Assembly (NCBI GenBank): GCA_902801885.1 | Contig: CADCJX010000027.1 | Location: 1 to 48,874 of the forward strand | Origin: an uncultured Bacteroidia bacterium | GTDB taxonomy: Bacteria; Bacteroidota; Bacteroidia; Bacteroidales; UBA932 | Length of the DNA stretch: 48,874 nucleotides | Direction of reading: 5' to 3' | In this document: positions 1 through 48,874 of the stretch, piece after piece | How positions within the stretch are numbered: the stretch's first letter is position 1 | Layout: every line of letters begins with the position of its first letter | Notes under the pieces: model-generated | Told to the model about the DNA's origin: nothing | Databases searched by the model: none | What the model saw: the letters and a program-made list of their open reading frames with translations, nothing else | Position numbers and translations under genes: made by a program

Positions 1-227
1 CAACATCTGAGGAGCTCCTTGAAACCGCATATAACGAAGCCAAGGCAAAGGGAGCAAACGGCATATCCAACTTTTCGGTTAAGATTGATGACACATACAC
101 CTCAGTTTCAAGTGCCCCGTCCGGTTCCGGAAAATACAATGATGGAGTATATCCTGAAAAGAATACTTCGTGGGTGCAAACCAAAAGGATAACCCTTTCT
201 GGAACATTGATTAAGACAGGACAATAA
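1..227 (+). CDS. C-terminal fragment of an unrecognised protein
   Basis: An open frame runs in from the left edge (codons from base 3) and stops with TAA at 225-227. About 74 residues remain, rich in Ser, Thr, Gly and Lys, with alternating beta-type residues near the end (ITLSGTLIKTG). There is no transmembrane segment or motif that I recognise. The composition would fit the last strands of an exported beta-rich protein, but that is only a guess. The start lies outside the window. A strong hairpin about 150 bases downstream may terminate its transcript. Confidence 0.55.
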   Translation, partial: TSEELLETAYNEAKAKGANGISNFSVKIDDTYTSVSSAPSGSGKYNDGVYPEKNTSWVQTKRITLSGTLIKTGQ

Positions 228-378
228 ACGATGACCGTCAGCGATCAGCTCTCATTCCTCTGACTTTGTTTCAAAGCTATCCGTATTCGGATTGCAAGGA
301 TCTGGGATGATAAAACGCAGTGCCCAGATGCGTTCCAGGTCTTCCAAAACTCGGTTCGAGAAGATAAAGTCTGCGGGC

Positions 379-415
379 ACAGAAAAAGCACCGCAGTCTG
401 CGGTGCTTTTTCTGT
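379..415. terminator. 17-bp perfect hairpin with T-rich right arm
   Basis: Bases 379-395 and 399-415 are perfect reverse complements around a 3-base loop. Skipping one mismatch, three more pairs extend it to 375-419. The right arm contains five consecutive T (and the left arm five A), so it could act as an intrinsic terminator in either direction. It may end the truncated upstream gene. Confidence 0.6.
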
Positions 416-507
416 ACCCAAGGGTGATTCAAGCGATTCCGTGATTTTTTACCCTTGGGCATGAGGGTTTACGGCGGAGAATACTATCCTTTTTAACTTA
501 CATTTCA

Positions 508-537
508 TTGTCAAGTCACCGGAATAGTTTATCTTTA
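508..537 (+). promoter_or_regulatory. Promoter candidate for membrane protein/ABC ATPase pair
   Basis: TTG at 508-510 and TATCTTTA at 530-537 are separated by 19 bases, matching the Bacteroidota -33/-7 arrangement with one mismatch in the -7 box. The box ends only 7 bases before the ATG at 545, so the transcript would be leaderless or nearly so. Confidence 0.4.
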
Positions 538-544
538 CTGACGG

Positions 545-868
545 ATGAACCTTCGTGACCACATATATCTTACATGGCTGAATGGCGGATGGCAGATCAT
601 CATCGGTATTGTCTATAACGTTTCGGCAGCACTGCTGGTTGCTTTTACTCATTCTTATACCCTTGTGGTAGACACTTTTATACTGAAGATTCCCTTTACG
701 GCCCTTGTCTTTTATTTAGCACATAACCTAAGGCCACGGGATTCCTGCTTCTTTTACATCAATCTTGGCTTTTCCCGTTGGAGGTTCCAGATTGTAATAT
801 TGCTGGTAGATTTTCTCCTGTTTGCCATTTTGATGACCCTTGCTTTATTGCCCAATGGAAAGCCATAG
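545..868 (+). CDS. Small integral membrane protein, ABC-transporter partner
   Basis: A 107-residue, strongly hydrophobic protein with about three transmembrane segments (roughly residues 15-35, 43-60 and 80-101). I do not recognise the family. It overlaps the next gene, an ABC ATPase, by 14 bases, which implies translational coupling, so it may be or belong to the membrane part of a very small ABC system. It is much shorter than a normal permease, so it could also be an accessory subunit. The start at 545 follows a good promoter candidate directly. Confidence 0.6.
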   Translation: MNLRDHIYLTWLNGGWQIIIGIVYNVSAALLVAFTHSYTLVVDTFILKIPFTALVFYLAHNLRPRDSCFFYINLGFSRWRFQIVILLVDFLLFAILMTLALLPNGKP

Positions 869-1514
869 ATTGATTGTCGATAGTGTCGTAGTCCGGTTCG
901 GTCAAAAGACCGTCCTCTCAGGAGGGTATATCACTTCCTCCACCGGGGCGGTAACTGGATTGCTGGGCAGGAATGGTGCAGGCAAATCCTGTATGTTCCG
1001 CGCCTTGATGGGCGGATTACGGGTTGATAATGTAATGGTTTCCATCGATGGAAAGCCCGTAGACAGACGAATTATCGGCAAATCGATCAAGTATCTTCCT
1101 CAGGGCCGTCTGCTCCCGGAAAACATACAACTCCATCGTGCGTTTGAACTTTATGGTGTCAATTATTGGACATTCGTCAATTGGTTCCCAAAGTACTCGA
1201 GGTTCTATGATTCTGCCCTATGGGAACTTTCCGGCGGAGAGGCAAGATTGGCAGAGTTGTATCTGGTCTTGATGAGTGAAGCACTGTTCCATATCTTGGA
1301 CGAACCTTTCTCACAGATAGACCCTGTGCATATTGAAGCAGTAAAACAACTCATCATCGAGAGAAGCAAAGACCACGGAATCATCGTTACCGACCATAAT
1401 TATGATGCGATCTCCACTGTTGCTGACAATCTATTTGTGATTGCCGACGGTTATACCTTCCCTGTTACCCAAAGAGATGACTTGGTGCGTCACGGTTATC
1501 TGAGGCCGCAGTAA
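855..1514 (+). CDS. ABC transporter ATP-binding protein
   Basis: An ATPase of about 219 residues. Visible motifs are Walker A (GLLGRNGAGKSC, about residues 35-46), signature LSGGEARLAEL, Walker B ending in HILDEPF, and an H-loop His in VTDHNYDA. These define an ABC nucleotide-binding domain of the export type. The ATG at 855 is preferred over an upstream TTG at 840, because the ABC fold begins directly after it and it gives a 14-base overlap with the membrane protein gene. The substrate is unknown. The Q-loop region (YLPQGRLLP) is present, so the ATPase looks intact. Confidence 0.85.
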   Translation: MESHRLIVDSVVVRFGQKTVLSGGYITSSTGAVTGLLGRNGAGKSCMFRALMGGLRVDNVMVSIDGKPVDRRIIGKSIKYLPQGRLLPENIQLHRAFELYGVNYWTFVNWFPKYSRFYDSALWELSGGEARLAELYLVLMSEALFHILDEPFSQIDPVHIEAVKQLIIERSKDHGIIVTDHNYDAISTVADNLFVIADGYTFPVTQRDDLVRHGYLRPQ

Positions 1515-1536
1515 ACTGGAAGGGAAAAGATTATTC

Positions 1537-1568
1537 TTGTTTTTTAAAAGGGGGGATAGGTATATTTG
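1537..1568 (+). promoter_or_regulatory. Promoter candidate for exonuclease-family lipoprotein
   Basis: A perfect -7 box TATATTTG at 1561-1568 is preceded by TTG at 1537-1539, 21 bases upstream. The box lies 22 bases before the ATG at 1591. Confidence 0.5.
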
Positions 1569-1590
1569 TATATTCATCAAACACAATAAA

Positions 1591-2460
1591 ATGAAATCTA
1601 TTAAGAATCTGCTGATCGTCGTGATAGCGGCGTTCATGGTGCTTTCCTGTGGAACAAAGTCCAAGGACACGCCCATCCGTTTCGGCAATTACAATATGAG
1701 GGAAATAATGGCTGTGGATACGGCAGACAGGGCATTTTATAACCGCCTTCCGGTCATAGTCAAAAGGATTACGGATTACGACTTCGACATCATCGGTACT
1801 CAGGAAGTCACTTACGAGATGAGGTCCGCCTTGTTTGAGGTCTTTGGCAACACCTATAACATATTCGGATCCGGCAGGAAGAACTATGCCAACGGAGAGG
1901 GGACCCCTATCATGTACAAGAGGGACAGGTTCGACCTGCTTGAGAGTGGAAACTTCTGGCTGTCGGATACTCCCGATGTTCCCGGCAGCGTAAGCTGGGA
2001 TTGTTCACAGGAAAGGCTTGCCACCTGGGGAGAATTCCTTGACAAGAAAACAGGGAAGAAGTTTTTCTACGTCAACACCCATTTCGACCACCGCGGACCT
2101 GTATCCAGGGCCAAGGCTGCAGAACTGCTTCTTGAGAAGGCTCGCGAACTGGGCGGAGGTCTCCCGGCATTCTTCTCGGGGGACCTGAACACGACCACCT
2201 CATCCAATGAGATTGCTATCCTGTCCGACAATGACTTGGTCAAGGACAGCTATACTTCAAGCGAGACCCCTCCCACGGGAAGGGTAGGCTCCTATTATGG
2301 ATTTGACTTTGACAGGCCGGACGGCGACAACAGGATAGACTACATCTTCGTACCGAAGAACGCTACAGTCCATTCTTATGCCTGTATAGATGATGACTTG
2401 CGCTACCGGCAGTACTCTTCAGACCACTGCCCTCTGCTGGTAGTGGTCACCATTGAATAG
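1591..2460 (+). CDS. Endonuclease/exonuclease/phosphatase family lipoprotein
   Basis: A protein of about 289 residues. An N-terminal signal ends in a lipobox (VLSCGTK), so it is predicted to be a lipid-anchored envelope protein. The rest is a DNase I-like fold: metal-binding Glu in IGTQEVTYEM, the NTHFDHRG segment, the GDLNTT Asp/Asn pair, and the C-terminal SDHCPLLV His. These are the catalytic blocks of the family, which cleaves phosphodiesters in nucleic acids or phospholipid/sugar phosphates. The substrate cannot be read from sequence. The ATG at 1591 is chosen because the signal peptide begins there and the promoter box lies just upstream. It converges on the next gene with a 3-base gap. 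Confidence 0.85.
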   Translation: MKSIKNLLIVVIAAFMVLSCGTKSKDTPIRFGNYNMREIMAVDTADRAFYNRLPVIVKRITDYDFDIIGTQEVTYEMRSALFEVFGNTYNIFGSGRKNYANGEGTPIMYKRDRFDLLESGNFWLSDTPDVPGSVSWDCSQERLATWGEFLDKKTGKKFFYVNTHFDHRGPVSRAKAAELLLEKARELGGGLPAFFSGDLNTTTSSNEIAILSDNDLVKDSYTSSETPPTGRVGSYYGFDFDRPDGDNRIDYIFVPKNATVHSYACIDDDLRYRQYSSDHCPLLVVVTIE

Positions 2461-2463
2461 TCG

Positions 2464-3105
2464 TTACTTGTTGTGGCGGAAGATAACTTCCAGGCGGCCG
2501 TTCTTCCATCGGGAAGTTGACCAGTCGTAGTAGGAGGTCCTTGCATTGAAGAAAATCATGTCTTCAGCAAAGTGTATCGAAATGTCCTCCAGCATCTGGG
2601 CTCCTTCCCCTCCCCACATCTTGCGCTCTTTGGGATAGAACAGGTGCAGTTCTCCGAAACGGTCCACCTTGTAGTGGAACTGGTAGTCATCCATGTCTAC
2701 GCTGCAAGTCCCGGCCTCGGTCCTTTCGGATTCGGTCTCAAGTTCCCAGAGATGAGGGTAAGGAACGTATAAATTGACCTGAGTCTCATTGTCTCCATCG
2801 AAGGTGTTGGGAGTGAGCACCTGGTTCTGCTCGAACACGACTTTAGGTTCTTCATTCTCAAAGGCGATCGTCTGGGTACCCATCCAACCATTCACCTCCA
2901 TCTGTGCCATCAGGTTCTTGCTGACGAAGCCGCTGTTTGAAAGGTCTACCGGGGTGCTGAACCTTGCGGACAGCATGGTGTAGGTACCGGTGATCCTGTT
3001 GATTGTCTCCAAAGATGATGCGGTCCACTCGAATTCCTGAGGTTCAATCTTTTCACAACTGCAGAACCCCAGAAGAATGACAGCCGCAAAAATAAACTTT
3101 TTCAT
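2464..3105 (-). CDS. Hypothetical lipoprotein
   Basis: A 213-residue protein with a clear lipoprotein signal (MKKFIFAAVILLGFCSC, then Glu-Lys). The remainder is acidic and aromatic-rich with alternating patterns typical of beta-sandwich or lipocalin-like folds. I do not recognise the family. It is monocistronic and convergent with the endonuclease/exonuclease/phosphatase gene. Its 5' side faces the terminator of the GH97 operon. Confidence 0.7.
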   Translation of the reverse strand: MKKFIFAAVILLGFCSCEKIEPQEFEWTASSLETINRITGTYTMLSARFSTPVDLSNSGFVSKNLMAQMEVNGWMGTQTIAFENEEPKVVFEQNQVLTPNTFDGDNETQVNLYVPYPHLWELETESERTEAGTCSVDMDDYQFHYKVDRFGELHLFYPKERKMWGGEGAQMLEDISIHFAEDMIFFNARTSYYDWSTSRWKNGRLEVIFRHNK

Positions 3106-3198
3106 GTAGTCGGTTATTTAAGGGCTGCAAATATACGGTTTTTTAAACAAAAAGCCATTATTTTTGCTGTTATGTAATATGCTTAAAATAAAATGATT

Positions 3199-3240
3199 AA
3201 GCCATCTGACAGGGCCTGGTTCCAGGGGGGCAGATGGCTT
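3199..3240 (-). terminator. Terminator of the GH97 operon
   Basis: Bases 3199-3208 and 3231-3240 form a perfect 10-bp stem, with an inner CCTGG/CCAGG stem. Read on the minus strand, the hairpin is followed by an A/T-rich run (AATCATTTTATTTT). It lies about 50 bases past the stop of the GH97 gene. Confidence 0.65.
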
Positions 3241-3286
3241 GAAGTACAGATTGTTAGTTACTTACGTAACAGCTCGCACAAAGGCT

Positions 3287-6866
<3,580 letters not shown>

Positions 6867-6872
6867 GATTGA

Positions 6873-8960
6873 TTATTGTTTAATTTTGTTGATTTGTTCT
6901 TTCATTGTCTTAGCGGCAACCGGGAGCTGTTTTTCAATGTCTTTCCAGCCGCATTCGATGGAGATCCCACCCTTGAACCCTATCTGCTTCAGGGCTTTGA
7001 AATAAGGAGTGAAGTCGTCTCCCTTCTCCCCCGGAGGAGTCCTTTCCTCCAGCTCGGCTATGTGGCAGTGGACCAGCTTGTCGGCTGAATCGATGATTCC
7101 GTCAGGCCCTTCCCCGACACGCATCATGTGGAAGAGGTCTGCGATGACGCATATGTTGGGACTCCCGGTGAGCCTTGAGATTTCTGCACCTTCCCTGACA
7201 GTGTTGATGAAATTGGTTTCGGACTTCTGGAGAGGCTCGATCGCCACGATGACACCGTATTTCTCAGCATCGGGTGCTATCCCTTTGAGTAGAGCGAGGA
7301 ACTGCTCCCTGGCTCTTTCAGTTGAAAAACCTTCAGGGATGTTGCGGGCCTTGCTGCTCCCCAGGACGAGTATCTTTATTCCCGCCTGCGCGGCGCGACG
7401 GATCGCTGTCCTGGAATACTTGATCGCTCTCTGTGTTTCAGCTTCTGGACCGACCAACTTGATTGTGCCAGGGAAAAAGCCGTTGGCTGAATAGATAGGA
7501 AGTCCGGCTTCTTTCATTTCCTTGAGTTTCTGCTCGAAGGTGGCTTCGTCACTTTCCGGGCACAGCTGGTTGACCACATTGGCTTCCAGGTAGTTGAGTC
7601 CGCTGGCCTTGGCCTGCTTAGCCCAGCCGAGGCCGCAGATTCCGATGTGGTTGTCGAGGTCGAAGGAGAACTGCCTGTCCGCAAAGTCCAGCATCCATAG
7701 CCAGTCGATCATCGCTATTCCATGCTCCTGGTCCCTGCGGACGTAGCCGAGGACGGGACCGATGGCCTTGGTGTCGTAGTCATCGGGCCAGGAGACTTCC
7801 GGCAGGCCTGGTTTACCGAGGAACTTCCACACTGGACTTGCTGCCTGGACAGAAAGGAATTCTCCCTTAGTGTCAAACCATGGCTGGTCGAAACCTTCCA
7901 CCAGGAGGGCCCTTGGCGCGACGCAGGTGAGCAGCATGTGCTGGTCGAAGGGCATTATGTCCTCGTGTCCTGCATAACGTCCGTAAGCCTTGCAGTACCA
8001 ATGAGTAAAGCTTTTCATCTCGGTGGTGATAGTCTCTCCGAAGTTGCGCTTTGCAAGCGGAACTCCTCCTCCGCCGGTCTGGTTGGGCACAACCACGGGG
8101 AACCTTTCATCGAAGGCTCCAGCTATCAAGGCGGCTTTTCCGAGCCTTGAAGAACCTGTCAGGAGGACGTGACCCTGGTCAAGCATGGAATCCTTTTCGA
8201 TCATGTCCATCCCTCTTCTCAGGGCCCAGGCCCAGGCTGTAAGGGCTGTGGTGTTGTCTGTCCTCGAAGGGTCTCTCTTGCCCCAGAGGGAGAAGATCCC
8301 GGTGTAGGCGAAATCCTTCTGGAGGAACTCCCCGTCAGGCCCTTTATCTCCTGAATCCGGATCCGGGGAAACATCTGCATAGCAGGCTGTTACAAGAGCA
8401 TATCCTCTTGCTGCGAGCAGGTCGGCGGGGATCCTGGTACGTAGTCCGGGATCCGTGAGTTTCCCACGGGCTTCGGGATCTGCCTTGTTGCCCTTCAATG
8501 ACCTCATCCAGGAATCGGTGACGATTATCTCAGGATCCGGCAGGACGGTGTGGTTGCCTTCATAATTGAGCATAAGCACCGTAGGGACAGGGCCTTTCGC
8601 CCTTGCCGGAGTGATTATCAGCCAGTCGATCGAAGGACCGGTCTTGTCTTTTCTGAACCACATCCTGACCTGCCTGCGAAGTCCGAAGCCGCCCATTGTG
8701 GGCCCTTGTTCGAGGACTTCGGTGACCAAGGCTCCGGGAGCCTCGGGCATGCGTCCGTACATCTCGCTCTGGAAGATCTCCAGGATTTCGTTCCGGCGGC
8801 GGGACCAGTCCTCAGCAGTCCTGACCTTTGTGCCGTCTGCGAAGACAAGGGGATCCTCAAGAGTGTAGGGCCCGACCTTGCTCTCGTCGTAATTGACGCT
8901 CTGGGCCGCCATCGGCAGCGCCAGGATCATGGCCGCAAATACGAAAAATAATTTCCTCAT
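6873..8960 (-). CDS. CE15-like esterase fused to sugar isomerase/epimerase
   Basis: A 695-residue exported protein (signal MRKLFFVFAAMILALPMAAQ). Residues about 25-430 resemble CE15 glucuronoyl esterases: the nucleophile motif reads GSSRLGK (269-275, Ser271) against the usual GCSRxGK, and a candidate catalytic His is H413 in DQEHG. Residues about 435-695 are an AP-endonuclease-2/xylose-isomerase-like TIM barrel: IKILVLGS, VIAIEPLQ, VIADLFHM, CHIAELE and GGISIECGW carry the usual metal-binding Glu, Asp and His. CE15 enzymes cleave esters of 4-O-methyl-glucuronate; the barrel family isomerises or epimerises sugars or keto-sugars. One uninterrupted frame spans both parts. It is first in the operon with the oxidoreductase and GH97. 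Confidence 0.82.
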   Translation of the reverse strand: MRKLFFVFAAMILALPMAAQSVNYDESKVGPYTLEDPLVFADGTKVRTAEDWSRRRNEILEIFQSEMYGRMPEAPGALVTEVLEQGPTMGGFGLRRQVRMWFRKDKTGPSIDWLIITPARAKGPVPTVLMLNYEGNHTVLPDPEIIVTDSWMRSLKGNKADPEARGKLTDPGLRTRIPADLLAARGYALVTACYADVSPDPDSGDKGPDGEFLQKDFAYTGIFSLWGKRDPSRTDNTTALTAWAWALRRGMDMIEKDSMLDQGHVLLTGSSRLGKAALIAGAFDERFPVVVPNQTGGGGVPLAKRNFGETITTEMKSFTHWYCKAYGRYAGHEDIMPFDQHMLLTCVAPRALLVEGFDQPWFDTKGEFLSVQAASPVWKFLGKPGLPEVSWPDDYDTKAIGPVLGYVRRDQEHGIAMIDWLWMLDFADRQFSFDLDNHIGICGLGWAKQAKASGLNYLEANVVNQLCPESDEATFEQKLKEMKEAGLPIYSANGFFPGTIKLVGPEAETQRAIKYSRTAIRRAAQAGIKILVLGSSKARNIPEGFSTERAREQFLALLKGIAPDAEKYGVIVAIEPLQKSETNFINTVREGAEISRLTGSPNICVIADLFHMMRVGEGPDGIIDSADKLVHCHIAELEERTPPGEKGDDFTPYFKALKQIGFKGGISIECGWKDIEKQLPVAAKTMKEQINKIKQ

Positions 8961-9018
8961 TTTCGGTTTAGTTGTGCTAATTTGTCATGTGATTTCTGCA
9001 AGATAATGATAATTTCCT

Positions 9019-9026
9019 TATATTTA
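9019..9026 (+). promoter_or_regulatory. -7 box candidate for the phosphoesterase gene
   Basis: TATATTTA lies 18 bases before the ATG at 9045, in the short divergent spacer between two genes. I see no good -33 element at the expected distance, so the call is weak. Confidence 0.25.
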
Positions 9027-9044
9027 TAATTCAAATTCTCAAAT

Positions 9045-10514
9045 ATGTACAGGAAAGTATTCATTCTGCTGGCAGCGTTTCTGACGTTGGCCTCTTGTAC
9101 CTCCGAGAAAGATCCGGTGGTGAATTACAAGCTTTATCTTGACTGGCCCGAGCGTAAGCTCCCCGATTTCTCTAAACTCGGAGATCCGGACATCACCGGA
9201 GTCAAGAACAATTTCGACCTGGTGGACATAGACGAGACACTCAATCATTATGCCCTCCTGATGGAGACAACACTGAAGGTCAAGACAGAAGAGGAATATA
9301 CCTTCAAGGCCTCCACCGACGATGGTTCCAAGTTCTACATCGACGGTGAACTCCTTTTCGACAACGACGGAGCCCACGGGCCGATAACGAAGATCGCTTC
9401 CAAGACCCTTTCCAAGGGGAAGCACAATCTCCGGTTCGAGTACTTCGATTGCGACAAGGGACAGTCCATCAACTTTCTCTACAGGACTCCTACGATTGAG
9501 TGGCGTGAGTTGAACGATCATCTACTGGCTGACGAGGACAAGGCCACAGACAAGGATGATTTTGTAAAGCCGCAGATTGACGAAGCCCTGGCAAGATTCA
9601 GCGTATGGAAAGGTGACGATGAGGTCATGGTCTTTCCGATTGTTACCGATGTCCACATGGCCGGCCGCTTCTCGTACAAGCACATCGGCCACGCGGTCAC
9701 AGCAGCGGAGGCTTTCGGAGCTGATTTCATGGTCAATTTCGGAGACATCGGCCTTAACGCCTATCCTGCCACCGAGAATTCAGCCTATGCCAGGGAGATC
9801 GTAGACAACACCAGGGCTCAGATGGACAAGTACGACGGAATCTGGCTTTACACTCCAGGCAACCATGATTGGGATGCCGGAGAAGGGAAGTTCTTCACTG
9901 ATGAGGACCTGTCCGGATTCTTCCAGAAACCATGGCAGGAAAAAGCAGGGGAGAACCTGCACCTGACTCCCGGCAAGACTTACGGCTGGTACGACGTTCC
10001 CGGAAAGGGAATAAGGGTCATATTCCTGAACAGCCAGGGCACAGGGACGCAGAACGGTTCCTATTACCTGTTCGATGATGAGCAGATGGCCTGGCTTCAG
10101 AATCTTCTGGACAGCACTCCGGCGGATCTTCCCGTGATGGTACTTGCCCATTACATGCCGCATCCTCTCGGAAGGTGGACCAACTCCAACCCGACCGAGG
10201 AAGCTCTCTTGAGCAACCGGCGCGTAATGGACATCCTTTCGGCCTTCGCCAGGAAGGGGACCCTGATCGGCATGTTCACCGGGGATGCCCACGTCAATAT
10301 GTACACCAGGGATGAGGGGGTCAACTATTTCATCTCCCAGGGCTACGGCTGGGTCGTTCCTGACCTGATGCTCCCCGGGACCACACATGCCTTCTTTGAC
10401 TACAAGACCAATCTTTGCATCGACGTTTTGGCGGTCAAACCGACCAAGCGCGAAGTACATACATTCCGTATCGGTGCCGGAGGAAAGGACTTTGACTGCT
10501 CTTTCTCCTATTGA
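9045..10514 (+). CDS. PA14-domain calcineurin-like phosphoesterase lipoprotein
   Basis: A 489-residue protein. The lipoprotein signal ends at LASC (about residue 18). Residues about 25-155 are PA14-like (TFKASTDDGSKFYIDGELL, then SKGKHNLRFEYFD), a beta-barrel module often binding carbohydrate. Residues about 180-470 hold the five metallophosphoesterase blocks: TDVHMAG, NFGDIG, TPGNHDWD, LAHYMPH and FTGDAHVN, with all metal-binding Asp, Asn and His present. The enzyme should hydrolyse a phosphomonoester or diester at the cell envelope; its substrate is unknown. It is divergent from the GH97 operon, so a link to it is possible but unproven. Confidence 0.85.
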   Translation: MYRKVFILLAAFLTLASCTSEKDPVVNYKLYLDWPERKLPDFSKLGDPDITGVKNNFDLVDIDETLNHYALLMETTLKVKTEEEYTFKASTDDGSKFYIDGELLFDNDGAHGPITKIASKTLSKGKHNLRFEYFDCDKGQSINFLYRTPTIEWRELNDHLLADEDKATDKDDFVKPQIDEALARFSVWKGDDEVMVFPIVTDVHMAGRFSYKHIGHAVTAAEAFGADFMVNFGDIGLNAYPATENSAYAREIVDNTRAQMDKYDGIWLYTPGNHDWDAGEGKFFTDEDLSGFFQKPWQEKAGENLHLTPGKTYGWYDVPGKGIRVIFLNSQGTGTQNGSYYLFDDEQMAWLQNLLDSTPADLPVMVLAHYMPHPLGRWTNSNPTEEALLSNRRVMDILSAFARKGTLIGMFTGDAHVNMYTRDEGVNYFISQGYGWVVPDLMLPGTTHAFFDYKTNLCIDVLAVKPTKREVHTFRIGAGGKDFDCSFSY

Positions 10515-10540
10515 TCTTTTCAGTTTAAATCAAAAATCAC

Positions 10541-10548
10541 TATTTTTG
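10541..10548 (+). promoter_or_regulatory. -7 box for pyrH
   Basis: TATTTTTG matches TAnnTTTG exactly and lies 17 bases before the pyrH ATG. The -33 region is only T-rich. The predicted leader is about ten bases. Confidence 0.4.
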
Positions 10549-10565
10549 ACAAAATTCGTTCTAAA

Positions 10566-11270
10566 ATGTACAGGAGAGTCCTTCTTAAATTGAGCGGTGA
10601 GATTCTCGGGGGGCCTGAAGGAAAGGGTCTAGAGCCTGAGTATCTCAGAAAATACGCCAGGGAGATAGCCCAGGCTGCCAAAGCAGGCCTGCAGATCGGA
10701 ATCGTCAACGGAGGCGGCAACATATTCAGGGGCCTCCAAGGCCTTGAAAAGGGGTTCGACCGTGTGGACGGAGACCGAATGGGCATGCTGGCGACCGTTA
10801 TCAACTCCTTGGCCTTGAAGCAGTTCATTAAGGATGAAGGCGTCAACGCGGAAGTTTTCACTGCTGCCCCTATGGAGCCTTTTGCAAGGTATTACAACCG
10901 TGACAACGCCGTGAAGGTCCTTGAAGAGGGAGGCGTGGTCCTGATTGCCGGAGGCACAGGCAACCCTTTCTTCACAACTGATTCAGGCGCAGCTCTCAGG
11001 GCTCTTGAGATCAAGGCGGACGTGATGCTGAAAGGTACGAAAGTCGACGGCGTCTTTACCGCCGATCCGAAGAAGGATCCCACTGCCGTGAAATACGATG
11101 AGATAACTTTCTCAGAGGCGATGGCTAAGCAGCTCCGTGTCCTGGACATGACGGCTTACGCCCTCTGCAACGACGGCAACATGCCGATCATCGTCTTCGA
11201 CATAGACGCTCCGGGAGCCCTCAAGAGGATTCTCGACGGTGAGAAAGTTGGTACATTGGTGCATAAGTAA
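10566..11270 (+). CDS. pyrH: UMP kinase
   Basis: A 234-residue cytoplasmic amino-acid-kinase-fold enzyme that phosphorylates UMP to UDP. Diagnostic segments are VLLKLSGEILGG at the N-terminus, IVNGGGNIFRG, DRMGMLATVINSLALK, and VLIAGGTGNPFFTTDSGAALRA followed by TKVDGVFTADPKKDP. Length and motifs match bacterial PyrH (about 235-240 residues). It is followed after 19 bases by frr, a common bacterial neighbourhood. Confidence 0.97.
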   Translation: MYRRVLLKLSGEILGGPEGKGLEPEYLRKYAREIAQAAKAGLQIGIVNGGGNIFRGLQGLEKGFDRVDGDRMGMLATVINSLALKQFIKDEGVNAEVFTAAPMEPFARYYNRDNAVKVLEEGGVVLIAGGTGNPFFTTDSGAALRALEIKADVMLKGTKVDGVFTADPKKDPTAVKYDEITFSEAMAKQLRVLDMTAYALCNDGNMPIIVFDIDAPGALKRILDGEKVGTLVHK

Positions 11271-11289
11271 ACAATATTACTCAAGGAAT

Positions 11290-11859
11290 ATGTTATCAGA
11301 AAAAGCTAAGGAAATCGTCAAGGGTGTCGAGTCCAAGATGGAAGACACCGTGGCTTTTCTTGAGGAAGACCTCAAGACCTACAGGGTTGGCAAGGCCAAT
11401 CCTTCCATCCTGAACAACGTGACCGTGAGCTACTACGGGACTGATACCCCGATCTCCCAGGTCGCATCAGTTTCCGTACCCGATGCCAGGACCATTACCA
11501 TCCAGCCTTGGGAAAAGAACCTTATTCCTGCCATCGAGAAAGCTATCATGGCAGCCAATCTCGGTTTCACTCCCCAGAACAACGGCGAGATCATCCGCTG
11601 CCCCATCCCCCCGCTCACGGAGGACAGGCGCAAGGACTTGATCAAGAAGGCTAAGGCTGCCGGTGAGAGCGCCAAGGTGGCGGTCCGCAACATCCGCCGT
11701 GAAGGTGTGGACGCCCTCAAGAAGGCCGAAAAGGCCGGAGATTTCTCCGAGGACGTGCAGAAGGAAGGCGAGGATGAGGTTCAGAAGGTGACTGACGCCA
11801 AGGTCAAGGCAATCGATGTCCTTGTCTCTGCCAAGGAGAAGGAGATCCTGACAGTTTAG
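11290..11859 (+). CDS. frr: Ribosome recycling factor
   Basis: About 189 residues from ATG at 11290. It releases ribosomes from mRNA after termination together with EF-G. The typical RRF features are visible: N-terminal helix with MEDTVAFLEEDLKTYRVGKANPSIL, the beta domain with PISQVASVSVPDARTITIQPW, and the C-terminal helix (LTEDRRKDLIKKAKAAGE, then VAVRNIRREG). An in-frame start at 11239 would overlap pyrH and add residues absent from the family, so 11290 is preferred. It is co-transcribed with pyrH and followed by an intrinsic terminator. Confidence 0.97.
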   Translation: MLSEKAKEIVKGVESKMEDTVAFLEEDLKTYRVGKANPSILNNVTVSYYGTDTPISQVASVSVPDARTITIQPWEKNLIPAIEKAIMAANLGFTPQNNGEIIRCPIPPLTEDRRKDLIKKAKAAGESAKVAVRNIRREGVDALKKAEKAGDFSEDVQKEGEDEVQKVTDAKVKAIDVLVSAKEKEILTV

Positions 11860-11878
11860 TTTTTTCAGGGCTATCCAG

Positions 11879-11916
11879 GCGCTGCCCGGATCCCCACTTT
11901 TCGGGTAGCGCTTTTT
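11879..11916 (+). terminator. Intrinsic terminator after frr
   Basis: The stem pairs 11879-11888 with 11902-11911 (10 bp with one G-U pair) and is followed directly by five T. It ends the pyrH-frr transcript and separates it from the aromatic block. Confidence 0.8.
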
Positions 11917-11935
11917 CATAAACGGACTGACAAAT

Positions 11936-12769
11936 ATGCCAAGAATAGCAATCCAGGGATACCGTGGTTGTTTCCACGAGCAGGCGGCGAGGCTTTTCTA
12001 CTCTGCCAGAGGAGAAGAGATTTCAATCTTGGAGTGCCCGACATTCGAAGATTTGTTCGTTGCCCTCTCCGATGGAAGCGCCAACGCTGCCATAATGGCT
12101 ATAGAAAATACGATTTCCGGAGGATTGCTGCCGAACTTCGAGCTCCTGAGATCGAATCCTCATAAGATAAAGGGTGAGATCTACATCCCTATTCACCAGA
12201 ATCTCATGGCTCTTCCCGGCCAGAGACTGGAGGACATAAAGGAAGTTAGGACTCATTACATGGCCATCAACCAGACGCGACGCTTCTTCGAAAAGAACTG
12301 CCCCTGGATTACGATGGTGGAGTCTGAGGACACGGCCAAAAGTGCGATAGACATTGCCTCGGAAGGCCTCAAGGGCGTAGGTGCTGTAGCTTCGGAACTT
12401 GCAGCCCAGGAAAACGGCCTTGAGATCCTTGCCCGCGGGATTGAGACCTATAAGCAGAATTTCACGCGATTCCTTGTCCTGGACGACTCGATCACCATCC
12501 CCAGGAACATTACTAACAAGGCATCCCTCTGCTTTACTCTTCCTCACAAGCCGGGGTCACTTGCCCAGGTGCTGACAGTCCTTTCATTCTACGACATGAA
12601 TCTCACAAGGATCCAGTCATTGCCGATTCCCGGGAAGGAATGGCAGTATTTCTTTTATGCCGACATCAAGTTTACGGGCTACGACCGTTACCGGCAGGCC
12701 CTCAAGGCCGCCAGGCCGCTGATGGCGGATCTTATCATACTAGGTGAATATAAATCTTTCAACATATAA
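11936..12769 (+). CDS. pheA: Prephenate dehydratase with ACT domain
   Basis: A 277-residue enzyme converting prephenate to phenylpyruvate, the phenylalanine branch. The periplasmic-binding-like catalytic part covers about 1-185 (GYRGCFHEQAA, AIENTISGG, IPIHQNLMAL, and the catalytic Thr in QNFTRFLVL). An ACT domain follows at about 195-275 (KASLCFTLPHKPGSLAQVLTVL). The phenylalanine-binding ESRP motif of well-studied homologues reads QSLP here. It opens a tight four-gene aromatic operon and stands alone, without the fused chorismate mutase seen in Escherichia coli PheA; that activity is supplied by the fourth gene. Confidence 0.93.
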   Translation: MPRIAIQGYRGCFHEQAARLFYSARGEEISILECPTFEDLFVALSDGSANAAIMAIENTISGGLLPNFELLRSNPHKIKGEIYIPIHQNLMALPGQRLEDIKEVRTHYMAINQTRRFFEKNCPWITMVESEDTAKSAIDIASEGLKGVGAVASELAAQENGLEILARGIETYKQNFTRFLVLDDSITIPRNITNKASLCFTLPHKPGSLAQVLTVLSFYDMNLTRIQSLPIPGKEWQYFFYADIKFTGYDRYRQALKAARPLMADLIILGEYKSFNI

Positions 12770-12778
12770 TTTCAGACT

Positions 12779-13975
12779 ATGCGCATTCAACCGGCTGAAA
12801 GGACAAAAGGTGTCCAGGAGTATTATTTTTCACGCAAGCAGAAAGACCTCGATGCAGTTTCCGCTGAAAGGGCTGCAAAAGGTCTCGGCCCCCTCATCAA
12901 TCTCGGAATAGGTGCTCCTGACGGAATGCCTCCCCAGGCAGCAATTGACACCCTGGGAAAGGTCGCTCAGGCTACCGACAGTCACAAGTACCAGAACTAC
13001 AAGGGGCTGCCCGTGCTTCGCCAGGCTTTTGCAGACTGGTACACCCGTTACTACGGCGTGACCCTCAATCCCAACGGAGGCATACAGCCTCTTGTCGGCT
13101 CCAAGGAGGGAATCCTCCTTATCAGCCTTGCCTTCGTCAACCCTGGCGACGTTGTCCTGGTTCCTGACCCCGGCTATCCGACCTATTCTTCTACGGTCAA
13201 CCTTGTCGGTGGAAAAGTCCAGAAGTACGATCTGAAGGAGGAGAACGGATGGCTGCCTGACTTCGACCAGCTCGAAAATATGGACCTCTCCAAGGCCAAG
13301 CTGATGTGGGTCAACTATCCCAATATGCCCACTGGTGCCAAGGCCACTCCTGAGCTTTATCAGCGTCTTGTGGATTTCGCCCTCAAGCATAACATTCTAC
13401 TGGTCAACGACAATCCCTATTCATTCATCCTGACTGACAAGCCGATCTCGATCTTCTCTGCAGAAGGATCATGGGACTGCTGTCTGGAACTCAACTCTCT
13501 CAGCAAGGCACACAACATGAGCGGCTGGAGGGTTGGAATGGTGGCAGGGGATCCAGTGATGGTGAATGAGATCCTCAAGGTCAAGAGCCAGATGGATTCC
13601 GGTATGTTCAAGGCCATGCAGATCGCTGCTGTCGAAGCGCTTGCACAGGGACCGGAATGGTTTGAAACCTTGAATGCAGAATACAGGCGCCGTCGCGAGG
13701 CTGCCGGCCGTATCTTCGATGCTCTCGGAGTCGAGTACAATCCCGATTCTGCCGGCCTCTTCCTCTGGGGACGTATTCCGAACCCTGAGCTTGTCGATGG
13801 GATGACCCCTGGAGAAGTTCTCTCTGAGAAGATCCTCCATGCGACCGGAGTCTTCATCACTCCCGGCTTCGTCTTCGGAAAGAACGGAGAAAACTATGTG
13901 CGCATCTCACTCTGCGCCCCCGTTCCGACTCTTGAAGACGGCCTCGCAAGGATTAAGGAATATCTTGCAAGATAA
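12779..13975 (+). CDS. Class I/II PLP aminotransferase, aromatic operon
   Basis: A 398-residue fold-type I aminotransferase. Landmarks are YQNYKGLPVLRQAF (substrate/PLP contact), N182 in NYPNMPTGA, D211 in NDNPYSF, the PLP-binding lysine K243 in SLSKAHNMSGW with R251 after it, and a C-terminal Arg in NYVRISLC. The overall sequence resembles the aspartate/LL-diaminopimelate aminotransferase group. Between prephenate dehydratase and prephenate dehydrogenase it is well placed to transaminate phenylpyruvate and hydroxyphenylpyruvate; that role is inferred from context. It starts 9 bases after the pheA stop. Confidence 0.9.
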   Translation: MRIQPAERTKGVQEYYFSRKQKDLDAVSAERAAKGLGPLINLGIGAPDGMPPQAAIDTLGKVAQATDSHKYQNYKGLPVLRQAFADWYTRYYGVTLNPNGGIQPLVGSKEGILLISLAFVNPGDVVLVPDPGYPTYSSTVNLVGGKVQKYDLKEENGWLPDFDQLENMDLSKAKLMWVNYPNMPTGAKATPELYQRLVDFALKHNILLVNDNPYSFILTDKPISIFSAEGSWDCCLELNSLSKAHNMSGWRVGMVAGDPVMVNEILKVKSQMDSGMFKAMQIAAVEALAQGPEWFETLNAEYRRRREAAGRIFDALGVEYNPDSAGLFLWGRIPNPELVDGMTPGEVLSEKILHATGVFITPGFVFGKNGENYVRISLCAPVPTLEDGLARIKEYLAR

Positions 13976-13986
13976 AATATTCATAA

Positions 13987-14841
13987 ATGGTAGTAGGAAT
14001 TATCGGACTTGGCCTCATCGGAGGCTCGATGGCAATTGACTTGAAGAGAAGGGGTTTTGCGGATAGGATTCTCGGAGTTGAGAATGAGTTTGTCAACGCT
14101 GAAGCCGCCCTCAGGATGGGGCTATGTGATGAGATCGTCCCCTTCGGCGACTGTGTCAGGAAGGCTGACATCGTCGTCATCGCCGTACCAGTCGGAACAG
14201 CCGTGAAAATGCTTCCCGAGGTCCTTGACATATTCAAGGAAGAAGGCAGGGAGGACAAGATCGTCATCGACACCTGCTCGACCAAGAGCCAGATCGTCCG
14301 TTCGGTCCACTACCATCCCCTTCGCGGCCGTTTCGTGGCGACCCATCCCATGGCCGGTACTGAATATTCAGGCCCCTGGGCTGCGATGCCCAACCTATTC
14401 GACGGCCGGGCTTGCATCTTCGCCAATTCGGAGGAGAGTGATCCACAGGCAGTGAAGGTTGTGGAAGAACTGTACGATGTCCTGAACATGAGGCCCATCT
14501 ACATGAATGCCGACAATCATGACGTCCACACAGCCTATGTCTCCCACATTTCACATGTGACATCCTTTGCCCTGGCCCTCACGGTCCTTGAAAAGGAACA
14601 GGACGAGAAGCATATCTTCGACCTGGCCTCGGGAGGTTTTTCTTCCACCGTCAGGCTTGCCAAGAGTTCGTCGGACATGTGGGTTCCCATCCTGACCCAG
14701 AACAGGGACAACGTTCTTAAAGTGATTGACACCTACCTTGACAAGATGAAAGACTTCAGGGAGGCGATAGCTTCCTATGACGGCAAGCGTATCGAGGAAC
14801 TTATCCACGAGGCTAACCGTATTAAAAAGATACTCAGATAA
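13987..14841 (+). CDS. tyrA: Prephenate dehydrogenase
   Basis: A 284-residue enzyme that oxidatively decarboxylates prephenate to 4-hydroxyphenylpyruvate, the tyrosine branch. The Rossmann motif GIIGLGLIGGSMA is at the very N-terminus, followed by VIAVPVGTA, VIDTCSTKSQIV, and THPMAGTEYSG with the conserved catalytic-site His. The helical dimerisation part contains HDVHTAYVSHISHV. No ACT or chorismate mutase domain is fused. It starts 11 bases after the aminotransferase and is followed after 2 bases by the DAHP synthase gene. Confidence 0.94.
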   Translation: MVVGIIGLGLIGGSMAIDLKRRGFADRILGVENEFVNAEAALRMGLCDEIVPFGDCVRKADIVVIAVPVGTAVKMLPEVLDIFKEEGREDKIVIDTCSTKSQIVRSVHYHPLRGRFVATHPMAGTEYSGPWAAMPNLFDGRACIFANSEESDPQAVKVVEELYDVLNMRPIYMNADNHDVHTAYVSHISHVTSFALALTVLEKEQDEKHIFDLASGGFSSTVRLAKSSSDMWVPILTQNRDNVLKVIDTYLDKMKDFREAIASYDGKRIEELIHEANRIKKILR

Positions 14842-14843
14842 CT

Positions 14844-15938
14844 ATGGACAGAACACTGGACACCATCCCCGTATCTGAATGGGGATTCTTCGACGAAAGC
14901 ATACCTCCGATCGTCATTGCCGGACCCTGCAGCGCAGAGTCGGAACTTCAGGTGATGATGACCGCCAAGGGACTTCATGAATTCGGGATACACGTCTTCC
15001 GTGCAGGAATATGGAAACCCCGCACCCATCCGGGTTCCTTCGAGGGCGCAGGTGTGCCCGGCCTCAAATGGCTGCAGAAAGTCAAGAAGGAATTTGGGAT
15101 GAAGGTCTGTACCGAAGTCGCCAACGAAAAACATGTTTACGAGTGCATGAAGTACGGAATAGACATGGTGTGGATCGGTGCGAGGACGACAGCCAATCCC
15201 TTCATGGTCCAGGAAATAGCAGATGCCCTCCATGACACTGATATCCCGGTGCTTGTCAAGAACCCGGTCAATCCGGACCTCGATCTCTGGGTCGGGGCCC
15301 TGGAAAGGCTCAACAGGGCCGGTGTAAAGAAACTCGGTGTCATACACCGTGGCTTCTCAACTACGCAGAAAATACCTTACCGCAATCTCCCCGGCTGGCA
15401 GATCGCAGTCGAATTGCGTACTCGTTATCCCCAGATCCCTTTCTTTGCCGATCCAAGTCACATGGGCGGCTCGCGCCAGTACTTGAAAGAGCTCTCGCAG
15501 AGGGCCATGGACCTTGGCCTTGACGGCCTCATGGTCGAATCCCACTGCGACCCTTCATGTGCTCTGAGCGATGCTTCACAGCAACTTGTCCCCCAGGACC
15601 TCAAGACCCTGCTGGAAAGTCTGACAGTGAGGCAGAAACGTACCAATGACAAGGAGTACAACGAAAACATCGAGCAGCTCCGCGCAAGGATTGACGTGAT
15701 CGACGAGAATCTTCTTATCTCACTTGGTTCCAGGATGGAAGTGTCCCGGAAGATGGGTGAGTTCAAGAAGGTCCACAACATCGCCATCGTCCAGGCCGAA
15801 CGATGGGAAGAACTTATGGCCGACATGATTGCCAAGGGCAAGACTTACGGCCTTTCCGAAAAATTCATCACGGATGTCTTCAATGCCATCCACGAAGCCT
15901 CAGTAGCAGAACAAAACCGCATTCTCGAAAGCAAGTAA
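14844..15938 (+). CDS. DAHP synthase-chorismate mutase fusion
   Basis: A 364-residue bifunctional enzyme. Residues about 20-260 are a KDSA-like (type I-beta) DAHP synthase that condenses PEP and erythrose 4-phosphate: IVIAGPCSAESE, FRAGIWKPRTHPGSFEG, VWIGARTTANPF, LVKNPVNPD, and FFADPSHMGGSRQYL. Residues about 275-364 are an AroQ-type chorismate mutase helix bundle (QLRARIDVIDENLLISLGSR, then KMGEFKKVHNI). The fusion joins the first shikimate step to the branch-point step, and in relatives the mutase part also gives feedback sensing. The family order (synthase first) matches known Bacteroidota fusions. It closes the aromatic operon. Confidence 0.94.
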   Translation: MDRTLDTIPVSEWGFFDESIPPIVIAGPCSAESELQVMMTAKGLHEFGIHVFRAGIWKPRTHPGSFEGAGVPGLKWLQKVKKEFGMKVCTEVANEKHVYECMKYGIDMVWIGARTTANPFMVQEIADALHDTDIPVLVKNPVNPDLDLWVGALERLNRAGVKKLGVIHRGFSTTQKIPYRNLPGWQIAVELRTRYPQIPFFADPSHMGGSRQYLKELSQRAMDLGLDGLMVESHCDPSCALSDASQQLVPQDLKTLLESLTVRQKRTNDKEYNENIEQLRARIDVIDENLLISLGSRMEVSRKMGEFKKVHNIAIVQAERWEELMADMIAKGKTYGLSEKFITDVFNAIHEASVAEQNRILESK

Positions 15939-16044
15939 ACTGTCAAATTTCCCCACATATATAACACGAACTGTCATTCTCTTTTTTCAATTTCCCACGC
16001 AGTTCTAAGGATCTTTGACAAGACTGTTTATTCAAAATAAAGAA

Positions 16045-16066
16045 GCCGGCTAAATTCTTAGCCGGC
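16045..16066 (-). terminator. Terminator of the leftward susC-susD operon
   Basis: Bases 16045-16053 and 16058-16066 form a perfect 9-bp GC-rich stem with a 4-base loop. On the minus strand it is followed by TTCTTTATTTTG. It lies 25 bases past the susD stop. Confidence 0.7.
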
Positions 16067-16090
16067 CTACTCTATGAGTAAAATTCTCTG

Positions 16091-17593
16091 TTAGAATCCA
16101 GGGTTCTGGACGAGGTTGGGGTTGACCTGCATTTCGTAGGTCGGGACCGGCCATGTGAGCTTGTCAGTTCCGGCGGCAACTGTCCTCTGCTCGTAAGCAG
16201 CACCCTTCATGATGATGAGCTCGGTTCCTTCCTGAGGAGTCCTGGCACCCATTCCGTCGCCCCAGCGCTTGAGGCAGCTCAGACGCAGACCTTCACCGAC
16301 AGTCTCCTTGAACCACTCGTTCTTGATGTTCTCCATGGTACCCTCGGTCAGGGTAGCGTGCCTTGCAGTCTGGAGAGCGTTGAGGATCTCGGTTGCCTTG
16401 GCAGTGTTGCCGGCCTGTGCATTGGCCTCTGCTGCGATCAGGTACATCTCTCCGATGAGGAGGGTCTTCCTGGCGTGGCGGGCCTGAGGTACGGTACCGG
16501 AGTTGAGAGCCGGGTTGTTGTAGTACTTCGTGAAGGTGTAGAACTCACCTGTGCGGTATGATCCGGAGACGAAGTTGGGAATCGTGTTGCTGAACCAATG
16601 AGTGAAACGGAGGTCTCCCTCGTCATAAGCCTCGACCAGCTTCTTGGTAGGGAAGTAGTAGGAGCGGAAGTTGAGACCATGCTCACTGTCGTTGTTCGTC
16701 AGGGTGTAGATGTCATTGACGCCGTAGCCTTCGCTCTTGGAAGCGTACATTTGGATGATAGGCTCTGTACCCTCATCATTGATGTACTCAGCATCCATCT
16801 CCTCGTCGGTAGAGGCGAGCTTGTAATGTCCGGTGTTGATGACACCCTCAGCGTATTTGGCGGCGTTGGCATAGTCCTTTATGTCAAGGTAGTACCTTGC
16901 ATAGAGGGCGTTGACAGCGTCGATGGTAGGGTAGTCTGCCCTTGCTTTGCCAGTCTCACCGCTAAGGATAGCGGCAGCTGCGTCGAGGTCGGACTTCACC
17001 TGGGCGTAGACCTCTGCCACGGTAGCCCTTGCGGGCTTCTCAAGCTGGTCATACACGGTGATGAGCGGAACAGCAAGGTCAGAAGATGAACTGCTTCCGT
17101 AGGGCTTTCCGAAATGCCTTGCAAGATGCAGGTATGAGGAAGCACGGCAGAAGAGAGCCTCTCCCTTTACGAACTGTGCATAGTCCTTGAGGCTTTCGTC
17201 GACATTGTCTGCGTTGGCGATGAGGATGTTGTAGTTCTTGATGGCTCCGAAGTGGCCGGACCAGTGGTCACGGGTGTTGTACTCACCATCGTTGAAAGAA
17301 TCGTCGAGTCTGTGGACGGCTCCGTAGTTGTTACCATAGTCGATTGAGGCGTTGAAGTAGTCGCACATGACCTCCTGGGTCTGTGAGTAGACTCCATAGG
17401 AAGTGCTTCTGTAGGATGCGAGAACACCGTTTTCGAACTCGGAAACGTCAGTCTGGGTGAGCATGACAGGATCTCCCTCGATGTAGGCGATGGATGTCGT
17501 CGGAGTGAGATTCAGGTCGCAGGACGAAAGAACCAAAGCCATCGCCGCAGCGGCAATCAGTGAATATCTGAATGATTTCTTCATGACTTTCAT
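16091..17593 (-). CDS. SusD/RagB family nutrient-binding lipoprotein
   Basis: A 500-residue outer-membrane lipoprotein (signal ending LVLSSC, then Asp, typical for surface export). It has the tetratricopeptide-rich SusD layout: N-terminal helix region (FNDGEYNTRDHWSGHFGAIKNYNILIANAD), a middle DAVNALYARYYLDIKDYANAAKYAEGVI repeat helix, and a C-terminal WFKETVGEGLRLSCLKRWGDG block followed by a YPVP-like WPVPTYEMQVNPNL end. SusD proteins cap their SusC partner and bind the glycan. The gene follows its susC after 10 bases. It depends on the susC promoter, so it should switch with the invertible segment. Confidence 0.93.
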   Translation of the reverse strand: MKVMKKSFRYSLIAAAAMALVLSSCDLNLTPTTSIAYIEGDPVMLTQTDVSEFENGVLASYRSTSYGVYSQTQEVMCDYFNASIDYGNNYGAVHRLDDSFNDGEYNTRDHWSGHFGAIKNYNILIANADNVDESLKDYAQFVKGEALFCRASSYLHLARHFGKPYGSSSSSDLAVPLITVYDQLEKPARATVAEVYAQVKSDLDAAAAILSGETGKARADYPTIDAVNALYARYYLDIKDYANAAKYAEGVINTGHYKLASTDEEMDAEYINDEGTEPIIQMYASKSEGYGVNDIYTLTNNDSEHGLNFRSYYFPTKKLVEAYDEGDLRFTHWFSNTIPNFVSGSYRTGEFYTFTKYYNNPALNSGTVPQARHARKTLLIGEMYLIAAEANAQAGNTAKATEILNALQTARHATLTEGTMENIKNEWFKETVGEGLRLSCLKRWGDGMGARTPQEGTELIIMKGAAYEQRTVAAGTDKLTWPVPTYEMQVNPNLVQNPGF

Positions 17594-17603
17594 TGTTTAA
17601 TAA

Positions 17604-20591
17604 TTAGAATGTAATCTCAATACCGCCGAGGTGCTGCTTGGTGTTACCGACCTTACCGTAGGAAAGGTTGGAGTTGACCTCGGGATCGATACCGCTGTAC
17701 TTCGTGAAGGTGAGGAGGTTACGTCCTGTGTAGGTGATTCTCACTCCACTCAGGACACCGTGGGTCCAGTCGAGCCAGCGCTTAGGCAGGCTGTAGCCGA
17801 CCTGGAGGTTCTTCAGACGGAGGAAGCTGGCGTCCTCAAGGAGGTGGGAGTCGAACTGCATCATGTAGTTCTGCCAATCAGGCCATTTTGCATCTGTATT
17901 CTGAGGAGTCCAGAAGTCTGCGACCATCTTGTGGGTGTTCATGCCGGCGAAGTAGCTCGGGTTGGCATAGAAGAATCCATCGTTGGAGATGAGGGTCTTG
18001 CCGAGAACGTAGGAGAAATCAGTTGCGAACGAGAGGTTCTTGTAGTGTCCGGAAAGACCGAAACCACCATTGATAGGAGCGTAGCGGACCTTGCCGGAGT
18101 TCTGGGTCAGAGCGGCCTCGCTGAAGTCCCTGGTGGTCCTGGCGGGATCCTTGGTGGTCACGTTAGTGTCCTCACCGGGGAGGTACCATGTAGGAGCTCC
18201 GTCAGAGGGATCGATACCTGCGAACAGAGGGTAGTAGAAGGAAACGGGCTGGCCGACAACATAGGTGATACCTGTGTTGGCGATTGTCCATTCAGTCCTT
18301 CCGTCGAACAGTTCAGTGATGATCTGGCTGTTGTAGTTGAAGGTGGTGTTGAACCTGAGGTTGTAGTCCCTTGCCTGGAGAATGTCAACTCCGAGGGTGA
18401 CGTCGATACCCCTGTTCCTCAGTCCGCCGACATTGGCGGTCAGGCTTGAGAAACCTGTGGTGTAAGGATAAGGAACATCCATGAGCATCGAGGATGTCTG
18501 TCTGTTGTAGAATGAGATGTCGAAGTCGAGGGCGTTGAACACACGGCCGGTCAGGGCGACGGTAAGCAGAGCCTGCTTCTCCCATGTGAGGCCGTTGTTG
18601 CTCGGACTGGAGATGATCTTGGAGGTCTTGGTAGCGTAGGAAGTGGTGGTACCGACCTTTGCAAGGGCAGCGTAGTCACCGATTCCGGCATTACCCTGTG
18701 TACCGTAACTGACCTTGAGGTTGAGGTCGTTGACCCATGAAGCATCGCTCATGAAGCCTTCCTTCTTGATCTTCCACATGGCACCCGCGGACCAGAACCA
18801 TGCATTCCTGTTATCCCTACCGAACCTGGAGCATGCATCGTTACGGACAGTGGCATCGATGATGTACTTATCCATGTAGGAGTAGTCGGTGTGGGCGAAA
18901 TAGGAGAGGAACTTGCTCTCTGTGTGGCTTTCGCTCATGCCGTAGGTGTCCTGGGTACCGTTCTGGAGGTTCATCAGGCGGTCATCAGTCTGGTTCGAAG
19001 AGCTGGCATAGTAGTAATCGTAGAAGTTGGCGATACCCTCATGGCCGAGAAGGAAGGACATGTGGTTGTCCTGGTTGATGTCGAAGGAGTACTCGATGGT
19101 GTTGGTGATGGTGGCGGAGTACTCGAATTGAGTGGACTTACCCTTATTACCGGAACCTGCATTGGCATAGTAAGTAGGGTAGCTTAACCAGTTGTCGAGG
19201 ACGATGTAGCCGTCGATACCGGCCCTGGAGACGAACTTCAGGTTCTTTACTGGCTCGATCTCAACATAGGCGTTGCCGTTGGTTCCGTAGCGGTCGTAAC
19301 GGTCAGGGTTCTTGGCCATCTGGTACTGAGGAACGGGACGACCGTCGGAGAATCTTTCTGCCGGCAGGTTGCCGTTCTCGTCAACTGCAGGATAGAGAGG
19401 GAGGAGGAGGAAGGAAAGACCACCCCTGGTGGAGTTTGACATATTTTCAGAGTCTCCCCAGTTGCCGTTCTGCTGACGCTTGTCGAGGTTCATACCGAGA
19501 TTGACACCGACCTTGAGCCAGTCCTTCGGACGACCCTGGACGTTGGAACGGAGGGTGTAACGGTCGTAGTAGTTGCCGATGGAGGTACCCCTCTGGTGGA
19601 ACTGTGAACCGCCGATCATGTAGGCGATCTTGCTACCGCCGCCCTCGATGGTCACGTCGTTCTGGTACTGGGGGTTGTTGAACTGCTGGTAGTAGTTGTA
19701 CCACTTGGTGTCAGCGTCGAGACCCTTGTCGGTGAAATTCCTCTTGATTTGTTCTGCGGTGTAGATGCCTGCGTCAATCCAGAACTGCTTCAATTCGGGA
19801 CCGCTCATCATGCTCTTGTAGAGAGTCATGTCTGCAAGGGTGGAAACGCCGTACTGGGAACGGACGGAAACGGATGCCTTGGAATCATAGGAACCGCTCT
19901 TGGTGGTGACATAGACGACACCGTTAGCAGCACGAGCACCGTAGATGGAGGTTGCGGAAGCGTCCTTCATGACGGTGATGTTCTTGATGTCATTAGGGTT
20001 CATACCCATGATGGCACGGCTGGATGAAGGAACACCGTCGATGATGTACAGAGGAGTGGAACTGGCTCCGAGGGAACCGATTCCGTGGATGGACATCGAG
20101 ACAGCGTTGTCACCGGCGACACCTGAAGAAGAAAGGACGGACAGACCTGCAACCTGACCCTGGAGAGCATCAAGGGCTGAGGAAGAAGGTGCATTCTTCA
20201 AGACTTCAGATTTGACTGTGGCGACTGAGCCCACCAGGGAGCCCAACTTTTTAGCTGATCCATAACCCACGACGACAGCATCTTCAAGGACATTCTTGTC
20301 CTCCTGGAGTTGTACGTCGATGACGGCCTTCCCGGCCACGGGGACGGTCATTGTCTCGAAACCGATGACCGAAAAGACGAGTTTGCCGTTTGAAGGCACG
20401 CTGATGGAGTACTTACCGTTGGCGTCGGTAGAAGTACCGCTCAATGTTCCCTCAACCATGACGGTTGCTCCGGGAATCGGAGCTCCGTTCGAGGCTTCGG
20501 TGACCGTACCTGTTACGGTCACGTTTTGCGCAATAGCCATGCCGATGCTTGCGCACAGGCACAACAGCAAAGAGAATAACTTTTTACTCAT
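17604..20591 (-). CDS. SusC family TonB-dependent receptor (leftward, likely off)
   Basis: A 995-residue outer-membrane receptor that imports glycan fragments with TonB energy. Parts are a signal peptide (1-21, ending in AIAQ), a carboxypeptidase-regulatory-like domain (about 22-100), a plug (DAVVVGYGSAKKLGSLVGSV, then SIHGIGSLGASSTPLYIIDGVP and KDASATSIYGARAANGVVYVTT), and a 22-strand barrel to the C-terminal Phe. The frame is intact. The leader and first 18 codons lie in the 89-bp inverted repeat, and only 68 bases separate the start from the recombinase stop. In this orientation it therefore seems to lack a dedicated promoter and can only receive read-through from the recombinase gene. Confidence 0.95.
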   Translation of the reverse strand: MSKKLFSLLLCLCASIGMAIAQNVTVTGTVTEASNGAPIPGATVMVEGTLSGTSTDANGKYSISVPSNGKLVFSVIGFETMTVPVAGKAVIDVQLQEDKNVLEDAVVVGYGSAKKLGSLVGSVATVKSEVLKNAPSSSALDALQGQVAGLSVLSSSGVAGDNAVSMSIHGIGSLGASSTPLYIIDGVPSSSRAIMGMNPNDIKNITVMKDASATSIYGARAANGVVYVTTKSGSYDSKASVSVRSQYGVSTLADMTLYKSMMSGPELKQFWIDAGIYTAEQIKRNFTDKGLDADTKWYNYYQQFNNPQYQNDVTIEGGGSKIAYMIGGSQFHQRGTSIGNYYDRYTLRSNVQGRPKDWLKVGVNLGMNLDKRQQNGNWGDSENMSNSTRGGLSFLLLPLYPAVDENGNLPAERFSDGRPVPQYQMAKNPDRYDRYGTNGNAYVEIEPVKNLKFVSRAGIDGYIVLDNWLSYPTYYANAGSGNKGKSTQFEYSATITNTIEYSFDINQDNHMSFLLGHEGIANFYDYYYASSSNQTDDRLMNLQNGTQDTYGMSESHTESKFLSYFAHTDYSYMDKYIIDATVRNDACSRFGRDNRNAWFWSAGAMWKIKKEGFMSDASWVNDLNLKVSYGTQGNAGIGDYAALAKVGTTTSYATKTSKIISSPSNNGLTWEKQALLTVALTGRVFNALDFDISFYNRQTSSMLMDVPYPYTTGFSSLTANVGGLRNRGIDVTLGVDILQARDYNLRFNTTFNYNSQIITELFDGRTEWTIANTGITYVVGQPVSFYYPLFAGIDPSDGAPTWYLPGEDTNVTTKDPARTTRDFSEAALTQNSGKVRYAPINGGFGLSGHYKNLSFATDFSYVLGKTLISNDGFFYANPSYFAGMNTHKMVADFWTPQNTDAKWPDWQNYMMQFDSHLLEDASFLRLKNLQVGYSLPKRWLDWTHGVLSGVRITYTGRNLLTFTKYSGIDPEVNSNLSYGKVGNTKQHLGGIEITF

Positions 20592-20624
20592 AAGCTTAAA
20601 CCTTAATTAAACTTAATATTTAGT
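20536..20624 (-). repeat. 89-bp inverted repeat, left copy
   Basis: The reverse complement of 20536-20624 is identical, base for base, to 21925-22013. The copy covers 33 bases of leader and codons 1-18 of the leftward susC. The match ends sharply on both sides. A perfect repeat of this length flanking a recombinase gene marks a site of recombination or gene conversion. Confidence 0.97.
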
Positions 20625-20659
20625 TAAAGCTTATGTAATGGAATGGACCGAAACGGGTC

Positions 20660-21583
20660 TTAGAGGATTTCCAGCATCTTTTCAACACATCGTCGTTTAC
20701 GCTCCATGTCAGGGTGGACATATAGGTTCATTGTGGTGCCGACATTGGCATGACCCAGGAGGGAACTCAAGGTCTTGTAGTCGCAATCGGCTTCCACACA
20801 TCGCGTAGCAAACGTGTGCCGGAGGCTGTGAACCTTCCTAGGAGGCAGCTTAAGGGAGTCGGTGACCCTCCTGAAATTGTTCCTGAAAGTCTGTGGATCC
20901 GCGGGGGTGGTCCTTCCGGATGCTATGAAATAACTCTTGTTCCTTCCTTTCCGGAGTTTATGGAGTATTTCTACAAGCAGTCCGGTTATCGGGACATCGC
21001 GAACTGAAGTGAGAGTCTTCGGCGGCCCGATCACTACTTCCGTGCGGCCTTTGCCATTTTCAAGGTGGTAAATCCTGTAGATTGTCTTAGAGATGTGGAT
21101 GACGCGGTTGAAGAAATCCACGTCTTCCCATTTAAGGGCGCACACTTCACCGATCCTGAGTCCGCAGCAGAGGCAGATCAGAAGTCCGGTGTTCTTGCTG
21201 GTAGGGTGATCTGAGAGGTAGTTCAGCAGCATCTTCTCTTCTTTGACAGGAAGCACAGACGGCTGGTTCTTCCTCTTGATCTTTTGCGGGAACCTTACAT
21301 CCAGTACAACATTGTCGATCCACCCGCGCTTCTCGCCGAAGCGGACGATCATTTTCAAGACTACCAAGATACCTTTTAGAGTAGAAAGGGTCATACCCTT
21401 ATCGACAGCTCCATCTACCAGTTCCTGCACCCTGTCGGGTGAGACATCCTGGAGATAGGTGAAATTAGGTTTCAAGTGTTTTTCGACAGTCAGCGAATAT
21501 GCTGCCATCGAGCTGGCCTTGACATAGGCCCGCTTGTCGGCTTCCCATAGCTGGCAAGCGATATTAAATGGGATATGAGACAT
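20660..21583 (-). CDS. Tyrosine recombinase, probable susC-locus invertase
   Basis: A 307-residue tyrosine site-specific recombinase. It has an N-terminal SAM-like DNA-binding part (about 5-90) and a catalytic domain with all six residues of the class: R143 (GLRIGEVCAL), K189 (PPKTLTSVRD), H252 and R255 (HSLRHTFATR), H278 (LLGHANVGTT) and nucleophile Y288 (NLYVHP). It lies wholly inside the perfect inverted repeats, so it would invert with its own segment. Its stop is 36 bases from the left repeat, so its transcript probably runs into the leftward susC. No transposase, excisionase or cargo accompanies it, which favours a local invertase over an integrative element. Confidence 0.93.
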   Translation of the reverse strand: MSHIPFNIACQLWEADKRAYVKASSMAAYSLTVEKHLKPNFTYLQDVSPDRVQELVDGAVDKGMTLSTLKGILVVLKMIVRFGEKRGWIDNVVLDVRFPQKIKRKNQPSVLPVKEEKMLLNYLSDHPTSKNTGLLICLCCGLRIGEVCALKWEDVDFFNRVIHISKTIYRIYHLENGKGRTEVVIGPPKTLTSVRDVPITGLLVEILHKLRKGRNKSYFIASGRTTPADPQTFRNNFRRVTDSLKLPPRKVHSLRHTFATRCVEADCDYKTLSSLLGHANVGTTMNLYVHPDMERKRRCVEKMLEIL

Positions 21584-21924
21584 GGTTATTATGGTTATAA
21601 GTATTGATTTTAAATGTATTAGTATATTAAATCGTATTATGTTAGAAAAATTGCTTTCGTTTCAATCTGTAACCAAAACTTGGATTATTTGAACAATGTT
21701 TAAGGGCTGACTTTTGAGATTCGGAAAGCTTGATTGGGTAAAACGATATAAATTCCACTATTTTCTCATTTTTGGCCTTTAAAAACTGTTGCATTATTCC
21801 ATTTTTATTACTTTATTTGTATGTCGGTTTTTGCAGTTTATGTACTCTTAAGGGCTAATTGTCCCCATTTTGACATTCCTGTTTCTACCGGCCCAGAATA
21901 GTTGAGATTATCATCTATTTTATC
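21584..21924 (+). promoter_or_regulatory. Non-coding control region inside the invertible segment
   Basis: These 341 bases are A/T-rich and have no plausible gene. The best promoter candidate is GTTG at 21788-21791, then 20 bases, then TTTATTTG at 21812-21819 (one mismatch to TAnnTTTG), pointing right. It would give a leader of about 130 bases ahead of the susC ATG at 21958. The 9-mer TTAAGGGCT occurs twice in direct orientation (21700-21708 and 21848-21856) and could be a regulator site. A minus-strand TACATTTA just upstream of the recombinase start may be its own -7 box. Confidence 0.45.
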
Positions 21925-22013
21925 ACTAAATATTAAGTTTAATTAAGGTTTAAGCTTATGAGTAAAAAGTTATTCTCTTTGCTGTTGTGCCTGTGCGCAA
22001 GCATCGGCATGGC
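21925..22013 (+). repeat. 89-bp inverted repeat, right copy
   Basis: Identical to the reverse complement of 20536-20624. It covers 33 leader bases and codons 1-18 of the rightward susC. Beyond it, the two genes diverge immediately (the next codons encode FAQ here and IAQ in the other gene), so the exact identity is confined to the repeat. Confidence 0.97.
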
Positions 22014-25000
22014 ATTCGCGCAGAACATCACCGTCAATGGTACGGTGACGTCCGCCGAGGACGGGCTTCCGGTCATCGGAGCTTCCGTCTTTGTCCAGGG
22101 AACTACCAATGGCGCCATCACTGACGCCTCCGGTAAGTACACCCTCCGCAATGTCCCTACAGGCAGCACCCTCGTGTTCTCCTGCATCGGTATGGTCAAC
22201 CAGACCAGACCTGCTGCTGCAACGGTCAACGTGGTGCTCGCCCCTGACACCGAGATGCTCGACCAAGTAGTCGTCACGGCCCAGGGCCTGAAGAGACAGG
22301 AGAAGGCCATCGGTTACTCGACTGTCAAGATTGCCGGTGAAAAACTGACTGTTGCCCGTCAGACCGACCTCGGTCAGTCCCTCGCCGGAAAAGTTGCCGG
22401 AGCCCGCTTCTATTCAAGTTCCGGTTCAACCTTCGATTCCGGTTCCATCGTTCTTCGTGGTACCCAGGCCTATGGTTCCTGGGGTGGTAGCGAGCCTATC
22501 TACGTCGTTGATGGAACTATTACCAACAAGAACGCCGTCAACATGGACGATATTGAGAGCATCAATGTTCTGAAAGGCCCTGCGGCTACTGCTCTTTACG
22601 GTTCCCAGGGAGGCAACGGTGCTGTCATCATCACCACCCGTGGTGCCAGGAGCGGTGAGACCCATGTCGAGTTCAGCCACACTACCACCATGGAGCGTTA
22701 CTACAACCATCTCAGGCTCCAGCATGAATATGGTGGCGGTTCCGTTGGTGAGACCGGCCAGCTCCTCGGTCAACTTGACAGCTACAAGGACATTGATACC
22801 ATGTCGCCACAGTACCTCTTCGGAGAGCGCCTCGGATACCAGAACCCCGACGGTTCCTATAATATGGAATGGGGAAATGATGAAAACTGGGGCCCCCGCT
22901 TCGACGAGAACGTGAAGGTTGCTTCCGCTTTGTACTGGGATCCTACCAGCAGCAAGTACATGCAGGCTGACCCTTGGATCAGCAGATTCAACCCTGCTGA
23001 CATGTTCCGTACCGGTTGGACCAACACCACCAACGTGGCAGTTTCCAACGGCGGCCCTACCCACAACACCCGCGTGTCCTTCACCAACACTGACCGCTCG
23101 AGTATCATGACCAATGCGAAGGCTGTCAGGCGTTATCTCACGATGAAGACCAACATCAAGCCTACCTCATGGCTCAACCTTTCCCTCGACTATAAGTTCA
23201 CCTACAGGCAGAACCATAACTCCGCCGGTGACGGTTACTCCGCTCTGGGCAGCCCTCTGGCTGACTTCATCCAGTGGGGTCACATGAACCTTGATTTCAA
23301 GGATATGAGAGATTGGGAGCGTCCGGACGGAAGCGTCAGGACATGGAACATCACTTCCAAGACCAACTTCCAGCCGACCTACCACGACAACCCGTACGCC
23401 TATGCTAATCTGCACAATGCCTATTCCACCTACCTGTGGAATGTCATCACTGGCGACGCCGAGGTTATCCTCCCTTGGAACTTCAAGGTCGGAGCAAGGA
23501 TTATGGGTAACATCCGTAACTATCACGGAGAGACCACTAATCATCAGGCCGGAAATGTCCGCAACTGGACCTCAGGTTACAGCGAGAGCCAGGATCATGT
23601 CGTAGATATGACCTACCAGGGCCGTATCACATGGGACAAGAACCTTTTCAATGACCGCCTCGGTATCAATGCCGCAGCCTTCATCGAGGAAGAGACCTAC
23701 GACTACGGTTCATTGAGTTCCAACACCAACGCCGGACTCATCATCCCGAAGCTCTTCAACCTTTCTAACTCGATCAACACCTACTCCACCAGCAACTCCG
23801 TGACCAAGTACATCACTCGCTCGGTCTATGGTAACGTGACTGCTGGATTCGATGACACCTTCTTCCTTGATCTCTCTATCCGTAATGACTGGGATTCCAG
23901 GTTGCCTGTTTCACAGAACCACTACCTCTACGGCGGTGCCTCCGTCTCCATCATGCTGAACAAGTTCATCAAGGCCAGCTGGCTCGACTTCTGGAAACTG
24001 CGCGCAAGTGCTGCACAGGTAGGATCCACGATGGGTGCCTATGCCACCACTTATGTGTATGGTATCGGATCAAGGTACAACAACGCCATCTCTTCGATGG
24101 GTGTTCCTACAACCCAGATCGATCCCAACCTGAAGCCTACCATCTCCACTTCCTACGAGGTCGGTACCGAGTTCAGGATGTTCAAGAACAGGCTGCACGG
24201 TGACATCAACGTCTACAACAGGCCAGACCGGTTGGAACATGAGGCAGGTCAACGCCGGTCTCGTCCGCAACCGTGGTATCGAGTTTGAAATCGGTGGCGA
24301 CATCATCCGTACCAGGGATTTCACTTGGGATGCTGATTTCAACATCGCTAAGAACGTCAACACCCTGGTTGAACTCCACCCTGAACAGAAGCAGTACTTC
24401 CTCCGTTATGACAAGTTCAACTACGAGTTCGGAATGTACTCGATCGAGGGTGAGCCTGTCGGTGTTCTCTACACTGGCGGACGCTTCAAGAGGAACGATG
24501 AAGGACAATATGTTCTCAGGGCTACCACTTCCGCTGCCCAGAAGCAGAACTTCGGTGACTACATGCCCATCATTGACACTGAAGAGAAGGTGGTCGGTAA
24601 CTTTCAGCCCGACTTTACCGGTGGTTTCTCCACTGGGTTCCGTTATAAGACTTGGTCTCTCAACATGAGCTTCGACTACACCATCGGTGGTGACATCTTC
24701 TCATGGACCAACCTCTGGATGCAGGGCTCCGGCCTTGCCGCCGAGACTGCCGAGTTTAATGACAACGGCATCAACGTCCGTGAACCTGTCGCTAAGGGCG
24801 GCGGTGTCCATGTCGTGGGTGTCGATGAGAGCGGCAACCCCGTTGATACCCACATCCAGTCTTGGAGGTGGTACCAGTACAAGTCCAACTATGACAATGA
24901 CGGTGTTCTCTACAAGAGGACTTACCTGAAGATGCGCGAGCTCTCTCTCACCTATGCCCTGCCCAGGAAGTTTGTCAACAGCCTCGGCATCGGTTTGAAT

Positions 25001-25153
25001 TCCGCCAGTGTGTCCTTCGTGGCTTCCAATCCCTGGCTGATCTACTCCGCCTGCCCTAACTTCGACCCTTCGGAGGCTGGCAGCAACTATCTTGAGGGAG
25101 GACAGACCCCTGCTTCAAGAACCTTCGGTCTCACCTTCAGGTGCATGTTCTAA
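21958..25153 (+). pseudogene. SusC family receptor, frameshifted (promoter-facing copy)
   Basis: A full-length SusC in two frames. From ATG at 21958 the first frame gives a signal peptide, carboxypeptidase-regulatory-like domain, plug (EPIYVVDGTI, GSQGGNGAVIITTRG) and most of the barrel, then runs out at 24288 after DINVYNR. The homologous barrel continues one frame over (TGWNMRQVNAGLVRNRGIEFEIGG) to a normal C-terminal Phe at 25153. In related receptors about 15 residues normally separate the YN and TG positions; here they are almost adjacent, so a small out-of-frame deletion of about 40 bases near 24221-24230 is likely. It could be a real null allele or an assembly error. As read, it cannot make a complete receptor. 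Confidence 0.8.
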
Positions 25154-25182
25154 TTAATATGGATAATATGGAGGTAATGATT

Positions 25183-26715
25183 ATGAAAATTATGAAGAAA
25201 TCCATAATTGCGGCCCTTGTTTTTGCCGCTTCGCTTACGAGCTGCAACTTCAGTGATTTCGGTGACATCAACATCTCTCCGAACTCCCCTGGAACAGCTT
25301 ACACAAATCTGCTCTTCACCAACGCCTGCTTCACCGTCAGGAATTTCATATCCGCTGACACATATGACTACTGGCAGCCGAACCATGTAGGTTATCTGGC
25401 AGAATCCGGCAACAACCAGTTCGGATCCCTGATGACGACCTATGAGTTCGACACCAGAGGCTACTACTATGGCTCCATGAAAATCCTCAACAAGGTCATC
25501 GAGATGAACAGGGATGAGGAACAGAAGGATGAGGTCAACGTCAAGCAGTTCTGCTCGAGCAATGAGAATCAGATCGCAGCTGCATTGACATTGAGGGCTT
25601 TCATCATGATGCACCTTACCGACTGTGTCGGTGCCCTGCCTTGGTCAGAGGCTTGGAAGGGAGAGGACGAGAATATCTGGACCCCTGTCTTCGATTCCCA
25701 GCAGGATATCTACAATGCTCTGTTCAACGAGCTTGAAGAGGCCTACGGAATGTTCCAGGAAGGTGCAAACCTCTCATCAGCTGACATCCTCCTGGGTGGA
25801 AACATCGCACGTTGGAAGAAGTTCAACGCTTCTATCCGCATGGACATGGCTCTCAGAATTTCTGACGTTGACGCTGCCACTGCAAAGACTCGTTTCTCCA
25901 CCGCTTTCAACCAGGGTGGATTCAACGAGGTCTCTGAGCAGCTCAACTACAAGTACGACACCAGAGCTACGAATTCTCCCCTCTACCCGGTTGCAACATC
26001 TCCTTCCAGGAACCTGGCATGGGGTCCTAACGCCATGATCGTGGATGCTCTCAAGGAGTATCAGGATCCTCGTATGTTTGCAAGGTTCACCATCGGTGAG
26101 GATGCTTACCTCGGCAAGAGGGAGGGCGATCCTACAGACTACAATGCATATTTCGGAATTACCTTCGGTCTTCCTGACAACCCTTCAGTCATAGCAGAGG
26201 CTAACGCTTCCTGCTCCCTGACCGACAGGTTCTGTGTCCAGGATGCCAACTACGGACTGTTCACCGCATCCAGGAACCTCTTCAACATCGCTGAGGCTAT
26301 CCAGAAAGGACTCGTCTCCGGTAATGCTGCGGAGTATTACGAGAAAGGTATCCGTGCTTCGTTCACTTTCGAGGGTGCTGACGGTGCTGACGAGTACGTC
26401 GCCGCTCATCCGCTTCCCGCTGACAATGAGGGTGCTATCAAGGAGATCTGCATGCAGAGATGGATCGCTGGATTCATGACTGACTGTATCTCAACTTGGT
26501 CAGACTGGAGGAGGACCAATATTCCTGAGATGCCTCTAACTGAGTACCAGGTTCTGAACCATCCCGGTCACACGACCTATCCCGTCCGCTTCCTGTATTC
26601 CTCTACCGATTCAGAGCGTAACCCTGAGCAGTACAAGGCTGCAGTCAGCAAGTATCTCGGTGGTAATGACGACCAGTGGGTACGTCTCTGGTGGGATGTC
26701 ACTCCTAACGAGTAA
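25183..26715 (+). CDS. SusD-like lipoprotein (SusD-like_2 type)
   Basis: About 510 residues from ATG at 25183; several in-frame ATGs lie upstream, but a GGAGG about 8 bases before this one and the start MKIMKKS (compare MKVMKKS in the other susD) favour it. The lipoprotein signal ends at SLTSC. The mature part begins INISPNSPGTAYTNLLFTN, with WQPNHVGYLAES, AAALTLRAFIMMHLTDCVGALPWSEA and WKKFNASIRMDMALRISD, the pattern of the SusD-like family that partners long SusC proteins. It follows the broken susC after 29 bases. Its C-terminal block (MQRWIAGFMTDCISTWSDWRRT) is intact, so the gene itself looks functional. It belongs to a different SusD subfamily from the leftward partner. Confidence 0.9.
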   Translation: MKIMKKSIIAALVFAASLTSCNFSDFGDINISPNSPGTAYTNLLFTNACFTVRNFISADTYDYWQPNHVGYLAESGNNQFGSLMTTYEFDTRGYYYGSMKILNKVIEMNRDEEQKDEVNVKQFCSSNENQIAAALTLRAFIMMHLTDCVGALPWSEAWKGEDENIWTPVFDSQQDIYNALFNELEEAYGMFQEGANLSSADILLGGNIARWKKFNASIRMDMALRISDVDAATAKTRFSTAFNQGGFNEVSEQLNYKYDTRATNSPLYPVATSPSRNLAWGPNAMIVDALKEYQDPRMFARFTIGEDAYLGKREGDPTDYNAYFGITFGLPDNPSVIAEANASCSLTDRFCVQDANYGLFTASRNLFNIAEAIQKGLVSGNAAEYYEKGIRASFTFEGADGADEYVAAHPLPADNEGAIKEICMQRWIAGFMTDCISTWSDWRRTNIPEMPLTEYQVLNHPGHTTYPVRFLYSSTDSERNPEQYKAAVSKYLGGNDDQWVRLWWDVTPNE

Positions 26716-26738
26716 TCCATCAGTTGCAAACTAAATGA

Positions 26739-26768
26739 GAAGGGACCCTTCGGGGCCCCTTCTTTTAT
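26739..26768 (+). terminator. Terminator of the rightward susC-susD operon
   Basis: GAAGGG-A-CCC and GGG-C-CCCTTC pair around a TTCG tetraloop (26739-26748 with 26753-26762), followed by TTTTATT. It starts 23 bases after the susD stop. Confidence 0.85.
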
Positions 26769-26771
26769 TCT

Positions 26772-26863
26772 AGATTCTTCGGTCACTTCGTCACCATATA
26801 TATTCTTCGGTCACGTTGTTCCCTCAGAATGACATGTCATCCTGAGCGCTAGCGAAGGATCTA
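26772..26863. repeat. Dispersed REP-like repeat cluster
   Basis: Related modules occur in both orientations: AGATTCTTCGGTCACTTCGTC near the left end, a second TATTCTTCGGTCACG copy, then CAGAATGACA and TGTCATCCTGAGCG with AGCGAAGGATCT at the right end. The right module is close to the reverse complement of the left ones, so the cluster can fold into a long imperfect hairpin. From memory, elements with this TCATCCTGAGCG...GAAGGATCT wording are scattered through Bacteroidales intergenic regions. No other copy is visible in this window. Confidence 0.6.
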
Positions 26864-28009
26864 ATAGTCAGTGTGGAAATTTCTCAAGGCCTCGAGTAGT
26901 GAAGTCTCGAAGACCTCCTTTTCATGCTCGGAGAGGAAACCGACCTCGATCGGCACCTGGAAGAGGCGCACCTTGAGGTCATGCGGGATATTCCCAAGGT
27001 CAAGGATCCTCTGGCAGTCCTTCTCGGTAGTCGCCACCACTGCGGTGGGATGTTCGCGGACGGCGTTCATTATCCTGCGGACATCGTACTTGGTGTACTT
27101 GTGATGGTCCTCGAAGCAGAAACGCTTGACGATTTTGTGCTCGTCGCTGAGGTACATCCGCAGGGGAGTGTCCTTCGCTATTCCTGAGAAGAGGATTAGT
27201 TTCTGTGAATAGGCGTACCTGGGATCAGCCTCTTCGAATATGGGGTTGAGGGCGCTGTACCAGATGGTTGTGAAGAGCAGGATCTTTTCTTTCCCTTTTC
27301 TGTCTGTGCCCTTGCAGGTCATTGTGTCATAGTCCTTGAGACCGAAGGTCTGGGCCCACTCGATCTTCTTTGAGTCTTCTAGGTAAGCCGGACATTTTGA
27401 GACTATGATTATGTCGGCTGCGCTGAATCTTTCCGGGAGGTCGCGGAGCCGTCCGAAGGGGAGGAGCTTGTCCTTGTAGGTGGGACGGTTGAAGTCGACC
27501 AGGATTATGTTGTAATAGGCTCTCAGGGCCCTGTACTGGAAGGCGTCATCGAGTACGATCAGGTCAGCCGGGGCGATTTCTTCGCTTGCACTTTTGCGGG
27601 CTCTTTTTTCCGTTTTGAGTTTCTCGGGATGGCAGAGCAGGTCGCAGCCCTTGACCCTGTGACGGTCAACTGCGACTGTCACCCCCGGGAATTTCTTCTT
27701 TATCTGGAGCGGCTCGTCACCATATTCCTTGACAGATCCGTCCCTTTTCACGATCTGGAAGCCTCTGCTTGCCCTGAGGTGCCCCCTTGAGAGGACTGCG
27801 ATGTCTTCATAGGCCCATTCATCGCTCTTGAGGAGGGTTCGAAGGATCATTTCAGTGTGGGGAGTCTTGCCTGTACCGCCGGCGGTGATGTTGCCGACGC
27901 AGATCGTGGGGACCTCGCAAGTGCTGACCTTGCGGATTCCATGGTCGTAAAGATAGTGCCTCAGCTTGAGTGTTAGATAATACGGGGCAAGGATGATCTT
28001 GTCAAGCAT
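26861..28009 (-). CDS. lpxK: Tetraacyldisaccharide 4'-kinase
   Basis: About 382 residues from ATG at 28009 (a TTG at 28018 is also in frame). It phosphorylates the 4' position of the lipid A disaccharide at the inner membrane. The N-terminus has a membrane-associated helix (LDKIILAPYYLTLKLRHYLY), then the P-loop VGNITAGGTGKTPHTE, the LSRGHLR segment, GDEPLQIKKKFPGVTVAVD, and the DDAFQYRAL motif of LpxK. The C-terminal Rossmann half ends with TEKDCQRI. Length is slightly above the usual 330-350, as is common in Bacteroidota. It is apparently a single gene; upstream is a long non-coding tract. Confidence 0.95.
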   Translation of the reverse strand: MLDKIILAPYYLTLKLRHYLYDHGIRKVSTCEVPTICVGNITAGGTGKTPHTEMILRTLLKSDEWAYEDIAVLSRGHLRASRGFQIVKRDGSVKEYGDEPLQIKKKFPGVTVAVDRHRVKGCDLLCHPEKLKTEKRARKSASEEIAPADLIVLDDAFQYRALRAYYNIILVDFNRPTYKDKLLPFGRLRDLPERFSAADIIIVSKCPAYLEDSKKIEWAQTFGLKDYDTMTCKGTDRKGKEKILLFTTIWYSALNPIFEEADPRYAYSQKLILFSGIAKDTPLRMYLSDEHKIVKRFCFEDHHKYTKYDVRRIMNAVREHPTAVVATTEKDCQRILDLGNIPHDLKVRLFQVPIEVGFLSEHEKEVFETSLLEALRNFHTDY

Positions 28010-28439
28010 AGGCCACAAAGATACAAAAAACGAGTTATTTCTTGATTATCTAATCTCATTTTCTCCTATTCTCCTTCTCTTCCGCCTCAGGCCATTCTTT
28101 TCTCCTTTTCTTTCGTCTCAGGTCCTCCTTTGGCCATGATAACGCCCAAATCCTTCCCTTTGGTCCACCTGTGGTGTCTGTCAGGGAAGGAAAGTGCCGA
28201 TTTCCTGACCTTTTAACCACCTAGGTCTCGTGTTGCGAGAACAAATTGGTCGGGGGAAGAAAAAGGGAACGGGAAAGAAAAGGGAACGGGAAAGAAAAGG
28301 CAAGGGTTAAGGGTAAAGGGGAAAGTAAGGGAAGTAAAGAATAGTAAGTTAAAGTAAGTTAAAGTAAGTTAAGGTAAGTTAAGGTAAAGTAAGTTAATAA
28401 AGTAAGGTAGGGGAATGTAAAATAAGGGGAAGGATAGGG
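28010..28439. other. 430-bp non-coding, strand-asymmetric tract
   Basis: No gene is visible. The half nearest lpxK (about 28040-28140) is pyrimidine-rich on the plus strand. The other part (about 28244-28440) is almost free of C on the plus strand. It includes two copies of a 17-base unit (28261-28277 and 28278-28294) and four to five copies of a 10-base unit AAAGTAAGTT (28341-28396). A small hairpin, TCTCG/CGAGA, sits near 28226-28240. On the minus strand, downstream of dusB, the RNA would be C-rich and G-poor. Confidence 0.6.
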
Positions 28440-29474
28440 TCAGATGCCGTAAACGTTTGAAGATTCGAGGAGGGGAGTTTCGCCCCATTTTTCGGAAATA
28501 TAATCGAGGAGGCGGAGGACTTCGTCGGGATCGTTTTCGGTTACGAGGCGCATACGGGTTTCCTTGAAGTCGGGCAGACCTTTGAAGTAGCAGCTCAGGT
28601 GGCGGCGCATCTCGTAGACGCCGACGGGAATACCCTTCAACTCAACCGAGAGGCGGAAATGCTTCTTGGCGAGCTCCACGCGTTCCTTTATTCCTAAAGG
28701 GGGAAGTTCCTCTCCGGTCTGGAGGAGATGCTTGATTTCCTTGAATATCCATGGATGCCCGAAGGAAGCCCTGGCGACCATGATTCCGTCCACCCCGTAA
28801 CGGTCGAAGGCCTCCTTGGCCTTGGCGGCGGAATTGATGTCGCCGTTACCTATTATAGGAATATGCATCCTGGGATTGTTCTTGACCTCTCCGATAAGGG
28901 TCCAGTCCGCTTCGCCTTTGTACATCTGGCAGCGTGTGCGACCGTGGATGGTAAGAGCCTGGATCCCGCAGTCCTGCAGCCTTTCGGCGAGCTCCACGAT
29001 GATCTTGCTCTTGTCGTCCCAACCCAGGCGGGTCTTGACAGTGACCGGTTTCCCGACAGCCTCGACGATGCGTCGTGTGATCATCACCATCTTGTCGGGC
29101 TCTTTCATCATGCCGGACCCGGCTCCTCGTGCGGCGATCTTGCTCACGGGGCAGCCGAAATTGATGTCTATCAGGTCGCAGCCGTGTCCACCAACTATCT
29201 CCTCGGCGTGGTCGGCCATCCTGGCCGCTTCGACCATGGCGTCTGGGTCGCTTCCATAGATCTGGATACCTATCGGGGCCTCCTCGTCAGAAGTCTTGAG
29301 TTTGGCATAAGCCTTCTTGGCATCGCGGATCAGCCCTTCGGCGGGAATGAACTCGGTGTAGACCATGTCTGCTCCCTGCTCACGGCAGATCCCCCTGAAG
29401 GATGCGTCCGTCACATCCTCCATCGGTGCCAGCAGTACCGGTCTTTCTCCTAAATCTATGTTGCCGATCAGCAT
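28440..29474 (-). CDS. dusB: tRNA-dihydrouridine synthase
   Basis: A 344-residue flavoenzyme that reduces uridines in the tRNA D-loop. The FMN-binding TIM barrel opens with [29 protein letters not shown]. The active-site Cys lies in [10 protein letters not shown], followed by [41 protein letters not shown] and IPIIGNGDI. The C-terminal helical tRNA-binding part is present. Length and motifs fit the DusB group. The start at 29474 lies within 45 bases of the divergent pfkA ATG, so the two promoters share a very short region. Confidence 0.95.
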
Positions 29475-29491
29475 ATCTCCCGCAAAATTAC

Positions 29492-29499
29492 TATTTTTG
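29492..29499 (+). promoter_or_regulatory. -7 box for pfkA
   Basis: TATTTTTG matches TAnnTTTG and ends 19 bases before the ATG at 29519. The -33 element would fall inside the dusB start region and is not obvious. Confidence 0.4.
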
Positions 29500-29518
29500 T
29501 CTGATAAAACGGAAAACG

Positions 29519-30499
29519 ATGAGAGAGATTAAAACCATAGGAATCCTGACTTCCGGTGGAGACGCCCCAGGAATGAATGCTGCCATCAGGGCCGTCACCC
29601 GCTCTGCAATCTTCAACGGCTGGAAAGTCTACGGAATATACCGGGGCTACGAGGGCCTCATCGGAGGTGATTTCAAGGAACTCACGACCGAAAGTGTCAG
29701 CAATACCATCCAGAAGGGAGGCACCATCCTGAAGACCGCCCGCAGCAAGGAGTTCATGACTCCCGAAGGCCGTGCCAAGGCTTATGCCAACCTCCAGAAG
29801 TTCGAGGTGGACGCCCTGATAGTCATTGGAGGCAACGGATCACTAACCGGAGCCCAGGATTTTGCCAGGGAATATGACATCCCTGTGATAGGTCTGCCCG
29901 GTACGATAGACAATGATCTCTACGGGACGGATACGACCATCGGCTATGACACTGCCTTGAACACCATTGTCGAATGCGTGGACAAGATCAGGGACACTGC
30001 AAATTCCCACGACCGTATATTCTTTATAGAGGTAATGGGCCGCGATGCCGGTTTCCTTGCGCAGAATTCCGCGATAGCCGCCGGAGCAGAGGCTGCCATC
30101 ATCCCGGAGGACCAGACCGACATCGACCAGCTTGAGCAGTTCATCGCACACGGTTGCCGCAAGAGCAAGAACAGTTCGATAGTCATAGTGTCGGAGAGCA
30201 AGAAGGACGGAGGAGCAATGCATTATGCCGAGAGGGTGAAGAAGGAGTACCCTGGATATGATGTCAGGGTGACCATCCTGGGCCACCTTCAGAGAGGAGG
30301 GAGTCCTTCGGCCCATGACAGGATCCTCGCGAGCCGCCTCGGCTACGCTTCCATCCAGGCCCTCTTGGAGGGACAGAGGAACATAATGGTCGGCATTTCG
30401 AACGACAAGATTGTCTACGTCCCGATCAGCAGGGCAGCCAAGCAGAACAAGCCAATCAACAAGGAACTGATTGACGTGCTGGCTGTTCTTTCGATATAG
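29519..30499 (+). CDS. pfkA: ATP-dependent 6-phosphofructokinase
   Basis: About 326 residues from ATG at 29519; the longer frame from 29402 overlaps dusB and precedes the conserved start. It phosphorylates fructose 6-phosphate, the committed glycolytic step. Motifs are [18 protein letters not shown] (ATP site), [13 protein letters not shown], the catalytic [21 protein letters not shown], and [11 protein letters not shown] (substrate site). The GGNGS glycine pattern (rather than GGDGS) is a recognised variant; which phosphoryl donor it prefers cannot be decided by eye, though overall length matches ATP-type bacterial PfkA. Confidence 0.94.
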
Positions 30500-30509
30500 G
30501 CGGATTTCG

Positions 30510-30541
30510 TTTGATTAAATCAAAAATATTTGCTACCTTTG
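30510..30541 (+). promoter_or_regulatory. Strong promoter of the rplM operon
   Basis: TTTG at 30510-30513 and TACCTTTG at 30534-30541 are 20 bases apart, a full match to the Bacteroidota consensus. An imperfect palindrome (30541-30550 with 30558-30567, one mismatch) covers the predicted transcription start and could be an operator. The leader to the GTG start is about 55 bases. Confidence 0.75.
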
Positions 30542-30602
30542 CGACCCCTATAATGTGTAGGGATCGCAATTATTTTATGTTAAACCATTAAAGATCAAGA
30601 CA

Positions 30603-31055
30603 GTGGACACACTTAGCTACAAAACAGTCTCCCTTAACAAGGCAACTGTAAAGAAAGAGTGGGTCGTCATCGATGCCACGGATCTTCCGCTTGGCCGTCT
30701 TGCTTCCAGGGTTGCTCTTGTCCTCCGTGGCAAGACCAAGCCGGGATACACCCCCCACGTGGATTGCGGTGACAACGTCATCGTCATCAACGCTGAGAAG
30801 GTGGCCCTCAAGGGCGACAAGATGGACAATCGCGTGTACGTTCGCTACACCGGTTACCCGGGTGGCCAGCGCTTCACCACGCCGAAGGAAATCCTTGCAA
30901 AGAGACCCGCTGAACTCGTGAGGAGGTCCGTTAAAGGAATGCTCCCTAAGACACGTCTTGGTGACAAGCTCATCGGCAACCTTCATGTCTATGCAGGCCC
31001 CGAGCATCCTCATCAGGCGCAGAATCCTAGAGAAATTAAGTTGAACGAAATCTAA
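30603..31055 (+). CDS. rplM: 50S ribosomal protein L13
   Basis: A 150-residue large-subunit protein. Typical segments are [63 protein letters not shown] and the AVKGMLPK-like [14 protein letters not shown] with the final [11 protein letters not shown]. Translation starts at GTG (30603); no upstream ATG is in frame, and the length matches the family. It is first in the rplM-rpsI-rpsB-tsf block. Confidence 0.97.
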
Positions 31056-31063
31056 CAGAGCAA

Positions 31064-31453
31064 ATGGAACAGAAAAACGCCCTTGGAAGACGTAAATCAG
31101 CCGTCGCTCGTGTTTACCTTTCGGCCGGTGCTGGCAACATCACGATCAATGACCGCCCCCTCGAAGACTACTTCAAGAGCGGCTCTCTCCAGTACATCGT
31201 GAACCAGCCTTTCGCCGTCACAAAGACTGAAGGTCAGTTTGACGTGAAGGTGAATGTCGTCGGTGGTGGTACCAAAGGCCAGGCCGAGGCTATCAGGCTC
31301 GGAATCTCCCGCGCCTTGAGCGATCTCGACAGAGAGGCTTACCGTCCCGCTCTCAAGGCCGAAGGTTTCCTCACCCGCGATTCCCGCGAGGTCGAAAGGA
31401 AGAAGCCCGGTCAGCCGAGCGCACGTGCCCGCTTCCAGTTCAGCAAGCGTTAG
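31064..31453 (+). CDS. rpsI: 30S ribosomal protein S9
   Basis: A 129-residue small-subunit protein. It shows [32 protein letters not shown] at the N-terminus, [19 protein letters not shown] in the middle, and the basic tail ending RARFQFSKR that reaches the P-site tRNA. It begins 8 bases after rplM, its usual partner. Confidence 0.98.
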
Positions 31454-31621
31454 TTTGCTGCAGCCGGAACGCTGTTTTTACGTTTTTGCACAGTCCGGTG
31501 CAACCAATCCAGCCCTTTATTGGCAGGATGCCGAGACTGCGGAAAATCCCGGAGACTGGCTTTTCTCCATTACTGCCGGGATTGAAGTAAAGAGTTATCA
31601 AACAGAAAAAAGTTAAACAAA
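31454..31621 (+). promoter_or_regulatory. Structured rpsI-rpsB spacer, possible leader RNA
   Basis: This 168-base spacer has two perfect short stems: CCAAT/ATTGG (31504-31508 with 31519-31523) and an 8-bp stem (31545-31552 with 31576-31583). Ribosomal protein operons often carry leader RNAs bound by one of their own products; this spacer precedes rpsB and could serve that role. The assignment is inference only. Confidence 0.3.
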
Positions 31622-32485
31622 ATGCCACGCACAAATTTCCAAGAACTTCTTGATGCAGGCGTACATTTCGGCCACCTGGCCAGGAAATGGAATCCCAAGA
31701 TGGCACCTTACATCTTCGACCAGAAGAACGGGATCCACATCATCGACCTGCACAAGACCATCGTCAAGATAGACGAGGCTGCCGATGCAATGAAAGAACT
31801 TGCGCGCTCAGGCCGCAAGATTCTCTTCGTCGCCACCAAGAAACAGGCGAAGGAGATCGTTGCTGAGAAGGCAACGGCAGTCAACATGCCATCGATAACC
31901 GAGCGCTGGGCCGGCGGTATGCTTACCAACTTCCCGACCATCCGCAAGGCTGTCAAGAAGATGAACACCATCGACAAGATGAAGGAAGACGGTACTTTCG
32001 AGAAGCTCGCCAAGAGGGAGCGTCTGCAGATCAACCGTCAGAGGGAGAAGCTCGAGAAGAACCTCGGTTCCATCAGGGACATGAGCCGTCTTCCCTCCGC
32101 CCTCTTCGTCGTCGACATCCAGAAGGAAGCCAACGCTGTCAAGGAGGCCAACCGTCTTAACATTCCGGTATTCGCAATGGTTGACACTTGTTGCGATCCC
32201 ACCCCGATTGATTATGTGATACCGGCCAATGATGACGCTACCAAGTCCATCGAGCTCGTCATGAACATCCTCTGCCAGGCCATCGAAGAAGGTCTCGCCG
32301 AGAGGAAGCTCGAGAAGGATAAGGAAGCCGCCGAAGAGACTGCTGAAGGCGAGGCCCTCGCAAATCCTACCGGCAAGAAGCTTCGCGCTCGCAGGGGAGC
32401 AAAGCCTGTCGAGGTTGCTGAGGAGGCTGCCCCGGCTGCTGAGCCCGTCGAGGCATCAGCTGACGAAGAACCCAAGGCTGAATAA
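31622..32485 (+). CDS. rpsB: 30S ribosomal protein S2
   Basis: A 287-residue small-subunit protein. Family blocks are LLDAGVHFGHLARKWNPKMAPYI, HIIDLHKT, ILFVATKKQAKEIV, ERWAGGMLTNFPTIRKAVKK, LPSALFVVDI and IPVFAMVDTCCDPTPIDYVIPANDDA. A tail of about 50 residues rich in Ala and Glu (EEAAPAAEPVEASADEE) extends past the core; such acidic tails are lineage-specific. It precedes tsf, the conserved neighbour in most bacteria. Confidence 0.97.
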   Translation: MPRTNFQELLDAGVHFGHLARKWNPKMAPYIFDQKNGIHIIDLHKTIVKIDEAADAMKELARSGRKILFVATKKQAKEIVAEKATAVNMPSITERWAGGMLTNFPTIRKAVKKMNTIDKMKEDGTFEKLAKRERLQINRQREKLEKNLGSIRDMSRLPSALFVVDIQKEANAVKEANRLNIPVFAMVDTCCDPTPIDYVIPANDDATKSIELVMNILCQAIEEGLAERKLEKDKEAAEETAEGEALANPTGKKLRARRGAKPVEVAEEAAPAAEPVEASADEEPKAE

Positions 32486-32503
32486 TTTAAAAAGAAACGA
32501 CTT

Positions 32504-33496
32504 ATGGCTATTACTGCACAAGACGTAATGAAACTGCGCAAGATGACTTCCGCAGGCATGATGGATTGCAAGAACGCCCTCAATGAGGCTAACGGCAATT
32601 TCGAAGAGGCTGTGAAGATCATCCGTGAGAAGGGTAAGCTCGTGGCCGCCAAGAGGGCTGACCGTGAGACTTCCGAAGGAGCTGTGCTCGTACGCACCAA
32701 TGGTGACAAGGCCATCATCGTATGCCTTGGTTGCGAGACCGACTTCGTTTCCGCTACTCCTGATTTCAAGGCTCTTGCCGCTGAGATCGCCGACGCTGCC
32801 ATCGCCGCTTTCCCGGCCGATGCAGAGGCTCTCAAGGCTTGCAAGTGCTCCAATGGTCACACCGTTGAGGAGGAGATTTCCGCCCAGACCGGCAAGACCG
32901 GTGAGAAGCATGTCCTTGCTTACTATGCAGCAGTTGAGGCTCCTTACGTGGCCCAGTACATCCATTTCAATGGAAAGCTTGGCGCCATCGTCGCTTTCAA
33001 CAAGCCCGTCCCCGAGGATCTAGGCAGGGCCGTTGCCCAGCAGGTTACTGCAATGAACCCGGTTTCCGTTTCCGAGAATGACTGCCCTAAGGAGGTCATC
33101 GAGAACGAGCGTGCCGTTGCCATCCAGAAGACAAAGGACGAGCAGGTTCAGAAGGCTGTTGACGCTGCCCTCAAGAAGGTCGGCATCAATCCTGCCCATG
33201 TCGACAGCGAGGATCACATCGAGTCCAACACTGCCAAGGGTTGGATCACTCCCGAGCAGGCCGCCCAGGCCCGCGAGATCATCGCCAAGGTCGGTGCCGA
33301 GAAGGCTGCTAACCTTCCCGAGCAGATGATCCAGAACATCGCCAACGGTCGTATCCAGAAGTTCCTCAAGGAGAACACCCTTGAGAACCAGGATTTCGTC
33401 CAGTCCGATGAGAAGGTCTCCGTCGCTGCTTACATCAAGTCCGTCGACCCTGAGGCCAAGGTTCTTTGCTTCCGCCGTTATTCCCTTAACGACTAG
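32504..33496 (+). CDS. tsf: Elongation factor Ts
   Basis: A 330-residue nucleotide exchange factor for EF-Tu. The N-terminal UBA-like part reads VMKLRKMTSAGMMDCKNALNEANGNFEEAVKIIREKG, followed by the TDFV-type contact CETDFVSATPDFKALA. Two core subdomains follow, with a coiled-coil-like stretch near the end. The length is above the 280-290 residues of E. coli and fits Bacteroidota homologues. It begins 18 bases after rpsB. Confidence 0.97.
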   Translation: MAITAQDVMKLRKMTSAGMMDCKNALNEANGNFEEAVKIIREKGKLVAAKRADRETSEGAVLVRTNGDKAIIVCLGCETDFVSATPDFKALAAEIADAAIAAFPADAEALKACKCSNGHTVEEEISAQTGKTGEKHVLAYYAAVEAPYVAQYIHFNGKLGAIVAFNKPVPEDLGRAVAQQVTAMNPVSVSENDCPKEVIENERAVAIQKTKDEQVQKAVDAALKKVGINPAHVDSEDHIESNTAKGWITPEQAAQAREIIAKVGAEKAANLPEQMIQNIANGRIQKFLKENTLENQDFVQSDEKVSVAAYIKSVDPEAKVLCFRRYSLND

Positions 33497-33516
33497 GAAT
33501 ATTAATAACTATATAG

Positions 33517-33545
33517 AAAAGGCGACCGTTCCCCGGCCGCCTTTT
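33517..33545 (+). terminator. Terminator after tsf
   Basis: Bases 33517-33524 and 33538-33545 pair perfectly (AAAAGGCG/CGCCTTTT), with a further GC-rich inner stem and the T run in the right arm. It lies about 20 bases after the tsf stop. Confidence 0.8.
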
Positions 33546-33568
33546 CCATTTCACCATACTTCCATAAA

Positions 33569-33600
33569 AAACGCCGCGTGCATCCCTGCAAGCGGCGTTT
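33569..33600. terminator. Second hairpin downstream of tsf
   Basis: Bases 33569-33577 and 33592-33600 form a perfect 9-bp stem (AAACGCCGC/GCGGCGTTT), with an inner TGCA/TGCA pairing. It sits between the tsf terminator and a 19-codon frame, so it could be a back-up terminator or the leader structure of that small frame. Confidence 0.45.
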
Positions 33601-33624
33601 CAATTCTAACCTAAAACTTAACCT

Positions 33625-33684
33625 ATGAAAAAACTATTCGATGCATTTTATTGCAAAATTGATGCCATGGTTAAGTATTTATAA
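33625..33684 (+). CDS. Candidate 19-residue small protein
   Basis: ATG at 33625 to TAA at 33684 encodes 19 residues (MKKLFDAFYC, then KIDAMVKYL). The start ATGAAAAAA, preceded by the A-rich phrase CCTAAAACTTAACCT, looks like a Bacteroidota translation start, and a hairpin lies just upstream. It is isolated between the tsf terminators and a convergent gene. I do not recognise it and it may not be translated. Confidence 0.25.
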   Translation: MKKLFDAFYCKIDAMVKYL

Positions 33685-33689
33685 AAATC

Positions 33690-34388
33690 CTATTCTTCTT
33701 TCAAGCTGACCTTGATGATCTTGACTGGCATGACAGGTTTGTCGCGGTTGTCAGTGGCGACCTGCGCGATCCTGTCGATTATGTCGAATCCCTTGATGGT
33801 CTCACCATAGACAGTGTAAGCTCCGTCGAGCTGGGCGCAGGCTTTTTCATCCTGGACGATGTAGAACTGTGATCCGGAGGATTCTTTCATGGGGTTCGCT
33901 ACATCTCCGCGCCTTGCTGCTGCAAGGGCTCCCTTCTTATGCTTGTATTCGGGAACGAATTCAGCGGGGATGGTGTAGCCCGGTCCGCCCTGGCCGTATT
34001 TAGCGACGGCTGCAGCCGAGGTGTCACGTGTGAAGGGGTCTCCACCCTGGATCATGAAGCCGTTGATGACCCTGTGGAAGAGGAGGCCGTTGTAATAGCC
34101 TGTCAATGCGAGTTTCTCGAAATTATCCCTGTGCTTGGGAGTCTTGCTGTAGAGTTTGACAGTAATCGTGCCTAGGTTGGTCACGATGTCGAAGACCGGT
34201 TCTTCCGGGAGTGTTGCCATCTTTTCCATTGCTGTTTTTTCTTTGGCAGCCTGCTGGGCTGCTTCGATTGAGTCGAGCCTTGCCTGCTCCGCCTGGGCGG
34301 CGGCTTCAGCCTTCTTTGATGAGTTGCCGCAGCCGAATGCCGTCAAGGCAGCAGCTGCAAGCGCGATTCCGAAAACTAGATTCTTCAT
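33690..34388 (-). CDS. Cyclophilin-type peptidylprolyl isomerase lipoprotein
   Basis: About 232 residues from ATG at 34388 (34394 is also possible). The lipoprotein signal ends at TAFGC, then a Ala/Glu/Lys-rich linker (about 20-65), then a cyclophilin domain that catalyses cis-trans prolyl isomerisation. Motifs are YNGLLFHRVINGFMIQGGDPFTRDTS, KKGALAAARRG, SSGSQFYIVQDEKACAQLDGAYTVYGETIKG. The catalytic Arg (FHRV) and Gln (MIQGGD) are present. It is anchored in the envelope and probably helps fold periplasmic or outer-membrane proteins. It starts 10 bases after the GH20 gene on the same strand. Confidence 0.92.
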   Translation of the reverse strand: MKNLVFGIALAAAALTAFGCGNSSKKAEAAAQAEQARLDSIEAAQQAAKEKTAMEKMATLPEEPVFDIVTNLGTITVKLYSKTPKHRDNFEKLALTGYYNGLLFHRVINGFMIQGGDPFTRDTSAAAVAKYGQGGPGYTIPAEFVPEYKHKKGALAAARRGDVANPMKESSGSQFYIVQDEKACAQLDGAYTVYGETIKGFDIIDRIAQVATDNRDKPVMPVKIIKVSLKEE

Positions 34389-34398
34389 ATTCATTGAA

Positions 34399-36054
34399 TT
34401 AGAATTTGCGATAGTTGTAGCCGAGGTTGTCGTAGATCTTGAAGGATTCGGCTTTCATCGATGAGGCGAATCTGTCGAAGTCCTTGTCTGAGGGCTTGCA
34501 CCACTGGATCTCCGAAAGGGCAGCCATCCTGGGGAGGAGCATGTACTCGAGGTACTCGGGAGTGCCTATGTACTCGGTCCAGAGATTGGCCTGGACTCCG
34601 AGGATGTGTTTCTGCTGGGAGGCGTCAAGGCCATCAAACGGCTCGTAGCCGTAGACCTTCTCGATAGGGAGGTTTCCGCCGATTGCGAGAGGTTCCTTCT
34701 CCTTGTCCTCGCTCTGGTAGTAGTCGAAGTAGCAGTAGGTGTTCGGGGTCATGATGACGTCGAATCCCATGGCTGAAGCCTGGACTCCGCCCTTGACGCC
34801 CCTCCAAGACATTACGGTCGCTCCGGGAGCGAGCTCGCCTTCGAGGATCTCGTCCCAGCCGATGATCTTGCGGCCTTTGTCGTTGAGCATCTTCTGGACG
34901 CGTGCGGTGACATAGCTCTGGAGATACTGTTCGGCAGTGTGCTTCTCGTCGGCCTTTATGCCGAGGGCCTTGATCCTGGCCTGGCAGTCAGGGCACTTCT
35001 CCCACTCCGTCTTGGGGCACTCGTCTCCTCCGATGTGAATATATTCGGAGGGGAAGATCTCAAGAAGTTCGGTGAAGACATCCTCGAGGAAGGTGAACAT
35101 GGTCTCCTTGCCGGGGCAGAGCACCTGGTCGGAGATTCCCCACTTGGTCCAGACCTCGTAAGGGCCTCCTGTGCAACCAAGCTCAGGATAGGCGGCGAGG
35201 GCACCGAGCATGTGGCCGGGAAGGTCTATTTCGGGAATCACGGTGATTCCAAGGGAGGCTGCGTAGGCAACGACTTCCTTAAGCTGTTCCTGGGTATAGT
35301 AACCACCGTAGCGGACTCCATCATTTGAGTTGAAGTCCTTGCCTATCATGGTGCCGTTCCTGAAGGCACCGACTTCGGTGAGGCGGGGATATTTCTTTAT
35401 TTCAATCCTCCAGCCCTGGTCTTCGGTGAGATGCCAGTGGAAGCGGTTGAGCTTGTAGACTGCCATGATGTCGAGGTACTTCTTGACCTCTTCGACACTG
35501 AAGAAATGCCTGGCGCAGTCAAGGTGCATGCCCCTGTAGGCGAACCTGGGCTTGTCCTTGATAGAGACACAAGGGAAGAGGAACTTCTGCGCAGGGTCGA
35601 TCGTGTCGCTGAAGATCGCAGGATCGGTGAGCTGCTTCAGCGTCTGGATTGCGTAGAGAAAGCCGTTGTAGGCGGAAGCCTTCACGACGCAGTTCTTCTT
35701 TGTGATGTCGATGGAATATTCCTCATCTCCCAATGATAAGTCCTTCAGGAAGAAGAACCCCTTAGCCTTTTTCATGTCGAGGGACTTCTTGAGGCCTACC
35801 GGAGTGGCGAAGGAATTGGTCCTGCCGCTAACGTAAGTGATCCTGTCGGCCAGTCCGCGGATCAGGGACATGCTCTTGGAGTCTATCTCGAGGTCACAGT
35901 TGAAGATAGCGCCGGTACCCTTGAATGTTCCTGAGCCGATTTCGACGCTTTGGGGATAAGGGATGACGTTGATCACTGTCTCGGTCTTCTTGGCCGAGAG
36001 CGCAGCCGGGATGAGGAGGCTCACCAGGGCGCAGATTCTGAAAAACTTTTTCAT
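34399..36054 (-). CDS. GH20 beta-N-acetylhexosaminidase
   Basis: A 551-residue exported enzyme (signal MKKFFRICALVSLLIPAALSA). The N-terminal GH20b-type alpha/beta domain covers about 28-150 and the TIM barrel about 155-500. Diagnostic blocks are AYRGMHLDCARHFFSVEEVKKYLD, NRFHWHLTEDQGWRIEIKKYP, IPEIDLPGHM, the catalytic Asp-Glu pair in HIGGDECPKTEW, and the substrate Trp in IIGWDEILEG. The family removes terminal beta-linked GlcNAc or GalNAc by substrate-assisted catalysis, for example from host mucin or N-glycans. Length is shorter than GH20s with extra C-terminal modules. Confidence 0.95.
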   Translation of the reverse strand: MKKFFRICALVSLLIPAALSAKKTETVINVIPYPQSVEIGSGTFKGTGAIFNCDLEIDSKSMSLIRGLADRITYVSGRTNSFATPVGLKKSLDMKKAKGFFFLKDLSLGDEEYSIDITKKNCVVKASAYNGFLYAIQTLKQLTDPAIFSDTIDPAQKFLFPCVSIKDKPRFAYRGMHLDCARHFFSVEEVKKYLDIMAVYKLNRFHWHLTEDQGWRIEIKKYPRLTEVGAFRNGTMIGKDFNSNDGVRYGGYYTQEQLKEVVAYAASLGITVIPEIDLPGHMLGALAAYPELGCTGGPYEVWTKWGISDQVLCPGKETMFTFLEDVFTELLEIFPSEYIHIGGDECPKTEWEKCPDCQARIKALGIKADEKHTAEQYLQSYVTARVQKMLNDKGRKIIGWDEILEGELAPGATVMSWRGVKGGVQASAMGFDVIMTPNTYCYFDYYQSEDKEKEPLAIGGNLPIEKVYGYEPFDGLDASQQKHILGVQANLWTEYIGTPEYLEYMLLPRMAALSEIQWCKPSDKDFDRFASSMKAESFKIYDNLGYNYRKF

Positions 36055-36104
36055 TTATTTTACTGATGTTTCACGCAAAATTACCTAGGCAATTTACAAA
36101 AATC

Positions 36105-36707
36105 CTAGTAGATGAGCAAACCGAGCAGTCCGCCAGCGAGCAGGATTGGGATGGGCCCTATCTTGAACACCAGGGAAGCGACAACTGCAGCTGCGAAAAG
36201 CACCCAGCTGATCCAGTCCGAGAAATTCTCCTTCACTACACTGATGTCAGGAATGGATGCAGGCCAGTCCACCTTGAACATAAGGATAAGGGCTGCTGCT
36301 CCGATCAGACCGACAACGGCCGGCCTGAGCCAACTCATCACTCCTTCGAAAATCTTGTTGCCCTTGAACTTGGTGTAGAAACGGACTATCGTAAGGACAA
36401 TCAGGAAGGAGGGGAGTACCACGGCAATCGTTGCCGTCATGGATCCCAGGATTCCGACCAGATGGCTGGCACCGGCCTGGTGCATGACCTCGTAGCCGAC
36501 ATAGGTGGCACTGTTGATGCCTATAGGTCCCGGAGTCATCTGCGAAATGGCCACGATGTCAGTGAAAGCACTCTCACTGAGCCAGGAATGAGTCACTACG
36601 ACCTGGGTCTGGATGAGGGAAAGCATGGCATAACCCCCACCGAATGTGAAGAGACCGATGACGAAGAACACCCAGAACAGCTGGAGGAAAAGGACAGGAT
36701 CAACCAT
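36105..36707 (-). CDS. ChrA-type transporter, half-size subunit 2
   Basis: About 200 residues from ATG at 36707, with six or so transmembrane segments and the N-terminal ChrA signature FVIGLFTFGGGYAMLSLIQTQ followed by ISQMTPGPIGINSATYVGY. The family includes chromate efflux proteins; half-size members usually occur as adjacent pairs that work together. It overlaps the preceding half-size gene by 8 bases. Whether chromate is the real substrate in an anaerobe is uncertain. Confidence 0.9.
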   Translation of the reverse strand: MVDPVLFLQLFWVFFVIGLFTFGGGYAMLSLIQTQVVVTHSWLSESAFTDIVAISQMTPGPIGINSATYVGYEVMHQAGASHLVGILGSMTATIAVVLPSFLIVLTIVRFYTKFKGNKIFEGVMSWLRPAVVGLIGAAALILMFKVDWPASIPDISVVKENFSDWISWVLFAAAVVASLVFKIGPIPILLAGGLLGLLIY

Positions 36708-37248
36708 TACCGGACCTCCTTTCTTTCCATAGGGTGAAACAAAGTGCAAGGACTATCAGCACCAGGAGGATGTAGATAGGTGAGAAATTCATGAAGGCGA
36801 CCAGGAACAGCACCAGGAAACTGATGCACCAGGCCCACCAGGTCTTGTTGCCCTTGCGCGCCATGTTGATCATCGGTACCGCGATCAGGGAAACCACTAC
36901 GGGGCGTATGCCTTTGAATATGCGGACAACCACAGGATTGTCCTGATAGCCGGTGAACAGCATTGCAATCAGCAGGATGATGAGGAAGGAGGGAAGAATT
37001 GAGCCGAATGTGGCTGCGAGGCTCCCCTTGAATCCGCGCATCTTGTAACCTGCAAAGATGGACATGTTGACAGCCAGCACTCCAGGAGCGCTCTGGGCCA
37101 GGGCTATGATGTCCGGCAGTTCTTCATCGGAAAGCCAGCCTTTCTTGACCAGTTCCTCCCTGATCAGCGGAATCATTGCGTACCCGCCCCCGATCGTGAA
37201 TGACCCGATCTTGGCGAAAGTTATGAATATGTTCCAGAGTGAGACCAT
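36700..37248 (-). CDS. ChrA-type transporter, half-size subunit 1
   Basis: About 182 residues from ATG at 37248, which nearly touches the stop of the upstream gene (37250). The same half-size ChrA fold: ITFAKIGSFTIGGGYAMIPLIREELVKKGWLSDEE, then IALAQSAPGVLAVNMSIFAGYKMRGFKGSLAATFG, and several transmembrane helices. The SAPGVLAVN/TPGPIGIN pair marks the two homologous halves that single-chain ChrA proteins fuse. It is translationally coupled to both neighbours. Confidence 0.9.
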   Translation of the reverse strand: MVSLWNIFITFAKIGSFTIGGGYAMIPLIREELVKKGWLSDEELPDIIALAQSAPGVLAVNMSIFAGYKMRGFKGSLAATFGSILPSFLIILLIAMLFTGYQDNPVVVRIFKGIRPVVVSLIAVPMINMARKGNKTWWAWCISFLVLFLVAFMNFSPIYILLVLIVLALCFTLWKERRSGNG

Positions 37249-37249
37249 C

Positions 37250-38989
37250 TCAGCCTTTGACCATGGCGGACACGGTTTCACGGGCAGTCCTGCCGTCAGC
37301 TCCATGAGAGGAGGAGTGGAATTCGCGGAGTCCTGCAGAAATCTCCAACTGTCCTATATTCCCGGGCCTGACTCCCGACCCGGCCATGATAACGATCCTG
37401 CCGGCAGCACGGTCCACGAGTTCCTTGAGCATGGAAGCTCCGTCGTTGACATTCGTGGCGTGGCCAGCGGTGAGAAGGCGGTCGCAGCCGAGAGAAATGA
37501 TGTCTTCCAGGGCTTTCAGAGGATCGTTGCATTCATCGAAAGCACGGTGGAAGGTGACGCTCAGTCCCTCGGCTGCCTCCATCATCCGCCGCATGGCATC
37601 CATGTCCACGGATCCGTCAGGCTTGAGGGCCCCGATAACTACACCATTTACTCCCATGTACTTGCACATCCTTATAGACTCGACCATCTCCTCGATTTCC
37701 TCTTCTGTGTAGACGAAGTCACCGCCATGGGCACGGATCAGTACGTTTACAGGGACAGCCACTTCAGAAAGCACCTTAGTAATGTTGTCCCTGGAGGGGG
37801 TAACCCCGCCGCAGGGCAGGTCTTCGCAGAGTTCGATCCTTCCTGCGCCACCTGCCTGGGCTTCCAGGGCTTCTCCGCTGTCGGTGCAGCAGCATTCCAG
37901 GAACCTTCCCGTCGTGCCGATGCCCTCGAGTTCGAGAAGGAGCTCGGGACGGCAGATGTCAGCCATGAGGAAATGCATGGGGACGCCCTTCCAATGGTTT
38001 CCGAGAGTGTCCACTATAGCCTTGATATCCTCTTCGTGCTTGATGTACACCCTGATGGCTTCGAAGCGGAAGCGTGGGCATCCCGGGAATATATTCCCCG
38101 GAGCTACAAGATGCTCCATCACGTCTATGGCAGCCTCGCTCTGGAGACGGCCGTCGGTCGAAATTTCGCTGTTCTCACCTTTGATCGCCGCTGTGCCTGA
38201 GACAAGTACAGTGTTGTCCAGCAGCCTGGCCCTTTCGAATTTCGGAGTGGTCTTCACGGCCACCTTCCCTTCCTTAAGGACTTTGTTGGAATACTTGTGT
38301 GCCGGTACCTGGATTGGGTTGTCGATGGGTTTGCTTATTCCTGCGCAGCCTTTCACGGCATAGATCGAGACCGTCACTCCACCTTCGGAGCATCCGATGC
38401 CGGTCGCAGCCGGGTAGCCTTCCTTCCAGTCGCCGCTTGAGTAGAACTCGGATCTTGCATCGTTGAACATCTGGTAGTTCTGGAGTCCATCACTAGTTTT
38501 GGTGATGTCCTGGATGTAATTCCACTGGCGGACGATGTCGGTGACAAGGAAACCTTCTGCTTCAAGAATCTCACTCAGCCTTCCGAAAACCTTTCCGGCC
38601 TGGACAGCAGTGTCTCCCTCGTAAGGGAAATGGATTCCCTTGGAGATAAGCTCGGAACCTTCCTGGTTCCGGATGACAAGGTAGTCGTCATTGAACTCCA
38701 CAGTACCGTCTCCTCTGAGGTAGAGCACTTCGGCTGTCAAGGTGGTTCCAACGGGCTTCTGGGCCACGCAGGTGACCATCGGAGCGGCTTTTCCGAAGTA
38801 TTCCTTGCAGCAGGAGACCATGGCGGCCTCGCCCTCAAGGTAGCCCTTTTCCACTTCTGCATCGAAGAAAAAGACTATTCCAAGGACCAGATGATCCTTG
38901 CCTACCTTGTCCAGGATGTCCTGGCAGCGGGAAGCGATGCTTCCGGATTTGTGAGTTGTGATTATCTTTAGATACTTATCGCTTGTCAT
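37250..38989 (-). CDS. Rid/chorismatase-like domain fused to CutC
   Basis: A 579-residue, apparently cytoplasmic protein in two parts. Residues about 1-350 resemble the Rid/YjgF superfamily in the two-lobed form seen in chorismatases (FkbO/Hyg5 type): IVRQWNYIQDITKTSDGLQNYQMFNDARSEFY, PAATGIGCSEGG and VLVSGTAAIKGENS. Residues about 362-579 are a CutC TIM barrel: LECCCTDSGEALEAQAGGAGRIELCEDLPCGGVTPS, VLIRAHGGDFVYTEEE, VTFHRAFDEC, LLTAGHATNV, IMAGSGVRPGN. CutC was named for copper homeostasis, but its enzymatic role is unclear. The one continuous frame suggests that both parts act on related metabolites. It leads an operon with the two ChrA halves. Confidence 0.85.
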   Translation of the reverse strand: MTSDKYLKIITTHKSGSIASRCQDILDKVGKDHLVLGIVFFFDAEVEKGYLEGEAAMVSCCKEYFGKAAPMVTCVAQKPVGTTLTAEVLYLRGDGTVEFNDDYLVIRNQEGSELISKGIHFPYEGDTAVQAGKVFGRLSEILEAEGFLVTDIVRQWNYIQDITKTSDGLQNYQMFNDARSEFYSSGDWKEGYPAATGIGCSEGGVTVSIYAVKGCAGISKPIDNPIQVPAHKYSNKVLKEGKVAVKTTPKFERARLLDNTVLVSGTAAIKGENSEISTDGRLQSEAAIDVMEHLVAPGNIFPGCPRFRFEAIRVYIKHEEDIKAIVDTLGNHWKGVPMHFLMADICRPELLLELEGIGTTGRFLECCCTDSGEALEAQAGGAGRIELCEDLPCGGVTPSRDNITKVLSEVAVPVNVLIRAHGGDFVYTEEEIEEMVESIRMCKYMGVNGVVIGALKPDGSVDMDAMRRMMEAAEGLSVTFHRAFDECNDPLKALEDIISLGCDRLLTAGHATNVNDGASMLKELVDRAAGRIVIMAGSGVRPGNIGQLEISAGLREFHSSSHGADGRTARETVSAMVKG

Positions 38990-39063
38990 CAGGATTGACT
39001 TTCTTATAAATCATACAAAGTTCGTTAAAAATCCGCTATTCTGAAAATACCTATAAATGGTGA

Positions 39064-39094
39064 TTGGTACGAAATGATTTAATAACTAATTTTG
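39064..39094 (+). promoter_or_regulatory. Promoter candidate for feoAB
   Basis: TTG at 39064-39066, 20 bases, then a perfect -7 box TAATTTTG at 39087-39094. The first ATG follows after one base (39096) and a second at 39099, so the transcript would start at or inside the first codons. I see no clear Fur-type palindrome. Confidence 0.45.
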
Positions 39095-39095
39095 C

Positions 39096-41171
39096 ATGAT
39101 GAAATTGTCTGACCTGAATACAGGAGGAACCGGCGTCATTGTCAAGGTTGGCGGCCACGGGAATTTCCGGAAGAGGCTCATCGAGATGGGCTTCATCCCC
39201 GGGAAAAAGGTCAATGCCATTCTCAATGCCCCTCTCAAGGACCCTATCGAGTACGAGATAATGGGTTACAAGGTGTCGTTGAGGCGCGACGAGGCTTCCC
39301 TCATCGAGATTTGTTCAGAAGAAGACTACAATTCCGAAAAGAACGGCACCGTCAGGGTAGCCCTCGTCGGCAATCCCAACTGCGGCAAGACATCCCTTTT
39401 CAACCTGGCTTCCGGAAGTCACGAGCATGTGGGCAACTACAGCGGAGTGACCGTGGATGCCAAGGAGGGTCATTTTACCTACAAGGGGCGGAAACTTATC
39501 TTCGTCGACCTTCCGGGCACATATTCCCTTTCAGCCTTCTCTCCGGAGGAGCGCTACGTCCGTGAGAACCTCGTCGAGAAGACTCCCGACGTGGTGATCA
39601 ACGTTGTCGACGCTTCGAACCTCGAACGCAATCTCTACCTTACCACCCAGGTCAAGGACATGAACCTCAAGGTCGTGATGGCCTTGAACATGTACGACGA
39701 ACTCAAGAAGAGGGGAGACCGCATCGACACCAAGTGGCTGGGCCACCTTATGGGGATGCCGGTCTGTCCGACCGTCTGCAGGACGGGTGAGGGTGTCGAC
39801 CAGCTTCTGGACACAGTCCTGGAGGTCGCTGACAACAAGGGCCCCGGAGAACCGGTTTCCGCTGACAAGATAGCTTCAGGTGATGATTCCGAGGACATCG
39901 AGAAGAGGTACCAGTTTATCCATGATGTCCTTTCAAGGACATACGTCAGGCACATCGAACCCGTAGGTGACAAGTCATGGACCGAAAGGATCGACTCGGT
40001 GGTCACCAACAAATGGGCGGCCTTTCCGATATTCCTTGTCATCCTCTACCTGATCTTCCAGGCGACCTTCACCCTGGGCGACTACCCGATGAACTGGATC
40101 GACTGGCTCGTCGGCAAGTTCGGGGACTTCGTGGCTGCCTTCATGAAGGATAGCTGGCTGAAGGATGTACTTGTGGACGGAGTAATAGCAGGAGTGGGCA
40201 GCGTGCTCGTCTTCCTGCCCAACATATTGATTCTCTATTTCTTCCTTTCCATCATGGAGGACACCGGCTACATGGCCCGTGCCGCCTTCATCATGGATAA
40301 GCTGATGCACAGGATAGGCCTGCACGGCAAGTCATTCATCCCGATGGTCATGGGATTCGGATGCAACGTGCCGGCCATCATGGCAACCAGGGCAATTGAA
40401 AGTCGAAAGAGCCGGCTTATCACCATAGCCATAATTCCTTTCATGTCGTGTGCCGGCCGGCTCCCGATTTTCGTCCTCCTGGCAGGTGCCTTCTTCCCCA
40501 ACCATTCGGCTCTCGCCCTTCTGGGAATTTATTTCCTCGGGGTTCTCCTCGCCATCCTTTCAGCGATGATCCTGAGCCGTTTCGTCAAGGAAGACGACCT
40601 CCCGTTCGTCATGGAGCTCCCTCCTTACCGTGTCCCCACCGGGAAAGCCCTCTGGAGGCACACTTGGGAGAAGGGAAAGCAATACCTTGAGAAGATGGCC
40701 ACCACCATCCTCATCGGTTCGGTTGTCATCTGGTGCCTGGGTTACTTCCCGCGTTCGGGCCGTGATGTAGAGTACCAGCAGGAGCATTCCTACATCGGCC
40801 AGATCGGCAAGGCGGTAGCTCCTGCCCTCGATCCTCTTGGTTTCAACTGGAAGATGGACATAAGCCTCCTTTCCGGAGTGGTCGCCAAGGAACTGGTTGT
40901 CAGTACCCTCGGGGTCATGTATTCTTCCGATGCCGCAGCCGACGAGGACAACACGCAGCTACAGTCTGCCCTCACTTCATCCGTAAGCCTGCCTGCCGCG
41001 GTGGCTTTCATGCTGTTCATCCTGCTCTATTTCCCTTGCATTGCCACCTTCGTGGCCATAAAGAATGAGACAGGAAAGTGGAAATGGGCGATTGCGGTCT
41101 GTACTTATACTATGATCGTCGCCTGGCTGTGCGCCTATGTGGGTTTCCACATTACGGCATTGCTGATTTAA
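39096..41171 (+). CDS. feoAB: FeoA-FeoB fusion ferrous iron transporter
   Basis: A 691-residue inner-membrane ferrous iron importer. Residues about 1-75 are FeoA (KLSDLNTGGTGVIVKVGG, RKRLIEMGFIPGKKV, GYKVSLRRDEASLIEI). The FeoB G domain follows: G1 VGNPNCGKTS, the GVTVDAKEG switch, G3 DLPGTYSL and G4 NMYDE. Two Gate segments (FMSCAGRLPIFVLLAGAFF; PCIATFVAIKNETG) and about eight transmembrane helices complete it. FeoA-FeoB fusion is common in Bacteroidota. The ATG at 39099 is an alternative start. It leads an apparent operon with a hemerythrin-like protein and a LuxR-type regulator. Confidence 0.96.
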   Translation: MMKLSDLNTGGTGVIVKVGGHGNFRKRLIEMGFIPGKKVNAILNAPLKDPIEYEIMGYKVSLRRDEASLIEICSEEDYNSEKNGTVRVALVGNPNCGKTSLFNLASGSHEHVGNYSGVTVDAKEGHFTYKGRKLIFVDLPGTYSLSAFSPEERYVRENLVEKTPDVVINVVDASNLERNLYLTTQVKDMNLKVVMALNMYDELKKRGDRIDTKWLGHLMGMPVCPTVCRTGEGVDQLLDTVLEVADNKGPGEPVSADKIASGDDSEDIEKRYQFIHDVLSRTYVRHIEPVGDKSWTERIDSVVTNKWAAFPIFLVILYLIFQATFTLGDYPMNWIDWLVGKFGDFVAAFMKDSWLKDVLVDGVIAGVGSVLVFLPNILILYFFLSIMEDTGYMARAAFIMDKLMHRIGLHGKSFIPMVMGFGCNVPAIMATRAIESRKSRLITIAIIPFMSCAGRLPIFVLLAGAFFPNHSALALLGIYFLGVLLAILSAMILSRFVKEDDLPFVMELPPYRVPTGKALWRHTWEKGKQYLEKMATTILIGSVVIWCLGYFPRSGRDVEYQQEHSYIGQIGKAVAPALDPLGFNWKMDISLLSGVVAKELVVSTLGVMYSSDAAADEDNTQLQSALTSSVSLPAAVAFMLFILLYFPCIATFVAIKNETGKWKWAIAVCTYTMIVAWLCAYVGFHITALLI

Positions 41172-41176
41172 TTTAG

Positions 41177-41184
41177 TATATTTA
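41177..41184 (+). promoter_or_regulatory. -7-like box before the hemerythrin-like gene
   Basis: TATATTTA ends five bases before the ATG at 41190, within the 18-base spacer after feoAB. It resembles other -7 boxes here but lacks a -33 partner at the right distance, so an internal promoter is only possible. Confidence 0.2.
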
Positions 41185-41189
41185 CTCCC

Positions 41190-41879
41190 ATGAAAGATAT
41201 CTTCACCCCTGACATGCGATTGTCGGACATGATCGACATGAACTACAGCCTGATGCAGGTTATTTCACGCATGGGAATAGGCCTTGGCCTTGCAGGAATG
41301 ACTGCCGGCGAGGCATGCCGCCATTGCGGACTGGACGAGCGCACTTTCATGCTCATCTGCAATGTCTATTCATTCCCTGAATATGTCCCGTCCCAGGCGG
41401 ACATTTCAGCTGCGAACATTCCTGACATCGTCAGGTATCTACGCGGATCCCACGCTTACTACACGGGTAAGGCCCTGAGCAATCTCGAGTCGTCTTTCAA
41501 CAGCCTTCTCGAGCCCTGTGATGTCGGCAGGAAGACAGCTATCACGAAGTTTTTCGTGGACTACAAGTCCGAGCTTGTAAAGCATTTTGCCAGGGAAGAA
41601 GACGAGGTGTTCCCTTACATCGAGGCTCTGCAGAATGGAAATAAGCCTGAAGACTATTCCATCGACCAGTTCGAGGAACATCATGAGAGCGTGGATGAGA
41701 AGCTCGAGGACATGAAGAACATCGTGATGAAGTACCTCCCGGAAGAATGTGATCCTGAGATGAGGATGTGGGTACTGGTGTCCATCTACAGCCTGAGGGA
41801 CGATCTGAGACGCCATACCTACGTCGAGGACAACATCCTTGTGCCTGCGGTAAGAAACCTTGAGAACAATGGAGAATAG
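41190..41879 (+). CDS. RIC/YtfE-like hemerythrin-domain protein
   Basis: A 229-residue protein. Residues about 1-65 resemble the DUF542 (ScdA N-terminal) module (LSDMIDMNYSLMQVISRMGI, then AGEACRHCGLDERTFMLICN). The remaining four-helix bundle carries hemerythrin-type diiron ligands: His in GSHAYYTG, HFAREEDEVFPY, EEHHESV and RRHTYVEDNIL. Proteins of this kind repair iron-sulfur clusters damaged by oxidative or nitrosative stress or supply iron for them. It lies 18 bases after feoAB and overlaps the regulator gene by 11 bases, which supports a shared iron/NO-stress role. Confidence 0.88.
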   Translation: MKDIFTPDMRLSDMIDMNYSLMQVISRMGIGLGLAGMTAGEACRHCGLDERTFMLICNVYSFPEYVPSQADISAANIPDIVRYLRGSHAYYTGKALSNLESSFNSLLEPCDVGRKTAITKFFVDYKSELVKHFAREEDEVFPYIEALQNGNKPEDYSIDQFEEHHESVDEKLEDMKNIVMKYLPEECDPEMRMWVLVSIYSLRDDLRRHTYVEDNILVPAVRNLENNGE

Positions 41880-42465
41880 GAAGTCAGTAGCCTTGATAGT
41901 ACCCTCCGACATCGTAGCGAGGGGATTGGGAAGCATCCTGGAAGAGTCCGGTGAATTCCATGTCGAGGAGGTCTTCCATGATTTCTCGAAGGCTGCCGAG
42001 TCCAGGCTTCGCGGCATGGATCCTGATATGGTGGTCATAGATCCTGTGGTCCTTGACTTCAAGAGCCGCCGTGAGGGCAGGAACATGCTTCTGGATGTCT
42101 GTGATTCGATAGTCATCGCTCTTGACGGCCCCGGAGTTACAGAAGATGTCCTCAAGCTCTACGACGGTTCGGTCTCCCTTTATGACAGGCCATCCGATCT
42201 GACCCGCAAGCTTCATGGAGCCCTGGATGCCAAGCAGCCGGAGGTCGTCTCGGATGGAGGGGAACTTTCAGCCCGGGAAAAGGAGATCCTGGTCTGCGTA
42301 GCCAAGGGGATGCTCAACAAGGAGATAGCCGACAAGCTCAACCTTTCCATCTACACCGTCATAACCCACCGCAAGAACATCACCCGCAAGACGGGCATAA
42401 AGACGGTGGCGGGCCTGACGGTCTATGCCCTCCTGAACAATCTGATAGATATGAATTCCCTATAG
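41869..42465 (+). CDS. LuxR-family regulator with degenerate receiver
   Basis: About 198 residues. The C-terminal part (about 130-195) is a LuxR/NarL helix-turn-helix: LSAREKEILVCVAKGMLNKEIADKLNLSIYTVITHRKNITRKTGIKTVAGLTVYAL. The N-terminal part has receiver-like secondary structure and a candidate Asp (MVVIDP), but the usual acidic pair at the first strand is replaced (LIVPSD), so phosphorylation may not be its trigger. The ATG at 41869 overlaps the end of the hemerythrin-like gene. It may regulate this operon, sensing a small molecule or relying on a partner; no cognate kinase is nearby. Confidence 0.88.
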   Translation: MENRKSVALIVPSDIVARGLGSILEESGEFHVEEVFHDFSKAAESRLRGMDPDMVVIDPVVLDFKSRREGRNMLLDVCDSIVIALDGPGVTEDVLKLYDGSVSLYDRPSDLTRKLHGALDAKQPEVVSDGGELSAREKEILVCVAKGMLNKEIADKLNLSIYTVITHRKNITRKTGIKTVAGLTVYALLNNLIDMNSL

Positions 42466-43545
42466 CAGGATCTCTGCTACGACGGGATAATGGTCAGAGT
42501 ACTCCAGCCGGGGAATATGGTTTGAGGCTGCCTTCAAGTGACTGGGATAGAGGATGTAGTCTATCCTTATGAAAGGCCATAGACCGGAGTAGGTGGCTCC
42601 GAATCCTCTTCCGGCTTCCACGAAGGTGTCCTTCCTGCCCTTCATCAGCCTGAAATAAGTGTAGGAGATGGGATTGTCATTGAAATCTCCTGCAACGATG
42701 GCTTCCACAGGGCATTCTTCAATGTCCGACATGACCTGGTCGACCTGCACCGGCCTTCTTGTGATCGAGCGCTTCATCTTTTCTTCAGTGTCCCTTACGA
42801 GGGTACTGTCCCTGTTCCAGGATTTCACCAGGTTGGTTAGGGATATGTTATAGCTCTCGAAATGGCAGTTATAGACTCTCAGGACCTGGTCGCCTATCTT
42901 GAGGTCCGTATAGATGGCGAGGTTGGAACTTTTCTCGAACTGGAGCCTTCCTTTTCCTGTGATTGGATAGCGGCTCAGGGTGACATTGCCGTAAGCGCCT
43001 TCCTTGTTGATGAACATGAAATAGCCGGACTGGTACTCGGGAAAGTGGTCCTTTATGAATTTGCTGACATCATATTCCCCATCCAGATCGACCTCCTGGA
43101 GGCAGACAATGTCGGCATCGGTCTCCTTGATGAACCTGACCACTGAATCCATGCAAGCCTTACGGCCTTTATCTCCCTTGAACGCAGGTTTGCTACCCAG
43201 CATGAAATGACCGACATTGTAGGAGACCATCCTGACCGAAGTTTCTCCGGACTGCTCGGCTGCTCCAGAAGAGAACTGGAAATACCTGCCTATGAATATC
43301 GCTGACGGAAGGAGGGCTATCAACGGAATCATGAAAGACTTTGATCTCCGCTTGACCGCCCAGAAAAGCAGGAGGATGTTCAGCAGGACGATCGGGATAA
43401 ACAGCAGGCCAAGGACAGTCATGTACCAGGCCTTAGCCGGGTTGACCACCATCGAAGAATAGGTCAGGAACAGCAGGAACGCGGCCAGAAGCATCAGAGT
43501 CCTCGCAGTGATGCCTACTGTTCTGTCATGTCTTTTCCTGCCCAT
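42460..43545 (-). CDS. Membrane endonuclease/exonuclease/phosphatase protein
   Basis: A 361-residue protein with two to three N-terminal transmembrane segments (about 12-32, 40-62 and 70-88) and a DNase I-like domain outside or at the membrane (about 100-361). Catalytic blocks are VSYNVGHF, DIVCLQEVDL, YNCHFES, VAGDFNDNPISYTY and the final YSDHYPVVAEI. The substrate is unknown. Its stop overlaps the stop of the LuxR-type gene by 6 bases (convergent). It starts 12 bases after the rhomboid gene, in a gene order (mutL, rhomboid, exonuclease-family) that recurs in Bacteroidota. Confidence 0.88.
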   Translation of the reverse strand: MGRKRHDRTVGITARTLMLLAAFLLFLTYSSMVVNPAKAWYMTVLGLLFIPIVLLNILLLFWAVKRRSKSFMIPLIALLPSAIFIGRYFQFSSGAAEQSGETSVRMVSYNVGHFMLGSKPAFKGDKGRKACMDSVVRFIKETDADIVCLQEVDLDGEYDVSKFIKDHFPEYQSGYFMFINKEGAYGNVTLSRYPITGKGRLQFEKSSNLAIYTDLKIGDQVLRVYNCHFESYNISLTNLVKSWNRDSTLVRDTEEKMKRSITRRPVQVDQVMSDIEECPVEAIVAGDFNDNPISYTYFRLMKGRKDTFVEAGRGFGATYSGLWPFIRIDYILYPSHLKAASNHIPRLEYSDHYPVVAEILL

Positions 43546-43557
43546 GGTCCCGTAATT

Positions 43558-44256
43558 CTATCTTCGCCAAAGCCTTCCGGTCTTTTTCCACCAGAAGATG
43601 AGCAGGAAGCCGAACAGGGCTCCGCCGAGATGAGCGAAATGGGCAACGCCGTCCATGGTCCCTGTGATGCCGGTGAAGAGTTCTATTCCCATGAAGATCA
43701 GGACGAACCACTTGGCTTTCAGGGTCACGGGAGGGAAGACCAGCGTCCACAAATCATTGGGATAGAGCATTGCATAGCCAATCTGGATGCCATAGATGGC
43801 TCCTGAGGCTCCAAGGGTGGGTGTTCGGAGGATGTCGATGTAGGCCTGGCTTAGCTGTGCTCCTTCGGGCAGGACGGCCTGAACCTGGATTCCTTGCACG
43901 AGGAAGTGGACCAGAAGGGCTCCGAGGCCGGTTACGAAATAGAAGAGGACGAACTTCTTCGAACCAATGGTCCTTTCAAGAGCGGATCCGAACATCAAGA
44001 GGCACCACATGTTCACGAATATGTGCATGAAATTCCCATGCATGAACATGTAGGTAACCGGCTGCCACCAGTGGAAGAATGGAGACTTCGGGTAGAAGAC
44101 AGCGAATGTCTCGATCATGAAATTCTTGTTGATGAGGGTTGCCAGGAACATCAGGACGTTGACCAGGAATATGTTCCTTGTCGCTTCCGGGATGTTGCCC
44201 AGGATCCTGCCCATCATTCCGCCGGAATTGTTGTCGTAACCGTAGTATTGCGCCAT
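43558..44256 (-). CDS. Rhomboid family intramembrane serine protease
   Basis: A 232-residue membrane protein with six or seven transmembrane helices. The oxyanion-side HGNFMHIFVNMW motif, the nucleophile Ser in GASGAIYGI, and the catalytic His in HFAHLGGALFG are present, so it should be active. Rhomboids cleave transmembrane helices inside the bilayer. It starts 10 bases after the mutL stop and probably shares its transcript. Confidence 0.94.
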   Translation of the reverse strand: MAQYYGYDNNSGGMMGRILGNIPEATRNIFLVNVLMFLATLINKNFMIETFAVFYPKSPFFHWWQPVTYMFMHGNFMHIFVNMWCLLMFGSALERTIGSKKFVLFYFVTGLGALLVHFLVQGIQVQAVLPEGAQLSQAYIDILRTPTLGASGAIYGIQIGYAMLYPNDLWTLVFPPVTLKAKWFVLIFMGIELFTGITGTMDGVAHFAHLGGALFGFLLIFWWKKTGRLWRR

Positions 44257-44266
44257 AAGAGTTTAT

Positions 44267-46054
44267 TCAAAACAGTTTCTCCACCTGGGAGAGGTTCAAG
44301 ATTGCCATTATTCTCTTCCCGTTGCTTGTAAGCTCGGGATTGCCGCCCGACAGGAGCGTGTCCAACAGGAGCCTGGCTTCCATAGGGGATGCCATGGGGT
44401 TCGAAGACGAGGCTCCAAGCAGGGCTATCTTCTCCGCCATGGCAGATTCCATCACTCCTGGCAAGGAAGCACTGTCGTCAGAGAGAATCAGGATCAGGTT
44501 CTGGACCATTGTCTGGACCTTGCCGGCTTCTCCGGAGAAGCCTTCCGGAACCCCGTTCACCACCACAGTGTCGTTGCCGAGAGGCGAAATGTCGAATCCA
44601 AGCGAGGAAAGGAGTCCGGTCTTCTCTTCAAGCAGCATCCTTTCGCTGACTCCGACCTGTACCTTAACCGGGAACATATTGGCCTGGGTGACATGGCCGT
44701 TCCGGTTGAGGGCTGCCAAGGCGCGGTCGTAAAGGATCCTTTCCCGAGCCCTCCGGATGTTCACGACCATCAGTCCTTCCTTGACGGGGGCCACTATGTA
44801 ACGGCCGTCAAGGATTATGGTCTGGCTCACGGGTACTGTCTTGTCCTCGAAGAGCTTTCCGTAATCCTCATGCCTGTCGACATATTTGCTGGCATCCCAA
44901 CCGGATGGAGCTTTCACATTGTCACCCTCGAACAAAGGCTCGAAAGGATTGTAGTCCGGGTCGATGGGGACCGCAGGAGCGCTTTCAGGCTTATATTCAG
45001 AGAAATGGCTTCCCAGGACAGGCATTTCGTTGGCCTCTGGATTGGAAAAATCGATTCCTCCGGCAAAGGAATTCTTCCCGAGGGTTTCCTTGACCGCGGC
45101 GAAGACCACCTGGAAGACGAAGCTTTCGTCCTCGAACTTCACCTCTGACTTGGTCGGACTGATGTTGACGTCTATCGACTTCGGGTCCGTCTCGAGGTAG
45201 ATGAAATAAGCAGGGGTGACTCCCTCCGGGATCAGGCCTTCGTAAGCCTTCATGACTGCCTTGTGGAGGTAGGGGCTTCTGAAGTAACGTCCGTTGACGA
45301 AGAAGAACTGGTTTCCCAGGGTCTTCCTGGCGGTGTCAGGACGGCCGGCAAACCCTCTTACCGACACCACCGAGGTGTCGGCTGTCACGTCTACCAGGTC
45401 ACCTGCCACTGAGGCTCCCATCAGATCCATAATCCTGTACTTCAGGGATTTGGCGGACTTGAGCACGTAAACATCCTTGCCATTGTGGATCAGAGAGAAG
45501 CCGATTCCTGGACTGGTCAGGGCAACCCTGCTGAACTCTTCCACTATGTGCCTGAATTCGACGTTGTCGGATTTGAGGAATTTCCTCCTTGCAGGTATGT
45601 TGTAGAACAAGTTCCTGACTGAGATGTTGGTGCCTTTAGGGGCAGACACTTCTTTGGTAGACAGGTGCTTGGAAGCTGCGAATTCTACCTGGCATCCGGT
45701 TTCCCCGTCTTCCGTCCTGGTCTTTAAAGTTACTTCTGCAACAGCTGCAATTGAGGCCAGGGCTTCACCTCGGAAGCCGAAAGTTTGTATGTCCTGCAAG
45801 TCCTCTGCAGTCGCGATCTTCGACGTTGCGTGTCTCTCGAAACATAGGACGGCATCGTCAGGAGTCATTCCGCAACCGTTGTCGATCACCTGTATGAGAG
45901 TCCTTCCGGAGTCTGCAATCACGACGGAGATTTCAGTAGCCCCGGCGTCTACGGAGTTCTCCATAAGTTCCTTGACCACCGAAGCAGGCCTTCCTACGAC
46001 CTCTCCGGCGGCTATCATGTTGGCTATGTTGCCAGGCAGTATCCTCAGAACCAT
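44267..46054 (-). CDS. mutL: DNA mismatch repair protein MutL
   Basis: A 595-residue protein linking mismatch recognition to repair. The GHKL ATPase part is complete: ENSVDAGAT (32-40), DNGCGM (58-63), TFGFRGEAL (91-99) and GTNISVRNLFYNIPARRKFL (141-160). A flexible linker spans about 330-405, then the dimerisation domain. The endonuclease motif DQHAxxER appears degenerate (VNIRRARERILYD, 431-443), and the C-terminal CPHGRP region reads NPELTSNGK. MutL here therefore probably lacks nicking activity. The start at 46054 lies one base from the stop of the small upstream gene, implying coupling. Confidence 0.94.
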   Translation of the reverse strand: MVLRILPGNIANMIAAGEVVGRPASVVKELMENSVDAGATEISVVIADSGRTLIQVIDNGCGMTPDDAVLCFERHATSKIATAEDLQDIQTFGFRGEALASIAAVAEVTLKTRTEDGETGCQVEFAASKHLSTKEVSAPKGTNISVRNLFYNIPARRKFLKSDNVEFRHIVEEFSRVALTSPGIGFSLIHNGKDVYVLKSAKSLKYRIMDLMGASVAGDLVDVTADTSVVSVRGFAGRPDTARKTLGNQFFFVNGRYFRSPYLHKAVMKAYEGLIPEGVTPAYFIYLETDPKSIDVNISPTKSEVKFEDESFVFQVVFAAVKETLGKNSFAGGIDFSNPEANEMPVLGSHFSEYKPESAPAVPIDPDYNPFEPLFEGDNVKAPSGWDASKYVDRHEDYGKLFEDKTVPVSQTIILDGRYIVAPVKEGLMVVNIRRARERILYDRALAALNRNGHVTQANMFPVKVQVGVSERMLLEEKTGLLSSLGFDISPLGNDTVVVNGVPEGFSGEAGKVQTMVQNLILILSDDSASLPGVMESAMAEKIALLGASSSNPMASPMEARLLLDTLLSGGNPELTSNGKRIMAILNLSQVEKLF

Positions 46055-46055
46055 C

Positions 46056-46370
46056 CTAGAGCAACAGGTAGAATTTACAGAGGTAGATCAAGACCACGGC
46101 AAGCAGGATCAGTCCCACTATACCGATGATCTTCTGGGCAGCGGTGGCGCCATCATCCCTCTTTGCGTAGTTGCCGTCACGCCAGGCACCGCGGATGTAG
46201 GCACCAGCCTTGTATTCACCGGTCTCCTTCTCCTTTTCTTTCTCGGCATCTAGCCTGCCGTCGACCCTTCCGAACACCTGGCGGCGTTCTTCTTCATCCT
46301 TGTCGTAGTATATCGGCCTGTAGTTGAACTTCCTGTGTTCCTGCTGGCCTGGAAATGTAAAAAAGCCCAT
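46056..46370 (-). CDS. Small tail-anchored membrane protein upstream of mutL
   Basis: A 104-residue protein with a charged, Lys/Glu/Arg-rich N-terminal part (about 1-75) and a single C-terminal transmembrane helix (IIGIVGLILLAVVLIYLCKFYLLL), hence a tail-anchored topology facing the cytoplasm. I do not recognise the family. It is directly upstream of mutL with a one-base gap, which indicates co-translation. A link with mismatch repair is only positional. Confidence 0.75.
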   Translation of the reverse strand: MGFFTFPGQQEHRKFNYRPIYYDKDEEERRQVFGRVDGRLDAEKEKEKETGEYKAGAYIRGAWRDGNYAKRDDGATAAQKIIGIVGLILLAVVLIYLCKFYLLL

Positions 46371-46447
46371 GGCAAGTCCTGTTTACGTGAAATACAAATA
46401 TAAATAAAATTGTTAAATTAGTGGCTCAACAAAGAATCAGCATCAAG

Positions 46448-48667
46448 ATGAAGCATCATGGATTATTGGCGGTCGCTGCAATTGCGGCAATAATAGCCGG
46501 CGGATGTTCTTCCGGCAGCCGTGTCGAGGATCTTACGGACTATGTCAATGTCAAGATAGGGTCGGGAGGGCACGGCCATGTGTTCGTTGGAGCGAGCGTA
46601 CCGTTCGGAGCTGTCCAGTTGGGGCCGACCAGCATCCCGCAGTCGTGGGACTGGTGTTCAGGCTACCATGACAGCGATTCCACTGTCATCGGCTTTTCAC
46701 ACACCCATCTTAGCGGGACCGGAATAGGTGACTTGTTCGACATCACCTTGATGCCTGTAACGGGGCAGGTCAGCTATGCCCGTGGAAAGGAGGATGATCC
46801 TCAGTCGGGACTGTGGTCCTATGCTGACCGGACGAAGGAAGTCGCACGCCCAGGCTATTACAGTGTCCCTTTGGAGCGCTACGGGATACTTGCCGAGATG
46901 ACTGCGACCAACCGTGTCGGTTTCAGCCGCTACACGTTCCCGGCCTCAGATGATGCAGCCATAGTTTTCGATCTTGAGAACGGAGGATGCTGGGATTCTG
47001 CCTATGACACCGGAATCGAAGTAGTCGACAGCTGCACCTTGAAAGGGTTCCGTTTCTCTTCAGGCTGGGCCAGGAACCAGAAGCTGTTCTTCTATGCCCA
47101 GTTCAGCAAACCTTTCTCATCCTTCAGTCTTACGACCGTAAGAGAGAGGGAAATCGACGGCAAGAAATACCCCGCCAGTTATGGCAGGGCAGGATTCGGG
47201 ACTGCTGAGGGTGAACAAATCATGGTCAAGGTTGCCATCTCTCCTGTAAGCGAGGAGAATGCAAGGCTGAATCTTGAGACCGAGGCCCCCGGTTGGGATT
47301 TCGAATCAGCAGTGGCGGATGCTTCCAATGCGTGGAACGAAGAACTCTCAAGGGTAAAGGTAAGCGGCCCGGATTCCGAATCCAAGACAATATTCTATTC
47401 TGCTCTTTACCACACGATGATAGTCCCTTCAACCTTCTGCGATGTCAACGGGGAGTACCGCGGGTCTGATGGGGAAATCCATCTTGACGGAGGCTTCGTC
47501 AATTACACTACCTTCTCGCTCTGGGACACTTATCGCGCCCAGATGCCCCTTATGACTATCCTTCATCCTGACAGGGAGGATGACATGGTCAACGCAATGC
47601 TTCACATCTACAAGGAGCAGGGTCGCCTGCCGGTCTGGCACCTTATGGCCAACGAGACGGACTGCATGGTCGGAAATCCTGGGATAATCGCCGTGGCGGA
47701 TGCCCTTGTGAAGGGCTTCAACGGCTTTGACAAGGATCTGGCGTGGGAGGCCCTGAAGAACACTGCAATGTGCGATGACCGTGGGCTGGCACTCAGGCAG
47801 GAATATGGTTTCATACCCTCCGACCTTTACAACCAGTCGGTTGCCTCCGACATGGAATATGCCATTGCCGATGCTGCCGTGGCAGCTGCGGCTGAATATC
47901 TTGGCGACAAGGAAGAGGCGGAATTCTACAATGAGCGCAGCCATTCGTACCGTAACTATATGGACAAAGAGACTCTCTTTGCCCGTGGCAGGCTGTCCGA
48001 CGGCAGCTGGAGGACACCGTTCAATCCTTTCCAGGCTGATCACACGGTCAATGACTACTGTGAAGGAAACGCTTGGCAGTACACCTGGCTTGCACCCCAT
48101 GACTACGAAGGACTCGTTGATTTCTATGGTTCGAAAGACGTTTTCATAGAGAGGTTGGATTCTCTCTTTGTCGCCGATTCCAAACTAGAGGGAGAGAATG
48201 TTTCCAGCGACATTACCGGCCTGATAGGTCAATATGTCCATGGCAACGAACCCAGCCATCATATAATATATTTCTACACCATGGCGGGGCAGCCTTGGAA
48301 GGCGGCTGACCTTGTCCGCAGGGTCTACAAGGAGTTCTACCAGAACAATCCGGAAGGCCTCGCCGGCAATGAGGATGCAGGTCAGATGAGTGCCTGGTAC
48401 GTCCTCTCCGCCCTTGGCTTCTATGAGGTTGAACCGGCCTCGACCCGTTTCTGGTTCGGTGCCCCGGTATTCGCTGAGGTGGATGTCACCGTGCCGGAAG
48501 GTGTACTCAAGATCAAGGCTGAGGGCCTGAGTGACGTCAATAAATACATTCAGGAAGTAACTCTTGACGGGGAGAGTCTCGAAAGGGGTTACATAGAATA
48601 CTCTGAAATCATGGCCGGAGGTGAGCTGGTCTTCAAGATGGGACCCGAGCCTACGGTTTGGTATTGA
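46448..48667 (+). CDS. GH92 alpha-mannosidase lipoprotein
   Basis: About 739 residues from ATG at 46448, where a lipoprotein signal starts (ends IIAGGC); a GTG at 46421 is in frame but would put charged residues before the signal. GH92 enzymes are calcium-dependent, inverting exo-alpha-mannosidases acting on N-glycans or yeast mannan. The N-terminal beta-sandwich has NVKIGSGGHGHVFVGASVPFGAVQLGP and GFSHTHLSGTG. The (alpha/alpha)6 part has YTTFSLWDTYRAQMPL, LMANETDCMVGNP, GNEPSHHIIYFYT and NEDAGQMSAWYVLSALGFYEV, which carry the metal and catalytic acidic residues. Linkage specificity (1,2, 1,3 or 1,4) cannot be read by eye. Confidence 0.95.
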   Translation: MKHHGLLAVAAIAAIIAGGCSSGSRVEDLTDYVNVKIGSGGHGHVFVGASVPFGAVQLGPTSIPQSWDWCSGYHDSDSTVIGFSHTHLSGTGIGDLFDITLMPVTGQVSYARGKEDDPQSGLWSYADRTKEVARPGYYSVPLERYGILAEMTATNRVGFSRYTFPASDDAAIVFDLENGGCWDSAYDTGIEVVDSCTLKGFRFSSGWARNQKLFFYAQFSKPFSSFSLTTVREREIDGKKYPASYGRAGFGTAEGEQIMVKVAISPVSEENARLNLETEAPGWDFESAVADASNAWNEELSRVKVSGPDSESKTIFYSALYHTMIVPSTFCDVNGEYRGSDGEIHLDGGFVNYTTFSLWDTYRAQMPLMTILHPDREDDMVNAMLHIYKEQGRLPVWHLMANETDCMVGNPGIIAVADALVKGFNGFDKDLAWEALKNTAMCDDRGLALRQEYGFIPSDLYNQSVASDMEYAIADAAVAAAAEYLGDKEEAEFYNERSHSYRNYMDKETLFARGRLSDGSWRTPFNPFQADHTVNDYCEGNAWQYTWLAPHDYEGLVDFYGSKDVFIERLDSLFVADSKLEGENVSSDITGLIGQYVHGNEPSHHIIYFYTMAGQPWKAADLVRRVYKEFYQNNPEGLAGNEDAGQMSAWYVLSALGFYEVEPASTRFWFGAPVFAEVDVTVPEGVLKIKAEGLSDVNKYIQEVTLDGESLERGYIEYSEIMAGGELVFKMGPEPTVWY

Positions 48668-48696
48668 GAAAAAATGTTGAAAAAATCCACAAAAAA

Positions 48697-48727
48697 TTTG
48701 TGGAGAAAGAAAAAGTTGTTACCTTTG
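48697..48727 (+). promoter_or_regulatory. Strong promoter, probably of an rRNA operon
   Basis: TTTG at 48697-48700, 19 bases, then TACCTTTG at 48720-48727: a full consensus, identical in its -7 box to the rplM promoter. A perfect 8-bp stem (48686-48693 with 48697-48704) overlaps the -33 element and may serve as the GH92 terminator or as an operator. Confidence 0.75.
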
Positions 48728-48874
48728 CAGCCCGCTTCGAAATGAAGCGCAGTTCATTGACAATATTGAAAGATTAGTACAAGCAAGTACCGAGAAATTG
48801 TAACGAGAATTCGAGAGCGTTGATTTCTTTTTTTAGGAAACCTGTCGGGATTGGACTTAGAGTAATAAAGTGTA
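48728..48874 (+). ncRNA. Probable rRNA operon leader (window ends before 16S)
   Basis: No protein frame follows the promoter. A small hairpin (CGCTTC/GAAGCG, 48733-48749) is followed by GTTCATTGACAATATTG (48752-48768), which resembles the boxA-type antitermination sequence found ahead of Bacteroidota rRNA genes. The leader continues to the edge. The 16S 5' end is not reached, so the identity of the downstream genes is inferred. Confidence 0.5.

What the first reader, a model, noticed from the sequence alone, without database searches (positions are those of the whole stretch)
20536..22013. Invertible switch between two SusC/SusD glycan receptors
Seen: a perfect 89-bp inverted repeat covers the leader and first 18 codons of two divergent susC genes, and the 1.3 kb between the copies holds an intact tyrosine recombinase plus a promoter-like region. 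Known: Tsr-type recombinases invert SusC/SusD control regions in Bacteroides fragilis. Inferred: this locus alternates between two receptor pairs. Placing the recombinase gene itself inside the inverting segment, and the repeats inside the coding starts, lets the switch flip without altering either protein.
Basis: partly seen in the sequence, partly recalled or inferred. Interest (0 to 1): 0.85.

Follow-up and report, generated by a model that had tools for sequence, protein, structure and literature searches.

The report
Flip switch between two SusC/SusD receptors
A gut-type bacterium carries a small DNA segment, holding its own flipping enzyme and one outward promoter, that can probably be turned round to connect the promoter to either of two neighbouring nutrient-receptor gene pairs; related species show the same receptor types both connected and disconnected.

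Summary
In this assembly the promoter faces susC2; susC1 lies behind INV with no promoter. In related genomes the locus lies beside the same markers (aro genes, lpxK), in two-receptor, one-receptor, INV-fossil and INV-free versions. Three receptor types occur on the promoter side in some genomes and the promoter-less side in others. In genome G116 two contigs share an exact 99-bp end that stops at the base where the two outer flanks diverge, although the repeat there is only 24-27 bp: a break expected if both orientations were in the reads. An invertible receptor switch is thus well supported, though not shown directly in this genome. It is a new variant of a known kind.

The parts
20536..20624 (.). 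left arm of the perfect 89-bp inverted repeat (leader + first 18 codons of susC1)
21925..22013 (.). right arm of the inverted repeat (leader + first 18 codons of susC2)
20591..20615 (-). dyad inside the left arm: TAAGTTTAA - TTAAGGT - TTAAGCTTA; candidate recombinase site or leader hairpin (role inferred)
   Evidence: two matches in the window, none in 100 shuffles
21934..21958 (+). the same dyad inside the right arm
20578..20600 (-). core shared with the related loci, TTTAAGCTTATGRGTAAAAA..., containing the susC1 start codon
21949..21971 (+). the same core at the susC2 start codon
20660..21583 (-). INV, tyrosine recombinase, 307 aa, inside the invertible segment
21584..21924 (+). control region: outward promoter motif (TTG-N20-TTTATTTG, ending 138 nt before the susC2 start codon) and conserved GTCGGTTTTTGC block; INV 5' region on the other strand
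17604..20591 (-). susC1, 995 aa, SusC/RagA family; promoter-less side in this assembly
16091..17593 (-). susD1, 500 aa (SusD-like_3 / SusD_RagB)
21958..25153 (+). susC2, SusC/RagA family, promoter side; frameshifted by a 38-bp deletion near 24,225 (ORFs 21958-24288 and 24200-25153)
25141..26715 (+). susD2, 524 aa (SusD-like_2)
14844..15938 (+). left chromosomal marker: DAHP synthase / chorismate mutase (called aroG in this report)
   Evidence: same neighbour in related loci
26861..28018 (-). right chromosomal marker: lpxK
   Evidence: same neighbour in related loci

Best explanation
The 1.3-kb segment (about 20625-21924) is a self-encoded invertible switch. INV recombines the two inverted sites at the susC start codons. 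The segment carries one outward promoter, so one SusC/SusD pair is transcribed (here susC2/susD2) while the other (susC1/susD1) sits behind the 3' end of INV with no promoter of its own and at most gets read-through from INV. Inversion moves the promoter to the other pair. Because leader, start codon and signal-peptide codons lie in the repeat, either receptor is rebuilt unchanged. Shown: repeat, recombinase, promoter conservation, unchanged ORFs after a computed flip, and receptor types on both sides in related genomes. Inferred: that INV catalyses the flip, the exact crossover point, transcription states, and that this strain is still switching.
For: Perfect 89-bp repeat around INV, only there in the genome. 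Promoter motif TTG-N18..22-T[AT]NNTTTG within 300 nt upstream of susC: 11 of 12 INV-5'-side arms of the main clade (L102 misses), 0 of 6 opposite arms (L156 with only 156 nt to look at), 6 of 6 single-receptor loci with INV fossil or no INV. Receptors on both sides: susC1-type on the promoter side in L038, L104, L106, L076, promoter-less in the window and L067 (plus a truncated copy in L106); susC2-type on the promoter side in the window, L102, L107, L108, promoter-less in L156; R-type (SusC 94% aa, 5.8-kb cassette 88.7% nt) promoter-less in G341, promoter side in G116. Loci that keep INV but only one outward neighbour keep the promoter-side one in 6 of 6. G116: contigs C22 (aro) and C36 (lpxK) share an exact 99-bp end that stops where the outer flanks diverge; repeat only 24-27 bp; no further copy of the stretch in G116. 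INV relatives lie within 500 bp of a contig end in 14 of 72 cases, 3.0 expected. Core pattern in 21 of 400 genus genomes, own included, reversed control 0.
Against: No reads and no second strain of this species were available; the window genome shows one orientation only. In L102, L106, L067 and L108 the inner part of the dyad (candidate spacer) differs between the two arms; of these five main-clade two-arm loci only the window has identical dyads, so the crossover may lie nearer the start codon, or those loci no longer switch. Homogenisation of the first 54 coding nt within a locus holds in 3 of 6 two-arm loci. Receptor pairs also change sides relative to aro/lpxK, so part of the state differences could come from cassette exchange rather than inversion of the inner segment. 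In G341/G116 the promoter is on the INV 3' side, unlike the main clade. susC2, the connected receptor, is frameshifted. A search with seven further contig ends gave no second case like G116.
Confidence: 0.86

Rival explanations
1. The locus once switched but is now fixed: INV or its sites are inactive in this lineage and the 89-bp identity is a remnant of recent conversion.
For: Decay is common at this position: INV truncated in L076 and damaged in L067, only a 36-residue fossil in L157, no INV in L155, L158, L160, L161, L162. susC2 is frameshifted here.
Against: In the window INV is full length with all catalytic positions, and both arms, including the dyad, are identical over 89 bp while the two SusC proteins share only 43% over the 234 aa that align.
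Confidence: 0.12
2. The identical arms are kept, and occasionally flipped, by ordinary homologous recombination between divergent susC paralogues; INV is a passenger integrase.
For: Arms lie in homologous genes; L042 and L102 carry long imperfect inverted homology through the genes.
Against: At this locus the genomes with two outward susC genes carry INV or a damaged INV between them in 7 of 7. In G116 the break coincides with a 24-27-bp repeat, short for RecA-type exchange. No relative of INV in viral contigs, by a scan that reaches close relatives only.
Confidence: 0.06
3. The inverted repeat is an assembly duplication.
For: The genome is a 31-contig draft; contig ends near INV relatives are frequent.
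Against: A like arrangement occurs in L102/L007, L106, L108 and L152, other genomes, with arm sequences of their own.
Confidence: 0.02

Closest known systems
Bacteroides fragilis SusC/SusD intergenic shufflon (region EE of NCTC 9343; Tsr0667-controlled clusters of YCH46)
   Same: Inverted repeats overlapping susC/ragA start codons connect alternative SusC/SusD pairs to one promoter (PMC5729914, passages). Tsr0667 drives shufflon-type inversions at three SusC/SusD clusters (PMC4747536, passages); that it is a tyrosine recombinase is recalled.
   Different: Region EE moves large segments to bring alternative genes behind an invertible promoter; Tsr0667 is a master invertase that also acts at nine other regions. 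Here there are two fixed pairs and a recombinase gene inside the flipping segment; the 89-bp repeat occurs only at this locus; the recalled Tsr0667 motif is absent from it.
Salmonella Hin flagellar switch (layout recalled; a review's passages on Hin seen)
   Same: Recombinase gene and outward promoter inside the invertible segment.
   Different: Hin is a serine recombinase; the promoter serves one side only, and the repeats are not in the target's coding sequence (recalled).
Campylobacter fetus sapA and Dichelobacter nodosus omp1 inversion systems (recalled, no paper read)
   Same: A promoter segment between divergent homologous surface-protein genes is inverted through their shared 5' ends.
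   Different: Other phyla and proteins; no dedicated recombinase gene inside the segment as far as recalled.
Pneumococcal hsdS locus with CreX (recalled, no paper read)
   Same: A tyrosine recombinase gene lies within the rearranging locus.
   Different: It swaps coding domains and changes the protein; here the proteins are unchanged.

Membership tests
Tyrosine site-specific recombinase | Phage_integrase catalytic domain with R, K, HxxR, H, Y | tested here: met
   Pfam 8.9e-27; residues conserved in 12 of 12 aligned sequences, window included; best solved matches are Int proteins, then XerA
Bacteroides Tsr0667-type SusC/SusD inversion system | inverted repeats at susC start codons | tested here: met
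Bacteroides Tsr0667-type SusC/SusD inversion system | repeat motif AGTYYYN4GDACT (recalled) | tested here: not met
   one match in the window, at 41548, 0.62 expected; none in the repeats
Bacteroides Tsr0667-type SusC/SusD inversion system | recombinase is an orthologue of Tsr0667 | not tested
   no Tsr0667 sequence was fetched
Bacteroides Tsr0667-type SusC/SusD inversion system | one master invertase acts at many loci | tested here: inconclusive
   89-mer only at this locus; core pattern elsewhere only once, with 3 mismatches; more diverged sites not tested
Phase-variable invertible switch | both orientations occur | tested here: inconclusive
   receptor types on both sides in related genomes and a graph-type contig break in G116; no reads of this strain
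Phase-variable invertible switch | expression follows orientation | not testable with these tools
   needs RNA data; promoter motif on one side only in the window
SusC/RagA TonB-linked receptor | TIGR04056 above cut-off | tested here: met
   susC1 671 bits, susC2 N-terminal ORF 372 bits, cut-off 368
Polysaccharide utilisation locus (glycan receptor) | adjacent carbohydrate-active enzymes | tested here: not met
   neighbours scanned are aromatic amino-acid genes, lpxK, dus, phosphofructokinase; a glucuronyl-esterase/xylose-isomerase-like gene lies about 7 kb off at 6873-8960; not all window ORFs were scanned
Hin-type switch | serine recombinase | tested here: not met
   tyrosine recombinase

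The most novel reading that the evidence does not exclude
The aro-lpxK interval of this genus is a two-slot receptor dock: a self-inverting promoter module whose recombination site doubles as leader, start codon and first codons, so that any SusC/SusD cassette beginning with this site can be plugged into either slot, expressed or silent, and cassettes are exchanged and change sides between species. Loss of the silent pair and then of INV leaves locked single-receptor descendants.
Probability: 0.5. Interest if true: 0.7.

Novelty: new variant of a known kind. Interest (0 to 1): 0.58.

Why it matters
Because each state of its evolution is preserved (two receptors, one receptor, fossil, locked), it makes the origin and decay of phase-variable nutrient or phage receptors directly comparable, and the orientation can be counted in existing metagenome reads.

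Tried and rejected
Viral origin of INV: no relative in viral contigs, a scan that reaches close relatives only. Sites acting elsewhere in the genome: 89-mer only here, core only here apart from one 3-mismatch match, control region only here. INV relatives in other families of the order: 10 genomes outside the genus of 344 searched at E<=1e-70; of nine loci looked at (eight outside the genus, L207 inside), none matches the window's susC/susD proteins within the 1.5 kb or less held on each side, and none has an exact repeat of 16 bp or more spanning INV; the other two, G178 and G187, showed no susC match either. Terminator between INV and the silent susC: folding of five such junctions showed no G+C-rich hairpin with a U-run; L108 has a weak A+U hairpin ending in U's. 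Other contig ends: I printed 16 and searched 7 of them, from six genomes, over ten genomes; no second case like G116. G268:C26 begins inside a 99-bp exact repeat and G464:C9 inside a 286-bp 94% inverted homology, so those breaks need no inversion. First labelling of promoter sides in G341 and G116 assumed the INV 5' side (labels in the scripts), with the sequence printed, showed the 3' side and I reversed those labels.
Full report
OBSERVATION. The window holds two outward-facing SusC/SusD pairs with a tyrosine recombinase gene (INV) between them. The inverted repeat is perfect over 89 bp, at 20536-20624 and 21925-22013, with 1300 bp between, and was found nowhere else in the genome. It stops sharply on the inner side and fades into gene homology on the outer side (179 nt at 83%). 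Each arm holds 33 bp of leader and 56 nt of coding sequence. A computed inversion leaves both susC reading frames unchanged. The two SusC proteins share only 43% over the 234 aa that align, so 89 identical bases are not plain paralogy.

FRAMESHIFT. susC2 is not intact in this assembly: relative to L156, both L102 copies and L108 it lacks 38 bp near 24,225. Whether this is a real mutation or an assembly fault is open.

SURROUNDINGS. The neighbours are housekeeping genes: amino-acid-kinase family protein, ribosome recycling factor, prephenate dehydratase, aminotransferase, prephenate dehydrogenase and DAHP synthase/chorismate mutase on the left, lpxK, dus and phosphofructokinase on the right. 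Among the 17 proteins scanned no carbohydrate-active enzyme adjoins the pairs; a glucuronyl-esterase/xylose-isomerase-like gene lies about 7 kb away at 6873-8960. The ligand is unknown.

RELATIVES. INV relatives were found in 32 of 200 related genomes at E<=1e-30 and 39 of 400 genus genomes at E<=1e-85, own genome included in both. The shared core (TTTAAGCTTATGRGTAAAAAATT, one mismatch allowed) hits 21 of 400 genus genomes, own included; the reversed control is zero throughout. I fetched stretches from all 21. Nineteen lie beside at least one of the two markers (aroG, lpxK) and form a series. INV with one outward neighbour, 6: L038, L039, L103, L104 (which has a further pair in tandem), L107 (contig ends inside susC) and L076 (INV truncated next to a remnant that resembles a susD 3' end). 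INV fossil, 1: L157. Site and one receptor without INV, 5: L155, L158, L160, L161, L162. The other two genomes, G222 (L154) and G225 (L159), have contigs that begin inside the segment; G049 has a second such contig (L156). Relatives of INV also exist away from this locus and in other families, there without a window-like susC beside them in the loci examined.

PROMOTER. On the INV 5' side eleven loci align with a conserved block, about TTGCATtATTCcA..TTTATTcTTTTATTTGT-AyGTCGGTTTTTGC; in five loci the other side shows only the site. The motif TTG-N18..22-T[AT]NNTTTG is within 300 nt upstream of susC on 11 of 12 promoter-side arms of the main clade, ending 124-138 nt before the start; L102 misses and its block has four differences. 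It is on 0 of 6 opposite arms (L156 with only 156 nt available) and in 6 of 6 loci with INV fossil or no INV. The motif is recalled Bacteroidota knowledge; no shuffle control was run for it. In the G341/G116 branch the region is on the INV 3' side instead: G341 has the motif on the left arm and not on the right, and the same letters stand near the start of G116:C36. G116:C22, C36-right and L154 gave no match; C22 and L154 had only 87 and 81 nt to look at. My earlier labels for G341 and G116 were wrong and are corrected here.

BOTH STATES. The same receptor type appears on both sides. susC1-type (at least 84% aa to the window): promoter side in L038, L104, L106, L076; opposite in the window and L067, with a truncated copy (83% over 84 aa) in L106. 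susC2-type (at least 84% aa): promoter side in the window, L102, L107, L108; opposite in L156, and a 73% copy in L102. R-type: the 5.8-kb cassette of G341 and G116 is 88.7% identical in DNA (SusC 94% aa) and the INV segments 87.5%, but R is joined to opposite ends of the segment in the two genomes: promoter-less in G341, promoter side in G116. Relative to the markers, the promoter points to lpxK or away from aro in the window, L102, L106, L038, L039, L103, L104, L076 and L157, and to aro or away from lpxK in L108, L067, L107, G341 and G116; both markers are not in view in every case. Receptor pairs also change sides, so cassette exchange or larger inversions have contributed; these comparisons alone do not isolate the inner inversion. 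Where INV has one outward neighbour, it is the promoter-side one in 6 of 6, as expected if the other pair is silent and dispensable.

WITHIN ONE ASSEMBLY. In G116 the aro-side contig C22 ends, and the lpxK-side contig C36 begins, with the same 99 bases. This stretch is 75 bases of the segment plus 24 bases of the core, and it ends exactly where the two outer flanks differ. It has no further copy in G116 and the repeat is only 24-27 bp. A k-mer assembler breaks there if reads continue into both flanks, that is, if both orientations are present. This is inference from contigs, not reads; the right-hand junction in C36 is not broken. Seven other contig ends from six genomes gave no second case; nine further ends that I printed were not searched. 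As a weaker sign, INV relatives lie within 500 bp of a contig end in 14 of 72 cases against 3.0 expected, P=2e-7. Left out of that count: the own genome, four rows without contig length, and a few short or weak pieces; some counted genes are themselves cut, and ordinary repeats also break contigs.

SITE. The window arms contain the dyad TAAGTTTAA-TTAAGGT-TTAAGCTTA at the start codon, twice in the window and never in 100 shuffles. It looks like a tyrosine-recombinase core with a 7-bp spacer (inferred) and also folds as a leader hairpin. Against it as the crossover point, the spacer differs between arms in L102, L106, L067 and L108. The tract identical in both arms of each two-arm locus is about 20 bp around the start codon, so the crossover may be there. 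Homogenisation of the first 54 coding bases within loci is clear in the window, L106 and L108 (1.00, 0.96, 0.96) and absent in L102, L067, L152 (0.76, 0.74, 0.67; between-locus mean 0.73, maximum 0.87, 60 comparisons). The core also persists in five loci without INV, so leader or coding function may help conserve it.

COMPARISON. SusC/SusD inversion is known in Bacteroides fragilis, including repeats over susC/ragA start codons (PMC5729914, passages; PMC4747536, passages; PMC12632263, passages). Invertible regions near susC/susD differ in orientation between IBD patients and controls (PMC10939037, passages). A recombinase gene inside its own segment is recalled from Hin. What is different here is the combination: two fixed pairs, an on-board tyrosine recombinase, one outward promoter, sites at the start codons, and a conserved chromosomal place whose receptors turn over. 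I did not find this combination in the passages seen (searches, of an open-licence library only).

VERDICT. An invertible two-receptor switch is the best explanation (0.86). It is a new variant of a known kind.

Noticed in passing
L048 5390-5416/9301-9327; L049 7031-7059/9301-9329; L052 10375-10397/15016-15038; ends of G104:C23, G247:C83, G222:C10, G116:C10: Another INV-relative group shares a different repeat, about GGGAATCTCAAATTCGGGACATTA, just upstream of the recombinase and, in the three loci, again inverted 2-5 kb away: probably another inversion system with its own site.
   Followed up: no
L064 16891-16918 / 17273-17300: Two divergent susC genes with a 28-bp inverted repeat at their starts and only 354 bp between, no recombinase inside; an INV relative lies about 7 kb away. 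Possibly a promoter flipped in trans.
   Followed up: no
L104 10133-10492 and 14988-15346: Promoter, leader and site block is duplicated in direct orientation so that two receptor pairs each have a promoter copy (86% identical).
   Followed up: partly
L042 (G049:C202) and L110 (G268:C26): A second, non-syntenic group: INV relative between inverted susC starts (59-bp exact tract in L042; in L110 at least 99 bp of susC-start-like sequence at the contig end).
   Followed up: partly
L059 3257-3331 / 4698-4772: A 75-bp perfect inverted repeat with 1366 bp between, about 4 kb from an INV relative; not examined.
   Followed up: no
window 24200-24260: 38-bp deletion in susC2 relative to three related genomes, shifting the frame in the barrel region.
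   Followed up: partly
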